Shown: piece by piece, positions 1 through 64,000 of the stretch
Numbering within the stretch: the first letter of the stretch is position 1
Layout of the letters: each line of letters begins with the position of its first letter
DNA from: Saururus chinensis
Taxonomy: Eukaryota; Streptophyta; Magnoliopsida; Piperales; Saururaceae
Direction: 5' to 3'
Length of the DNA stretch: 64,000 nt
Assembly: GCA_035235625.1 (NCBI GenBank)
Contig: CP141144.1
Coordinates: 20,829,014 to 20,893,013, forward strand
Translations under genes and position numbers: made by a program
Notes under the pieces: model-generated
Database searches by the model: none
Seen by the model: the letters and a program-made list of their open reading frames with translations, nothing else
Told to the model about the DNA's origin: nothing

Positions 1-680
1 TACTCTCAATTAATAAGTAGTCTCATGTACTTAATAAATTACACAAGACCAGACATAGCCTACTCAATGAGCAAGTTGAGTAGATTTAATAATAACCTAG
101 GAGTAAATCACTGGAAGATAATAGTTAGAGTCCTTCGATGTCAAAGACAGACTAAACTATAGGTTGCATTATACTAGATATCCAACAGTTCTAGATGGAT
201 ACTATGATGCGAATTAGATATCTGATACAAAAGGCTCAAAATACACTACTGGATATGTCTTTACCATTGGAGGTGCAATATTGTGTTGGAAATCCTTAAA
301 ACAAACATGCATAACTAGATCTACAATTGAATCTGAATTCATTGCCCTAGATCTTGCATGTGTACAAGCAGACTAACTTCATCATTCAATAGAGGATATT
401 CTAATGTAGGGGAAACTTGTGCCACCTGTCGACATACAGTGTGATATCAAAACCACTATTGGCAGGCATGAAATACTTTGTATAATGATAAGTCTCAACA
501 TGTTCGTCGATGACACAATATCATTAAACACTTGCTTTCACATGGAATCATTTCCATTGAGTATATAAGGTCAAAAGAGAACATTGCGGATCCGTTTACC
601 AAAGGTTTGACTAATGACCAAGTAGAGGCTTCATCAAGGGGAGCCTATCAATTAAGAGTTGTCATAATGGTAACCTAATG
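1..680 (+). pseudogene. 3' end of a decayed Ty1-copia pol gene (RT tail and RNase H)
   Basis: Translating the plus strand with frame jumps gives the end of a copia polyprotein. First comes the RT tail motif containing [17 protein letters not shown] (bases 1-100). Next is an RNase H segment with [22 protein letters not shown] near 285-350. The usual C-terminal tail motif, YIRSKENIADPFTKGL, lies near 560-610. Stops and frame changes interrupt it, so it is a relic. A purine-rich stretch (AAGGGGAG, about 636-643) after the pol end fits the polypurine tract, and the LTR should follow it. The 5' part of the element lies outside the window. Family assignment rests on the RNase H and tail motifs and is secure; the lineage within copia is not resolved. 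Confidence 0.85.
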
Positions 681-1320
681 TGTACAGACTAGAGATTCAT
701 AGAATTAGGTTCAAAGGGACAATCGAATTGTGAGGGCTCCCAAAGATCACTAAGAAGATTTGATCTCCAGCACTACTTAATCTTATGTTGAAAATGAAGA
801 AGTGATACCTACACCGCTTTAGGGTAAGTTTCGCTTTTAATTATTCTTTTGACTCAAAATGTTGAGTGGGGTATAGCAGGATACTCTTAATAAGAATCAC
901 CTATATGGGTGTGAAGTGAGCCACTTTTATGTAGATTTTAAGAATGAATCTATTATAGCACTCATGATTTTGAGTACAATTCACACTTTCTATATAGCCA
1001 TTGTTGGCTTAGACTCTTGTTAGCCATTGTTGGCTTAGATTCTTGTTAGCCATTATTGGCTTAGACTTATTTTAGCCATGTGTGGGCTTGTTTATGACTA
1101 AGTATGTGGGTATGAGTGGACTAATGCTTTTAATTAGTAGTCCTTTTATTTCTCATTTTACTTTTGTACAAAGAATACGTGTGCAACTCCGTAGTGTGTT
1201 CTACCCAAGGATGGGTTAAGTCTTTCACAATTCAACTCCACCTTTTTGCGCAGCGTGCCACTTCCTCCTTGGACAAGGTTTGGCTCGAGGTGGTGTGTGT
1301 TGAGGCATGACAATTAGAGG
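644..1320 (+). repeat. Probable copia 3' LTR region with a 26-bp tandem repeat
   Basis: This non-coding sequence directly follows the copia pol end and its purine tract, so it is most simply that element's 3' LTR. Neither terminus could be fixed. It contains three near-perfect 26-bp units beginning TAGCCATTGTTGGCTTAGA at 995, 1021 and 1047, with a partial fourth at 1073. Bases 1321-1605 after it show no recognisable feature. Confidence 0.5.
995..1090. repeat. 26-bp tandem repeat, about 3.5 copies
   Basis: Units start at 995, 1021 and 1047 with one or two substitutions between them. A partial unit follows at 1073. The repeat lies inside the presumed copia LTR. Confidence 0.85.
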
Positions 1321-1605
1321 ATAAGTGCATTGGACCTTATGTTTTTCACATGGAAGAACTTCATTGTCATCTAGATATTACGTTCTTTCCTATAATTCAA
1401 TGTTGTCACCTTGAAATGAAACAACATAATAACTGGATTATGAGAATTTGTGATGCTTGTATTTAATGATTCATTAGACAATGTATGAAATAGATAATCG
1501 ATTTGGAGCTCCAATATGAGAATCTTCTTGACTTAGCTTAACTTGATAGGCTGAGAAAACAAAGTATCGGGACAAAAAAGTGAGATAGAAAGCTGAAAAA
1601 GAGAG

Positions 1606-3018
1606 TGTAATATCCCGGATTTTCTGAGGTTTTGAAAATTAAATACATGGAAATTAGGTTATTTGACTCTTTGACATTCTTAGTAGAATAACTTACACAA
1701 CAGATAGAATTAATAGCTGAAACTCTGTGGTTATAAAGCAGACAGAAAGAGCTTCGAAATGCCACTAATAATGAGCGAATCGGAGTCCGAATAAGGAAGA
1801 TACAACTATTTGAAGTTGAATATATTATATAGGACCCTTTTACCCTATTTTAAACATATGCTTGGGTCATTCAAGTCATTTTGCGGGCCCGATTAATTAA
1901 AGTTTTAAAATTTATTTTTAGAGGCCCAATTAGGTTGCCTAAGGGAGGAGGATTGACCAATTTATAGGGGGATTATGAACCCTAATCCCCATGCTTATAG
2001 AAAGGGTTGCTTAGGACACAATTAGGGGGCTCTTAGCTTTTTGGCCTTAAGCTGGCAAGAAGGTGGTAGACGGCGAGGTTCCGGTGGTAGCCGATTGACG
2101 GTAAAGTGGCAATTAAGGTTGGATTTCTATCTTAATCTTCAAGTCGGGATTAGTAGGAGTTTCGTTAAATAAATCTGAATGATCATTACATTACTTAGAA
2201 GTTTCTACAATTTACTGTATATTTTATAATTTATATGAACATCGTTGTCCCCATAATTAGGGGGAAGTGATTTTTGTCGTGAGTAAATCCACTGGCCGGC
2301 AATCGTCCGGCGATCCAATCGTCAGTTGAAACTATAGTAAGGGAGGGTCCACCCTGGTCTTGGCTGCGGCAATCCAGGCAATAGTGGCCATGGCCTCAGT
2401 GGCCGTGGCTATTCGGCCGCTAAGCAGGAAAAAAAAAAGAAAACAAAATTTATTGTGCGTCCTTTATTTAAAAAGCAATTTAAAAATTCGGGTCGTGACA
2501 ATTGGTAGCTGAGTTAAATGCAGGTATGAAGTTATTTGAATATTATAACCTAATTAGGGTTGATGGGATGATGTAGACATTTTGTGTTTGTTAAACCCTA
2601 GGTAAGCTGGTCCAAAGGGTTGGTAGCTGAGTAGACTGCCGGACCGGTGCAGAGCAAAAAAAAAGGAAACATGGGGCATTGTTCCTCAGGTTGTCGACGA
2701 CCTGTGACAGGACCCAGTCTCCCGGAACCACTTTGCGACGGTGGTCCTGTTGAGCCGGTCCCTCACTGGTCCGTGACCGGAGGCCGGTCTCCTCTGTGAT
2801 TAGTTGCAGAAAGTAGAAGAAAAAAGAAAAGAAAGGCCGCCTTTTGGTAGCTGGCCGGCTACGGACGGTGGCAAAACCAACACCGTTGGTTCTGTCATGC
2901 ACTAGCAGCCTGGAAGCCCTTGGGCTGCCCCCCTCCGCCATAGTATGGGAGGTGCTGCCAGTGGCTAGGTGGCCTCTGGCCATTCGAGGGGAAGACTACA
3001 TGTGATGAGGGTCGTCAG
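1606..3018 (+). mobile_element. Gypsy-type LTR, family A, 5' part
   Basis: The LTR begins TGTAATATCCCGG at 1606. It is clearly homologous to sequence at 12028-12690 and 22484-25432, sharing the TTAAATACAT block, the AGAAAGAGCTT block and a GGGCCCGATTAATTAA-like block. A degenerate TATA element (GCTTATAGAAAGGG) lies near 1992. At 2491-2500 it contains GGTCGTGACA followed by TTGGTAGCTGAG, which looks like an LTR end and primer site. GC-rich sequence resembling the middle of the 22.5-25.4 kb copy continues to about 3018, where a different LTR interrupts it. The piece 6366-8182 plus 10753-11222 is probably the continuation of this or a sister LTR. Open frames here, such as 2591-2983 minus, have no recognisable protein and are not annotated. 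Confidence 0.7.
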
Positions 3019-6000
3019 TGTCATGCCCCGGCACCACCGGACCCAAGCCGAACCCAGTCCAAGAGCCAGTTAAGCATGCGGGGGCAATGAAAAATTGAAC
3101 GATTAATAGATAGCGAAAGACTTAGCCCCACATATGGGTAATTTAACTAGCAGAGTTATGCACCTCACGTCCTTTGAGCAAGAGTATAAGTAGAACAAAA
3201 GAGGACTTTAACTCAAAACTAGTCCACAAGTCTTATACCCACATAATTAGAATCCTGAGCCAACACTCATGGCTCAAATCAAGGTCTAAAACAGATCTAA
3301 AAACATAAGATATACATGAGTTTGTAACAAGAACTACCATACATGAAGTTCTATTATCAAAACAGAGTAAATCAGAAAAAATATAACAAAGTCTAAAGGC
3401 ATCCATGCCTACTCTCATGTTCTCCCCAATTGTTCCTCATATAGAGGGTCCTGCCTGACTGCATGTCGCAATATGCAATCCCAAAACAGAAATACAGAAA
3501 GTGGGGTGAGTAAAACTAGTAAGGTTTGAATACGACAACAATAATAAAAAAACCATCACAACATGGTAATATAACAATTCAGATTCATAATTGACATGGT
3601 AAACTATTTTATGATCATTCCCTTGCTAAACCCCTATTTATCCATAAACATAAAGGTTAGCATGCATATGACACACCTATCAAAGTTAGGAAATAAATAA
3701 TCATATCATAACTTAGCATCCATCCTGCATATATAATGATCCTCATCCATTCAAAATAAAGCATAATAGCATGCATAATCCGCATGAGAAGTGTCTCTCG
3801 ATCATGTGGCCATATCACATAAACCTCCATAATAGTGTCTCAATCACACTATTTAGATCATGCATTCATATCACATAAACTTGCATAATAGTTTCAATCA
3901 CACGATTCAGATCGTGTATTCATATCACATCAACCTGCATGAGGACTGTATCTAACACATAATTTAGATCATGCATTCATATAAATCTCATACATTCCAT
4001 AGCTCATTCACATGTACGACAAGTTTCTAAACCACACTACATCAAGATCATGCATAATAAATCGCATCCACATATGTCACATAATCTCAAATATCCCTAC
4101 ACAACCTTTGTAATCTGGGCATAATATTATATCATACACATACATTATCATCAAATGGTGAATGTCTCCATGATGGAGAGGAATATAATCATATCAGGAA
4201 TACAATCATATCACCCACTCTGAACGTAGTCCAATTTTCTATACAGAAACTTAGGGCATTGCCCGCTCTGCGGTGGAAGAGTTTGAATTAACTAGAACAC
4301 GTGGTAGTCGGTGCACAGAGGCATACCACTCTCGATTCTTAGGGTCCAGGTTTGACTGTCTCAATAAATAAATCTCAACTACATTAATAATTCAGATCAA
4401 CTCAACTTAGGGAGTATACATGTTCCACATAAGAATTCAAATCGAAATCATGTCTTTTCCGACCAACCAAGTTCCGATTAAGCCAACAATCGATTAATTT
4501 GACACACAATCTAACATCATTGCATACAATCGATCAACCATGGCTAATCATCGATAAATACTCATTTGTGAAGTCCGTTTCATGATGCATGAATTCATGA
4601 TACATATGTGAGCAAGTTCTAAGTGAATTCCCAAACATGGAACGTACTCTCATCAGTCCCCACATGCATCATATTCCAATCATAAACAACCATGATTTCA
4701 TAGCAAATACCCCACATGTGTGTGTTCATACATTTCTAAGCACATGGTCATGCTTTGCCAATAACTCATAAGGCAATCTATACATGCTTCAATAAAAATC
4801 TAATAATAATTACCAACTAAAATCATGGGTAAAATCTAACGTAAACCATCATTCTATTCATATGAAACCAAATGCTCAACTCTTACAAGCATGATATCAC
4901 CATTCACCCACAATTCATTCATATTATAAGATAACATATCATCTCATTGTCATACAATAACCTTGCTGGAAACATACTTAGAACATAAGAATTCCATGAC
5001 CCATAAGTTCAAGATAATCAATGTTAACATGTCTAACCATCCACATGTAATTCCACAAGATACTTAAGCATGTTTTATAAATGCCAACATAAGTAGCATA
5101 CCCTTCCAATAGCTTACACTAGCTCAAAACACTCCACATAAACATTAAAAACATCACTTGGGAGCAAAAACACCAAAATGAGCATAACAAACAAAAGGGC
5201 TAAATCTGTTGTGTAGCCGATCAATCGACCTAGAAGACCATTCGATCGGTTGGCCTTAAAATCGGCCAAATTTGTTGTGTGGCCAATCGATCAGCTTGGC
5301 AAGCCGTTCAATCGGCCCAATCGATCACCAACAAGGCAGATCGAGGTCTTCTTCTTCCTTTCGAAATTCAAAAAAGGAACACCATTAATGGAGCTTAAAA
5401 TCTTCATTCCAAGCCTCATACACCATCAAAATTAAATTAACATTCCATAACATTAAATAAACTCATTTCAAATCAAAACCCTAAATAATCAAGTCAAAAG
5501 ATTAACTTTTTGCAAATCCACCATGAAAGCCCTAAATATGTAACTCATTCAATCAAAATACATAAAAAGCGAGATTTGCATTCATATTATGGCTGAGATG
5601 AAAACCCATTACTTCTCCATTTGATTTGAGTCGGATCTACGTGTTAATCACCTCTGAAACCTTCGAAAAGTAAGATTTTTATGTTAAAACACACCTAAAC
5701 TTGATTCAGACTTGAAAATCATAAAACAAATCTTAGATCTAGAGCTTAGGAGGCATAAAATAGATTTTGTGAAGGTTAGGGTTTGAAGTAGAGGAGTAGA
5801 ATAGTGATTTAATGCTTTAAAAACGGATTGAATCAATGGAGGAAGACAAAATTAAGAGAAGTTTAAGAAAACCCTAAAGATTAAGAAAGCATTAAGGAAA
5901 TCTTACCTCTAATCACTTCCTTTTTGGGCAAAATTGGGGATTAAGCTCTAGATCTCCTAGCTCAGCCTTTTCTCAAATAGGAAAGGGTTAGCCTCTTTCG

Positions 6001-6365
6001 TTTTATAGGAATGAATGAGCTATAACAAATTAAAACTTGGGGTGAGAATATAGTTTTTAACTAAAAGTACGTGTTTTGGCTATGTAAACTCTAATTAAAG
6101 CTAGAAAAATTTTAAATTTTTTTATATTGACTTCCTTTGATGTTTAGGATGTTTTGGACTAGAAACCCCAAATTCGACCATGGTGCCACCAAACCCTAAT
6201 TTTTCAAGAAATTTACATAAATTCTAAAAATTCCCAAAATTTTACAAATGGTTTGGATTTACTTAAAACTCATAAATATTAAGTTATTTTTGTTTAAAAC
6301 CTTTGAAAATCACCTTTATTTCCGAAAATCATCAAAATTTATCAGAAACAGGTTAAACCACATAA
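3019..6365 (-). mobile_element. Long AT-rich LTR-like insertion, minus orientation
   Basis: The block starts TGTCATGCCCCGG at 3019 and interrupts family-A LTR sequence: material before 3019 resembles the GC-rich middle of the 22.5-25.4 kb LTR, and that similarity resumes after about 6365. Read on the minus strand it has a TATAAAA box at 6001-6007, and a minus-strand LTR would end in CCGGGGCATGACA. About 3.3 kb contains no coding sequence. The far terminus is only approximate and no target duplication was found, so truncation or an older rearrangement is possible. Confidence 0.55.
3785..3995. repeat. Degenerate approximately 60-bp tandem repeat
   Basis: The phrases ATTCATATCACATAAACYTGCAT and CACACTATTTAGATCATG-like recur about every 60 bp between 3785 and 3995, roughly 3.5 times with many substitutions. 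The repeat lies within the minus-strand LTR-like block. Confidence 0.6.
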
Positions 6366-8182
6366 TGATGATTAAGTAATAAGTAAAAAAGAAAGTAAAC
6401 CAATTCAAGACAAGGCCTTGGATTGGGTTGGATCACCTGATTTGGTTCAGTCCGGCCAAAAAAAAAACTTTAACTGAACCAGTCGGTTCGATGGGTTAAT
6501 AAAGTCATAAAAAAAAATGACCATGAGGTTATGTAGAGTACCTAGACTAAGTTTTAGACTAGGAAAAAATTATAAGGTCTTTGAAATGACTAATTTACCC
6601 CTATGAGTTGAAGTGTAAAATAATGATTAATGACCAGATTTAGGGGCTCCGATTCAAGGACCTATGAATTGATTTAAAAATTGAGAAAAATCTCGGTGAG
6701 AGATTAATGTATATCCTAAATTTTCACCAAGCCACAAGTTAGGAAAAAATTCCAATAAATAGATATTTGACTATTTTACCCCTAGGGTTAAGGTAAGATG
6801 ATTAATCGAACTGGGGTCGGTTCAATGGGTTTACGACTCCGTTGAATGGCAAGAAAATCACCTCGGGTTCATAACGTTAAGATGTACCCTTGAGATTAGT
6901 TTTGGACCAATTAGTGATCAAGGAAGCCCTAAACAAAAAGATAGAAATACCCTTATGAGAGAACTGGCCTGCATTTGCGTGGATGAAATTAATGTCCCAA
7001 TGTGATACTAAAACCTTTTGAGTGGTTAAGGACTTACCCAAGAGAAGAGAGGACCATAATCATTGTTAGATAGTTACTTAAATGCCCGTAGGTGCATTAT
7101 GACCAATTTTCATAAGTTTAATTAATTAACCCAAGGAGGGGTAGGGCACGAGATCTCAAACAAATCTAATATCATTATTGAATTTGGTTATTAATATTAT
7201 CATATGCTTGGACTTGTATGGTTCTTATTGTTTATGTTGTTCATTGTTTCAATATTTTGCTATTGATGTTGTGATAGTTATTTATCACTAGCTTAAGATC
7301 AATGAAAGATTAATCAATGAGGTTAGATAGCTTTAGATTGGGTGAGAACACCTAATCAAGATAAAGTCTAAAATACCTCAGAGGCGTCTAGGACCAGTTC
7401 ATAGAGTGAACAAAGCCTTTAACATGACGATTTGCCTTGGTTGATGAACCGATGGTAGTTTCGATTTTTAAACCTTAATCTAGAAGGGACTAATAGGGTT
7501 TGGGATAGTTATTTGAAATCCTGCCTTAATGATGAACAAGATAGGATTAATAATAGTTTCTAGAGTTTTACCCCTATGAAGGAGCTGCTGATTTGACTGT
7601 GTAGTTGTTCCGCCCCATTGGAGGGAGCTCTATGTGAACCGGGCTCACCATCTATCTATTGAGGATCATTTAGTGTATACGCATTTGGATTAGTTGATAT
7701 CCTGCTTGGTTGGCTTCTCCCGCCACTTCTGTTTACGTGTAGTTGTGGGTCATGCCTTTCCACTTCGGCCAGGTCCTTTATGGGCTAGGATGGGTGACAG
7801 TATTTCTTGGTGGATTCCAGGGTTTTCGTCATGGCTTTACCTTTGAGGGTGGTCTATGGTGAGTGAATCATTTGTCACTTAGGTTGACATCTGATGAGTC
7901 TGTCTATCATTGGGATTAGATGGGGATATTAATTATTGAATGGTTCGAGAGATAACTAATAACATTATTTCATATTGCTTGTTTAATTAGAACAAGTGGA
8001 ATAATTAAATGACTTACATAAAATGTAGGTTGTTTGAAAATACTTCAGCATTGCATGTGTGATGATATGCTTCTTTGGATAGTGTAGTTTTCAGGCAGAA
8101 CTACGTAAAGATCTGATCTTGTTGGAAACATTGGAGATGTTGTCTGATGAGTACATAGACAACAAACATCGGGTGATGTTGG
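6366..8182 (+). mobile_element. Gypsy-type LTR, family A, middle to 3' part
   Basis: The sequence aligns by eye with 23640-24955. Both contain TTAGGGGCTCCGATTCA, the ACCCTTTTACCCC-like blocks, GCATTGCATGTGTGATG and GATCTTGTTRGAAACATTGG. No coding sequence is present. It stops at 8182, where a family-B LTR has inserted, and resumes at 10753. The joined text then continues as in the uninterrupted 24.9-kb copy (GAYCCGATCYGAAAAATATTAAT). Confidence 0.75.
8178..8182. repeat. Target-site duplication GTTGG, left copy
   Basis: GTTGG at 8178-8182 is repeated at 10753-10757, directly outside the family-B LTR ends. Five bases is the usual size for LTR retrotransposon integration. Confidence 0.85.
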
Positions 8183-8742
8183 AGTAACGACCCGTTTTTC
8201 GGTTACGCTTAACCCGAGAGGGTTAAGGGTAATTCAGTAATTTGAGATTAATATTAAGGGTTTTTATTAGATGAAATACTCATAGCCAGGTAGAGCTTGG
8301 CATAACGAGCGTAACGATTCGAAGAACGCGCGAAACAGAGGTCGGGACCGAAAATTACGATATTTGAGAAACGTGCAATATAGGTGGGACCCACTTGGAA
8401 ATAATGTGTTTTGCTGCTTTAAGTGGGTTTGTATCGAAGGGCTCGACGATACGAGTCCAACGGTACCTAGAACGCGCGGATCCGATTCCGGGGTAGGGAG
8501 ATACGCGCGTTTGAATTTGAAAGAAGAAAATAATAAAAAAATATAAAAACGGCGCGCGCGGCGTGCGACTGGCGCACCGCGGCGCGGGCCGTCGCGGGAC
8601 GTACGCGCCGCGGAACAGCGGGCGCCGCGGTTAAGTGGGCACGACCCGCGTCGCGCGCGGCTCAGTGGGCGCCGCCGCCTGAAACCAGCGGCGCCGCCGG
8701 TTTTGGTGGTGCGGCGCCGCAGTTTCGGCGCGGCTCGGGGCC

Positions 8743-8750
8743 TATATAAA
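8743..8750 (+). promoter_or_regulatory. LTR TATA box
   Basis: TATATAAA sits in CCTATATAAACCCC, just downstream of the CpG-rich block. The same context occurs at 13966-13973 in the sister LTR, supporting it as the element's core promoter. Confidence 0.75.
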
Positions 8751-8841
8751 CCCCATTTTTCCCCTTTTCGAAAGCAGAACTTCTCTACCCCCGTTTCTGA
8801 CCGTTCTGAGGCCGATTAAGGCCGTTCAAGACCCGTTTCCT

Positions 8842-9380
8842 ACTAAATCAAGTATGCTCTACGCAATGGAGCTGTCCGTTCTTCGAGTTGGAGACCGTAT
8901 GATGAGGAAACGTCCTAAGACAAGAGGAGGTCCTGCCCGTTATCTTCATGCACCAACGAACTTTGTTTTCTCTGTTTCTGGCCATCCCAACTCCGATTTA
9001 GTCAGTCCAAGAGGCGTTCTTGACTAAATCAAGTATGTTCTACGTGGTGGAGGGTTCTGTTTTCTAAGTTGGCAATCGTATGAAGAGGAAACGCCCCAAG
9101 ACAAAGAAAGGTTCTACCCGTACCGACAAACTTTGTTTTCTCTGTTTCTGGCCATCCCAACTCCGATTTAGTCAGTCCAAGAGGCGTTCTTGACTAAATC
9201 AAGTATGTTCTACGCGATGGAGAGGTTCGTTCTTTGATTCAGCAACTGTATAAGGAGGAAATGCCCCGAGACAAGGAGAGGCTCCACCCGTCATCCTCGA
9301 GCAACGAACAAGAAATATGGGCCCGGAGCAAGACAGGATTTTGTCCGAAGTTGCCAAGCTACATCAAGAGAAGTAATCCA
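8842..9380 (+). repeat. 170-180-bp tandem segments in the family-B LTR
   Basis: Three segments start with ACTAAATCAAGTATG at 8842, 9022 and 9192. Each continues with a TCTACG..ATGGAG block and an ACGCCCCRAGACAAG-like block. The first two share a nearly identical tail containing CTCTGTTTCTGGCCATCCC. The equivalent motif recurs near 14064 and 14240 in the sister LTR, so the duplication predates this copy. Confidence 0.8.
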
Positions 9381-9609
9381 GACTAGGGGAGGTTCTGTCC
9401 GCCACTCACGGGCACAGGAAACGAGAAGAGTCTCCAGCAAGGAGAACATTTATACGTAGTCTTTCGGTACAAGACGAGGAACGTATGGAGGCTAGAGGAA
9501 GCTCTGTCTAATATCTTCGGATCTGAAGGGGAGGATGCTCGTGTGAGCAACTCCGTATACCGCTACTATACGAGACATAAGGGCAGTAAGCAACTCTGTA
9601 TTCCGCTAC

Positions 9610-10180
9610 TATACCTATATGCTATGTATCTATATGCCATGCTAGGTGCCTATATGCCATGCTATGTGCCTATATACTATGCTATGTGCCTATATACTAT
9701 GCTATGTGCCTATATACTATGCTATGTACCTATATGCCATGCTATGTGCCTATATACTATGCTAGGTGCCTATATGCCATGCTATGTGCCTATATACCAT
9801 GCTATGTGCCTATATACTATGCTATGTGCCTATATACTATGCTATGTGCCTATATACTATGCTATGTACCTATATACTATGCTATGTACCTATATGCCAT
9901 GCTATGTGCCTATATACTATGCTAGGTGCCTATATGCCATGCTATGTGCCTATATACCATGCTATGTGCCTATATGCCATGCTATGTGCCTATATACTAT
10001 GCTATGTACCTATATGCCATGTTAGGTGCCTATATGCCATGCTATGTGCCTTTATACTATGCTATGTGCCTATATGTCATGCTATGTGCCTATATACTAT
10101 GCTATGTGCCTATATGTCATGCTATGTGCCTATGTACTATGCTACGTGCCTAGATGCCATGATGTATACTTACATGACGT
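9610..10180 (+). repeat. 20-bp minisatellite, about 28 units, with a 160-bp higher-order repeat
   Basis: The unit is GCTATGTGCCTATATACTAT, with a common variant ending GCCAT and others with GTACC or GGTGCC. The period is exactly 20 bp from 9621 to 10160. The four-unit block 9721-9800 recurs base for base at 9881-9960, 160 bp away, which shows amplification in eight-unit steps. Because 20 is not a multiple of 3, every plus frame repeats the same 20-residue peptide and stays open; there is no evidence for translation. The related LTRs at 13.4 and 52.9 kb lack the array. Confidence 0.95.
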
Positions 10181-10752
10181 GTGTGATCTCGCTCTAGGGT
10201 GGAGCGAGACGTGTAATTTGTGTTCTCGGTCTCGGCTCAGTGATAGAGCGAGATATGTGTATGAGATTTTGATCCCGCTCTGTGGTAGAGCGAGATGTAC
10301 GATTCCGTTAATTTATTAACTTCCGCTTGACTCCGATATATGATGAGTGTTTGTATACTCTGATTAAATATTCGGAGATATGTATTTTATACGTATGATT
10401 TTGTGATATTTGTAAGTATGTAGTAGCCATTAGGCAGAACTACGTTCGGATCCGATCGTATTGGGATAATATCCAATACGTACGTAGGCAACCAACGGCA
10501 AGGCAACGTTGGCCCGATCCAAATCATTATAATAATATGTTTTATTTTGTTTTACACGCGACGAACTATGAAGCTTCGTTGTGTGTACGTGCTCTTTACA
10601 ACCTAAGTCTACGTACGAAGAAGCCTTAAAGCTCCGTAGTGCGTAGACGAATACATAAACCTCTCGTACTCAGACGATGATTCCTGGCTCAAGGAAAGAG
10701 AAAAATTTCCTATTAGTGATTTTGTGGGCCCGGCTCGGGTCGGGTCGTTACA

Positions 10753-11222
10753 GTTGGCCCGATCTGAAAAATATTAATTAATACTTTTATTCTTTTGAAA
10801 TGCTCCTCCAAGGGGAGGATATGTTTTGTTGCCCATTTGCTCTTGTTTCCTTGCAAGTTCTTTTCATGGGAATGTTGCGAGATCAGGACGTTGGTGGGCT
10901 TTTTAGGATGACATTGCATTAATGGGATTTAATTTCTTCCTTTTGCAATATTGTAAGTAATTGTGATTACTAGCGTGAGAGCAAACTCTATTTGGTTAAT
11001 TATTTTTCGGACAGATGATAGACTTGTACTTAGAGGGTTAACTTGGTATTTATTGAATTTTGCGTAATAATATCATATGTTGTGATATTCGTATTTGTGA
11101 ACCCTAGTTATCACGGTTTAGATATTTTAGTCAATTGATTTGATTTGATTTAAAGAAAAAAATTTATCATAATTTATCACGCGTCCTTTATTTAAAGGGT
11201 TTTAAAAATTCAGGTCATGACA
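10753..11222 (+). mobile_element. 3' end of the interrupted family-A LTR
   Basis: The segment resumes the LTR broken at 8182 and starts with the second GTTGG. It ends TTAAAAATTCAGGTCATGACA at 11222, matching GGTCGTGACA at 2500 and 25432. GTTGGTAGTTGAGG follows directly and equals TTGGTAGCTGAG after 2500, so it is probably the primer-binding region of the internal domain. Confidence 0.75.
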
Positions 11223-12027
11223 GTTGGTAGTTGAGGTAACCTTTAAATGCAAGTCTGAAGTCATTAGAAGATTATAACTTAGTTAGGGTTGATGGGACGA
11301 TGTAGACTTTATGTGTTCGTTAAACCCTAGGTAAGATGGTTCAAAGGGTTGCGAATGGCTAAGGAGAAACCCTTACACATGTTTAACATGGGACATGAGT
11401 ACTAGTGTAGAAGCATAGAAATTTGTTGCTTAGAAGTGATTCATTAAGATGAGTTATACAATGAAAGTTGAAGCTCGAATAGGATTAATGCGAAACCCTA
11501 GAGAGGATAGTGTGGCCTTTAAGGCCAAACTGATTTTAGATTGGCATTAGAGAATTGCGGGGACACAATTTCTTGTAAGAGGGGAAGAATGTAACGAACT
11601 GATTTTTAGGATTGTAATTATTTAATTTCTTAACGTGTGTTACTTAAATTATTAGCTGAAATTGATGTGGTTATAGGGGGGAGAATGTTATATGGGCCGC
11701 CTAGTTTACTTACTTTTGGTTTCCAGCCTGGATTTGACCTTTTGCTTAGGTTAGGAGAGCAACATTGGGTATAGAATGTGGTAGTTATTTTCCCTTACGT
11801 ATAAATTGCTTAGGTGAGCAAGGGACCGACCTTGGAGCAGAGAACGGTAAAGGTCTAATGGATTAAGGCATGTGAGAAGATATGCTTTCTATAGGAAATT
11901 CCATTCAGTATATGATCTAAATGAAAACCCTAGAGAGTGAAGAATCAGTTTTGAGATGAAGGCCGAGCTTGTCAAGGGTTAGTCGTGGTGAATTGTGAGG
12001 ATGCAATTCTTTTAAGGAGGGAAGAAT
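11223..12027 (+). mobile_element. Collapsed gypsy internal remnants with two polypurine tract to LTR junctions
   Basis: After the primer-site-like sequence at 11223 there is only leader-like non-coding sequence. At 11575-11589 AAGAGGGGAAGAA precedes TGTAACGAACTG (LTR start, 11590). At 12012-12027 AAGGAGGGAAGAA precedes TGTAATATCCAGG (LTR start, 12028). The two upstream flanks resemble each other (AACCCTAGAGAG..., AATTGYGRGGAYRCAATTCTT), so the same 3' internal end is present twice. No gag or pol coding sequence is recognisable. This suggests unequal recombination between related elements. Confidence 0.6.
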
Positions 12028-12700
12028 GTAATATCCAGGATTTTCCTAAGTTTTAAAAATTAAATACATAGAAATTAGGTTGTTCGAACCTTTGACATTC
12101 TTAGTAGAATAACTTACTCAATAGATATAATTTCTAGATAAACCTATGTGGTTATAAAGTAGATAGAAAGAGCTTCAAAACGCCACCAAGAATGTGAGAA
12201 TCGGAGTCCAAATGAGGAAGATACGACTATTCATAGTTGAACATATTGTATAGGGCCCGCTTACTCGATTTGAACATGTAATTGGGCCGTTTAAGACATT
12301 TTGCGGGCCCGACTAATTAAAGTTCTAAAATTTATTTTTAGAGGCCCAATTAGGTTCCCTAAGGGAGGAGGATTGGCCAAATTATAGGGGGATTAGGAAC
12401 AGTAATCCCCATGCTTATAAAAAGGGTTGCTTAGGGCACAATTAGGGGGCTCTTAGCTTTTTGGTCTTAAGAGAGGGAGAAGGTGGTAGACAGCAAGGCT
12501 CTGGTGGCAATGGATCGATGGTAAATGCTATCTTAATCTTTGAGTTGGGATTAGTAGGAGTTTTGTTAAATAAATTTGAATGATCATTACATTACTTAGT
12601 AGTTTATGCAATTTACTGTTTAGTTTGTAATTTATATGAATTGCCATCACTGTTCCTATAATTAGGGGGAACAGTGATTTCTAATTTACGTCGTGAGACT
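12028..12700 (+). mobile_element. Family-A LTR, 5' fragment
   Basis: The fragment begins TGTAATATCCAGGATTTTCC directly after a polypurine tract and follows the 1606 LTR closely, through GGCCCAATTAGG, the TATA-like CTTATAAAAAGGG near 12413 and CTATAATTAGGGGGAACAG. Similarity is lost near 12700. It contains no coding sequence. Confidence 0.8.
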
Positions 12701-12772
12701 CCTATCCTTTTGGCTTCCGTGTTCCCATGAGTGTAGAGTAAGCTGTTAGGTATCACAGCTCTCTAATTGAAT

Positions 12773-13345
12773 ATTGATTTATCAAATTTTGAAAGAATGA
12801 TATGTCTGATTTTGAATGACTTATCAAATTTCTAAACAATGATTTATCTAATTTTGAATTAATTATCAGATTTTGTGTACGAACAAATTATTAGATTTTG
12901 ATGAATGATTGATTTATTAAATTTTGAAAGAATGATAAGTCTGATTTTGAATGACATATCAGATTTTTGAACAATGATTTATCCGACTCTAAATTAATTA
13001 TTAGATTTTGTTTACGAACGATTTATCAAGTTTTGATAAATGATTGATTTATCAAATTTTAAAAGAATGATATGTCTGATTTTGAATGACATATCATATT
13101 TCTAAATTATGATTTATTCGACTCTCAATTAAATATTAGATTTTGCATGATATTATTCACTCGATTTTATATTTATAATCGGATTTTGTTTAAAATATTT
13201 TATCTAATCATAAATTATCAGATTTTGTTTGTGAAAGTGTTATTCAATGTTAAGATTGGATTCTTTTTATATATTATTTATCAAATCACAATCTCTCAAA
13301 TTCTGTTAATGATTACTTATTCGATTAATTATCAAACTTTATTAG
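12773..13345 (+). repeat. 135-bp AT-rich tandem repeat
   Basis: ATTGATTTATCAAATTTT-like unit starts lie at 12773, 12908 and 13043, exactly 135 bp apart. Each is followed by GAATGATAWGTCTGATTTTGAATGAC. A fourth, degenerate copy runs to about 13345. The array abuts the purine tract of the next LTR, so it lies at the 3' end of a retroelement internal region. Confidence 0.88.
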
Positions 13346-13410
13346 ATATTTGATTGAAATTTGATGTGTTTTAATGAATATTTTGGGCGAATTGCAAGGG
13401 CGTAATTCAT

Positions 13411-13425
13411 TTAAGAGGAGAAGAA
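13411..13425 (+). other. Polypurine tract before LTR
   Basis: TTAAGAGGAGAAGAA lies immediately before TGTGATACC at 13426. Similar tracts precede the LTR starts at 11590 and 12028. In LTR retrotransposons this is the plus-strand primer site next to the 3' LTR. Confidence 0.7.
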
Positions 13426-15447
13426 TGTGATACCTCGCTTATCTGATTACGTCTAACCAAAGGGGTTAAAAGTAATTAGTATTATTTTTGATAAATTTTA
13501 GAAGGTTTTAGAGTTTGAAACCTTTGTACATGTGTAGAGCTCAAAGAAACAAGCGTAACGAATCAAAGAACGTGCAAAACGGAGGTCAGGACCGAAAGTT
13601 ATGACCTCGGGAAACATAAAATAAAGGAGGAATCTATTTAAAAAGAGTGGGTTATACTGCTTTAAGTGGGCTAGTATCAAAGGGCTTGTTGATACAAGTC
13701 CAACGGTACCAAGAACGTGTGAATCCAAATCCGGGGTTTGAAAGTTATGTGCATTTAAAGATAAATAGTCAAAAGAAAAAGAAAAAGAAAAAGCGAATGT
13801 GCCGTGCCGTGCACACAACATGCGTTAATGTGACACGCATGAAGCACGTCATAATGTGCAGATGCCACGCATGTTATACCCAAGCATCGTACCATGCATG
13901 CACGGTGCCGAAATGCTGGTGCCACTGCAAAAACCAAGGTGCCGCAGTTTAGGTACATTGATGCCTATATAAACCTCATTCTGGTCAATTTTTTTACCCA
14001 AACTCCATTGTCTTTGTTCTTGGGAGTTTTGAGTCCAATTTAGCCCATCTAAGGGCCGTTTTTAACTAAATCGAGCATGATCTATGTAATGAAGGGGTCC
14101 TTTCTTCAAGTTGAAGACTATATAAGGAGAAAATATCCCGAGACAAGAAGAGACTCTGCACGTCATATTCGAGCAGCAAAGAACTTCTCCTATGTTTTTG
14201 ATCGTTTTAACTCCGATTTAGTCCATTCAAGAGGTATTTTTGACTAAATCGAGCATGCTCAACACAAAGAGAAAAACCTTCCAAAAAAAGAAGAAGCCCT
14301 GCTCGTTGCCCATGAGCACTGGAGAAAGAAAAATGCACCAAGAACAAGAGGGGAAAAATGCACCAAGAACAAGAGGGGATTTTGTCCGCAGTTGCTGAGC
14401 CACAACAAGAAAAGTGACCCAGAGTAGGGGAGGTTCTGTCCTCCACCAAAGAGCCGCCCAATAAGAGAAGCATCCCCAAGTTAAGGGGAGGCTCTATCCA
14501 CAGTTCATAAGCACGGAAGGAGAAAAATATCTCCAAAAAAGGGATGTTCTGTCCGTCACCTCTGGGCACGGAAAGTAAGGAGCATCTCTAGGTGAAAGGA
14601 TGCTATGTCCACTACTTCTAGTGTCTCCTTTGAGTAAGTATTTCTTATCTTCTATTTTAATATGAGTTTAAGAATACGTATGGGTCGTATGGGTCCTAAG
14701 TAGTTAACTTAGGATGTTAAATGACTCATATGCATGCACATCTTAATTGGTGATAATAATATACTAATTAAGATGTATGATTTGCTATAATCTAATGTAT
14801 TCTTTGTTCAGATATGATGGATGCTGAGATGTTCTGTTTTGAATTGTTTGTTATGTTTTATCCGATATAATTTGAGGTGTCTTGATATACTTTGATATGA
14901 TATACTCTATTATGATTTGATAGGATCCGATGTGATCTAATCTACTTTATTGTGCTATGTTCCGCTCTGTAGCAAAGTGAGATGTGTGATTTTATTGATT
15001 TATTAACTTCTGCTTGACTCTGATAGATTATGAGTTTTAGTATGACTCCGATTGAATATCAGTATATACGTATTTTAACGTATATGATTTTGTGATGCAT
15101 GATGTATGTAGTAGCCATTTGGTAGAACTACGTTCGGATCCAATCGTATTGGAATAATGCTATGAATGTTATCTAATACGTATGTAAATAACCAATGACA
15201 AGACAATGTTGGCCTGATCCAAATTAATTATAATTATAAGTTTTATTTTGATTTACACACGACGAACTATGAAGCTTTGTTGTGTGTATATGATCGTTAC
15301 AACTTGAGTCTATGTACGGAGAAGCTTTGAAGCTCCGTAGTGCATAGATGAATGTTGTACCTCTCGCACACAGACGATGATTCCTTGTTTAAGGAAGAAA
15401 ATTTTTATTAGAGATTTTTGGACCCTGGCACAGGTCGGGGCATTACA
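13426..15447 (+). mobile_element. Gypsy family-B LTR (2022 bp), decayed copy
   Basis: The LTR runs from TGTGATACCTCGC to GGTCGGGGCATTACA. It shares with 8183-10752 the AACGAATCAAAGAACG-like block, the TATATAAA box (13966-13973), the AACTAAATCGAGCATG segments and the terminal ACTACGTTCGGATCC block. It lacks the 20-bp minisatellite. Its promoter-upstream block is rich in TG and CA where the sister is rich in CG, as expected for an older methylated copy. A purine tract precedes it, so it is a 3' LTR. The right flank (GCTTT) does not match the left flank, so there is no target duplication. Confidence 0.85.
13966..13973 (+). promoter_or_regulatory. LTR TATA box
   Basis: TATATAAA in ATGCCTATATAAACCTC, at the same place as 8743-8750 in the sister LTR. 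Confidence 0.7.
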
Positions 15448-15534
15448 GCTTTTGCTGGTAATAATAAAATAATTCCATCATATATCACTTATCCTCCTGT
15501 CACAATGTGGCAATGGAAGCACCTGTAACTTTCT

Positions 15535-16000
15535 TTTAAAAAAAAAAACCCTTCAGCGATGGTCTTGATCGTTGCTGAAGGTTACCAAGACTGTCGCTGA
15601 AATCGTCATTGTGCCTATATTTTTAATGAAAAAAACAATAGTGATAGCTTAAATAGTTGCTGATACCTAGACATTTAGCAACAACTTACCAAGGTTGTTG
15701 CTAAACATAGAGTATGAGCGATGGCTTTAATGGGAGTGGCTGAAAATTATGCATTAGTGATGGCTTCAGCCATCACTAAAGCCACCAAAACTGCTGTTAT
15801 AGAGTTAACAGTGACATGGGTGAAGGATTTTCAGTGACAGTCATAGTCATCATTGAAAGCCACTCTAATTGTCATTGATAGTATCTGCAACGATATTTTC
15901 AGCGATAGACCATAAACCATCATTAATACCAATAGTGACGAATAGAGGGGCTTTCAAAGATTGTTGGCGACCATCGCTTAAAGTCAACTTTTTTGTAGTG
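15535..16000 (-). mobile_element. CACTA (En/Spm-like) transposon end, non-coding
   Basis: On the minus strand the segment begins CACTACAAAAAAGTTGAC (rc of 15983-16000), the typical plant CACTA terminus. The following 450 bases are full of short direct and inverted subterminal motifs around CAGCGATGGTC, TTAGTGATGGCTTCAGCCATCACTAA and their variants, which fits the transposase-binding region of such elements. No matching CACTA end was found on the left, so this is a deletion derivative or a broken end. Bases 16001-16422 next to it show nothing recognisable. Confidence 0.75.
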
Positions 16001-16422
16001 ATGCACCTTGTATTTGATTCTTGAGTTGAACTTGCCCACTTGATGCTTCAACAAAAATGGAAAGGAGGAGGAGGCTTAAAAGTTGTGATTTTGTTCTTAA
16101 AGCTTAAGAGTTTGAGAGCTAAATTTTAAATTAATTAAAAAATAAAAATTAGAGATTAAGAGTATGGAGGAGAGGAGAGTTATAGTCTTATGGAGTAGAT
16201 GAAAGGGTGAAGATAAGTTTAAACCTCCTACCTATCTAAAGATTTTTAAATGTGACAATTACCCCTCCTATATTTGAAAATTATTGTTATTTTAATATTA
16301 AGAGGGTTAAACTTGTTTTTTTGAAGGGTGGCAATTTTGTAATTAATTACCCCCTCAAAATCAAAGTTTCTAGAAAAGAAAAAATAATATAATAAAATAA
16401 CCTTTGAGGCAGTGCCCTAATG

Positions 16423-16430
16423 ACTATAAG
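16423..16430. repeat. 8-bp target-site duplication ACTATAAG, left copy
   Basis: Identical to 17591-17598 on the other side of the element. Eight bases is diagnostic for the hAT superfamily. Confidence 0.92.
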
Positions 16431-17590
16431 TAGGGCTAGGAATAAGGTCGGGTCGGGTCAAATCGGGTCAGGTTGGCCTTGACCCTCACTGAAATCGGGT
16501 CGGGTCATGACCCAACCCTATTTTTAAATCGGGTTGAAAATTCAAACCCTAACCCTACTTGAGTTGGGTCGGGTCGGGTATGCGGGTAACCCTACTTTTT
16601 TTTCACAATTTTTTTGTTAGACTCATATTATATACCTTCTCTCTTTGCAAAGGGCAAAAACAAATAAAATTAAATACATTACAACATTAATTTGAAATGT
16701 TTGGTTCTTTGGCTAATTTATAGATATATTTTTTGTAGTAGCCATCAATGAAGACCTTAGAGGTATAATGTTGCATTTTTTCCATTCTAAGAGAATGATA
16801 ACAAAATAGACCTTCAACGTTTATTTACTCATGATCAACCTACTTGTTTTTCGATATTCAACATGTCTTAATTTCAAAATTTTAGTAACTACTTCTGTAT
16901 GGCTGCTCATAACCCTACCCTCCTTTGCAATAAGTGACACTTGATTACAATTTTCCTCCTTTGAAAATTGTCCCTCATCGAGCTCTATTATCTGCCTATT
17001 TAGATACATGTTCCTAACCTGCTCTCTATTATAAATGTCAAGCCTTCAACATAGAGCTAAATTTACTGTGCGATGTGTCCTTTTGAAAGAGAGAGGATGA
17101 GTAATGAATACAATAAAATATGACATATTTTTATTTCATTCACCACACCTAAAAGAATAACAGAAAACAAATTAAACTATATATAAATTAACCACACTTT
17201 GAAGGTACTGTCCTCTGTTATCCCAAAATGGATGTCTACTATAAAGCAAAATATATGTGATCACACCTATACTCCAAACAACTAATTCATACTCAAATTT
17301 ATGTTTAAGCACCTCTAGTTCAACATAGTATACACTAAATAAATACTATAATAATAGTATAAATAAGTCCAATAGACTAACACTATAATAATAAGGTTTA
17401 TTATTATTTGTAGTCAAGTAAAAGTCGGGTTTGTCGGCTTGTGCTAGTTGGGTACGATCCAACCCTAAATTCAAAATGGGTCAAGAACCTAAACCCTGAC
17501 CCTACCTATAGTCAGGTAAGGTCGGGTGCAGGGTTAAGTGGGTTGGGTTCGGGTTGGGTAAACGGGTCGGGTTAGATTTTCTCAGCCCTA
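16431..17590. mobile_element. hAT-superfamily element, 1160 bp, probably non-autonomous
   Basis: The element is bounded by TAGGGCTAGGAA on the left and the reverse complement of TAGGGCTGAGAA on the right. It is flanked by perfect ACTATAAG duplications. Both ends carry runs of GGTCGGGTCGGGT, a common subterminal feature of plant hAT elements. The inside is AT-rich; the small minus frame at 16821-17009 has no recognisable transposase motif. Telomere-like words (AACCCTAACCCT) occur inside but belong to the subterminal repeats. A related fragment in inverse orientation lies at about 30780-30890. Confidence 0.9.
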
Positions 17591-17598
17591 ACTATAAG

Positions 17599-18050
17599 CC
17601 GTTTAGGCCGGGTAGGCTCGTGGGCCAGCTTGGCCTAGCCAAGCCCGCTCAAGCGGGTGACTCGCACTGTCCAATTGGGGATGTAGTGGCCATCACTAAC
17701 ATGTCTCGGGTGGCCTTAAATTTATAGTCCTGAGATTGCCAACAACATGATGCATATGATGAATTATATATTAACTTGGAGTAAAATAATTATAGTGATC
17801 AATTTGTCATCCAAAATATGATTGTGCTTGAAGGGTCGATATAGTTGCCTATGGGGCACACTTGGTACCTTATGTTGGCGTATGCCCCTCCTCCACCCTT
17901 ATAGTTTTGTTCTTGGTTCTCATGCTATCTTCATGCGGTTATGTGAGCCATCCAATGACCCTTCGGAGATCCCCAACAAGGCTAGAGTTTTAGGTTCTGT
18001 TACAGCAGGTGTGTTTGCCATGACCCGATCGGATTACTGCTTTGAGTTAG
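17599..18050. other. Intergenic sequence upstream of the BUD13-like gene
   Basis: No gene was seen. About 75 bp (17945-18020) closely matches 25912-25986 in the leader of the copia element, so part of this promoter-proximal region is repeat-derived. The open frame 17822-18193 has no recognisable product. Confidence 0.5.
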
Positions 18051-18058
18051 GACGTGGG

Positions 18059-18064
18059 TATAAA
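18059..18064 (+). promoter_or_regulatory. Probable TATA box of the BUD13-like gene
   Basis: TATAAA is followed 25-35 bases later by a pyrimidine-rich stretch (18085-18150) that reads like a plant 5' leader. It lies 260 bases upstream of the first donor site (AAG|GTGAGA at 18318/18319). Confidence 0.5.
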
Positions 18065-18828
18065 GGTAAAATCCAGACCCCGATCTCCGCTCCTCTTTTA
18101 TCTCGTATCCTCTCCCGCAGCCGCAGCCTCCGACCTTGGCCTCTCCTTCCGGTCGGCCTCCACTCCTCATCACTCTCTGTTCCCCAAAATTGATTGCCAT
18201 CGATTTCTCAAGCGAATAGGACATCACAGAAGGTGTTGTGCTACAAAAGTGGGAAGACGGGAGAAGCAGTTCAAAGTCTCTCTCCGCCTCTGAAATCTGA
18301 GTTCTTGGTGGTTGAAAGGTGAGATTATGGTTGAAGTTCTAACATGGGTTTTCTTTGTTAGATCTTTTTTGAGTTCTGTATTTGCGTGAGTGGGGTTTTG
18401 GTTTCGTAGATTTTTTGCATACGGATCTGTTGGATCTGGATTGGTTCGGCCATTTATGTTCCTATTGAAAGAAATCTGATAAGCTAATCATGGCTGTTAA
18501 CTGGATTGGCTCATTGTGTTTATTTGTTTTATTTCTGTGTTTTGTTCCTCATTGTGTTTTTTTATTTTTATTTTTGTGATCAGACTCGGTGAATCGAGCG
18601 ACCTTGGAGAAGCAAATCTAATAGTTGTTTTACGTTTCATCGTGTGGCTCCTTCCCTGTTTGAATCTTTTTGCTTTTGCTCTTTTATGATGCATCTGTTT
18701 CTGTTATTTTATTTGGAGAAGGACTGAAATAAGGGCTAACGGATATGTCTTTCTGAGGTTGTTGAGTTTTTATGATATTCTGTTTGGGATGTTTCCATTG
18801 ATATGATTTCTAATTTTTCACAGCATTG

Positions 18829-19854
18829 ATGGAAGAAGCCCTCGACGAGTTGTGTCGAAAGGTGCCATTTTTTACCCCAAATACCTCTATTTCGGCTTTG
18901 ATTTTGCTGTTATTTCTAGTGTTTGAGTAATAACAGAAAAGATATTATCAATCTATGAAAAAAGATGCCCTGCGTGCCATTTGTGTTGACTCATAGAAAT
19001 TGTGTTCTCGTGTTATCTTTAGGAAAAAAAGTTGGAGTGGGGCAAAGGCTTAGCTCAGAAGCGAGAAGCTGAAGCTAGGTTGCATGAGATTGAAATGGAG
19101 AAGGAAAAACCATTTGCAAGAACAAGGTATTTTTTTGACTTCTGTGCTTCTTTTGACTTCTGCGTAATGTGGAAGTGGATTTGAGGAAAAATTACTGATT
19201 ATTTTATTGCAGTTTTTAACTTTTGTTTTCTCACCATCTTCTTGCTATCTTTGCAGGGATGATCCCGAGCTTGATAAAATGCTAAGGCAGAGGATCAGAT
19301 TTGGTGATCCTATGGCTCACCTGGTCAAGGTAAATCTTTTCTGATGAAAAATACCGGATATCTAATAAAACTGAATTACTAGGCAATAATATGGCAATAT
19401 GGCATATTTATTCCTTTTCTTTGTGCAGAGGAAAAATGAGGAGCTTGTTCTGGAAGATTTGGGGGATAATGAGAAGATGAAGGAATCTGGGTTTCTAATT
19501 CCGCAGACAATACCTAGTCACAGTTGGATAAAAAGAGGTATCCACCCTCCTGTAAATCGTTGTGGCATTAAACCTGGGCGGCATTGGGATGGAGTGGACC
19601 GCAGCAATGGTGAGTTCTAGCATCTCTAGCTTGTTTGGTTGAAACTTTAGGTTAAATATGTGCTTTGCATCAAGGGCTTGTACCACCGAATGGGGTTGGC
19701 CCTTGTCTATGCCAGGTTGGTTGCCAAATATTGCTTAGTAAGGCTGATTGGTTTTTTCGTTCTTGTAGGATATGAGAAGGAATTATTCAAGAGGCAAAAT
19801 GAGAAGCGAGCTACTGAAAAAGAAGCGTATCTTTGTTCTGTGTCTGACATGTGA
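18829..19854 (+). CDS. BUD13: BUD13-like protein, C-terminal part only (158 aa, 5 coding exons)
   Basis: BUD13 is a subunit of the RES complex, which joins the activated spliceosome and promotes splicing and pre-mRNA retention in the nucleus. Coding exons are 18829-18861, 19023-19126, 19257-19329, 19429-19609 and 19769-19854, all with GT-AG borders and one open frame of 477 nt. A 5' untranslated exon probably ends at 18318. The protein reads MEEALDELCRK, then the conserved block LEWGKGLAQKREAEAR, KPFARTRDDPELD, GDPMAHLVK, then the hallmark IKPGRHWDGVDRSNG and a C-terminal end YLCSVSDM. Plant BUD13 proteins are several hundred residues long, so the N-terminal part is missing and the first 11 residues come from a new small exon. 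The final tryptophan usual in YLWSVSDM is cysteine here. This may be a truncated duplicate or retained fragment; whether it is translated is not shown. Confidence 0.78.
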
Positions 19855-20295
19855 CACAGGAGAGGAAAACCTTCACGAGCGCTTAGAAGTTGTTATTGAT
19901 TTTGTTGAAGCCATGAAGTTGTAATTAATGAGAATTGTCAGCAGTCATTCCACAATTGTCTGATTTTTACTGATTGTTTAATATGTAATTGTCTGTTCAC
20001 GCCACTAATATGATATTTTTTACTTACCATTTCTTGTAGTTTAATATGAAATTAGTCAACTACGATTTTCGTTGTGATGCCTAATGGTCAACGCTACTGT
20101 TTTCTATATGTATATATGTTCATCCATCAAAGTTTATCTTCTGTTATCTATTTCTAATATTTTTACCTATTGTTTTTATTTTTCTGCTGTTTTATTTTAT
20201 TTTGTTTTATTCGGGTAACCTTTGTATATTTGCGAAGTAAATAATGTGTGTGTCCTGTGCGCTGCCGTAGCCATACTTAAGAAATCATTTGGCTA
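19855..20295 (+). other. 3' flank of the BUD13-like gene
   Basis: This is an AT-rich stretch with several TTTGTTTTATT and TTTTATTTTATTTTG motifs, reasonable as a 3' UTR and polyadenylation region. No other feature was seen. Confidence 0.4.
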
Positions 20296-20303
20296 GCAGG
20301 GTT

Positions 20304-21172
20304 CAGGGCTGCAAATTTACGGGCCGGGCTAAGGGTCAAAAATTATTTATAATAGATGAGGCTGGGCCTAACAATTGAAAACCCAAAAAATTTAAGGCTT
20401 CCAGAGTCGTTGCTTCCATCTTCACTCTTCACTCTGTTTCCATCTTCAATTTTCACTGCTCAGTGACTCCACTTCTCCCTCTGCCGCCCCAAGTGCAACT
20501 CACCGGCTTCTCGGTGTCCGGCTCTCTAACTTAACAAGCTCCATCATGGAGCCTTCATGTCCTCTCCCTCTCGACAACTCCCTTGCTGCACAGCGGTCCT
20601 CCTTGACTCAAGCAAGGAGCCTCCCCGTCCAGCTTGACCTAAACAATACCAGCCCACACCATGTGGAATAGAGGCCTCTACGTCCAGGGCTACTCACCGA
20701 CCATCCATCCCACCGCTGCAATTGACCTTAGCTCTGCCTCCACGATCGACGTCGCCTTTGGAGCCTCTACCTCCGGGCCTTCCCATATACCCGCCATGAA
20801 ATCCGCCTATGCAGTTTTAAACTCCATCTCATGGGGGTTCCTCCTCCTGCTCAGTGTAGTCACAGCATGCTACCTCTACCAGATTCAAAGTGTTGGGCCC
20901 ACATGGTTCTATGTTCACGCGGGCATCCAGCTGACTGGAGTCTTGTTGGGGGCGATCGGATTCGGATTGGGAATCTGATTAGGGGCAATGTCGCCTGGGG
21001 TGGTGTACAGATTTCACCGGAAAAGTACCGGCAGAGGGATGGGAGGAGGATTGGGGCTTCTGGCCTGTAAGCCTGTGGCTCAGCCAGGCCGGGCCTGACT
21101 TCTTGGCTTTATTTTTAGGGCCGGGCCTGGGCTACCCTTGCCCCGTCAAGGCTTGGCCCGTTTGCAACCCTA
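20304..21172. mobile_element. hAT-like element carrying a captured gene fragment (Pack-type)
   Basis: The left end CAGGGCTGCAAATTTACGGG and the right end, reverse complement TAGGGTTGCAAACGGGCC, form terminal inverted repeats. GGGCCGGGCC-rich subterminal sequence lies at both ends. Flanks GCAGGGTT (20296-20303) and ACAGCGTT (21173-21180) agree at 6 of 8 bases, a plausible aged hAT target duplication. Between the ends, 20400-21060 is GC-rich and codes for part of a cytochrome b561/DOMON protein. No transposase is present. The gene fragment is in plus orientation. Confidence 0.72.
20655..21060 (+). pseudogene. Captured fragment of a cytochrome b561 and DOMON domain gene
   Basis: Proteins of this family have a secreted DOMON domain followed by a five- or six-helix b561 module and move electrons across membranes using ascorbate. 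The open frame from 20661 covers the DOMON tail (VQGYSPTIHPT.., L.S.STIDV) and the start of the b561 module (LNSISWGFLLLLSVV, then GPTWFYVHAGIQL). After GFGLGI at 20978 a TGA interrupts the frame, but the same frame continues with LGAMSPGVVYRFHRK, the expected next residues, so the stop is a point mutation. The histidine expected before VLN (HGVLN) is tyrosine (AYAVLN), which would remove a haem ligand; the second histidine (YVHAG) is kept. No DOMON start and no later helices are present. It is a pseudogene fragment inside a mobile element. Confidence 0.82.
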
Positions 21173-22483
21173 ACAGCGTTACATTTATCGTGATATAATG
21201 TCTTCTCTAGTTTAAAATACCATATTAACCTACTGCATTTTAAAATAGCAACGTAAGAATTTTAGGTTAGGGTGTAATGGAAGCTGCACATAAGGGGTGT
21301 GATTATGTTGAAAATGGACATTAATTATTTGATTTGTTGATGAATTACTTCCGTGTCCAGAAAATGTGGACCTATTTATACTGCTTGACCTCCAACTCCT
21401 AAAATTGTTAACGGGGAGCTTGCCCAGCAAGAGGCGTTTCATGGGCTACCGTAACCAAATCATCCGTTGTACGAACTGCAGAAGCATTGTATGGCAGCCT
21501 GGGGAAACCTTTTCAAGAGGGAAGAACTCTGGTTCGCCACCCTCAGGTCCTGATGTAATTGATATTGAGATTGAAGAGAAATGACAGGTTGACCCCAACC
21601 TCCCAACATGGAAGAACTGGAGAACGGTACAATGTACGGGCCACACAGCTGGTTGTCCCCAAAATTCCTCAGTGCTCATGACCTTTCTTTTGTTGCCCCA
21701 TTTGTACACTAATATGAAGAAAATACCGTACACTGTCCTCCATATCTCTCAGTAGCCCAAGATAATACAGATGTAAATCCTACCCATAATTTATGTGAGA
21801 ATGAGATGTAAAGGTACTTAATTGTTCTTCCATTACTAATAAGTTTTTGGGTTGGAAAATGAGTTTTGAATGAAAGATTTCGAGCCGTCCAAGCGTGAAT
21901 TAATTTAATTGACAAATCTCTTAGTGTGATTTGTTACATGGTGGCCATTGAAGAAGAAGATATTTGAGCTCTGTTGCACCTGGGCGAGCCACCCTTCAAT
22001 GGCTCAGCTTCCTGCAGTGCAGTAGATCCTCCAATGCCGTCCAGAACCCCTCTTGTGCACAACCAATCCGCTGCCCTCCCTCATAGAAACCTGCCCATCA
22101 GTCTATGACGGCCCCTCTCCTGCCTACTCAGCTGCCTCTCCAACAACTTACAGCTGGCTTTGCTTTATCAAATATCATCTCTCCACCGTCGTCAGTCTTC
22201 TCCAGTGGCACCATACTTATTGACACGTCCTCCTCCATCACCCTCCTAGCACCAGCGCAGCCCCCTTGTTTCTTCCACCGCTTAATGTCCCTCCGGGCCA
22301 TGCTGCCTCCCTTCCTAGTGCCACTACATTGCAGTGCTTAATTAATCACCCGCCATCGTACCTCCTTTGGCGCTACTCCAACTGCCACCTTCTTGTCCGC
22401 AGCTGCGGTCGACTGCAAAATGACAAAAATTAGACCATTGTTGGTATCTGACCTCTCCTCTTGCCTTGTCCAGAATATGGAGC
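21173..22483. other. Intergenic region with a possible orphan last exon
   Basis: Bases 21173-21360 and 21600-22080 show nothing clear. The open frame ending at 21584 is listed separately. Bases 21990-22420 are C-rich with an open frame (22105-22341) whose Pro/Ser/Leu-rich product is not recognised; its composition resembles other low-complexity GC-rich repeat DNA here. Confidence 0.4.
21440..21584 (+). CDS. Possible terminal exon of an unrecognised gene
   Basis: The frame ends RCTNCRSIVWQPGETFSRG...PDVIDIEIEEK followed by TGA. It has a single CxxC pair and an acidic end, and the composition looks like real protein rather than random translation. The sequence after the stop reads like a 3' UTR. 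I could not identify the family, and no upstream exons with fitting splice sites were found between here and the hAT-like element. It may be the remnant of a gene broken by the insertions around it. Confidence 0.3.
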
Positions 22484-25432
22484 CTATGTATTTTTAAAAT
22501 TTTTAAAGTTAAATACATAAAAATTAGAGTATTGTACCTTTTGACTTTTTTTATAAGAATAATTTAATTAAGAGTTAAATCGGTAGCTAAACCTATATGA
22601 ATTGAAAGTAGATAGAAAGAGTTTTGAAACACCACTAAGAACGTACGAATCAGGGTTCGGATGAGGGAGATACGACCGTTCAAAGTTGATCATATGGCGC
22701 ATGACCCGTTTACTCAAATTAGATGCATAAATTAGTCATTTAAATTACTTTACAGGCCTGATTATTTTTGGTGATGAAAATTAATAAAAAATAGGCTCAA
22801 CTAGCCTATTTAGCCCAACTCCTAAGGGCATTAGGAATTCTAATTCTCGTGCTTATAAAAAGGCTAATTAGGGCTTATGGAAGGGGGGTTAACTTTGACC
22901 ATTAAGGGAAGGAGGAGGAGCCGATGGAATTTTTCGGTGAGGCTCTAACGGCGGTGGATCAACGACAAATTGACAATTAAGGTAGGATCCTTGTCTTAGA
23001 CTTCTAGTCGAGCTTAGTGTAGTTTTTGCTAATTAAATATAAATGTAATTTACTTAAATAGTGACTTCTGCAACTAATGTTCATAATTATGTGGAACATA
23101 AATTATTGTATGTTTGTTGACCGGTTCTTTTTCAATGGAGGCCAGCCAGATATCGGCTGGACTCAAGGCTATGGTGGTCTAAATCGCCTCTGGACGGCGG
23201 ACCGACCAATCCTGGCCCTGCAGCCAGTTGAGGTGGCTGTAGCTGAGTCGTCGGTGAATTATTTGTTATAGAGAAGGGGTTATAGCATTTTGGCCTTGGC
23301 ACCAGTGAGTGGCCATGGGACGGAGGTGAGGCTAGGCCATCGGATTTGTTGCTTGGTGGTGAGCCAACCAGACCTGGCCTCGTGCCTGGTCGTGGAGGCC
23401 ATTCATTCAGCCAGCAGGTCTGCCCAGAGAGAGACGACATTGGAAAAAAAAGGGTGGCGGCTTTGGCCCCAACTAGCTATTGGGTGGCGGCGGCTAGACC
23501 CATTAGGATTGCCGCCCGTTACCTCATTATGGCGGCCAGGGGTGGTGCCACTAGATGCAAAAACACCTTTGGCCGAGCGCTGGGAAGATGACCGGGTCGT
23601 CTGGGACCCAACCCAAACCAATTAATTCAAGACCCGAACCGGGTCTATATTAAAAAAAGAAAATAAAAAGGGGATCATTGAACCAAGTCCAATTCAAGAG
23701 GCTATACTTCTTCAAAAAATTTAGAAAAATTATCAGTGACCAAGTTTGGGAAAAATCTCAAAGTATGTAAAATGACCCTTTTACCCCTTGTAGTTAAATT
23801 ATCGTGTAATAACCACTTACCTGACTTAGGGGCTCCGATTCACTGGACTATGAGTGATCTTGAAAATTGGGAAATTTTTTAATGAGAGTTTAATGGGTAC
23901 TAAATATAGGCCAAATTACTTAGTAAGAAAAAATCCTAGTTAGTGGTTAATTGACCATTTTACCCTTAGGGTTAATCATAAATCATTAAGTTAACCAAAG
24001 TCGGTTTAAGGGGCACACGACCCCAGTAAACGCCAAGAAAATTACACCGAGTCTATGAAGTCAAGTGGTACTATTGAGCCCAATTTTGGACTATTTACAT
24101 GTCAATAAAACTTTAAACAAAATAACAAAAATGCCACTATGAGCGGACCACCCACATTCAAGTAAATGGAAGCGCGAGTTAATTTGAAAATGCAGCCTTG
24201 GGAGAGGGTAAAAAATAGATGAGAAATGAGATGACCAGGATAACCTAAGGGAGGGTACTATACTTTAAGTGGTAAAATTACCCTAATGCCCTTAGGGTAG
24301 TATGTTATGGTTCCACCAAGACTGATAACCTAGCTACCAAGCACTAGGGTACCCTATAATGATGATTAAATGGCTTTAAATGGAAGGGGTGTGACTAGTA
24401 GGTGACATGAAAACCTTTACAAGTTATAGTGTGAAAGGATAGAAGGAGAAGAACTCTAATTCTGAGGATTTAAGGCAATGTATTACAAGTGTCTGCAACG
24501 CAGCACAAAAATCCATTAGGATATTATATACAAAACTCTTGTAATGCATTAGAGTTATTTACACTCTTGGGCTTGGGCTTAAATTTGCTGAGCCATGGGG
24601 ATGTGGGTCAAGCTACTGTTCAGCAGTCTACTCCAATGTTGGAGTCCTATATCTAGAGATTTCTTCGAGAGTTGAGTTATCTCTAAGTGATTACATATTT
24701 GATAGTACTAATTATTGAACAAACGTTGTGATATAATTAATAACATTATTTAATATTGCTTGTTTAATTAGAAAAGTAGATTGATTAAAGGACTTTCATA
24801 AAATATAGGTTGGTTGAAAATACTTAAGCATTGCATGTGTGATGCTATGCTTCTTAGGATAGTGTAGTTAAAGGCAGAACTATGTTGGGATCCGATCTTG
24901 TTAGAAACATTGGAGATGTTGTATGATGAGTACGTAAGCAACTAACATCAGATGATATTGACCCGATCCGAAAAATATTAATAAAACCTTTTTTCCCCTT
25001 TCGAAGCTCTTCTCTTTAGGGCGGAGAGGTTCAGTTGTTGTCATTGTTGTTGTTTGGTTTGGTTGGTTGCAGGTTCTCCAGGTGACGACAAGTGAGACCA
25101 AAGTTAATGAGCACAGGATGAAGTTCCTCGTTTATGCAATTTTGGTACATAAGTATAGCTTTGGCGTGAGTGTCAACTTATTTATTTTTAGACAGATGAC
25201 AAACTTGTACTTTGATGGATGATCTGTTCTTATTGAATTTTTAAAATGTGTAATAATATCATATGATTTGATATTCATATTTGTGAACCCCAATTATCAT
25301 GACTTGGATATTTAATTGAATGGTTTGTTTTGTATTTAAGAAAGAAAAAAAATTCTCGTGAAAGAAAAAAAAATTTCGTGACTTACCGTTTATACTATTT
25401 TAAAAAGGATTTTAAAAATCTGGGTCGTGACA
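22484..25432 (+). mobile_element. Gypsy family-A LTR, near full length (about 2.95 kb)
   Basis: The start, truncated by roughly 20 bases, aligns with the 1606 LTR at TTAAATACATAAAAATTAG. The end is TTAAAAATCTGGGTCGTGACA. Landmarks are the TATA-like GCTTATAAAAAGG near 22851, a GC-rich middle (23120-23620), and an AT-rich 3' part. This is the longest uninterrupted family-A copy and serves as the reference that shows 6366-8182 plus 10753-11222 to be one split LTR. The expected TTGGTAGNTGAG does not follow it, so it is probably a solo or broken LTR. Open frames within the GC-rich middle have no recognisable protein. Confidence 0.8.
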
Positions 25433-25543
25433 GTTTATTGTTTAGTAATTTGTATTTGCATGCTTGATTGTTGTAAATTGTTGATAAAATTTTAATTTTT
25501 AATTGGTGCACCACCCCCACAGGCTCGTGACCGCCACGCTTCA
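25433..25543 (+). mobile_element. Remnant of a copia 5' LTR
   Basis: The segment lies between the end of the gypsy LTR and the tRNA-type primer site. It ends ...CGCTTCA, consistent with an LTR CA terminus. Only about 110 bp is left, so most of the LTR is missing or was never recognisable. Confidence 0.45.
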
Positions 25544-25544
25544 A

Positions 25545-25556
25545 TGGTATCAGAGC
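25545..25556 (+). other. Primer-binding site, initiator tRNA-Met type
   Basis: TGGTATCAGAGC is the standard primer site complementary to the 3' end of plant initiator tRNA-Met and marks the start of a retrotransposon internal domain. It is not a tRNA gene. Confidence 0.9.
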
Positions 25557-26826
25557 CTAGGATTGGGGGCTTAGTCGCTGATTTGATTAAAAATCAAATC
25601 AATTTACCCGATCTAGGGTTTTTGTATGCTAGAAAAGGGGAAACCCTTAATTTGTCAATCTACATGTGCTATCCATAGGGCTTTTATGATTAAGTTGAAA
25701 TTGAATGCTTATGGGACTAATTCACACTATTTGTTTGCTAGAAAGTTGTTGATTAGATAGTTAATTGCTTTAAGTGCTTTTGGGCATGCCTAGGGGCAAA
25801 AGGGCCTTTTCCCCTTGTGATTTTTGTCCAAATTAATTCTCTAATCACTTCCTGCCTACACACCCACTTGCTGGTCAGCAAGATTAAATTAAACTCTATG
25901 CTATAGCATATGCCAACCCTCTGAAGATCCCCAACAGGGCTAGAGTTTTAGGTCATGTACAGTAGGTGTGTTTGGCGGTGGTGTAATTGAGCTTTCTACT
26001 AAAGATTTTCAAAATTTCATAACTGTGATTGATCAACCTAAGAGGTGATTGATCGGGTCGAGGAATATTTTTGACAATCATTTTATTGATCAATCAAGAC
26101 ATGAAAATCAACTTATGTTAGCTTTATCAATCGAACAATCCAGGAGATGATTGATCAAAATGTATATGATGATAAACACCAAGTTTACAATTGTTTGAAT
26201 GATCGATTGCTCTTCAAAGCAATTGATTGGTTTGATAGAGTTTCAAATGATTTCATTTTTATTTTTGGTTTTGAACAATGGGATGCATCTCTTTGAAAGA
26301 GGATTCATACCAAAGTCATATAGAGAGAGTTTTTCACTCAGAAAACACAGAACTTTGGTTTTCTTCTCAAGTTTTCATCAAAATATCCTTTTTTTCTCTT
26401 TTCTACAGAAGAGATGAGAAGAAAAGATTTGGCCTATTGTTCCAAATGAGAAAGTAGCTTTATCTTCAAGAATATAACTTGCAAATAAAGGAAGTAAGCT
26501 TCATTGTATCTTGAGAATAGGTTTTCGGGATTCCCAATTACACACAAAATTCCAAGATTGGTGGGGGCAAATACTATTTTTAGGAAAGTAAAAATATGGT
26601 TTGAAGCAAAGTGTGTTGTAGTATATTTTCTACAATGAATTCCAAGCTTTGAAGTGATTTCTACATGAAATTGATTAAGCTTTTTAGCCATTGTACAAGT
26701 TTGAAGTTTGGAGCATTCCTACCATTAATCAATCACAAGGTACAAGAATTCACCACCCACAAACTAAAAAAAGTATTTTGACTTAAAGAAATGTAGGACA
26801 ACACCGCAACTAAGTCTCTCCATCAC
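25557..26826 (+). mobile_element. Untranslated leader of the copia element
   Basis: This stretch of 1.27 kb lies between the primer site and the gag start and has no coding signal. It holds repeated GATTGATC/GATCAATC words (26020-26240) and a 75-bp segment (25912-25986) that matches DNA upstream of the BUD13-like gene. The small open frames here (26199-26417 plus, 26434-26691 minus) are not recognisable. Confidence 0.5.
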
Positions 26827-29800
26827 ATGACTGAAAGTTTCATCAAGCTTGATTTGTTTGATGGTGGAGACTTTTTATATTGGCAAAGGAAATTACATTT
26901 CCTTCTCATTGTGTTTAAGATCGCTTACGTGCTCATTACTCCAAAGCCCATTGAAGATGACAATGAAACAGTGACACAAGCACATAAACATGAAGGTCAT
27001 ATTCTCAATGCTATCTTTAATGCCATATTTGATCTCTACCAAGGTGTTGAATATGTCAAAGCCCTATGGGACCAACTTGAAGCAAAATACCTCACAAAAG
27101 ATACTACAAGTAAGAAATTTTTAGTTGGTCAATTTCATAATTTCAAAATGGTAGATGGATGAATCTACTGTGGTCTCCGCCACAATAGAGAAGCTACATC
27201 CTTCATAGAAAAACTTTAAGAAAAGTCTTAAACACAAAAAGGAAGAACTTTCCCTTGAGGAATTAGCCTCCCAATTTAGGCTTGAGGAAGGAACAAGAGT
27301 CTATGAAGACAAAGAAGAGTGCAACAACTTTAATATGCATGCCATGGAGAAAGGACAAAACTCCAAGAATTTAAGCAAGGGTGGACAAATACTCAAAAAG
27401 CAGCTATCCCAATAACAATGTTGGCCAAAACAAGAAGAAAATGGTATGTGCTTCTATTTCAAGAAATCGGGATATTACAAAGCTAAACATCGCTTCTATT
27501 TAAAGAAGAAATTTGTACAAGACACAGAAGAAAACTATGTTGTTGTAATATCTGAGGTTAATAACCTCGATGATGATGTTTCTTGGTGGATTGATGCTGG
27601 TGCAAACCGACATATGTGCAAAGACAAGATATCATTTGTGATATATGAAAATGTGGAGGATGATACCGTCCTCTACATGGGGAATTCTTCAACGGCTTAG
27701 GTGAAAGGCAAAGGAAATATGGAACTTGAATTCACTTCTAGAAAAATATTGACTCTTACCAATGTGTATCATGTGTCTGAGATTAGAAAAAATCTTGTAT
27801 CAGGAGGACTCTTGAATAAGTTTAGGTTTAAACTTGTATTTGAAGCTGATATGTTTGTGTTGGCTAAGGGCAAAGCCTTTGTTAGAAAAGGCTATTTGAA
27901 TGAATGGATGTTTAAGCTTAATATTAATAAGAAGGATGTTTGTGTTTATATACTTGATTTTCTTTTTTTTGTCATGGTATTTAGGACATGTGAATACTAC
28001 AAAAATGAATGAAATGGTCAAGTTGAATTTAATTCCTAAGTATGAACATGATATGCATGATAAGTATAAAATTTGCATGCAATCAAATATTACTAGATAA
28101 CTTTTCCAAATGTTCAAAGGTCATCCTCTTTACTTGATTTAATATATAGTGATGTATGTGACATGCATGTTATCCTACTAGAGGTGGAAAGAAATATTTT
28201 ATTACTTTTATTGATGATTGCTCTAAATATTATGTTTACTTGTTGAATGGTAAAGATGATTTTTTAGATAAATTCAAGTCATTCAAAGTTGAGGTTGAAA
28301 ATATGTGTAGTTCCAATATAAAACGTCTCTATTCGGATAGAGGAGGTGAATATCACTTTTCAAATTATTGTGAATCAATTGGTATAATCTATAAGACCAC
28401 ATCTCCATACACTCTACAACAAAATGGAGTGGCTGAAAGAAAGAATAGGATATTGACTAAAATAGTAAATTTCATTTTATTATATTCATGTTTGAGCATA
28501 GGTTTTTTGGGAGAAGCATTGTTGATAGCTTATCACATACTAAATAAAGTTCCTTAAAAGAATTTGAAGGTTACTACTTATGAACTATGTAAGAAAAAAA
28601 TATCTAATCTTAATTAATTAAATGTTTGGGGGTGTAGAGCTATTATTTCTATACCTAAGAGGAAGAAATTATGCAATAAAGACTTTGAACCCATTTTCTT
28701 GGGCTATGCCCAACATAGCAAAGCACACAGATTTTTAGTTATTGAACCAAATGAGTAGATTGAAATAAATATTATTCTTGAATTGAGGGATGCTATATTT
28801 TGTGAAAATGTCACTATAATTTCTAAGAATTGTGGATTCAAGTGTTGAAGGTGAATCATTAAATACAATTATCCTATATACACTAGAGAACAAGACAAAT
28901 GATGAAGTAGAACATAGAAGAAGTAAAAGAATAAGGACACAAAAGATTTTTAGTCCATATTTTATGATCTACTTAATTGAATGAACAAGAGAAGACAATT
29001 CTTAAGAAACAAATTTTATCTTATTAATTGACTTAGATCCTCTTATATTTGAAGAAACTATGAAATCTCAAGACGTAGGTTTTTTGATAGATGCTATAAA
29101 TGAGTACAAGGATTCCATAATAGGTAATAAAACTGGGAAACTTATTGATTTTTACTACCCAGTTCAAAAATAATTAAATGCAAATGAATCTTCAGAAAGA
29201 AAATAAAGATTGATTGAACCATTTATAAATATAAGGCTTGATTGGTAGCAAAGAGTTTTACTCAAAAGGAATGTATTGATTATCTTGATAGAGATACCCC
29301 GATAATTAGAATATCCACCATAAGTATATTAATAGCCTTAGACTTTATTTATAGTTTTAATATTCATCAAATAGATGTGAAAATAGTTTTTCTTAAGAGC
29401 TAGTTGGATGAGGAAATATACATGGAGAACTGGAAGGTTTTGTAATAAATAGATAAAAACACAAAGTTTGTAAACTTATAAAGTCCTTATACGATCTCAA
29501 AGAACCTCTAAAACAATGGCATAAAATTCAGAATCTGATAAGTGCCTCTATAGTAAGTTTCATGATAGTAAAGATGTTATAATTTACTTATATGTTGATG
29601 ACATGTTAATTCTTGGGACTGATATTGATAGCATAAATGATATTAAATATTTTTTGTCATCAATTTTATAATAAAATATATGAATGTTGCTGATGTTATC
29701 TTATAATAAGTATTATTAAATAAGATAACAGTCTAATGTTTTCTCAAAGTACGGATATTACTTTTGTGGTAAGAAAGCAAAGTAGATATACTAGTAATAT

Positions 29801-30310
29801 TAATTATCTACATTGGTAAGCTGTGAATAGAGTATTGAAATACTTAAGATGAATAATGAACTATAGAATTTTCTATTGTGGATATCTTACTACATTAGAA
29901 GGATTCTCATATGTTAGTTGGATTAATGACCATGATGATTATTCATCAATGAGATGATGTGTATTCACTCTTGGTGGAGAAGTTGTTTCTTAGGGATGTA
30001 AGAAACAAATAATTCTAACAAAATCTACTATGACATCTCAGCTTGTAGCATTACATACTAACAACAAAGAAGCTAGATGATTGAGGAATTTATTGTTATA
30101 AATTCATGTTAGGCCTAAGCTAATGCCACACATTTTTATACATTGTGGTAATGAGTCCACACTAGTATGGGTATATAATGTGTATAATGAAAAGTCTATG
30201 CATATTGGACTAAGACGTAGTTATGTTAAAGAGTTACTCTCCAATAGAGTGATAAATATGGACTATATAAGATCAAGTCAAAATTTAGTAGATCCTTTGG
30301 GATGAGATTG
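26827..30310 (+). mobile_element. Decayed Ty1-copia retrotransposon, gag-pol
   Basis: Copia order is preserved. Gag (UBN2-type) starts at 26827 with FIKLDLFDGGDFLYWQRKLH and a KALWDQLEAKY motif. A zinc-knuckle remnant is at 27446, the protease (WWIDAGANRHMCK) near 27580, GAG-pre-integrase sequence at 27700-27930, and the integrase core with LYSDRGGEY and QQNGVAERKNR at 28240-28557. A heavily mutated reverse transcriptase follows (about 29040-29700, YVDDM near 29600). The RNase H tail at 30123-30305 contains MHIGLRRSYVKELL and YIRSSQNLVDPLG. Many stops and frameshifts break it, so it cannot make a functional polyprotein. Confidence 0.92.
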
Positions 30311-31384
30311 AAGCCTGTTTAAATATTGTTACTTTTAATGAAAACTCAACTTGTCACTTGAAGAGATTCAATTTCTTAAGTTTAAATAGTAAAATACATC
30401 ATAAATTATAACGACGAGCACTTAGAAAAATATTAAGTCATCCCAAGGAGATTGAGATTTACCTACACAACCTCATCTCAATGCTATTATTTAACGAGGT
30501 TATAACCTAAAGTGGTGAAATTAGAAAGAAATTTTCTTATAATTTTATTTTTTTTATATTTTTATTTTATATAATAAATAATTAATAATATTGTGAGATT
30601 TTTATAATTTCAGTCATGTATCTAATAGTGCAACAATACTCTTTCTAACTCTGACTTTCTCAAATAACATAAAAAATATTTAATATTTATTTATAATATT
30701 ATAATATATCTAAATTCTTTATGTTTGACTATGCAAAGATAACATATAAAATATTAAGTTAAAAAATAAATAATAAAAAAATAAAATTACCTACATACCT
30801 GACCCAACCAAAATAGGGTTAGAGTTTAAATTTTCAACTCTATTCATAAATAGGGTACCCAACCCAATTTAAATGTGGCCAAACCCTAACTGTATCAATC
30901 ACGTATGGTAACCCTGTCATACTAGAAGTAAAAACTAGTGATAGAAATAAAAAATGACAAAGATTGCATTTTCATAACTAGTAGTTATAACCGGATATGG
31001 TTTTCAAATAGTTACTTAGGGTACAATCAAATCAGAATGCAATTTCAAAAGAAAAGACCACAGGTTAATGGTCATCCTAAACTTGCAACTAAGTTATTTC
31101 AGGAATAACATAATGATGTTTTACATAACCAAACTAAGTTACCCGACATAAACTTCCAAATTGAATAGAGACTGCATTAACATAGACATTGCATAATATC
31201 ACATTTATAGAAAATACAAGGACATCAAAATTTTCATTTATAAAAGCATTGTTTGACAACCTATAAGCATTCCACATCAAACCTTCTATAATGTATAACA
31301 AAAAATGACCCTTGAAGATAATCATTATAACTAGTGACCTTATCACCGGCACTATAAATTATAGAGCCTAATTATTATCAGTTT
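30311..31384. other. AT-rich region between the copia element and SDA1, with a hAT fragment
   Basis: 30311-30700 probably includes the copia 3' LTR, but its borders are unclear. 30780-30890 is, on the minus strand, closely similar to the subterminal part of the hAT element at 16431 (GGGTTGGGT, TTGAAAATTTAAACTCTAACCC, GGGTCAGGTATG), so a second fragment of that family. 30900-31384 is SDA1 3' flank with nothing else visible. Confidence 0.5.
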
Positions 31385-34300
31385 TCACTTCCACGCTTTC
31401 TTTCCCGTGAACTGTTTGCCTGATCGCTTTTGCTGCTTCCTTCTCTCCTGTCGGGACCTTGCCACCTTAGCTCTTTTGGCAGCTAGAGGCATAGACTTCT
31501 TGTGCTCTTTCTGACGATTGCTCATCCCACCAGTCTGCACATAAATTACCACATTGCAGGCATTAGAACAAAAGAAAGTCCATGTCAGCATCTATAGATT
31601 ATATCAACTTTCCAAAGCAGTCATCAACATAAATAGACTCAATATCTAACTCTTAAATCAATGTAACACATAATTTGAAGGAACACCAAAATTAGGAATG
31701 GTATCACGATTGCTTCTAGAACTCTTCTCAAATAAAAATGATAAACTTCAACCCTGCTGATTATCCATCCACATAAATAATAAAAAGATCCCTTCCCGTC
31801 GTAAAAGCAATCCAAACAGAGAAAATTCTATCTCGTGCACTACTTAAAAACAACTCAAGTATAAATGATAAACAAAGTAAAAAAAATGAAGGCAAACCTT
31901 TTTTTGTTTGACAGCCGCTCGGGCTTGGTATTTCCCCCTATCTTCTCTTCCTGCTTTCAATAATGCAAGTCTTTGCTGCTTGCTTAGCTTTCTTCTTATG
32001 TTAGCCTACGTGCACAAATATAAATAAATACAACAAATATGATGAACAAGTTAATGTTCCAACCACTGGAAGAGAAGTTCTAACAGTTTTTAAAAATATG
32101 ATATTCTTCACCTCAAGTTTAGAAGGGTCCACACGCATTAAGCTTAGCTGCTCAGAGCTAGGAATTTTAAGAGTGGGCACTTTTGATTCTGAACCTTTCC
32201 GCAATAGACCATGCTGTTCTAAGGCTATCTTTGCTTCTTTCTTCGCCTGGTGACAATATACATGTTATCGTTTAAAGTTAGAAAAACACAGAGAAGAACA
32301 AAATTTCATTTGAATTAACATTTCATCTCTTTTTCAATTTTTAATCCAATAAAACAATTAATAGAAATTATCCAAACAAAAAACAATCAATAGATATTGT
32401 TCAAATTCTCATTTTCAGGCAGATAATTAAAAAAATTCCGGTGCCTAGAACATGATGCCTATAATCAGAAATGCTGCCACCACATTCATGCAGAAAGCAA
32501 GCATGCATGCAGGAGTATACAAAGGATAATCCGTGAACCACAGAAACTGGTAGCTCACGTTCCAAGAAACCACCGATTAAGCAGGTCACAAAATTACTAA
32601 CACAAAATGAAAGGCTGCAAAAATGTTGGAACAGACAATTAATAAAATTTTGGCCTGTTGGTATAATCCTGAAGCTCCTGTTTTAACTTTTATAACCCAC
32701 CAATCCCTATATGATTTTGATTAACGAAGACAGCCAACAGACATTATAGAACATACTGATTCGTAACATACCTTCAGTTCCTTAATCCGTTGAAAATCTT
32801 CATTTGAAAGTATGCCATCACCTGAAGTAGTTGAAACACATCCAGACTTTTCTGCTGCTAACCTTTTCAATGCTCGAAGACTCACATCTGCAGCATTAAG
32901 CTGGTCAATTTGATCAAGAAGCTTTCTCTTCCTAGTTGAAGTTACTTTACTCTCCCCTTCATCATTAGTACCATCAATTTTGCCCACTTCCTCTTCCTCA
33001 TCAACATCATTATCATCATCATCGCTTTGATCGGCATCTACATCATCATCTTCAATTTCTTTTTCTTCAGGGTCACTTCCATCAGCATCAACATCTTCCT
33101 CTTCTTCCTCCTCCATATCTGTTTCCTCCTCTTCGTCTTCTTCTTCTTCTTCTTCTCCATCCTCCTCTCCTCCTCCATTTATATAATCCATTTCTTCTTC
33201 AGAAAGAGGAGTTGCCCCATCATCTGCATCAAATGCATTTTCTTCATCATCAGTACTAGAAAGTTCAGATTCACGATCATGTTGTAGCAGCTCAACGCCA
33301 GGAACATCATTGGCAATGTCTCTTTCTCCAAACGCCTTGGGTCTTGCTTTTGGGTTACTAGGACGCCCTCTATCTTTTTTCACCAATAGGGAAGGGCAAA
33401 CCTGAAAGTAAGAAGGATATCTCTAAAGTTAAAATGGGTTATTGCAACAGCATATGGATTCTATAGCTGTGACCAATTTACACTAGGCTTTCAGTAAATT
33501 CCACATAAGAGGAGACAAGCCCATAAGAAGGAAAATTTTATGAATATTCAAAGATCTGATAGAAAAGTTGAACTTGGTGGTAAAAACTGGATTTGGGTCC
33601 AATATGTATGATGATACATGAAAAATATTGCACGAACAAAAGATTTATAACATACCTCTCTGAATAATGTTACCAAGGAACGAGCTGCTGATGAAACTCC
33701 TTTCTCATGCGACTTCTTATATAGAACAAGATCTTGAAGTAAATCATCTGTCATCAGCTGTCATGTAGAAATGGCCATATTCATGAATCATGAGAAAGCA
33801 CGCAAGGAATTCATCATCAACAGGGTATGGAAAAATTAGGAGCTAACTAAAAAGGGAACAGATAACAAAAAGTTTAAAAGTCCAGGAGCAGTTTCAGGCA
33901 AGCCAAAGAAAGAATGTTGATCCCACAAGCCAAATTAATTATCAAATGAAATAAAAACTTTTAAAGAAAGAGGTCTGGTCCGGTACCAGTGGCATTCGCA
34001 GACAGATCTCTCTCACAGAGTTCAGGCCCACAGTGATTGCCTAGTCAGAAAACAATAATTTATTAAATATTTTCAAGAAAACTTTGAAAAAGGACACAAC
34101 AAATAGTTACATGCTACCTCTGAACGAGAACGGTCATGTATGAACTGATTCACTATTTGTCTGAACAATGGTTCTACAGCATCAGGAGGCACCTACTCAT
34201 ATACAGATAGCAAAATTAAGAATAACACAAAATCTAAACAATATTTCACTAGATAGGTAACTTCTAATAAGAGGCATTACCATATCATGACACGCCTGAA

Positions 34301-37051
34301 CTGCAGCAGCAAGTATGTCGGTGACATCACGTTGATGAGGCTGCAACACAGTATAATGACATTTGAATGAAGCATTTAGACAAAAAAACAAACATTTTAC
34401 TGACGCATCCACATAACATTATACCTGGCAATATTTTTGAAGAAAGGGATAATAATTTAATAAAATCAACTGGTGGAGTCCGATTGTTCGAGCAACAACT
34501 TTCAACATCATCATTTTGACCTGAAATTAAATAATTAAAAATCTTAAGCATGCCCCACAGCCATGCACTCAACTATTTTAAAGAAGAAGATGCCATTTTT
34601 GCCTAAAGGATCACATTAGCAATGACAACTCAGCTCTTATGCATGCCACACACTCAACTTCTTTAAAGAATCAAATTAGCATTTACAACTCAGCATGATA
34701 AATCTATATACACAACTTCTTTGTGATCGTAGCACTTCTAGTGTCATGGCAATAGGATCCTATATCTCTGTATTTCAGCAAATCATACGGTAAGGCTATT
34801 TTTAGATAAACTAGCATACACAACAATCTGCTACAAACAATATCCTATCCTTACGAAACTAAACAATTTGATTGCACACGTTGGGATAAAAACAAATTTT
34901 CCCTTGGATAAAAAAATGTTGAAATTGATCTGAATCTTGGCAACATTACTCAAATTACCTGAAAACATTCATTGCAAGACTGCAGACGAGAGAATAACTT
35001 CTCAGCAAAATCCTAACAAAAGGCAAGCGAGAAAATAAAAGAGAATGAGCATATCTTACAAATTACAATGATGAAATAAACTAAATTATATAAACCATTT
35101 AGTTCGTGAATTAATCATAATCATAATCAAGTACTGCATTTTTCCGACAATTTGGGGTCGGCAACATGGATCTTACGCCTCCATTCTAGCATGTTTTGTG
35201 CCATCTCTTTTGTAAGAGATAACATAGTCATATCCTTCCTTATTAATTCCATTCAAAGTTCTCTTAGGTCTTCCCCTCCCTCTTTTAACATCATTTATGT
35301 AAAAGGATAAAAGGAGGGTTGCGTCAAGTTGACAGCTGCCTATAAAAACTCTTGTCGATCTCTATGGATCTTACACTACATATTCTAGCTAGTTCATAAA
35401 TCAATATACCTAGAATATATTAGACTAATGCAGTAACATATAGACATCAGTCAAATGCAACTTCTTCTCCTCCAGATTATCACATTGTACATCGACCAAA
35501 GTCAGATATCATACCTGTGCATCTTTCAAATGATTAAGTGGTGAATAGTAATTTGGGCTTTTCTTTTCTGAAGAAAGACGCTGTTGCTTTTTCAAGCTCC
35601 GGATAGCACGCTGCAATTTTGCCTGCTTTTTCTTTTTACTTGCAAGTGTGCCTTGATGATGTGCCTATGACAGAAGTTGAAAATTACTGTTTATAGACTA
35701 CAATAGTAGCATTAGTTCTCTACTGAAAAGGGACAGCAACTGAATCGCACACAAAAATTTATGCAAGTGTGCCCTCACTAAAGAATACAATAGGAGGTAA
35801 ATAAGCATCTCAATAGTTATATTTATTACAGGTGTATTTTCGTCACTATTACATTATACATAAAAAAATACAAATATCTACTTTAGGAACATGTACTTAG
35901 AGCCTAGATAAAATACCTTGTACATAGCTTCCCTGCTAATAATAGCTTGAGGCTTTTGAGCTGTTTCATCCTCACTACTTGAGCCTTCACTGTCGTCGTC
36001 ATCAATTTGTTCATAACCCAGAAGAAACTTCAAAGCAGCAACCATAATCCTATATATTTGGATGAACTAGCAACAATTAGAAGGCTGATTGATTGCCAGT
36101 AAACAAGTAAATGATAGTATGAATACATACTTCGAGCTCGAATGGAAACACGCTCTGCAAATGGCATTAGCTGTCCTATCATCAAACCATACCTTCCTCC
36201 GATGTAGATCACACAGTACAATAAGTGACCTCTTGGCTTTCAATTCATCATCTTCCTAAGAAAAAGGCAACACTTAATTTAATCAATTTTCTGTGCTACT
36301 ATTAAGGAACAAAAGATAAAACAAGTCTCCTGACTGGCTAATAATTGACAACACAATCAAGAAAGAAAGCTACCAACTTGCAACATAGCTAACGTTCGAT
36401 ATTTTCAATAATATGTCACAAAAAAGATAAGCACTAAAAAGTAAGAAAATTAAGATATCAAATACTAGCCTGCAACAACGGGAATAGGATATTCTGAAGC
36501 CTGCGATTAACAGCTTCATTCTTATGTTTCTTGTTCATTCGCCGAATGCTATGAATGACGTGATAGAACGTCATCTTTCGCAATTCCCGGTCCCCGAGTG
36601 TTTGCAACTCCATAAACAACGGAAAAATCTCCCCAATGTCAATCATATTCCGGTTGCTCAAGAGGATCAAGGCCTGGGCGACATGGCACCGGAGCGAGCA
36701 GGGGAGCGAGCGGGCAGCGGAGCCGAGGAATTCAGCTAGGCGGGTGGGGAAGCTGGAGAGGTGTGCGGGATAGAATGGGGCGACGTGGGCGAGGAACATG
36801 GCCAGGTCCCCAAGGTCCTTGGAGACGGCGGGATCATGGCCAATACCGCCGCCTCCTCCGGAGAGAGTGGACTGCTGGAGGAAGAGGTGGAGGGAGGAGT
36901 CGAAGTGGCGGTGCAGGAGGCGGAGCTCCGACTCGTATCCCTCCGGGTCGCACTTCATCTTGGACTGCAGCGCCGGCAAGCTCAGCTTCTCCGCCGCGCG
37001 GCCTGACGCCACCATGGACTCCGCCCATTTCTCGTCCGCCGTCTCCGGCAT
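31385..37051 (-). CDS. SDA1: Protein SDA1 homologue, 60S ribosome biogenesis (14 exons)
   Basis: SDA1 is a nuclear protein needed for 60S pre-ribosome maturation and export. Exons from the 5' end: 36470-37051, 36131-36255, 35917-36049, 35515-35664, 34959-35012, 34425-34520, 34281-34340, 34118-34192, 33989-34040, 33656-33757, 32772-33401, 32112-32246, 31898-32005 and 31385-31534. The start is MPETADEKW; family motifs include RRMNKKHKNE, CDLHRRKVWFDDRTANAIC, SRLQSCN, VTDILAAAVQACHDM, AITVGLN and MTDDLLQDLVLYKKSHEKGV. A long Asp/Glu-rich stretch lies in exon 11. The Lys/Arg-rich end, with SNRQKEHKKSMPLAAKRAK and FTGKKAWK, should act as a nucleolar signal. Intron 1 has a GC donor (CAG|GC). Exon 9 reads 52 nt where 54 would keep frame; if real, the frame breaks and stops in exon 10. 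With the frame restored the protein is about 817 aa, normal for plants. Intron 4 contains a LINE scrap. Confidence 0.92.
35120..35310 (-). mobile_element. LINE ORF2 C-terminal fragment in SDA1 intron 4
   Basis: The reverse strand translates to GRGRPKRTL followed, after about 45 codons with changes, by a basic segment and a DP..RPQIVG tail. This is the familiar GRGRPK...W.RRIHVADP end of plant LINE reverse transcriptases. It is short, with at least one stop, so a relic. Confidence 0.6.
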
Positions 37052-37390
37052 CGTTCTACTTCTTGGTGGCCGAATGGCAGAGCTGTGGAAGCTATAACGA
37101 GGCCCTTTTTTAGGGCGCCAAACTTCTCGGAATACCTGAACCGGCTTCGAACCCTCCTTGGGGCCCGGGGTTTTAAATTGAGAGTTCGGACCGGATCGGG
37201 TTACTGAAAATACTGGGAAAGAAAGGGCTTTGAGTTTGAGTTTTTTTTTTCTGCATCTGGTTGAGTTGGATCCTGAATGGGAGAATGGTTTTTTCCACGG
37301 TTGAACCCTGTATAATCTTTTGTTTTTATTTTTAATTATATTTAATATAAATAAATAAAATTAGCATGCACTGCACATTAGTTTTATTAA
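37052..37390. other. Upstream region of SDA1
   Basis: 37052-37135 is the likely 5' leader and core promoter on the minus strand. No clear TATA box was found, which is common for plant ribosome-biogenesis genes. Nothing else was recognised to 37390. Confidence 0.4.
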
Positions 37391-38010
37391 AGGGTGTTAA
37401 AAGTAAACATGAAAGCTCAACTTAACTCAAATTTAACTTGTATTTAAACTGAAATTCGAAGTTGGTTAAGCCAATCTCGAACGTATCTGTGTTTGGATAA
37501 GCTTGGCTTGAAGCTCAATAAAAACTTAAATTTACATTAAATATATTATATTTTTAAATATGCACATGTATATATTACACATTATATATATATATATATA
37601 TATATTTCATATCTCCCACATTTTAATTTTTTTTATAAAATATATTAATTTTACATAATTACAAAATTTTTTTTGTTAGAAAAATTATATAATATATCTT
37701 GTGAGATCTAGAATTATTTTTTATAAAACTTTACTTCCTCTGTCTATATTAATAGTCTAAATTAAAAAATTAAAATAAATAAATACTAATTTATTAAATT
37801 TTTTAATCTAACACATTGAACCACTTACTAACTATATTTATTTAAGTAATTTTTCTCTAAATACTTCTAAGTTACCAATTACAAAACTAAGTAATGATCA
37901 AAGCATAATAATTTGACTTGACTCGAAATCAATTCAAGCTCAAAATTAAAGTTTTAAACTCAAGTTTAAATACTATAAAGCTCGAAGATACTATGCTTGT
38001 TAACACCCCT
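37391..38010. mobile_element. MITE-like element with AGGGGTGTTAA ends (620 bp)
   Basis: The left end AGGGTGTTAA (37391) and the right end TTAACACCCCT (to 38010) are inverted. Subterminal sequences rich in GCTCAA/TTGAGC words resemble plant hAT miniatures. No convincing 8-bp duplication was seen. It includes a short (TA)n run at about 37585-37604 and no coding sequence. Confidence 0.55.
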
Positions 38011-38877
38011 AATGTTATCTGTGGGCACATTAAGAGGTGGGGACTATGGAAGCCACCCTGGGTATAGAGGAAATCCTGACTCTACACTAATGGCTTGAGC
38101 TTGGGTTTCCAATTTAAACCTAAAGAATTATTCAAGTTGGGTGGGTTTCATGTACCTCAACTTGTCCTAAATAGGTTATATATATTAAATTTTTTAATAA
38201 CTTTTAAAAAAAATTGATGAGTAAAAGTTAAGGCTAGATAATTTATAAAAGCTTGTTTTTAAATAATTAAGTATTTTAAATTTTATAAAAAGAAAAACAT
38301 ATTTTTTATATTTTAAATGGGATAGGTTGGGTAGGGATTTAATAATTTTGGGCCAAAAGATAGTTGAGTTACTATCAGGTTAGGCAAAATTTGACTTGGT
38401 GGCATCATTAGTGGTGACGGCAAAATTAAAGCGGGTATGAACAACCATCCCTTAACTTTGAAGGGTGTTTATATAGGGAAGGAGAAGGAGAAGGGGAGCC
38501 TACTGTCGAATATTTAAGTAACGGCACAATACCACTTGGGGAGGCAGACTCATCTATAATTCCCATTATCATTTTTAACTCCCATTCACTAGAAATTAGT
38601 CCCTCTGTCCCACATTAATGCTATTTAGAAATTAGTTCATTTTAAAAAACTATATGAAAAGAGTTCAATTGTGATATCAATACCCTTAGTTTCAATCTTA
38701 TAGTAGTGCAATCTTACAGTAGGAATTACAGTAGATCAAACAAATGATCAGGCATTATTACATGATATTAGACTAATCTATACTTACTGAGGTGTCGTAC
38801 TTGCATATAATACACCTGCAACTCTAGAAATTAAGCAGACTTTTAAGTTCCCTGAGAAGGGAGTTGAAACTATTGTC
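38011..38877. other. Intergenic sequence with a degenerate Stowaway-type scrap
   Basis: 38600-38700 begins CCCTCTGTCCCACATTAATG, the usual terminus of plant mariner-like miniatures, without a matching end. The rest is AT-rich and unassigned. Confidence 0.4.
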
Positions 38878-40311
38878 TTAGAGTTCATCCTTGGAAACAT
38901 CAGGATTTGGGGATGTCTTGATGGGATATGAGGCCTCCATGGCAATGCCACAGAGCCCTTCTTTAGCAGTAACTCCTCTAGCCATCCTCACATAGCCTCT
39001 CTCCCCCCATTGAGGCCCCCATGAGTTCCTCACTATCCAGTACTTGGTGTCATCTGCAGTTGTTCCATACCCAACAACATTCACTCCATGGTCCAGCTCT
39101 GTCCCACAATCACCAGTGAATACTCCCTACAACAAGATCATGTTGCATCATTTATTACTATGTAAATCACAAAATCACTATTAAATACTCCCTCCATCCT
39201 ATTTGGTAAAAATGTGTCGCATAAAGAGTCTACTTGGTATAATAGATTGTTCTTAATGAGCAGGCTTAGAGAAGTAAAACTTGTGATTTTTTTCCATGTT
39301 TTAGATGTAGACTTATTTTTCCTTAAATTTTTTACTTATTCTACAATGCAGACACTCTTTCCCGGACAGAGGGAGTGCAAACTGCTTCATATGCTCATCT
39401 AGATACCTACCTCCGAATAGAATTGGAAAGTTCTACCGCCGGCATCAATGGCAACCGCGATAGGCTGAAAGGCAGCAGCTTTCATTAGTGCATCCTCATT
39501 GTTAGCAGGCACATTCTCATGGCCATCAATCACCACCACAGGGGAATTTTCCTGCACCAGCCCAAGATATGTGTTATGCGTGAACCTGATGAAGGGTCAA
39601 AGATCAGTCATTATTATATACAGAAGAGTTTGTTAATTCCCTAATGAGCCTAGAGTAAGCTACGTATAGGAGCCTTTTATCTATAAAATTAACTACAACT
39701 AACATGCGCTAGCGTGTACAATATTAATTTTAAATATGAAGGACTCCTGTACTAGCTCACACTAAGTTCATTATTAACGAAGAGCATAAAAAATTCTTCC
39801 TCTGTATTGATGGCCATGTATTTTTGCCTTCTGTAAATTGCAAGTTCCATCTCTGGCCATGTAAGGGTAATTTTGCTCCGTGGTCAGTCCTCCAATCTGC
39901 GTAATGAACTCAAATGCGTCCGCCATCAATCCTCCGTTGCATCCTTGGTTTTCACCAGTTCTGTCACAGTCGACCAACTCTTGCTCGGACAGAGACACCA
40001 ACTTGTTGCCCTTGAGTGCGTTTATTCCCTCGACGGCACAAACAGTTGAAAAGGCCCAACAGCTCCCTGCAAATTCAGTCATGCACAAAAATATTGATTA
40101 TTTCAACTTTAGTGTGATGCTATGCAACCAATACTGATATGCATAAATCCCAAATACGGGAGTTAGCAAGCTGATCCAGCTCGACTTGGCTCATCTTAGC
40201 TCGGCTTGATGCTCCAACTTGCGCGCTCAATGAGCTGGATTCGAGCTGGCCTTTACTCGAGTTAGCTCAATTAAGTATCTTCTATCATTTCGTTTATAAT
40301 TTTTAATATTA

Positions 40312-40352
<41 letters not shown>

Positions 40353-41107
40353 GTTAATATGAGTCTAGCTCAAGCGGTGGCGCTTAAACCTAACGATTTG
40401 ATATATAACGGTATGCATTATTAGAGAAAGCAGGGGATGGTTTAAACCAGCCAAAGCCCACTCATCAATGGCCTTAGTCATATGAGACTTAGAGATGCAC
40501 TCATTATGTGATAAAATGGGCTATATATAGAGGTTTAGTATGAGTAACAAAGTTTATGTGGCAATTGTAAAAGTAGCTGGGAACTGTGATTATGTCAAAG
40601 TAATTGTAATTATAGAATAATTAGGGTTAAGAGTGATGACGATGATGATAGCCTAAGCAATAACTTACCACATTGGCCTTGATTCTTCACAGGGGCAACA
40701 ACTCCTTTCTGCCTCCAGTCAACAGACGGAGGAACAGTGGTCACATTCTCGTACATGAAACTCCCAGCCTCACGCTGGCCCCGCCTCATCCGGTGGTGAT
40801 CAATCCGGGACCCAGCGTATGCGCTCTTGAACTCTTGGTTGGTCATGTCCCCAAACTGGTTGAGGCTCAGCTTGTAGGGCTCATCCTTCTTGTTAAAAGC
40901 ATGGATGAACCTCACATTGTCCTTGAACACATTGAAGCGCTTGTGCTTCTCAGTGAGGTCCCTGGACACAGTGTGCTGGCTCCTCCACCTCTCGTACAGA
41001 TCCCACAGCCTCTCCTCCGACTCCAAGTCCTTCTTGTCGAAGCCCATGCTGTTGGCCGTGGCAAACAGCAGCCCAACACAGAGAGCAAGAAACAAAGCCT
41101 TCCTCAT
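38878..41107 (-). CDS. KDEL-tailed papain-type cysteine endopeptidase (355 aa, 4 exons)
   Basis: This is a C1A protease of the KDEL-CysEP group, stored in ER-derived vesicles and released to digest cell content during programmed cell death or reserve mobilisation. Exons: 40669-41107, 39828-40066, 39411-39551, 38878-39126; total 1068 nt. A signal peptide ([20 protein letters not shown]) is followed by a propeptide with the ERFNIN pattern ([17 protein letters not shown]) and NQFGDMT. The mature part starts near VPPSVDWR (residue 125). Catalytic residues are Cys149 in GSCWAF, His286 in LDHGV and Asn307 in NSWG. The C-terminus is KDEL (352-355), the ER-retention tag. Intron 2 uses a GC donor (AAG|GCAAAA). 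I chose the Met at 41107 because the in-frame Met at 41134 would leave only about 16 nt of leader after the TATA box. Intron 3 holds a Stowaway-like MITE. Confidence 0.93.
39188..39375. mobile_element. Stowaway/mariner-like MITE in intron 3 of the cysteine protease gene
   Basis: The left end CTCCCTCCATCC follows a TA dinucleotide. The right end, reverse complement CTCCCTCTGTCC, is followed by TG where TA would be expected. The size of 188 bp and the terminal sequence are typical of this class. Confidence 0.8.
40315..40347. repeat. (TA)n microsatellite in intron 1 of the protease gene
   Basis: About 16 uninterrupted TA units. Confidence 0.95.
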
Positions 41108-41178
41108 ATTGGCTACCATTAGGAACATACACAAGTATAAGAAGAAGGGGATGTGATTGAAGATCGCATGGAGGTGGA

Positions 41179-41186
41179 TTTATATA
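41179..41186 (-). promoter_or_regulatory. TATA box of the cysteine protease gene
   Basis: TATATAAA on the minus strand (CCCTATATAAATCC) lies 72 bases upstream of the chosen start codon. Initiation would fall near 41150, giving a leader of about 43 nt. Confidence 0.75.
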
Positions 41187-41594
41187 GGGAAGAATAGCTT
41201 GAGCCAATGTGATCAGCCCTCGTTAACAAAATAGAAAAGCAGGCCAAACTGAATTGAGAGAAGAAGCTGAAGGTCGCTATGAGGCTGTAACAAGAATATC
41301 AGGATCAATGGGAGATGAAACTGTGGAATGACGAAGGGGGCAAAAGATTTCCTACGCAAGCAATTGCTTCTGAGATAGGGAGGAAACGGGAAGCAGCTTT
41401 AAGTGGTTATTGAGCTGCTCTGGGTGGCAGCTTTTCTGAACTGTGGCTGAGATAGTCAAGCAGCTGATGGGAAGGAGTAAAGCTCAATAACAGAATCCAC
41501 TCTAAATATAGCAGCATGAAATGTGAAAATTAATTGCTGTTGCTACTTTTGTGGCTACCAATGGGATGCATGTTTCTTCAATAGTTTATGCAAA
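41187..41594. other. Upstream region of the cysteine protease gene
   Basis: The sequence is 5' of the TATA box with no further gene and no motif I can name with confidence. Confidence 0.4.
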
Positions 41595-42054
41595 TATAGG
41601 GGCCGCTTGGCTAACCATTTTGAGTAAAAAGAAAATAAATTTTTATTAGAATTAATTTTTAGTAAGAAAAATAAAAATAGAAGATGTTTAGTTAGTTTTA
41701 CCCAATGATTTTATAGAGAAATTTTATTTTAACTCACTTTTGATTTTTGTGTGTAAAATAAAAAAATATCCTCTAACATAATTATCACACAAAAGAAATG
41801 ATAAGTAGAATGTCTTTTCACATTATTTTAAAAAGAAATGATGTTTTTTTCAAAAACTCTCCTCGTGAGGTGAGTTTTTCAAGAAATTAGATTTTAGGTC
41901 AAATCGGTTTGATTTAGCCCAAAAAGTAATTTTGGATAGGAAAGTCATTTTAAATTTAAATGACTATTCGAAACGGTTTTTAGCTGAGAAAGCGCTTCTC
42001 AATGTAAACAAATCGCTTTCCTATGGTAGAAAGCGCCTCCCAAGCGGGCCATAG
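41595..42054. mobile_element. MITE with GGGGCCGCTTGG ends (about 460 bp)
   Basis: The left end TAGGGGCCGCTTGGCT and the right end, reverse complement TATGGCCCGCTTGGGA, form an imperfect 16-bp inverted repeat. The inside is AT-rich and non-coding. The ends resemble plant hAT miniatures (GGGCCCGTTTGG type). The target duplication is unclear. Confidence 0.6.
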
Positions 42055-42947
42055 GTAACGGACAATTTGTGGCACATACATAAAAAGATAAAATCTGCGA
42101 AGTAAACTTAGAAAGATGACTCACAATATCAAACGCTGACCATTTTTGCCACTAACAGATAATAGCATGAGAGATTCACTAAACATTTGGCAGTCTACAA
42201 AGCTTAGTAGTTATGTCTTAATAAAAGAGGACATCAATCTAACACTTAAGACTAATATACTTTCTTTCTTTGACTAATACACTCTCCCATTGGACGATAT
42301 GGCATTGAATCCTCCTGCAAATGGTCTGTATTAGATACTCAAAGTAAAGTAAATTTAATTTATCTTGGTTTTCTAATTAGACAATTAATATGAGGTAGAA
42401 GGGGGTACATATTCAATCTCTTTATCTCTCTCTTTTTCTCCTAGATGGATTGCTTCTCTCTCTTTTTCGCTAAACTACTCGGATCTCTCTATTGCTCTTA
42501 AATAATTTGCTTCTTTTAACATTGATTTGAATGGGTTCCACAAGGATTTGGCCCTGAGATCTCTTCGTAGAATCCAAGATATCCAAGCAGCACTCACCTA
42601 GATTAGCTGCTTCTCATTAAAATATAACCATGACAAAGTTAATATGAGCCCCACGGCGATTTTGTGAGCTGGGGTATCACAAATTGTTAAATTGAGATCC
42701 AACGGTGTGTGTTACTCAAAAGTAGTCCGCCCCCTAAGGAACATGTGCCGTTAGATTTCGGTTTGTGATACCTCAACTCATGTCCATGACTCTCATTAAC
42801 AAGACTCTAAACAAATGGCCCTCTATGTACTTCATAATCACCAATGGACTCTTCCACGCAGGAGAAAAACAACACATCATCAATTTCATGCCCATTGACT
42901 TCTAGGGAGAAACTAAAAGTAGAATAATAAAAACATTAATACAAAAT
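42055..42947. other. Intergenic region with a foldback
   Basis: No gene was seen. 42666-42785 is an imperfect foldback (see separate entry). The remainder is unassigned AT-rich DNA. Confidence 0.4.
42666..42785. repeat. Imperfect foldback, about 50-bp arms
   Basis: The arm GAGCTGGGGTATCACAAA at the left pairs with the reverse complement of TTTGTGATACCTCAACTC at the right. The pairing continues through GAGATCCAACGGTG against the reverse complement of GCCGTTAGATTTC, with a few mismatches and a loop of about 25 bases. It may be a miniature foldback transposon or a hairpin RNA source. Confidence 0.65.
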
Positions 42948-44099
42948 AGGGAATTTATTTAAATAAGATTAAAAAAATATTTACCAAAATATTACACTGG
43001 AAAATATTTCTTAAAGTGGTGTTATTTTTGTCTACGTAGGCGCTAGCAAAGCGTTGGCGCCTGCATGATTTTTTTTTAATTTTTTCTTGATTTTGTCCTT
43101 CCAAATGACAAAATCAACTTAAGTCCTTTGTAAATCTCAAGCCCATGCCCATGCTTTAAGTCAATTTTGTCCTTTAGTGAGCTGATTTCGTCCTTCCAAG
43201 GGACGAAATCCCAGTGTGATGATTTGCTCCTTTGTAAGGATGATATCCTAGAACCAAGGACCAAGGCACACACGGCTTTAAGAATGGAAGTTGAGATTTC
43301 ATCCTTTCATCTAATGAATTTTTTTTTAGAAACCTGAAAATTAAAAACAACACTTGTCCCTATATAACATCAAATAACACCCACATAAAACATACAAATT
43401 TATCCCTACATAAGCATCAAATATAAATGTTCATAAAACATATAAATCGATCTTTATATAACATATGCATGTTCATAAAATGTTTTAGTTTGCAAAACAA
43501 ACATATCATAATTCTAAGTCACTCAATCTCTTCTACCCCTACATCCTCGACCATGACCCCAACCCCGACGGTGTTGTACTGGACTTCCTGCTTCTCATGG
43601 TCTGCCTGCTCCTCCTGTTCATGGTCCACTTGCTCCTCCTGCTCCTTATGGTCCACCTACTCCTTCTCATGCTCTTGCTCCTAATAGATGGCTCAACACG
43701 AGCTGCCCATTGTCGTCTATAATATACTATCAGATCTAGCAGGGGGTAAGCTACATGTGGAGCAACTAAAAATGATGAACGTAGAGGAGAGCCAGGTGCT
43801 GCAGATGAAGATGGAATATCAAGGAATCAATCATGCCTTGGCTGTGTCTGAGCTACCTCATCGGTATGATAATGTCCATGAACGTCTTTAATCACTAACT
43901 GAAGGAGGGGCGACATCTTGATGTTGCTTGATCATCAACTGACATCTAATAAGATCTAACCCAAAGTATAAGTGTTAACAGCGTCAGTCAAATTGGCAAG
44001 TGTCTGTCGTGCTAATCCAAGCTATATAAAAATTAAAATAAAAGTTAGATAAATAATAAATGTGAAATAAAAAAATGTTATTAGAAAATTAATTACGAT

Positions 44100-45900
44100 A
44101 TACTTACAAAGCTGCATGAGACGCATCCCTAGGCTGATATGTCATCTCCTCTACATCATCGCACAATAAAATATATCACCATGTAATGGGTAAATACCAC
44201 TGCATATACGGGCTACAAACATCTCACGATGTTGTAGCCATCTCCCCTTGAATTATAGTAGCTCTCCTATCATCCTATCGAGCGATATATGTTGAATGAT
44301 GTAGAGTCCAGCTGGTAATATGGTGGCCTTCTCGAGTGATGTGATGGACAAACTCTAAGGTATGAGGAGGGACCTCTTGCTCCCAGTTAAACTAGAGCAT
44401 CACACCATCCGGCATGTACATCTTGACAATCTCAAAACAGATGAGTGGCATTCGCGAGAGCCACACATCTTGAACCTCGGTATAGAGAGGAGGTGACTCA
44501 GCCAAAACCTCCAGCTACTATGGTTGCTAAATAACCTACACATTTTATAAATATAATTATGTTTTAATGACCTTACATATCTTATAATCATTGTATAAAA
44601 TTTGATAATGAAATGAAATTGCCTGATAAGGCTACTGGTGGTCTAACTCTCCCTTGTACAAACAGAGGACTCCTTGTGGATTTTCAGTCTTTCTCTTCTG
44701 AACATTCCACCTTAAGGAGTCAAATTCAAAACATAAGTTCAGCATATCCAAATAAACCATGCTAAAAAAAATTAAGTGTTAAAAATAAAAATACCCTACC
44801 TCGCTCCTAATGGAGCACCCTCAACTACATGACCCATCTCAATACTTGGTTGGCTGACGTGTAAATGCTCCCACGACCATAGTTGTCACGAAATATGATA
44901 AAAATTATTAAAAAAGATGAAGTAATTATGCGTGTAAAAAATATTAACTTCAATGAATTCATTTACATAAAGGGTCTGGTCATGGCCTAACATGTTTTTC
45001 TTAACTCTCAGTATAAAAATGCAAGAGTAGCACTGCCTCATGTATAAGTGCCTGCCATATCGAAGTCCGTAAGGAGGGACAAATACGCAACTTCAATGAA
45101 TTTATTTACCTAAAGAAGTGTCTAGTCATGGCCTAACATGTTTTTCCTAACTCTCGGTATAAAAATGCAAGAGTAGCACTGCCTCATGCATAAGTGCCTG
45201 CCATGTCCAAGCCCATAAGGAGGGAGAGATACGCAACATGTACATGGCTACTCTTGTTATCTGCAAATATTGTAGCCCCAAGTAAATGTAATAAATATGC
45301 ACGTGCATACTGCTCGATTACTATCTCTATGGCATCTGCTGGGAGCTCATGAAACTCACCTAAGAACTATCTAAAGCTCACTCGGCTACCACACATCACT
45401 GTAGTAGGTGGAGCTCTGCCAAGGAGTCTGAATAATAAAACCAAATGACCTCCTCCTATCATGCTTGTCATGACATCTTCATCGATACGAAGTCCTAAAA
45501 GAACTACCACATCCATGAGAGTGATGGACATCTCCGCATAAAGTAGTTGAAACGTTTGTGTCTTCCTCCTCTATCTCTCGACAAGATCTATCAAGACAAA
45601 TGTACTGTATATGAATGAAGTCCAAATCTTGCTCACAAGATATATGGTAGAATACACTCATCTACGGGCCACCGTCGAAGATATAAAAAATGTTCGGTGC
45701 ACTCAAGGTACCCGAGGTCCTATAATAAATTTAAATATTATAACCTAGCATAATATATAGTCTAAAAAATTAAATAAATTTCATAAACAATTAGAATACT
45801 TCTCTTCGCCAAATAGAAGTTGACCTATGCAACTCCTACTGGGCAAGTACTGTCTCATCAATAGGGCCTGTCCATAAAAAGACTCCATATGTTCCATATG
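44100..45900 (-). pseudogene. Plant mobile domain (PMD, MAIN/MAIL1-like) part of the MULE gene, broken
   Basis: PMD is the aminotransferase-like domain of the Arabidopsis MAIN and MAIL1 proteins and also occurs in transposable elements. In order on the minus strand: GPIDETVLAQ, a stop, then ELHRSTSIWRRE (about 45870-45800); EMSITLMDVVVLLGLRIDED (about 45530-45475); GRAPPTTVMCGSRVSF and FLGEFHELPADAIEIVIEQY; LLGATIFADNKSSHVHVAYL with ATLAFLYRELG (45340-45130); RWNVQKRKTENPQGVLCLYKGELDHQ split by frame near 44720-44640; and MYMPDGVMLQF with HHITREGHHITSWTLHHSTYIAR near 44410-44290. Stops and a 143-bp internal duplication disable it. It follows the transposase in the same orientation after an apparent intron (45905-45983). 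Confidence 0.8.
44946..45234 (-). repeat. Tandem duplication of about 145 bp inside the PMD
   Basis: 44946-45088 and 45089-45234 both begin AACTTCAATGAATT and share the GTCATGGCCTAACATGTTTTTC, GCAAGAGTAGCACTGCCTCATG and AAGTGCCTGCCAT blocks, with scattered differences. The duplication covers the ATLAFLYREL segment and breaks the reading frame. Confidence 0.92.
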
Positions 45901-45982
45901 ATCTGCGGAGAATTAAGATCGTTAGAAACATATAGTCATATATAAAATAGAGAATAAATAAAAAGACTAATTATATGTTTAC

Positions 45983-46659
45983 CAATCAATAGGAAGGTTT
46001 CTACAGGATTTACTATTATGCCCAGTTTGTTTGCACCTCCCACATTTGTACCCTACTCTACCATTTCTCTCTATGGTCACACGGTCCATTGTATTCCTAA
46101 TGTGAACAGATCGTGGGTGATCAAGTTATCTTGTTGCTCTTGGAGGGAATAACACATAAGGTATATCTCTCTCCCAAAACTCTTGACTACGAAGAGAATA
46201 GAATTGTGCGGAGTACACATTTCTATAAGCAGTCGAAGTGTAATAAAGTCCTGCCTGTATAGGCTCCCGCCGTTTTCCCCACACGGCAATAAGGTGTGAG
46301 CAAGGATACAAGTAGACTTGAGGGAGATTGCATGTACAAATATGAAGAACCGCATTCACCACAACCTTCCGGCCACGCATTGACATCACTTCATACTCGT
46401 TGCAATTGATCCTGTTAATTATGTACTCCCCAATTCTTCTTGTTTATTCTCTAATTAACCCTTCAATCCTGGGAGTATACGGGGTGGCCATGGCATCCGA
46501 AGCAGAAGATCGTTTCACAAAGAATTTTACTACACAATAAAAAGTAGTTGACACTAAAGCTTGCATGGGTAATCCTCGTGCCCCCTTCAAGAGGTTATTT
46601 AAACTTTCAGCCATATTTGTAGTCGCCATGCATAGAGACCGATTGATTACAAGAGACAC
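45983..46659 (-). pseudogene. MULE transposase C-terminal region (SWIM finger and zinc knuckle)
   Basis: The minus strand from 46659 reads NRSLCMATTNMAESLNNLLKGAR (the TTNMAESLN..LKG.R signature following the MULE catalytic domain) and LPMQALVSTTFYCVVKFF. After a stop and frame change comes a SWIM-type finger, CTCNLPQVYLYPCSHLIAV, then YYTSTAYRNVYSAQF. Last is a CCHC zinc knuckle, YKCGRCKQTGHNSKSC. A GT donor follows (GATTG|GTAAAC) and leads to the PMD exon. The DDE catalytic part is absent. Confidence 0.85.
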
Positions 46660-47543
46660 TGTGCGGCCAAGTTAAGTTCGCTTGGCTGCCAACTTCAAAT
46701 TACCTATAGGGCCTCTTAGGGGCCACAAACATGATTGGAAATGGAAATGGAAATGGAAATGAGCTCATTTGTTTTAGAAATGAGTAGATCCATCTAGATG
46801 GAACTGAATGAATAGGGTTAACTTTGATAACTTGTTAATGTCATCCACTTCTAGGGCAATTCATCAAACATCATATAAACATTAACTCATTTGTGACTCT
46901 AGCATTAATAAAAAAACAACCAAAACTTTTCATTAAGAAAGAGATAAATGAATACTTATTCTTTAACTTTAACATCTGAATCATTAGAAAAACAGTCGTT
47001 TTGTGTTCTATGTCTAAATTCTACTCACATAAAAAATCACATCAAGGGAAAACAAACCTATGTCTGTGGTCAGACGGTGTAGGAATGGTGCATGCGGAGC
47101 GGATCTGGGTGGACGGTGGAGGAATCGTGTGTGAGGATGGTCGGATGGTGGTTTCCCTTGGTGATTTGGGCGGAGCACTGTGCGGGCTGAGAAAGTTTGA
47201 AACGGAGTAGATGAACGGAAAGAGGAACGTCAGGGTAAATAGAGAGTGGATTTCGTTGTTTAGAAGGACAAATATAGCTTAAGTTGATTTCGTTCTTCAA
47301 AATGATGAAATCCACTTAAAGCACCCGGGCGTGAGTGAGTTTGACAAAAGGCGAAGTGGTGAGATTTCATACTTTGGAATGACAAAATTTGTTTAAGTTG
47401 ATTTCATCTTTTTTAAAAAAATGCCTTGGAGGCGTCAGTGCTTAACGAATGCCTATGTGATTAAAAAGAATACTTTAAAAAATATTTCCCAAAGTACATT
47501 ATTTTAGTAAATATTTTTTTAATATTATTTAAATAATTTTCCT

Positions 47544-48417
47544 CATATTGCACCATTTAGGACCTTTTTCTTATTTCTTTTTTTTCCCTTACTTTGGAGT
47601 CATTGACTAGTTCGTTTATGAACTTCAACATCAGTCATTACATGAATAATAGATTCCTGTAATTCAAAGTTAGTCATTAGAGGAATAGCAGATTCATGAT
47701 CAGTTCCACCATACAAGCCCTTCAAAGGGCGCAAGAATGGCAGTTAAAAGTATTTGAAATATAAAACACATAAATAAAAATTTTCTTTCCTAACAGCTGA
47801 AGCTTTTTGAAAAACTTGGTTATAAAAAAAAACAGTAGATTTTGGGTTGTAAACACTTTTTTTGTTTCTTCTAAAATAGACGTTAATGAAAACCCCTGTT
47901 AAATTATCGTTGGAGTACATGCTGAAAACCATTGCCATACTTTGACGGCACGAAGATGTTATGCCAAATGCAGAATAGTCTTCATTGATGCACCATAATA
48001 GCCAAGTCGTCAGACGTTAAAACCATAGCATCCAGCTATATGACATGAAGTATACAGTAATTGCACAAGCGTATTGAAATATACAGCATTTGCCAGAAAG
48101 GAGCACTTTGGATTCTTCAGCTACCTCTTTCTAAACTAGGATGCATCATCTCATTACAGAAGTCCAAAATTTCAGTTAAACGATGATAAGAAAAACATGC
48201 ATTTCTTTATTTTTTTTAGGGAAATGGCCGTCAAAGAATCCACTCATGATGCGGGAACAATGTGAGATCCGTCTAGTTTCAGGCTTCAAAGCCAATTATC
48301 AAGCACACATGCTTTGTGTTCAACATGGCATCAAACGCTATGGGTGACAACTAGTCCATCAATTACAAATTGAAAAAAAGATATGGGCTGATAGTCTACA
48401 AAACAACACGCAAAAAC
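47544..48417. other. Intergenic sequence between MULE and the small membrane-protein gene
   Basis: The stretch is AT-rich. 48050-48417 is probably the 3' UTR of the downstream minus-strand gene. Nothing else was recognised; open frame 47744-47938 has no identifiable product. Confidence 0.4.
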
Positions 48418-51132
48418 TTATGCAAGAGGGTCCTTTGATTTGGCCTGTGCTAGCAACTCTTCTCTAACACGCCTAATTTCAGCTTCCCTCTCCAACCTCT
48501 CCTGCTGAAATAAACACAAATGATCTCAGTTCGAACAATATAAAAGGCACATTGAACATTAAGTAATTTATGCCATATGATTTCATAACAGAGGAAATAT
48601 ATAGTAGACAGTGCAAATGGATATGACTTGTATGGCAATATCGTACTGATAAGAATCATAGCTGAATAAATCTTGCAGTTAAAACCCAATAGGTGTAAAA
48701 GAAAAGGAAAGAAAGCTTCTAAACATAAGTGCATTTGATCAACATAATCCAGCCTCACAGTGCATATATCTTAACATGGCAATAGAAACAAAAAAGATAA
48801 ACATAACTTTCTTCACCTCCATCATATGGTTCAAATTCGGAGTTTGAAATCAATAAAAGGTGAGTTATTTAGACATGTTCGCTAATTCATTTTATAAAAG
48901 AAAGAAAAGAAACATTATCTTGTGTCAACAAAGCTACCAAGTTGTCTTTTACGGTTAATCGTTCTTAAAATCTTATAGATGATTTGTGGCAAGTAAAAGG
49001 CTCTGTCTATGCTAGATATAGAAGGTAATTAATACAAAGCAAGCAGTGCTCTCATCCTGATAAGCTTACTTTGATTTAACAAATACGAATTGCATATTTC
49101 AAATCAAATGCCCTGTTACAATAGAAGATAACTACACATTTACCAAATGAACTCAGAGCTGAAAATAGACAAAATCCACATAAAAGAGAACCAATCATTT
49201 ATCAGCAAAAAAAATTCAAGAATAACTCATGAGAATGAATCAAATGCCGAATTTATGCCTCAAATTGAACGATATGGAAATTCTCAACTGTTCCTACTCC
49301 ATTACGAGGTAACTGACATGACGAACACTTTTAAATAGAACCAATTGCTGGTCCGCACAAATATAATAAGCACCAAGGAAGAACATCGAATATGGTATGA
49401 CACCCAGTAACCATTGATATGATTTGTCAATCTGCAAATGAAGGTGGTCTTCAACTGCATTCAATCAGATTAAGCTGTTCGGCCAGCATTGCAAAACAAT
49501 TTTGGGGACTTCTCACCAATGGAAACTCTTAAAGTACGATTCACTCATACAACATCATGAATTCTTCTATTTGGGCTGTTTTGGAGAACATTACATCTCC
49601 ATTTGCTTGGAGATCCATCTTGCATATGTGAGAAACACCTATGCAGCATAAGCAATATTAAATAGGAGATGGGAGGAAAACACTATTCTGGCTAGATCCT
49701 TGGTCTGGGAATTCTATTCTTGTCCACCAGTTTGGTAACCAATTTTTTTATCATCTCCATAGTCATATGTGTGCTAGCATCTCAGCTAGTATTTCGAATG
49801 CAATTTATACCTTTGATGGGGCCTCTTAGAGTTGGGTTATGACATGTACTTAATATGATTAATCCTCTTCTGCCCACATTCCAGATGCTATATTATGGAA
49901 GTCTTTAGCCTCCTCTATCTAACCTCATGCTCCTAAACTAGAGAAGCCTTCTGTTGTATGGTATAAACATCACATCCCACAGCCCTCCTTTTATCTCTTA
50001 GTTGATGTTAAAGGGAAAGCTCCTCACCCTCGATTGTATTCGAAGGTTAGACATCTCTTTGGCTAATGAATGGGTCTTCTGTAAGACCAACTTGGAGTCC
50101 ATTCTTGATTCCACGTCGCTTCTTCTGGTGCTCTTACTCGAAGTAGATAAATATTTCCATCTTACGGTTAATGCATCTTCAGCTTTGCACTCAGAAATTT
50201 TCAAGATTTGGTCACTCCCATTCTCCATCATTGCAAGTGGCAGCCCTCCCTTGTGTTCATTTTGAAGACTTTTGTCAACAATAAATATATTCCTCATTTG
50301 GCAAGAACGAATGCCTGAATATTCGAAGGAGCTCAAAAACAAAATCCCTTTGCCTGTTCAGAGAATGAACTGCCTTACTTATATATCAGCTTCTCCCAAT
50401 CCTACCAAGTTTTTCAGTGAATTTTCTTTTTTTCATTAAAATACAGTGTATGACGTGATATATTTTCAATTTCCAAGCTTGTAAACTATTCTTCTTGTAT
50501 TATTCCCCCATTGATTGATTACTGAAATTTGGGGTGCAAACCCAAGCTTACCGAAGGGGAAAAAAGTAAAAAAAAATATAGTGGCGTGAATTTATTAAAA
50601 GAATGGAACTTTACAAGCAAAGTACTGGTAGTAGAAGTCCTTAAATATTAGTCAAAACCCCACATCAAATACGAGTATGACACCAAACAAGATCAGTAAT
50701 CAGCCGACAACAGGATCTATGTCTCGTTGATATTTCAAAACCCAAAGAAACATATGAACAGTTTCTTCCCCCAATTATGAAATCATTCTGCAAATAAGAG
50801 AAATGGGTCACAATCCAAACCGTAAAAAACAAGTGCCACAGCCCGTTCTTCTCCATAGAACCGCGGGCACTCCAAAAAAAAAAGTCCCAATTTTCCACCC
50901 AATCCCACATCGAAACTTCACTGCTGTAATCTCACAACCTCCCAATTTGATCAAACTCAACATTCATCAACGACAGCAAAGAGAACAACCAGAGATGAGA
51001 GATGAGAATGAAGGGGGAGGGGAGTACCTTCTCGTCCTGGTGGAGGGCGATCCAGACGTGGACCTTATCCATAGACTGCCAGAAAACGAACGCCCCAAGC
51101 GTCATCGCGAAGTAGGTCGACACCTTCACCAT
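48418..51132 (-). CDS. Conserved plant small membrane protein (63 aa, 2 exons)
   Basis: Exon 1 is 51028-51132 and exon 2 is 48418-48504, separated by a 2.5-kb GT-AG intron. The protein starts MVKVSTYFAMTLGAFVFWQS, a single membrane-spanning segment. It continues MDKVHVWIALHQDEK into a charged helix QERLEREAEIRRVREELLAQ and ends KSKDPLA. Residues 1-35 are exon 1. The pattern matches an uncharacterised small protein conserved across land plants; I know of no assigned function. The charged C-terminal helix could be a coiled coil facing the cytosol or matrix. The start is chosen because conservation begins there and an upstream in-frame extension (to 51246) looks like leader sequence. The intron contains a LINE relic in the opposite orientation. 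Confidence 0.85.
49650..50400 (+). mobile_element. LINE reverse-transcriptase zinc-binding tail, relic inside an intron
   Basis: Plus-strand translation gives FWLDPWSGNSILVHQF, then a block ending VVWYKHHIPQPSFYLLVDVKGKAPH, and FCKTNLES. These match the order of the zf-RVT region of plant LINEs (FW.DPW, VW....IP..SF.LW...KG.L, C..C....ES). Several stops and frame shifts occur. It lies in the intron of the 63-aa gene, in antisense. Confidence 0.7.
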
Positions 51133-52884
51133 CTCCTCCTCCTTTCCGCCTTCTGTTTCCCTAATCGGGAGCAATCGGCAGCGCGAGAAGAAAGCTGAAG
51201 GGTCTCTGCTCAGCTGGGCTGGCAAGGCCGGGGAGTCGAGGCCCAAGAAACCGGTGACACACTGACACTATGGCCCAGGCCCATAATTAATATAGAAAAA
51301 TATTTACGTGACGTTCAAAAACGACGCCAAAAACCTACTTCATCTTCCTATCACTATTTTAACATCACATTAATATATTATATAATATAAAATTTATACT
51401 ATAAATTTTTTATAAAAAAAAAATTTATGAGTATGGCTTTGCACTACAGTATAAGATCTTAATTTTATGGTAGAGGGGCATAAAACTAATCTTTAGGGTT
51501 TGTAAATAGTTTATATAAATATAGGCGTGAAATCTAGGCTCACACGCCGTAGCATAAGATCTTAAGTAATGTCCACCGTCAATTTGATTCAAAAGCCTAT
51601 AATGCTTAGGTTCATGTCGACGCATGTAAGCCCAAACTTATCCAAATAGGCTTCAAAAACAAAAACTATGAAATCCGAGTTCAAATAGTCCCTCTATTCA
51701 TAGTCATATGTTAAAAGAATGAGAAAATTGTATATAAGGATATTTGTCAAACTCTATTTACTCAAAACTCTAGTTTTGTAATTTTCTTCCATATAAATCT
51801 TATAGTAACAAATTTTTAAATTTAAGATGAAGGTTATTAAATCACACCTTCTTTTCACATACCTATTACTTAAACAATTATAAATTTATAATATATAATA
51901 TATATATTTTAAATATTTATTGTTTGGAGAGCCCATGGGCCGGTCCAAGGCCCAGCACATCGGGCCTATGGGCTGTGCTGGGCCTCCACTTTGGAGGCGC
52001 AAGTTGGGCAAGTCAGGCCCAACCCATACACGGGCCCTCTATGAGTGTGGCATGTTGCCACCTTTATATGTGATTAAATACGTTACTTGGATTGCACGGA
52101 CAACTTCTTACTTGTGTACTATACTTGCTAAAAATCCGCCTATTTGGATAGCCACAAATAAAGATCAATCATCCTAGTGATTGATCGTTGGATGGGTTTT
52201 TAGCACCGAAGCACTGTTTTAAATTTCAACACACTTCATTTCAAATCTATTTTACTCTAAACTCTTCCAAAGAGTTCTCAGAGGTGAATAGAGGCAATTT
52301 GAGGAGGTTTTGCACTTTTCAAGACCGGATTTCCACATTGATTTGAAGATTTTCTCTATGGCCAAGGTAAAAACCAAACCTAAAATTTTAATTTTTAGTG
52401 GGCTTTAACATATTTTAATGAGTTTTGAACCGGTAGGATTGTTAGAAATAGTTAGATCTACCTTTGTTTTAAATTTCATGTGATTTGATCCATTAAATTT
52501 TGAGATTTAGTGAAAAATCAAGTGCAGTTTCAACTTTTTATCTTAAATTGGGGATTTTTCAAAATTGCAGGTTTCTAATCAAAATTGATTATAGGTCTAA
52601 TTATAAAGTTTGTTTAATTCACCGAGATATATTATGGGTTCAAATTTGGAGTTAATTTGGCACAATTTTTTTAGGGTTTATTTAAATTTCAAATTTTAAA
52701 TTTTCGTACTCATTTTAAGAATTTTTAAAATTTTAGAATATTTCTTATTATCATTTATTTAGCCCTAGGTTGTTTTATTGTCATTTAATTTAGATGAGAA
52801 GAGTGAAGAAGCAGAAGGCAGCTGAGTCAGGGTTAGAGGACCGAGGGGCAGCTAGTAGTGGATCAGAAAGAGTTAGACCCATAT
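51133..52884. other. Intergenic region upstream of the small gene; repeat-like
   Basis: 51133-51290 is the leader and promoter of the small gene, GC-rich. 51290-51900 is AT-rich without features. 51918-52020 has GGGCCGG/CCGGCCC-type words like those at hAT ends. 52080-52884 resembles retrotransposon internal or flanking DNA next to the LTR at 52885, but no protein motif was found. Confidence 0.4.
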
Positions 52885-53561
52885 TGTAACACCATGTGCT
52901 TTGATTATGCTTTAACCAGAGGGTTAGGGATAATTACATAATTTTAAGGGGTTTCAAGGAATGAAATCTCAGTATATAAATAGATCTCAAAGTAACGAAT
53001 GTAACGATTTAAAGAACACGTGAAACGGAGGTCGAGAGCAAAAGTTACAACCTCAAGAAATGTGACACAAGGGCAAAACCCATGTAAGAAGTGCGGAATA
53101 ACCTAGCCATATAAGGTCCAGTTTCAAAAGGCTCATCCATATGAGTCCATCAATATGAAGAACATACAATTCCAACTTTGGGATAAGAAGTAGCGTTTTG
53201 AAGTTGGAATTGTATTTGAGTAAAATAATAATAAAATAATAAAGAAAAAGATAAAATAGATGATGTCAACAGGAGGTGGGGCTGCATGATCGCAGTCTTC
53301 AGCATGACATGTGGACCTTGCAATCTCGCAGTCGGCCGTGTAGCTCGGGGAGAGACACACGACTAGTGTGCGTGTTACACGGTGTACACGCAACAATGTC
53401 GTATGCTCTGTTGATAGCGCAATGATGTGTGCATCGACCACAGGTGCAGTCGAATAGGCATGCGACATCTGGCACTCGTATCCCTTTTCTGTCGTGCTCT
53501 CGCATGCCTTCTTCTATAATTTTGGATTTTCATCCAAACTTTGGGAAGAGTTTTCTGGGTC

Positions 53562-53566
53562 GTTTC
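53562..53566. repeat. Target-site duplication GTTTC, left copy
   Basis: GTTTC at 53562-53566 is repeated at 55214-55218, immediately outside the TG...CA ends of the inserted LTR. Confidence 0.88.
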
Positions 53567-55213
53567 TGTAACGTCCCTCGTATTTTCAAATAAAAGAAAA
53601 TAATTTTTAAAAACGTAACAAAATTTAATTGCAATTGCCAAGGATCACCGTGTACTAAAACAGTAATTACAACATACTTTGTATTATACAAAGATTGTCA
53701 AAATTAGGCATCACATGCCTTTGTACATTGGTCAATACAATAATTTACATAAGTACAAAGAAACAGTAGTACAAAATTTGTAATTTAAGGAAACCCTTCG
53801 TCGACTCCTTCAGAATCGAGTGAAACACCTGCAGAGTCTGAGGGTAGGTGAGTAAATTTATACTCAGTAGGTCGAATTAAGTTCTAAGAATATGCTTCGT
53901 GCACATGCCATTTTTCTTTTTGGAAATCATCCGGAAAACCTGAAAACACGATCACAGAACGTCGCGATACCAGACGACTTACACTCGCGCCCATGGGGTG
54001 ACGCAAGACTGAAAGGAAGGGATTTACCCATGACATCCCAATCCTGTGCACGCCAGATGCCAAATTTGGCAGTATCCAAAATCATAATAATTCTTAGCTC
54101 CGAAGAACCGAGAACTATCCAGAGGGCACGATTGCCCAAAACTCGGTGAAATTTTCGAAAAGAGGAGATGATTTTGAAGTCAGAGCTTTTGTTTTTATAA
54201 AGTAACAGAAAACTTTTAGTAAAACTTTAGCGAGTCAAAATCTCGGCATACGATTAGAATTTAACACTACCTACCTATAATACGTGCGAAATCTCCTCGT
54301 AGAGTAAATAGAGTCCCGCCTTAATATATCAGCCTTCGAGCAAGAATTTCGGCAAAATAACCACTCCAACGCGTAGAATGCCCTTGATTAAGTAAGGTAG
54401 GGCTTTGGAACGGGTTAAAAAGGTTTAGGAATGGCCCAGAAACAGTAAAAAGATGAAAAGGGAAGATTAGGGAAGGGGCATGTTTTTTGAGGTCTTAGAG
54501 GGGTCGCCTTGGGAAAATAATGCTTCCGGTGCGTAGAGCACCCTTAAATTAGTAGGAAACAGGTTTTGAAACGTGAAAATCGGACTTAAAACGGGTCGGG
54601 AATGGTGAAAACAGTGAAGGGGTTGAAAATCGGATGTGGGTGAAAAATATGGCCGGAAAGGGTATATATAGGTGAGGGAGGGGAATATTCCGGTGGGCGC
54701 CACCGCCGGAACAGGTGGGCGCCCACCGGCGCCGCCAGAAAAACTGGCCGGCGCCCACTGGCACCGGCAAAACGAGGTTCGCGTGTGACGAACGCGCGTT
54801 CGTCACCGTGAACGTGCGGTTCATCTTGCGTTCAACACGCACGACGCGTGCATTCAGCGCGTGCCGCGCGGCACACGCCGAAAAAAAAATATTATTTTAT
54901 AATTTTTAATTCCAAAAATTCCAAAAATCGTAACTTCCTATCCCGAACTCCGATTTGTGCGTTCTTAGTACTGTTGAGTTCGTATTCACGAGCCCTATGA
55001 TACTAGACTATTTAAGAACTGTTCCACCTAAATTTTGAAAGTGGGTCCCGCCGGTCGACCACGTTCCCTGAGGTCGTAACTTTTGCTCCCGACCTCCGAT
55101 CTTCGCGTTTTAAGACTTATTACGCTCGCCTCCACGAGCTCTAACCAAAACTTAAGAAAATTATAAATAACAAAATATATAAGAAGATCGTGTTAGAAAT
55201 TAGGGTTATTACA
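53567..55213 (-). mobile_element. Solo LTR (1647 bp), minus orientation, inserted in another LTR
   Basis: The element is bounded by TGTAACGTCCC and GGTTATTACA and flanked by GTTTC duplications. On the minus strand it has the family-B order: GGAGGTCGGGAGCAAAAGTTACG near the start, a CpG-rich block (54685-54885) and a TATATATA box at 54663-54670. The solo state indicates LTR-LTR recombination after integration. It must be younger than the LTR it splits. The GC-rich part makes several spurious open frames. Confidence 0.9.
54663..54670 (-). promoter_or_regulatory. LTR TATA box, minus strand
   Basis: TATATATA in CCTATATATACCC on the minus strand, directly downstream of the CpG-rich block as in the sister LTRs. 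Confidence 0.65.
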
Positions 55214-56280
55214 GTTTCTGAGTTCATTTTTGTCCTTTCAGAAAGCGTTCTTAGCTAATTTGAGGATGTTCTACACAATGGAATTATCTATTCCGCAAGT
55301 TGGTGACTGTATAAGGGGTGAACATCCTGGGGCAAGAGGAAGCTTTGCCCGTCATCCTCTAATATCGAAGAAAGAGAAGTGGCCCGGAGGAAGAGGAGGC
55401 TCCGTCCTCCATTGTTGGGCCACAATGAGGAAAGTGGTCCAGAGTAGAAGAGGCTCCATCCTCCACTGAAGGCCATGCAGTCAAAGAAACATCCCCGGGT
55501 TAAGGGTAGGTTATGTCCTTAGTCTACAAGTGCAAAAAAAAGAAGAAAGAGTCTCCTAGTAAGGGGAAGGTTTGGCTGTTGTCTACAGGCACATAAAGAG
55601 AGAAGCGTCTTGGGGTAGGGGAGATTTTATCCACCTCCTATGGACGCGGGAAGTACAAAATCTCTCAAGAAAGTTATGTTTGTCGCCTTCGGGCCTCAAA
55701 GAGAGAAACACCCTGGGTTAAGAGAAGGTGATGTCTGCCACATCCGAATGCAATAAGAAAGATGTTTCTGAGCTAGAGGAGTTTATGTCTGCCATCTCCA
55801 GACCTGAAAGGGAAGATGCCCTAAGAAAAACTATAAACTCCGTACACCGCAACTGTTGGAACGTCTATAGGGGAGTAAGCATTTTTGACTTTTCAATTTA
55901 ATTTGATTTATATGCATGCTTATTTTAATTAATAATAATATATTAATTAAGATATATGATTTGCTATGATCTGATAGATTATGATATGTCCTGATTCAAT
56001 CTACTTTAATATGCTCCATTTAGATTCGATCTGCTATGAAATGTCCTCTTTTGATATGATATATTCTGATATGATCTAATATTTTTTGTTGTGTGTTTTG
56101 CTCACATCTGTCATAAAGTGAAATGTATGTTTTCACTGATTTATTTGTTTATGCTTGACTCTGATAATTTATGAGGTTTTCGTCTGATTCCAAATGATTT
56201 ATTCGGATATAAGGAAATATGTATTTTAATGAATATGATTTTGTGATGCTGAATGCATGTATTAGCCGTTAGGTAGTTAT

Positions 56281-57090
56281 TATTAAAAAAGATAATTGAA
56301 AGAAGATGGTACAAAATAAAGAAGGTAGGTGTAATAATTTTTTTTTAAAAAAGCACAAATGGTGTTTCTATTTGGAGATGTCAAAAATGGCGGCCCAAAT
56401 GGCACCCGGGTTGCAAAAACCGGGGTGCTATTTTCATCCTCTACAATAACCACGTAGGATGCCACATGGATTTGGCATCCTGGGTTTAAGAAGCTCTTAG
56501 GTCATTACTATAGAAGTCGCCAACTGGTTGATGCCGTTAAGCTTCATCGGATTAACCCATCAATGGGCCGTTGACCATTTCCGTAATTCACCTTTTTATT
56601 GAGCGCGCATTAGTATACCCTCTGGTCAAACCTCACTTCACGGTAGAAACTCGCAAACCTCACTTCACGGTAGAAACTCGCTTCATCGCCGAAATTTGCT
56701 TCATGGCCAAATTTAAAAAATGTGGAGTCAAAAATCAGACCTCCCACTACGTTTTCGCTTCTCACGAGTCAAACTTTGGAAATCACTAATCAGAAATCAG
56801 AACTCGCACACTGCAGTCAGTTGTTTCTGGGTAAATGAGGCATTCTATCAGTGTAAACAATATAAAACCCTATCCTAGGGATATTTCGGTACAATTTTTC
56901 TTGTATATCATGTATTGGGTTCTATGGCATTTAATCTTCAAAACTAGGAAATATGAAATTTAGTCTTCTTCAATCTGGTAATATAGAAAAATCTTCTTAA
57001 AAAACACTTGGAATTCTATACCCCGGCGTGAGTTGTAGCATGTCTAGCTATAGAGATACAGCGTAAGCTCGATGCCTTGTATGGGCATGC
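56281..57090. other. Unassigned sequence between LTR and P450 upstream region
   Basis: No gene was recognised. 56628-56681 holds two exact copies of a 26-bp word beginning AAACCTCACTTCACGGTAG. The open frames here have no recognisable product. Confidence 0.4.
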
Positions 57091-57094
57091 TAAT

Positions 57095-57265
57095 TGCCCC
57101 AGGTGATTCATTTATTAGTTTTTGCGCGCCATTTGTTGCTGCATGGCATGCATTGCCCGAGTCAGACATATAGATTTACTCAGGAACAAATTGGTCGAAT
57201 CAGCAGCAGCCTCATTGAGTTTTTAATATTCAGAAATGCAAAGTGGCATTTGAAACTAAGCAGTG
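57095..57265 (+). repeat. Diverged copy of the P450 promoter region
   Basis: The order GGTGATTCATT, GCATGGCATGCAT, GAACAAATTGGTCGAATC, CAGCCTCA, GAAATGCAAAGTGGCA parallels AGTGATTCATT, CCATGGCGTGCAT, TAACAAATTAGTCAATC, CAGCCTCA, AAAATGCAAGTGCCA at 59043-59168, directly upstream of the P450. It is a duplicate about 1.9 kb upstream, without a coding region. Confidence 0.65.
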
Positions 57266-57434
57266 TTGAGTTAAACAAAAAATAGCTCAACATATATAAA
57301 GAGTCGGGACAAGGCTCAGCATGGCAACATAGTCATCCCTCGAGTTCAAAGCCGAAGCAATGGAGAAGAGACTTTAAATAACTTGGAAGGTCGAATCTCC
57401 AGCCTCGATACGTTTAATTATTATATGTACAGTA

Positions 57435-58200
57435 GATCCAACTTGAAGGTTGGCCTCTCACCATATATTTATAACTTGAATTTTCATGTAAAACAGTTGT
57501 AGTCAAAGCTTTTCAGACGCCATGGTACGTAGTCTTGAAAACGAAAAGGAGTTACTTGAATAAAGTACGTAATTATTTTTAAAAATTGAAGGATTAAATA
57601 TATCAAGAAAAGATCCAACTTGGAGGTTGAACTCTGATCAAATCTATTTATAACTTGGATTTGCTGTAAAACAATCGATGTAGTCAAAACCTTTCAGATG
57701 TAATCACGAATAATTGAATTTATGCTGATCATGAAAAGGAGTAGTAGACTAAGTTGTTAAATAATGGAATTCTAAAAAAGGATAGATATGTTAAGAAAAT
57801 ATACAACTTGGACTTTTTTTTAAAGATCAGTACAACTTGGACTTTTTTTTTAAAGATCAGTACAACTCTGATCAAATCTATTTATAACTTGGATTTGATG
57901 TAAAACAATCGATGTAGTCAAAACCTTTCAGATGTCATCACGAATAATTGAATTTATGCTGATCATGAAAAGGAGTAGTAGACTAAGTTGTTAAATAATG
58001 GAATTCTAAAAAAAGATAGATATGTCAAGAAAATATACAACTTGGACTTTTTTTTTAAGATCAGTACAACTTGGACTTTTTTTAAACTATGATGATAATG
58101 AAAAGAAAAGTAGCTGCATAATTAAATAATGTAATTTTAGAAAGAAAAAAAAGGCATATAGAAAGAAAAGATCCAACTTGGAGGTTGAATTAAGAGGGAG
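57435..58200. repeat. Tandem repeat array of about 110-243-bp units upstream of the P450
   Basis: Units begin near 57435, 57612, 57855 and 58059. The second and third share long near-identical stretches (CTCTGATCAAATCTATTTATAA to GAATTCTAAAAAARGATAGATATGT). GATCNA..ACAACTTGGA words mark the unit borders. First and last units are diverged or partial. No coding sequence is present. Confidence 0.88.
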
Positions 58201-59280
58201 AGACATTATTTTTTATACGTTGGATGTTAATGGAGTGCATTACTTACACATTATCTGAGACATACATAGATTTTAAATTTAGAATGCTTCCATTTACACC
58301 CTGTTAATCTTTTCAATACCCTGATTTAAAAAAAAAATTCAGTCGTTTCTTTTTACGTACTCTATAAAACCTCAAACAGCCCAGTATTTTTCTCCTTACT
58401 TAATTACCCTACCTCAACAAAACCTCACACCTCCCACTCTAACTCTGGTGGCAGCGATAACTCCAGTGGCAGCAACTTAAGTCACCTTTCTCTGCCTTCT
58501 TCTAGTGCTTCTAACCGCAGCCAACAACTAGTTTTGAGCCTCGCGGCCAAATCTTCTGGTCGCGAGCTTTTGGCCTCAACCAGATCTTCTAACCACTAGC
58601 TTTCGGTCACGGCCAGGGTTCTCTACTATGGCCACCGTCAGAGAGAAGGAAGAGGTTGTCGGTGCTGAAGATGAAGAGAGAGAAAAGGGTAAGGTCCACG
58701 TAATATATCTATCTATATATATATAATGTGGGGTATATATATAAAATATTTATAAATTAGAAAGAGTAAATGAGAAACAAAGGAATTAATGGGGAACAGA
58801 TAGACACATTCTTAAACTTTAACAGCAGGAGGAATAGCCCAATCTGGCAAGAACATGGCTAGCTTGACCAAGCTCCAAATTTAATCGAGCGCCATAACCA
58901 GCACCTGCGACCATACTACATATAAGGCTCCAAAACCGACCGATCACCATATCCAGCACATGTGACCATACTATATAAGGCTCTTAACATAGTATATAAA
59001 GGATACCACAGCTATGTCCGATGGTAGATACGTCACCTCCCAAAGTGATTCATTTCTTGCTCCATGGCGTGCATCTTGCCTTACGAAGATCTCTCATTTA
59101 TTATTTTCATATAACAAATTAGTCAATCTTCAGCCTCAACTATGAGTATACAAAATGCAAGTGCCACTATAAACTAGCTAGTTTGTTGTCGTTTAAACAA
59201 CACTAGCTCACCCTACATAAAGGAAATCAGCGGAAGGTTCAGCACTAAAACGTTCCCACCCCTGGAGTTAAGACGAAGAA
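58201..59280 (+). promoter_or_regulatory. Upstream region of the P450 gene
   Basis: 58890-58933 and 58945-58988 are near-direct repeats (CCATANCCAGCAC, GACCATACTA, TATAAGGCTC). TATATAAA occurs at 58993-59000 and CTACATAAAG at 59212-59221. The latter, 60 bases before the ATG, is the better core promoter if the leader is short; the former would give a leader of about 250 nt. 58400-58700 is a mildly GC-rich stretch with no recognised product. Confidence 0.5.
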
Positions 59281-60765
59281 ATGGAGCAGAGTCTATGGCC
59301 GGCAGCTCTCGTGACGGTCCTTGCGCTCCTCTTTGTCCTAAGGAAGTTCTCAACGAGAGCAACAGATGATAAGCCAATAGAATGGCCAGCTGGTCCGCGC
59401 AAGCTCCCCATTATAGGAAACTTGCACCAACTAGCGAAAGGGAGCGACCTGGTCCACCAGAGCCTCGCCAAGCTTGCTGAGGGCTACGGCCGGGTCATGA
59501 CCATCTGGGTTGGCAGCTGGCGGCCCATGATCGTTGTCAGCGACGCAGAGCTTGCATGGGAGGTACTTGTGAGCAAGTCACCAGACTATGCCGACCGCGC
59601 CCTCCCTTCTGTCACAAGGCACCTCACTGCCAACGGCAGCACTGTAGCCACCTCCGATGCCGGGACCCACTGGCACACCCTCCGCCGGGGGCTGCAGTTT
59701 GGGCCCTTAGGACCCAGCAACATCTCAGCACAGGCACACTTCCAGGAGCAAGACATCGAACTCCTCATCGATGGTATGAAAGCAGCAGCTGATCGTCATG
59801 GTGGGGTGATCAAACCTTTCGGTTATATCCGACAAGCCACCATCCGTCTTCTTTGCCGGCTCTGCTTCGGAGCCCAATTTGCGGATGAATCGTTTGTGGA
59901 CAACATGGATAGGGTCGTCGAAGAGAACATCAGCATCACAGGCCACGGCCGCCTCGTGGACGCGTTCGCATTTGCCCGCTTCATCCCATCGGTTCGCCGC
60001 AACGTGGCTCAGACCCTCGCGCTCAGGCAAAAGATCGAACAACTGATCCGGCCCCTTCTCTCGCAAACCCCTCCACCCAATTCTTACTTGCACTTCCTTC
60101 TCTCACAACGCATGCCCGAACCAGTCACCATCTTCAGCATCTTCGAAGTGTTCCTGCTGGGAGTGGATAGCACAGCCTCCACCGCGACCTGGGCTCTCGC
60201 CTTCTTAATCCGCCACCCAGATGTGCAAGAGAAGCTCCACAAAGAGATCACAGAATACTTGGTCGAAAAGCAGGCAACCGTGAAGGTGGAAGATGTGGGC
60301 AAGTTGCAATACCTCCAGGCGGTGGCCAAGGAGACGATGAGAATGAAGCCCATCGCGCCGCTGGCGGTGCCTCACAAGACTGCCAAGGAGACGAGGCTGG
60401 GAGGGAGGAGGGTGGCCAAGGGGACGCAGGTGGTAGTGAATATCTACGCGGTGCACTACGATCCGAGGGTGTGGGCCGAGCAGCATGAGTTCCAGCCAAA
60501 TCGATTCCTAGCTGGTGGAAAGGTCGGTAGTGGTGCAGGAGAAGTGCATCTGCAGTTGTTCATGCCATTTGGAGGTGGGATGAGGGCGTGCGCGGGGATG
60601 GAGCTAGGGAAGCTGCAGGTGGCTCTGCTCCTGGCCAATCTGGTCAGGGCATTCAAGTGGCTGCCGGGAGCCAAGGGCGAGTTGCCTGACCTGAGCGAGG
60701 AGATGACTTTCGTGCTGATGATGAAGAACCCACTAGTAGCCAAGATTGTTCCACATGTTGTCTAA
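59281..60765 (+). CDS. Cytochrome P450, CYP719 family-like (494 aa, intronless)
   Basis: P450 monooxygenase of the CYP719 type, an ER-anchored family that in other plants forms methylenedioxy bridges in isoquinoline alkaloids, lignans or piperic acid, or couples phenols (CYP719B1). Features: N-terminal membrane anchor (residues 2-22), hinge WPAGPRKLPIIGNLHQL, then MTIWVGSWRPMIVVSD. The I-helix is GVDSTAST at 294-301 with Ser instead of the usual Thr, as in CYP719 proteins. ETMR is at 351-354, followed by MKPIAPLAVPHKT, a family signature. The PERF-type motif is QPNRF. The haem loop is FGGGMRACAG (430-439) with Cys437. It is full length, has no stops, and is very GC-rich at third positions. 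The substrate cannot be told from sequence. No other pathway gene lies nearby. Confidence 0.93.
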   Translation: MEQSLWPAALVTVLALLFVLRKFSTRATDDKPIEWPAGPRKLPIIGNLHQLAKGSDLVHQSLAKLAEGYGRVMTIWVGSWRPMIVVSDAELAWEVLVSKSPDYADRALPSVTRHLTANGSTVATSDAGTHWHTLRRGLQFGPLGPSNISAQAHFQEQDIELLIDGMKAAADRHGGVIKPFGYIRQATIRLLCRLCFGAQFADESFVDNMDRVVEENISITGHGRLVDAFAFARFIPSVRRNVAQTLALRQKIEQLIRPLLSQTPPPNSYLHFLLSQRMPEPVTIFSIFEVFLLGVDSTASTATWALAFLIRHPDVQEKLHKEITEYLVEKQATVKVEDVGKLQYLQAVAKETMRMKPIAPLAVPHKTAKETRLGGRRVAKGTQVVVNIYAVHYDPRVWAEQHEFQPNRFLAGGKVGSGAGEVHLQLFMPFGGGMRACAGMELGKLQVALLLANLVRAFKWLPGAKGELPDLSEEMTFVLMMKNPLVAKIVPHVV

Positions 60766-61526
60766 ACCGGGCCCACTTCAGGTTTCTAGATGACCAAGAT
60801 TAATTGGAGTGGGTTTGGAATGAAAGGCCGACATAATAGACATTCCTTAATTTTCAAGAAGTTGTATGTCCTTGTCCTTGTACGGTCTGTCTACCCTGCT
60901 AAAAAAACGGTTGCTCAATGTATTGTCGTTTTAGTTTGTGGGGACCTAAGTGCCAAAAAAATGGCTATAGTACGCGTGTTTTTATAATAATAATAAATAT
61001 TATCTTATTTATATTTTTTTAAAAATATAGATTCAATATTTTATATGTATGCGTAAAATATATACTATATCGGTATTTTGTATTACTTAGTCCTTTGACC
61101 GTTAATTTTTTCAATTTTATAAACTGTTGGCTCTACTTGACTAATAAACTCTTTAATAATATTACTTAATCACTAACTTTCTTTAAATTTATTATAATAA
61201 ATTATTATTTATTAATATATTATAAAAGACATCTTATTTTTAATATTTTAAATTACATAAATTTTTTTGTTATTCATTTAAATATTTATTATTATTATTT
61301 TTTATATATTACTCTTTTCATCTTATATTAATAACTATATTTAAAGATTAATAATTTTTATTAAATGGTAAAAATCACATATGAGAGAAACAAATAAACT
61401 TAAATACCCAATTATTAATATTTAATAAAATAAAACTATTACTAAAAAATAAACTTCAAATCCTCGTACAACTACATCAGTCTTGTGAAGGGGTGGGGGA
61501 AGAGAGGTTTTCAACCCTTGGGGGAA
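60766..61526. other. 3' flank of the P450 and AT-rich spacer
   Basis: 60766-60990 probably includes the P450 3' UTR. 60985-61460 is very AT-rich without features. 61468-61526 carries a purine-rich stretch (GGGGTGGGGGAAGAGAGG..GGGGGAA) that leads into an LTR-like start. Confidence 0.4.
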
Positions 61527-63289
61527 TGTAAGTACCTCATTTTTTTTAGAACCAGGTTCGGGTCTTGGTTAAAAAAAATTAGAACCCGTTTTTGTTTTAG
61601 AAGGCACAGGGGAGGAGAGGACTCATCCTCCCCCAACTCTAATTGAAATAGGAAGAGGGGCAGATTGATCCCCTCTTCCAGCAAATTGCTCCCTTCTCCC
61701 CATACACCCCAAGTTCCCCTCTAAACCTATCTCTCCATTCTCTCTCCCTGCATTCTCTCTCTCTCTCTCTCTCTCAGCCCATCACTCCCTCTTCCTTCTT
61801 CTCTCCCCTTTCTACTTGCACAACCCTAGCCTCTCTTTCCTTACCCCATCCTTCCTCTTCCTCATATTCCAACGAGTAGCAGCTTGAGGAGGATTCCGAT
61901 GGCTAGCAAAGGCTTTGGGGGTAAAGATTTAACAACAAGAGGAATGGGCTACAAAGGGAAGGCAAGAAAGGAAGTTTTTTTTGTGAATTTTAGTGTTCCT
62001 CCCTGATTTGGGTCAACCTCTTCTTCCCCAAATTCGAAATTGGCATTCACAGCAGGCTTTTGGGCAAAAAAGAATGCTCATAACCTTATCCCATCTATTA
62101 TATTTTAGTTGATTAAATTTGTGTTTTCTTAGCCACTAATTAGAGGTTTGAATTGAAATTTTTATAGTAAGTTTTAGAGAGGAGCATTAGCTTTTGGACG
62201 TTAAGCGTTGGAGTAGGCTAAGGTGAAGACCCTCACGTATAACATAGCTTGTTTTTATAGCATGAATCATTATGTTTGCTTTGTGGTGATATATGTATGA
62301 AATGGATTCCCTAACGTATTGTCTAATATGAAATCTTATTTGAATGAGTAATATAAGTCTTCATCTAGTCTTATGCACCCCTTTTATAGTGTGATATGTT
62401 TGAATTGGATATGTATAATGTCAAAGATGTAAGTTGAGTTAATTTTAGGCCCTTCCCAAGGTCTACAATATATGATTGGGTTACTCTATGCATTGCCTAA
62501 TGTATGAAAATAAACAAAGTGAATTTGTATGCACTCCTCCGGCATCTAATATGTGAATTGAGTTAGATATGTATATTATTTCAGCATATGTTATATGTAT
62601 GGATTTTAATTGAACATGTACTTTGCTCCAACGTTGGGACATGTTTTGGATTAAAACAAGCATTACCCTACGCTGGATAAATGTGTGAATTAAAGTAAGT
62701 TTAATTTAATAGTTTGATAGATGTTTTGTATTAAATTGCTTGAAGTATGTTTTATTCTAAAATGCCAATATAAGTTCTGCTCTAAATAGTTTAGTATGCA
62801 CTCAAAATATGTTTTGTACATGTTCAGACTGAAATGATGAATGTTCTCTTGTGTTGATAAAGTGATTTATATAGGATTAGGTTGGAGGATGTATGTTTAG
62901 AAATTGTGTGACTATTACAAAGTTGTGATTTAACTTTAAGATACTCAAGAGGGTTCCACCGGGCATATTTTTGCGCATGAGTTTATTTGCTGATTTGGAT
63001 GTTAAGAAAGGATAGAGTTTCCGTTCACATGGATGATGAGGGAATTAGGAGTAGTTTGATTATTTTTCTTATGAGATCAAATATTTAAATTGTAGTTGCA
63101 TATTAACACCTTTGGGTGAAACTCAATTTATTTTGATTCAATAAAAGCTTAGTAGGAAGGTTATTCAAACTTTAGCTTCAATTCTTTATCACTTGCAGAA
63201 TATTTTATTATCTTGTCACAACTCGAGTTTAGGTGCACTCCGATAGTGTCAATGGTCTTTAGACTCTACTCAAAGCTTGGGTCGTAATA
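61527..63289 (+). mobile_element. LTR-like element (about 1.76 kb)
   Basis: The element starts TGTAAGTACCTC after a purine-rich tract and ends GCTTGGGTCGTAATA, a degenerate form of the GGGTCGTRACA ends seen in this window. It contains a (CT)n run (61754-61775) in a pyrimidine-rich leader-like block and no protein-coding motif. The flanking words CAACTACATSARTCTTGTG (61470 and 63327) are repeated on both sides, which suggests insertion next to a duplicated polypurine region. Borders are moderately secure. Confidence 0.55.
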
Positions 63290-63373
63290 GGAGAGGGCTT
63301 GCAAGTTAAGTCCCCATACAGTCCCTATACAACTACATGAATCTTGTGGAGAGGAAGATAGGGAGGGGGGGAC

Positions 63374-64000
63374 TGTAACGACCCATTTTTCGGTTATGCT
63401 TAACTCGGGGGGTTAAGGGTAATTTAGGATCAGTGTTAAGGGGTTTCATTAGGTGATATCCCCGTATCTGGGTAGAGCTTAGAGTAACAAGTTTAACGAA
63501 TCAAAGAACACGCAAAACGGAGGTCGGGAGCAAAAGCTATGGCCATGGGAAGAGTGCCATATGGGCGGGACCTACACAAAAGTGTAGGATAACCTACCTA
63601 TATGTGGTCTTATTTCGAATGGCTTGTCGACATGAGTTCATCGGTAACAAGAACATGTGATTCCAACGTTAAGGTTGGAAGTTATCGCGTTTTGAGGTTA
63701 GGATATTATTTGAATAAAATAATATCATTCTAGATAGGATCGACGATGTAGTGGATAAGACTGACGACGAAGCAAATAGGATTGCTGATGAAGTGGATAG
63801 GATTGATGATGCAAGCGGATAGGATTGCTGAAGAAGCGGATATGATTGATGATGCAAGCGAACATGGTTGTTGACAAAGCGGATAGGATTAACACGTGTT
63901 AGCCTCACATCTATCTAGTTTTTCTATAAATAGCATCCATGGCATCCAGAGTGAAGGAGAGGAGACTCTCCCACGTTTTCCCATTTCTCTCTCACGTTCA
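63374..64000 (+). mobile_element. Family-B LTR, 5' part, cut by the window edge
   Basis: The LTR begins TGTAACGACCCATTTTTCGG after a purine-rich stretch (GGAGAGGAAGATAGGGAGG). It matches 8183 onward (GCTTAACYCG, GGTTAAGGGTAATT, AACGCGCAAAACGGAGGTCGGGA-like). TATAAATA is at 63925-63932. 63730-63890 has repeated GATAGGATTGMTGATGMAG words, an imperfect 24-30-bp tandem repeat. The rest lies beyond the window. Confidence 0.8.

Follow-up and report, generated by a model that had tools for sequence, protein, structure and literature searches.

The window analyzed here, a 64,000-nucleotide stretch of the Saururus chinensis genome, carries at positions 42948–47543 a Mutator-like element (MULE) in which the remnant of a transposase gene is followed, on the same strand, by a plant mobile domain (PMD). 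The outermost 51 nt of the element are inverted repeats at 86% identity (42948–42998 and 47493–47543), and a gapped alignment extends the similarity to ~300 bp with a score of 183, against a maximum of 67 in 500 Markov shuffles. The left terminal inverted repeat spans 42948–43211, its outer 72 columns being 86% alike to the other end and the remainder weaker inward; the right one, at the end nearer the transposase, spans 47248–47543. Between them, read along the minus strand, come a remnant of transposase exon 2 (45983–46631) that holds the MULE tail, a SWIM finger, and a CCHC knuckle and lacks the catalytic MULE domain; an intron-like stretch of 80 bp (GTAAAC...GCAG, 45903–45982), whose GT donor has its first base at 45982; PMD exon 3 (45800–45902), with an ATG five bases in and a frame shift here relative to other copies; and the remaining PMD exons (43682–45719), decayed by stops and frameshifts. 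The transposase tail TTNMAESLNNLLKG lies in an ORF at 46444–46671 on the minus strand. The PMD (PF10536), found in 43400–45900 (minus), scores 131.6 bits (E=5e-38), well past the Pfam curated cut-off of 34.9. The original prediction had placed a transposase tail, a GT donor, and a PMD on one strand within inverted termini, and all of these were found, with ends that far exceed the shuffles. It had also named both fingers; each is located after the MULE tail in 45901–46677 (minus), yet both fall below the Pfam cut-offs (SWIM, 15.1 bits against 19.6; CCHC, 16.8 bits against 27). Two features that it did not mention are a 146-bp tandem duplication within the PMD part (44946–45237, ~90% alike) and ~146 bp adjoining the internal deletion (about 46632–46776), for which no match was found among the 28 relatives searched. 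Elsewhere in the window lie a minisatellite (9619–10161) in which a 20-bp unit is repeated 27 times, a 234-bp unit present about twice in tandem with 97% matches (57630–58083), and a P450 reading frame that stays open for 497 residues between stops (59272–60762).

Relatives were sought in the whole genome (516,460,831 bases in 11 contigs, the window lying on contig C5). A Pfam PMD search gave at least 186 matches from the best 117 of 2,740 candidates scored, and 20 loci of 10 kb were taken from this match list. In PMD exon 4 all 20 retain at least 212 of the 215 codons, and 16 of them retain at least 678 of the 683 codons of transposase exon 2, including the catalytic part; since the loci were picked by their PMD match, the latter count says nothing of transposase copies that may lack a PMD. 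The full-length relatives measure ~7 kb (about 6.7–7.4 kb). An inverted pair of 255–392 bp is present in 14 of the 20 loci and one of 63–228 bp in the remainder, except for L011, where no inverted pair was found at the threshold used for these loci. One fuller copy, L012, matches DBD_Tnp_Mut (1.6e-10), MULE (PF10551; 2.5e-19), SWIM (4e-5), and PMD (1.1e-50), with SWIM above its Pfam cut-off and CCHC below; both of its transposase exons are open, and its PMD is interrupted by a frameshift (exon 3) and a stop (exon 6). Fuller relatives with a catalytic domain, expected by the original prediction, do therefore exist elsewhere in the genome. With the window element itself as query, the best 40 of 3,781 candidates scored include long matches at 74%–86% identity as well as matches to both ends. 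Eight further loci were fetched from these matches (L029–L036); L029–L031 keep 500–679 transposase exon codons and L032 keeps 153, and L033–L036 are shorter derivatives retaining both ends.

Exact 9-bp target duplications lie flush with the ends in eight of the 25 copies tested (L010, L012, L013, L019, L020, L023, L029, and L035), and eight of the nine bases match in L016 and L033; L011, L026, and L032 were left out of these tests. Of 500 pairs of places drawn at random from the window, 3 gave a perfect 9-mer, in a control whose range was that of the L029/L035 test, the test of L010–L023 having searched a somewhat wider one. The placing of transposase and PMD in a single transposon holds: both lie within one set of inverted ends common to the relatives, and these ends, together with the target duplications, mark the two as parts of one element. 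In L019 both flanks of the locus (3–180 and 9233–9395) match the window element, so that a young full-length copy seemingly sits inside an old copy of the window type.

The window element is an old, dead, internally deleted, non-autonomous MULE copy that has decayed in a near-neutral manner. What remains of its exon 2, 224 aligned codons, corresponds to roughly codons 455–683 of the 683 in L012, as the original prediction of a lost catalytic part would have it, and both the transposase and the PMD genes contain stops or frameshifts. No 9-bp target duplication was found for this copy: the best placement among all tried has 3 mismatches, and of 500 random pairs of places 238 also gave 3 and 218 gave fewer. 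In a tree of 32 copies, the window copy falls in an old clade (support 1.00) with terminal branches of 0.07–0.11. By distance L029 comes closest to it (0.128), although the pairing of the two has a support of only 0.46. Clade A, by comparison, is young (terminal branches of about 0.006–0.024) and separate from the clade of the window copy. Measured against copies of its own clade, the PMD of the window copy has an omega of 0.61, which is close to the values in the wrong frames (0.63 and 0.66) and fits a copy that decayed freely.

Where transposase and PMD meet, the question is whether there is one gene or two. The transposase of L012 comprises a first exon ending in GPTW, a short second exon recognized by eye, and then an exon of 684 residues, closing with NPPVDW and a TAA; the same TGGTAA contains the GT donor. 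The gap between transposase and PMD could be aligned in 26 of the 32 loci (L011, L016, L017, L033, L034, and L035 were set aside, two anchors being missing or at an unexpected distance). The intron-like stretch measures 76–96 bp and lies on the same strand as both genes. Its GT, noted in the original prediction for the window copy, is kept in all 26 copies; its AG is kept in 20 and lost in six. This conservation of the GT persists in spite of divergence of the stretch by 27% (A–C), 38% (A–B), and 13% (A–D), as measured on 21 of the 26 aligned copies. Joining at the conserved donor leads to an immediate stop in 24 of the 26 copies, the two exceptions being L030, which has later stops, and L036, in which exon 3 is truncated. 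In 25 of the 26 copies the next exon has its first ATG five bases in; this ATG opens the PMD frame, which from there is open into the following exon in 15 of 26. Splicing would place the PMD ATG 4 bases from the transposase stop. The single fused gene of the original prediction is not supported by this comparison. In L015 and the window copy the joined frame, past the stop, does run on in the PMD frame; this is due to a frameshift in those two copies and is what the original prediction had read. Because of the stop at the conserved join and the PMD's own ATG, the arrangement is most likely one element with two reading frames. Other donors were tried in 17 chosen copies, 16 of them usable (L030 was skipped). 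Donors at −139, −79, −52, −43, −31, and −22 in exon 2 would give an in-frame join in 12–14 of the 16, each deleting at least the last knuckle cysteine (partly judged by eye). A fusion product without a complete knuckle, made from these weaker upstream donors, is possible on paper.

Selection was assessed with Nei–Gojobori ratios and a bootstrap over codons, in groups that exclude L016, L034, and L035, with L004 and L021 falling in a group that was not evaluated. The intervals given here are too narrow, as pairs of copies are not independent and the bootstrap covers codons only. Between clades A and C, omega is 0.28 [0.21–0.34] for transposase exon 2 and 0.22 [0.17–0.27] for the PMD; between A and D it is 0.22 [0.16–0.31] for both; between A and B it is 0.33 and 0.27 [0.22–0.35], respectively; and between C and D it is 0.30 and 0.21. 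Read in the wrong frames, the PMD gives 0.91–1.88 (A–C, A–D, and A–B). Transposase exon 1 is weakly constrained (0.54–0.83). Within clade A and within clade B, omega is 0.49–0.74, with the PMD at 0.54 (A) and 0.49 (B), somewhat under the wrong-frame values of 0.62–0.74. The ratios indicate that between clades the PMD is under frame-specific purifying selection about as strong as that on the transposase, which implies that selection preserved it during the active period of the lineages. The PMD thus looks like a maintained second gene rather than a passenger.

Other PMD sequences in the genome bear on where this one came from. By eye, the MULE PMD has two introns in common, in both position and phase, with another PMD repeat family that is about 42% identical to it and is represented by L003 (C1:36965775–36970031) and L037 (C5:4431200–4440199). 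The common intron position and phase fit descent from an intron-bearing gene; as the second family is also repetitive, this does not by itself point to a host source. The L003-type PMD was entertained as a host gene and dropped on the ground that it belongs to a repeat family itself. The larger part of the 150 matches listed are more than 45% identical to this family (by eye, some being pieces of one locus). It has 138-bp tandem repeats downstream; no MULE frame was seen in it, and no inverted ends were found in the 9 kb of L037. Upstream in L037 there is a Cys-rich ORF (2981–3841) that appears DC1-like by eye. L038 and L039, which agree at 87% over 2.3 kb, form a third PMD group. The predicted structure of PMD exon 4 was of too low quality to be used (mean pLDDT 53), and a phmmer comparison of the PMD with solved structures gave eight matches, the best of which, to a tumor necrosis factor ligand chain (E 0.0019), was taken as chance.

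Taken together, it is quite probable that the window holds an old, deleted copy of a two-gene MULE, a transposase gene followed by a downstream PMD frame with its own ATG. The full relatives of ~7 kb carry a transposase gene with a DNA-binding domain, a catalytic domain, a SWIM finger, and a zinc knuckle; a PMD frame with a conserved ATG of its own follows immediately downstream in the same orientation. The element would have moved by cut and paste through the relatives' transposase. The PMD ATG may be used either on a spliced two-cistron message or on a separate PMD transcript, and the PMD may help the element to withstand silencing by the host, a role on which Ikeda et al. have speculated. 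A stricter version, in which the PMD is an obligate second gene translated by re-initiation 4 bases past the transposase stop and counters silencing by mimicry of MAIN/MAIL1, strikes us as doubtful. That transposase and PMD are nonetheless one fused gene joined by splicing we regard as somewhat less probable again. The short same-strand gap with its conserved GT and mostly conserved AG would suit such a gene, the upstream donors would allow in-frame joins in most copies, and fusions have been reported elsewhere, in grasses and Amborella (PMC5418596); against this stand the stop that follows the conserved donor in nearly every copy and the loss of knuckle sequence that every upstream donor would entail.

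The two-gene reading also has to be set against accounts in which the PMD has no part in the element's life. It might be a functionless passenger, a fragment of a host gene caught by a MULE: such captures are known (PMC5418596), the two introns common with the second PMD family are what capture at the DNA level would leave, and within clades the omega of the PMD is as high as 0.49–0.61. The between-clade ratio of 0.22, similar to the transposase's and seen in the PMD's own frame only, largely contradicts this, and we consider it very improbable. Simple juxtaposition of a decayed MULE and a PMD repeat, with coincidental inverted ends, could appeal to the window copy alone, which has no target duplication. 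It is refuted by ends far above the shuffles and by the recurrence of the same ends and the same order of parts in relatives with 9-bp duplications.

The role of the MULE PMD is treated as speculative in the account drawn on here (PMC5418596); frame-specific purifying selection about as strong as that on the transposase indicates that it functioned as part of the element. In view of the frame break, predicted 'transposase-PMD fusion proteins' deserve a second look for a stop and a start codon lying between the two genes. Should the PMD counter silencing by MAIN/MAIL1, this genome would lend itself to a test, with more than 100 PMD matches, many of which lie within elements of this type.

PMD-bearing MULEs are already in print (PMC5418596, PMC6446971). 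PMDs have been described as confined to angiosperms (PMC8616336). Ikeda et al. (2017) described PMD-C-bearing MULEs of grasses and Amborella as fusion proteins, proposed that MULEs captured host PMD genes, stated that MULEs can capture gene fragments, and speculated that the MULE PMD aids the element against host silencing; in the published tree, MULE PMDs are nested within the host PMD-C clade (PMC5418596). A survey of MULEs placed PMDs in groups 42 and 45–50, antisense in several (PMC6446971, section 6, Table 1), where groups 45 to 50 are VANDAL, MuDR-9_OS, MULE-Monocots, MDR, MUDRAVI2, and MUDR (Table 1) and half of the VANDAL members have a PMD and/or a DUF (PMC6446971). A literature search of partial coverage, over titles and the openings of abstracts, returned no account of a frame break between MULE transposase and PMD or of selection on MULE PMDs; what is new here relative to the print sources so covered is the correction to two frames and the evidence of selection.

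The Saururus elements share the plant mobile domain with MAIN, MAIL1, MAIL2, and MAIL3, which are presented in the accounts drawn on here (PMC5418596, PMC7156037) as host genes, with no enclosing transposon ends. With groups 45–50 (PMC6446971) they share a SWIM and/or CCHC finger, long inverted ends, 9-bp duplications, and a PMD in many members; an antisense PMD occurs sometimes or often in several of those groups, whereas here it is sense and downstream of the transposase. With the PMD-C MULEs (PMC5418596) they have in common that a single transposon combines a MULE transposase with a PMD; those are called fusions, whereas here the frames break at the conserved donor.
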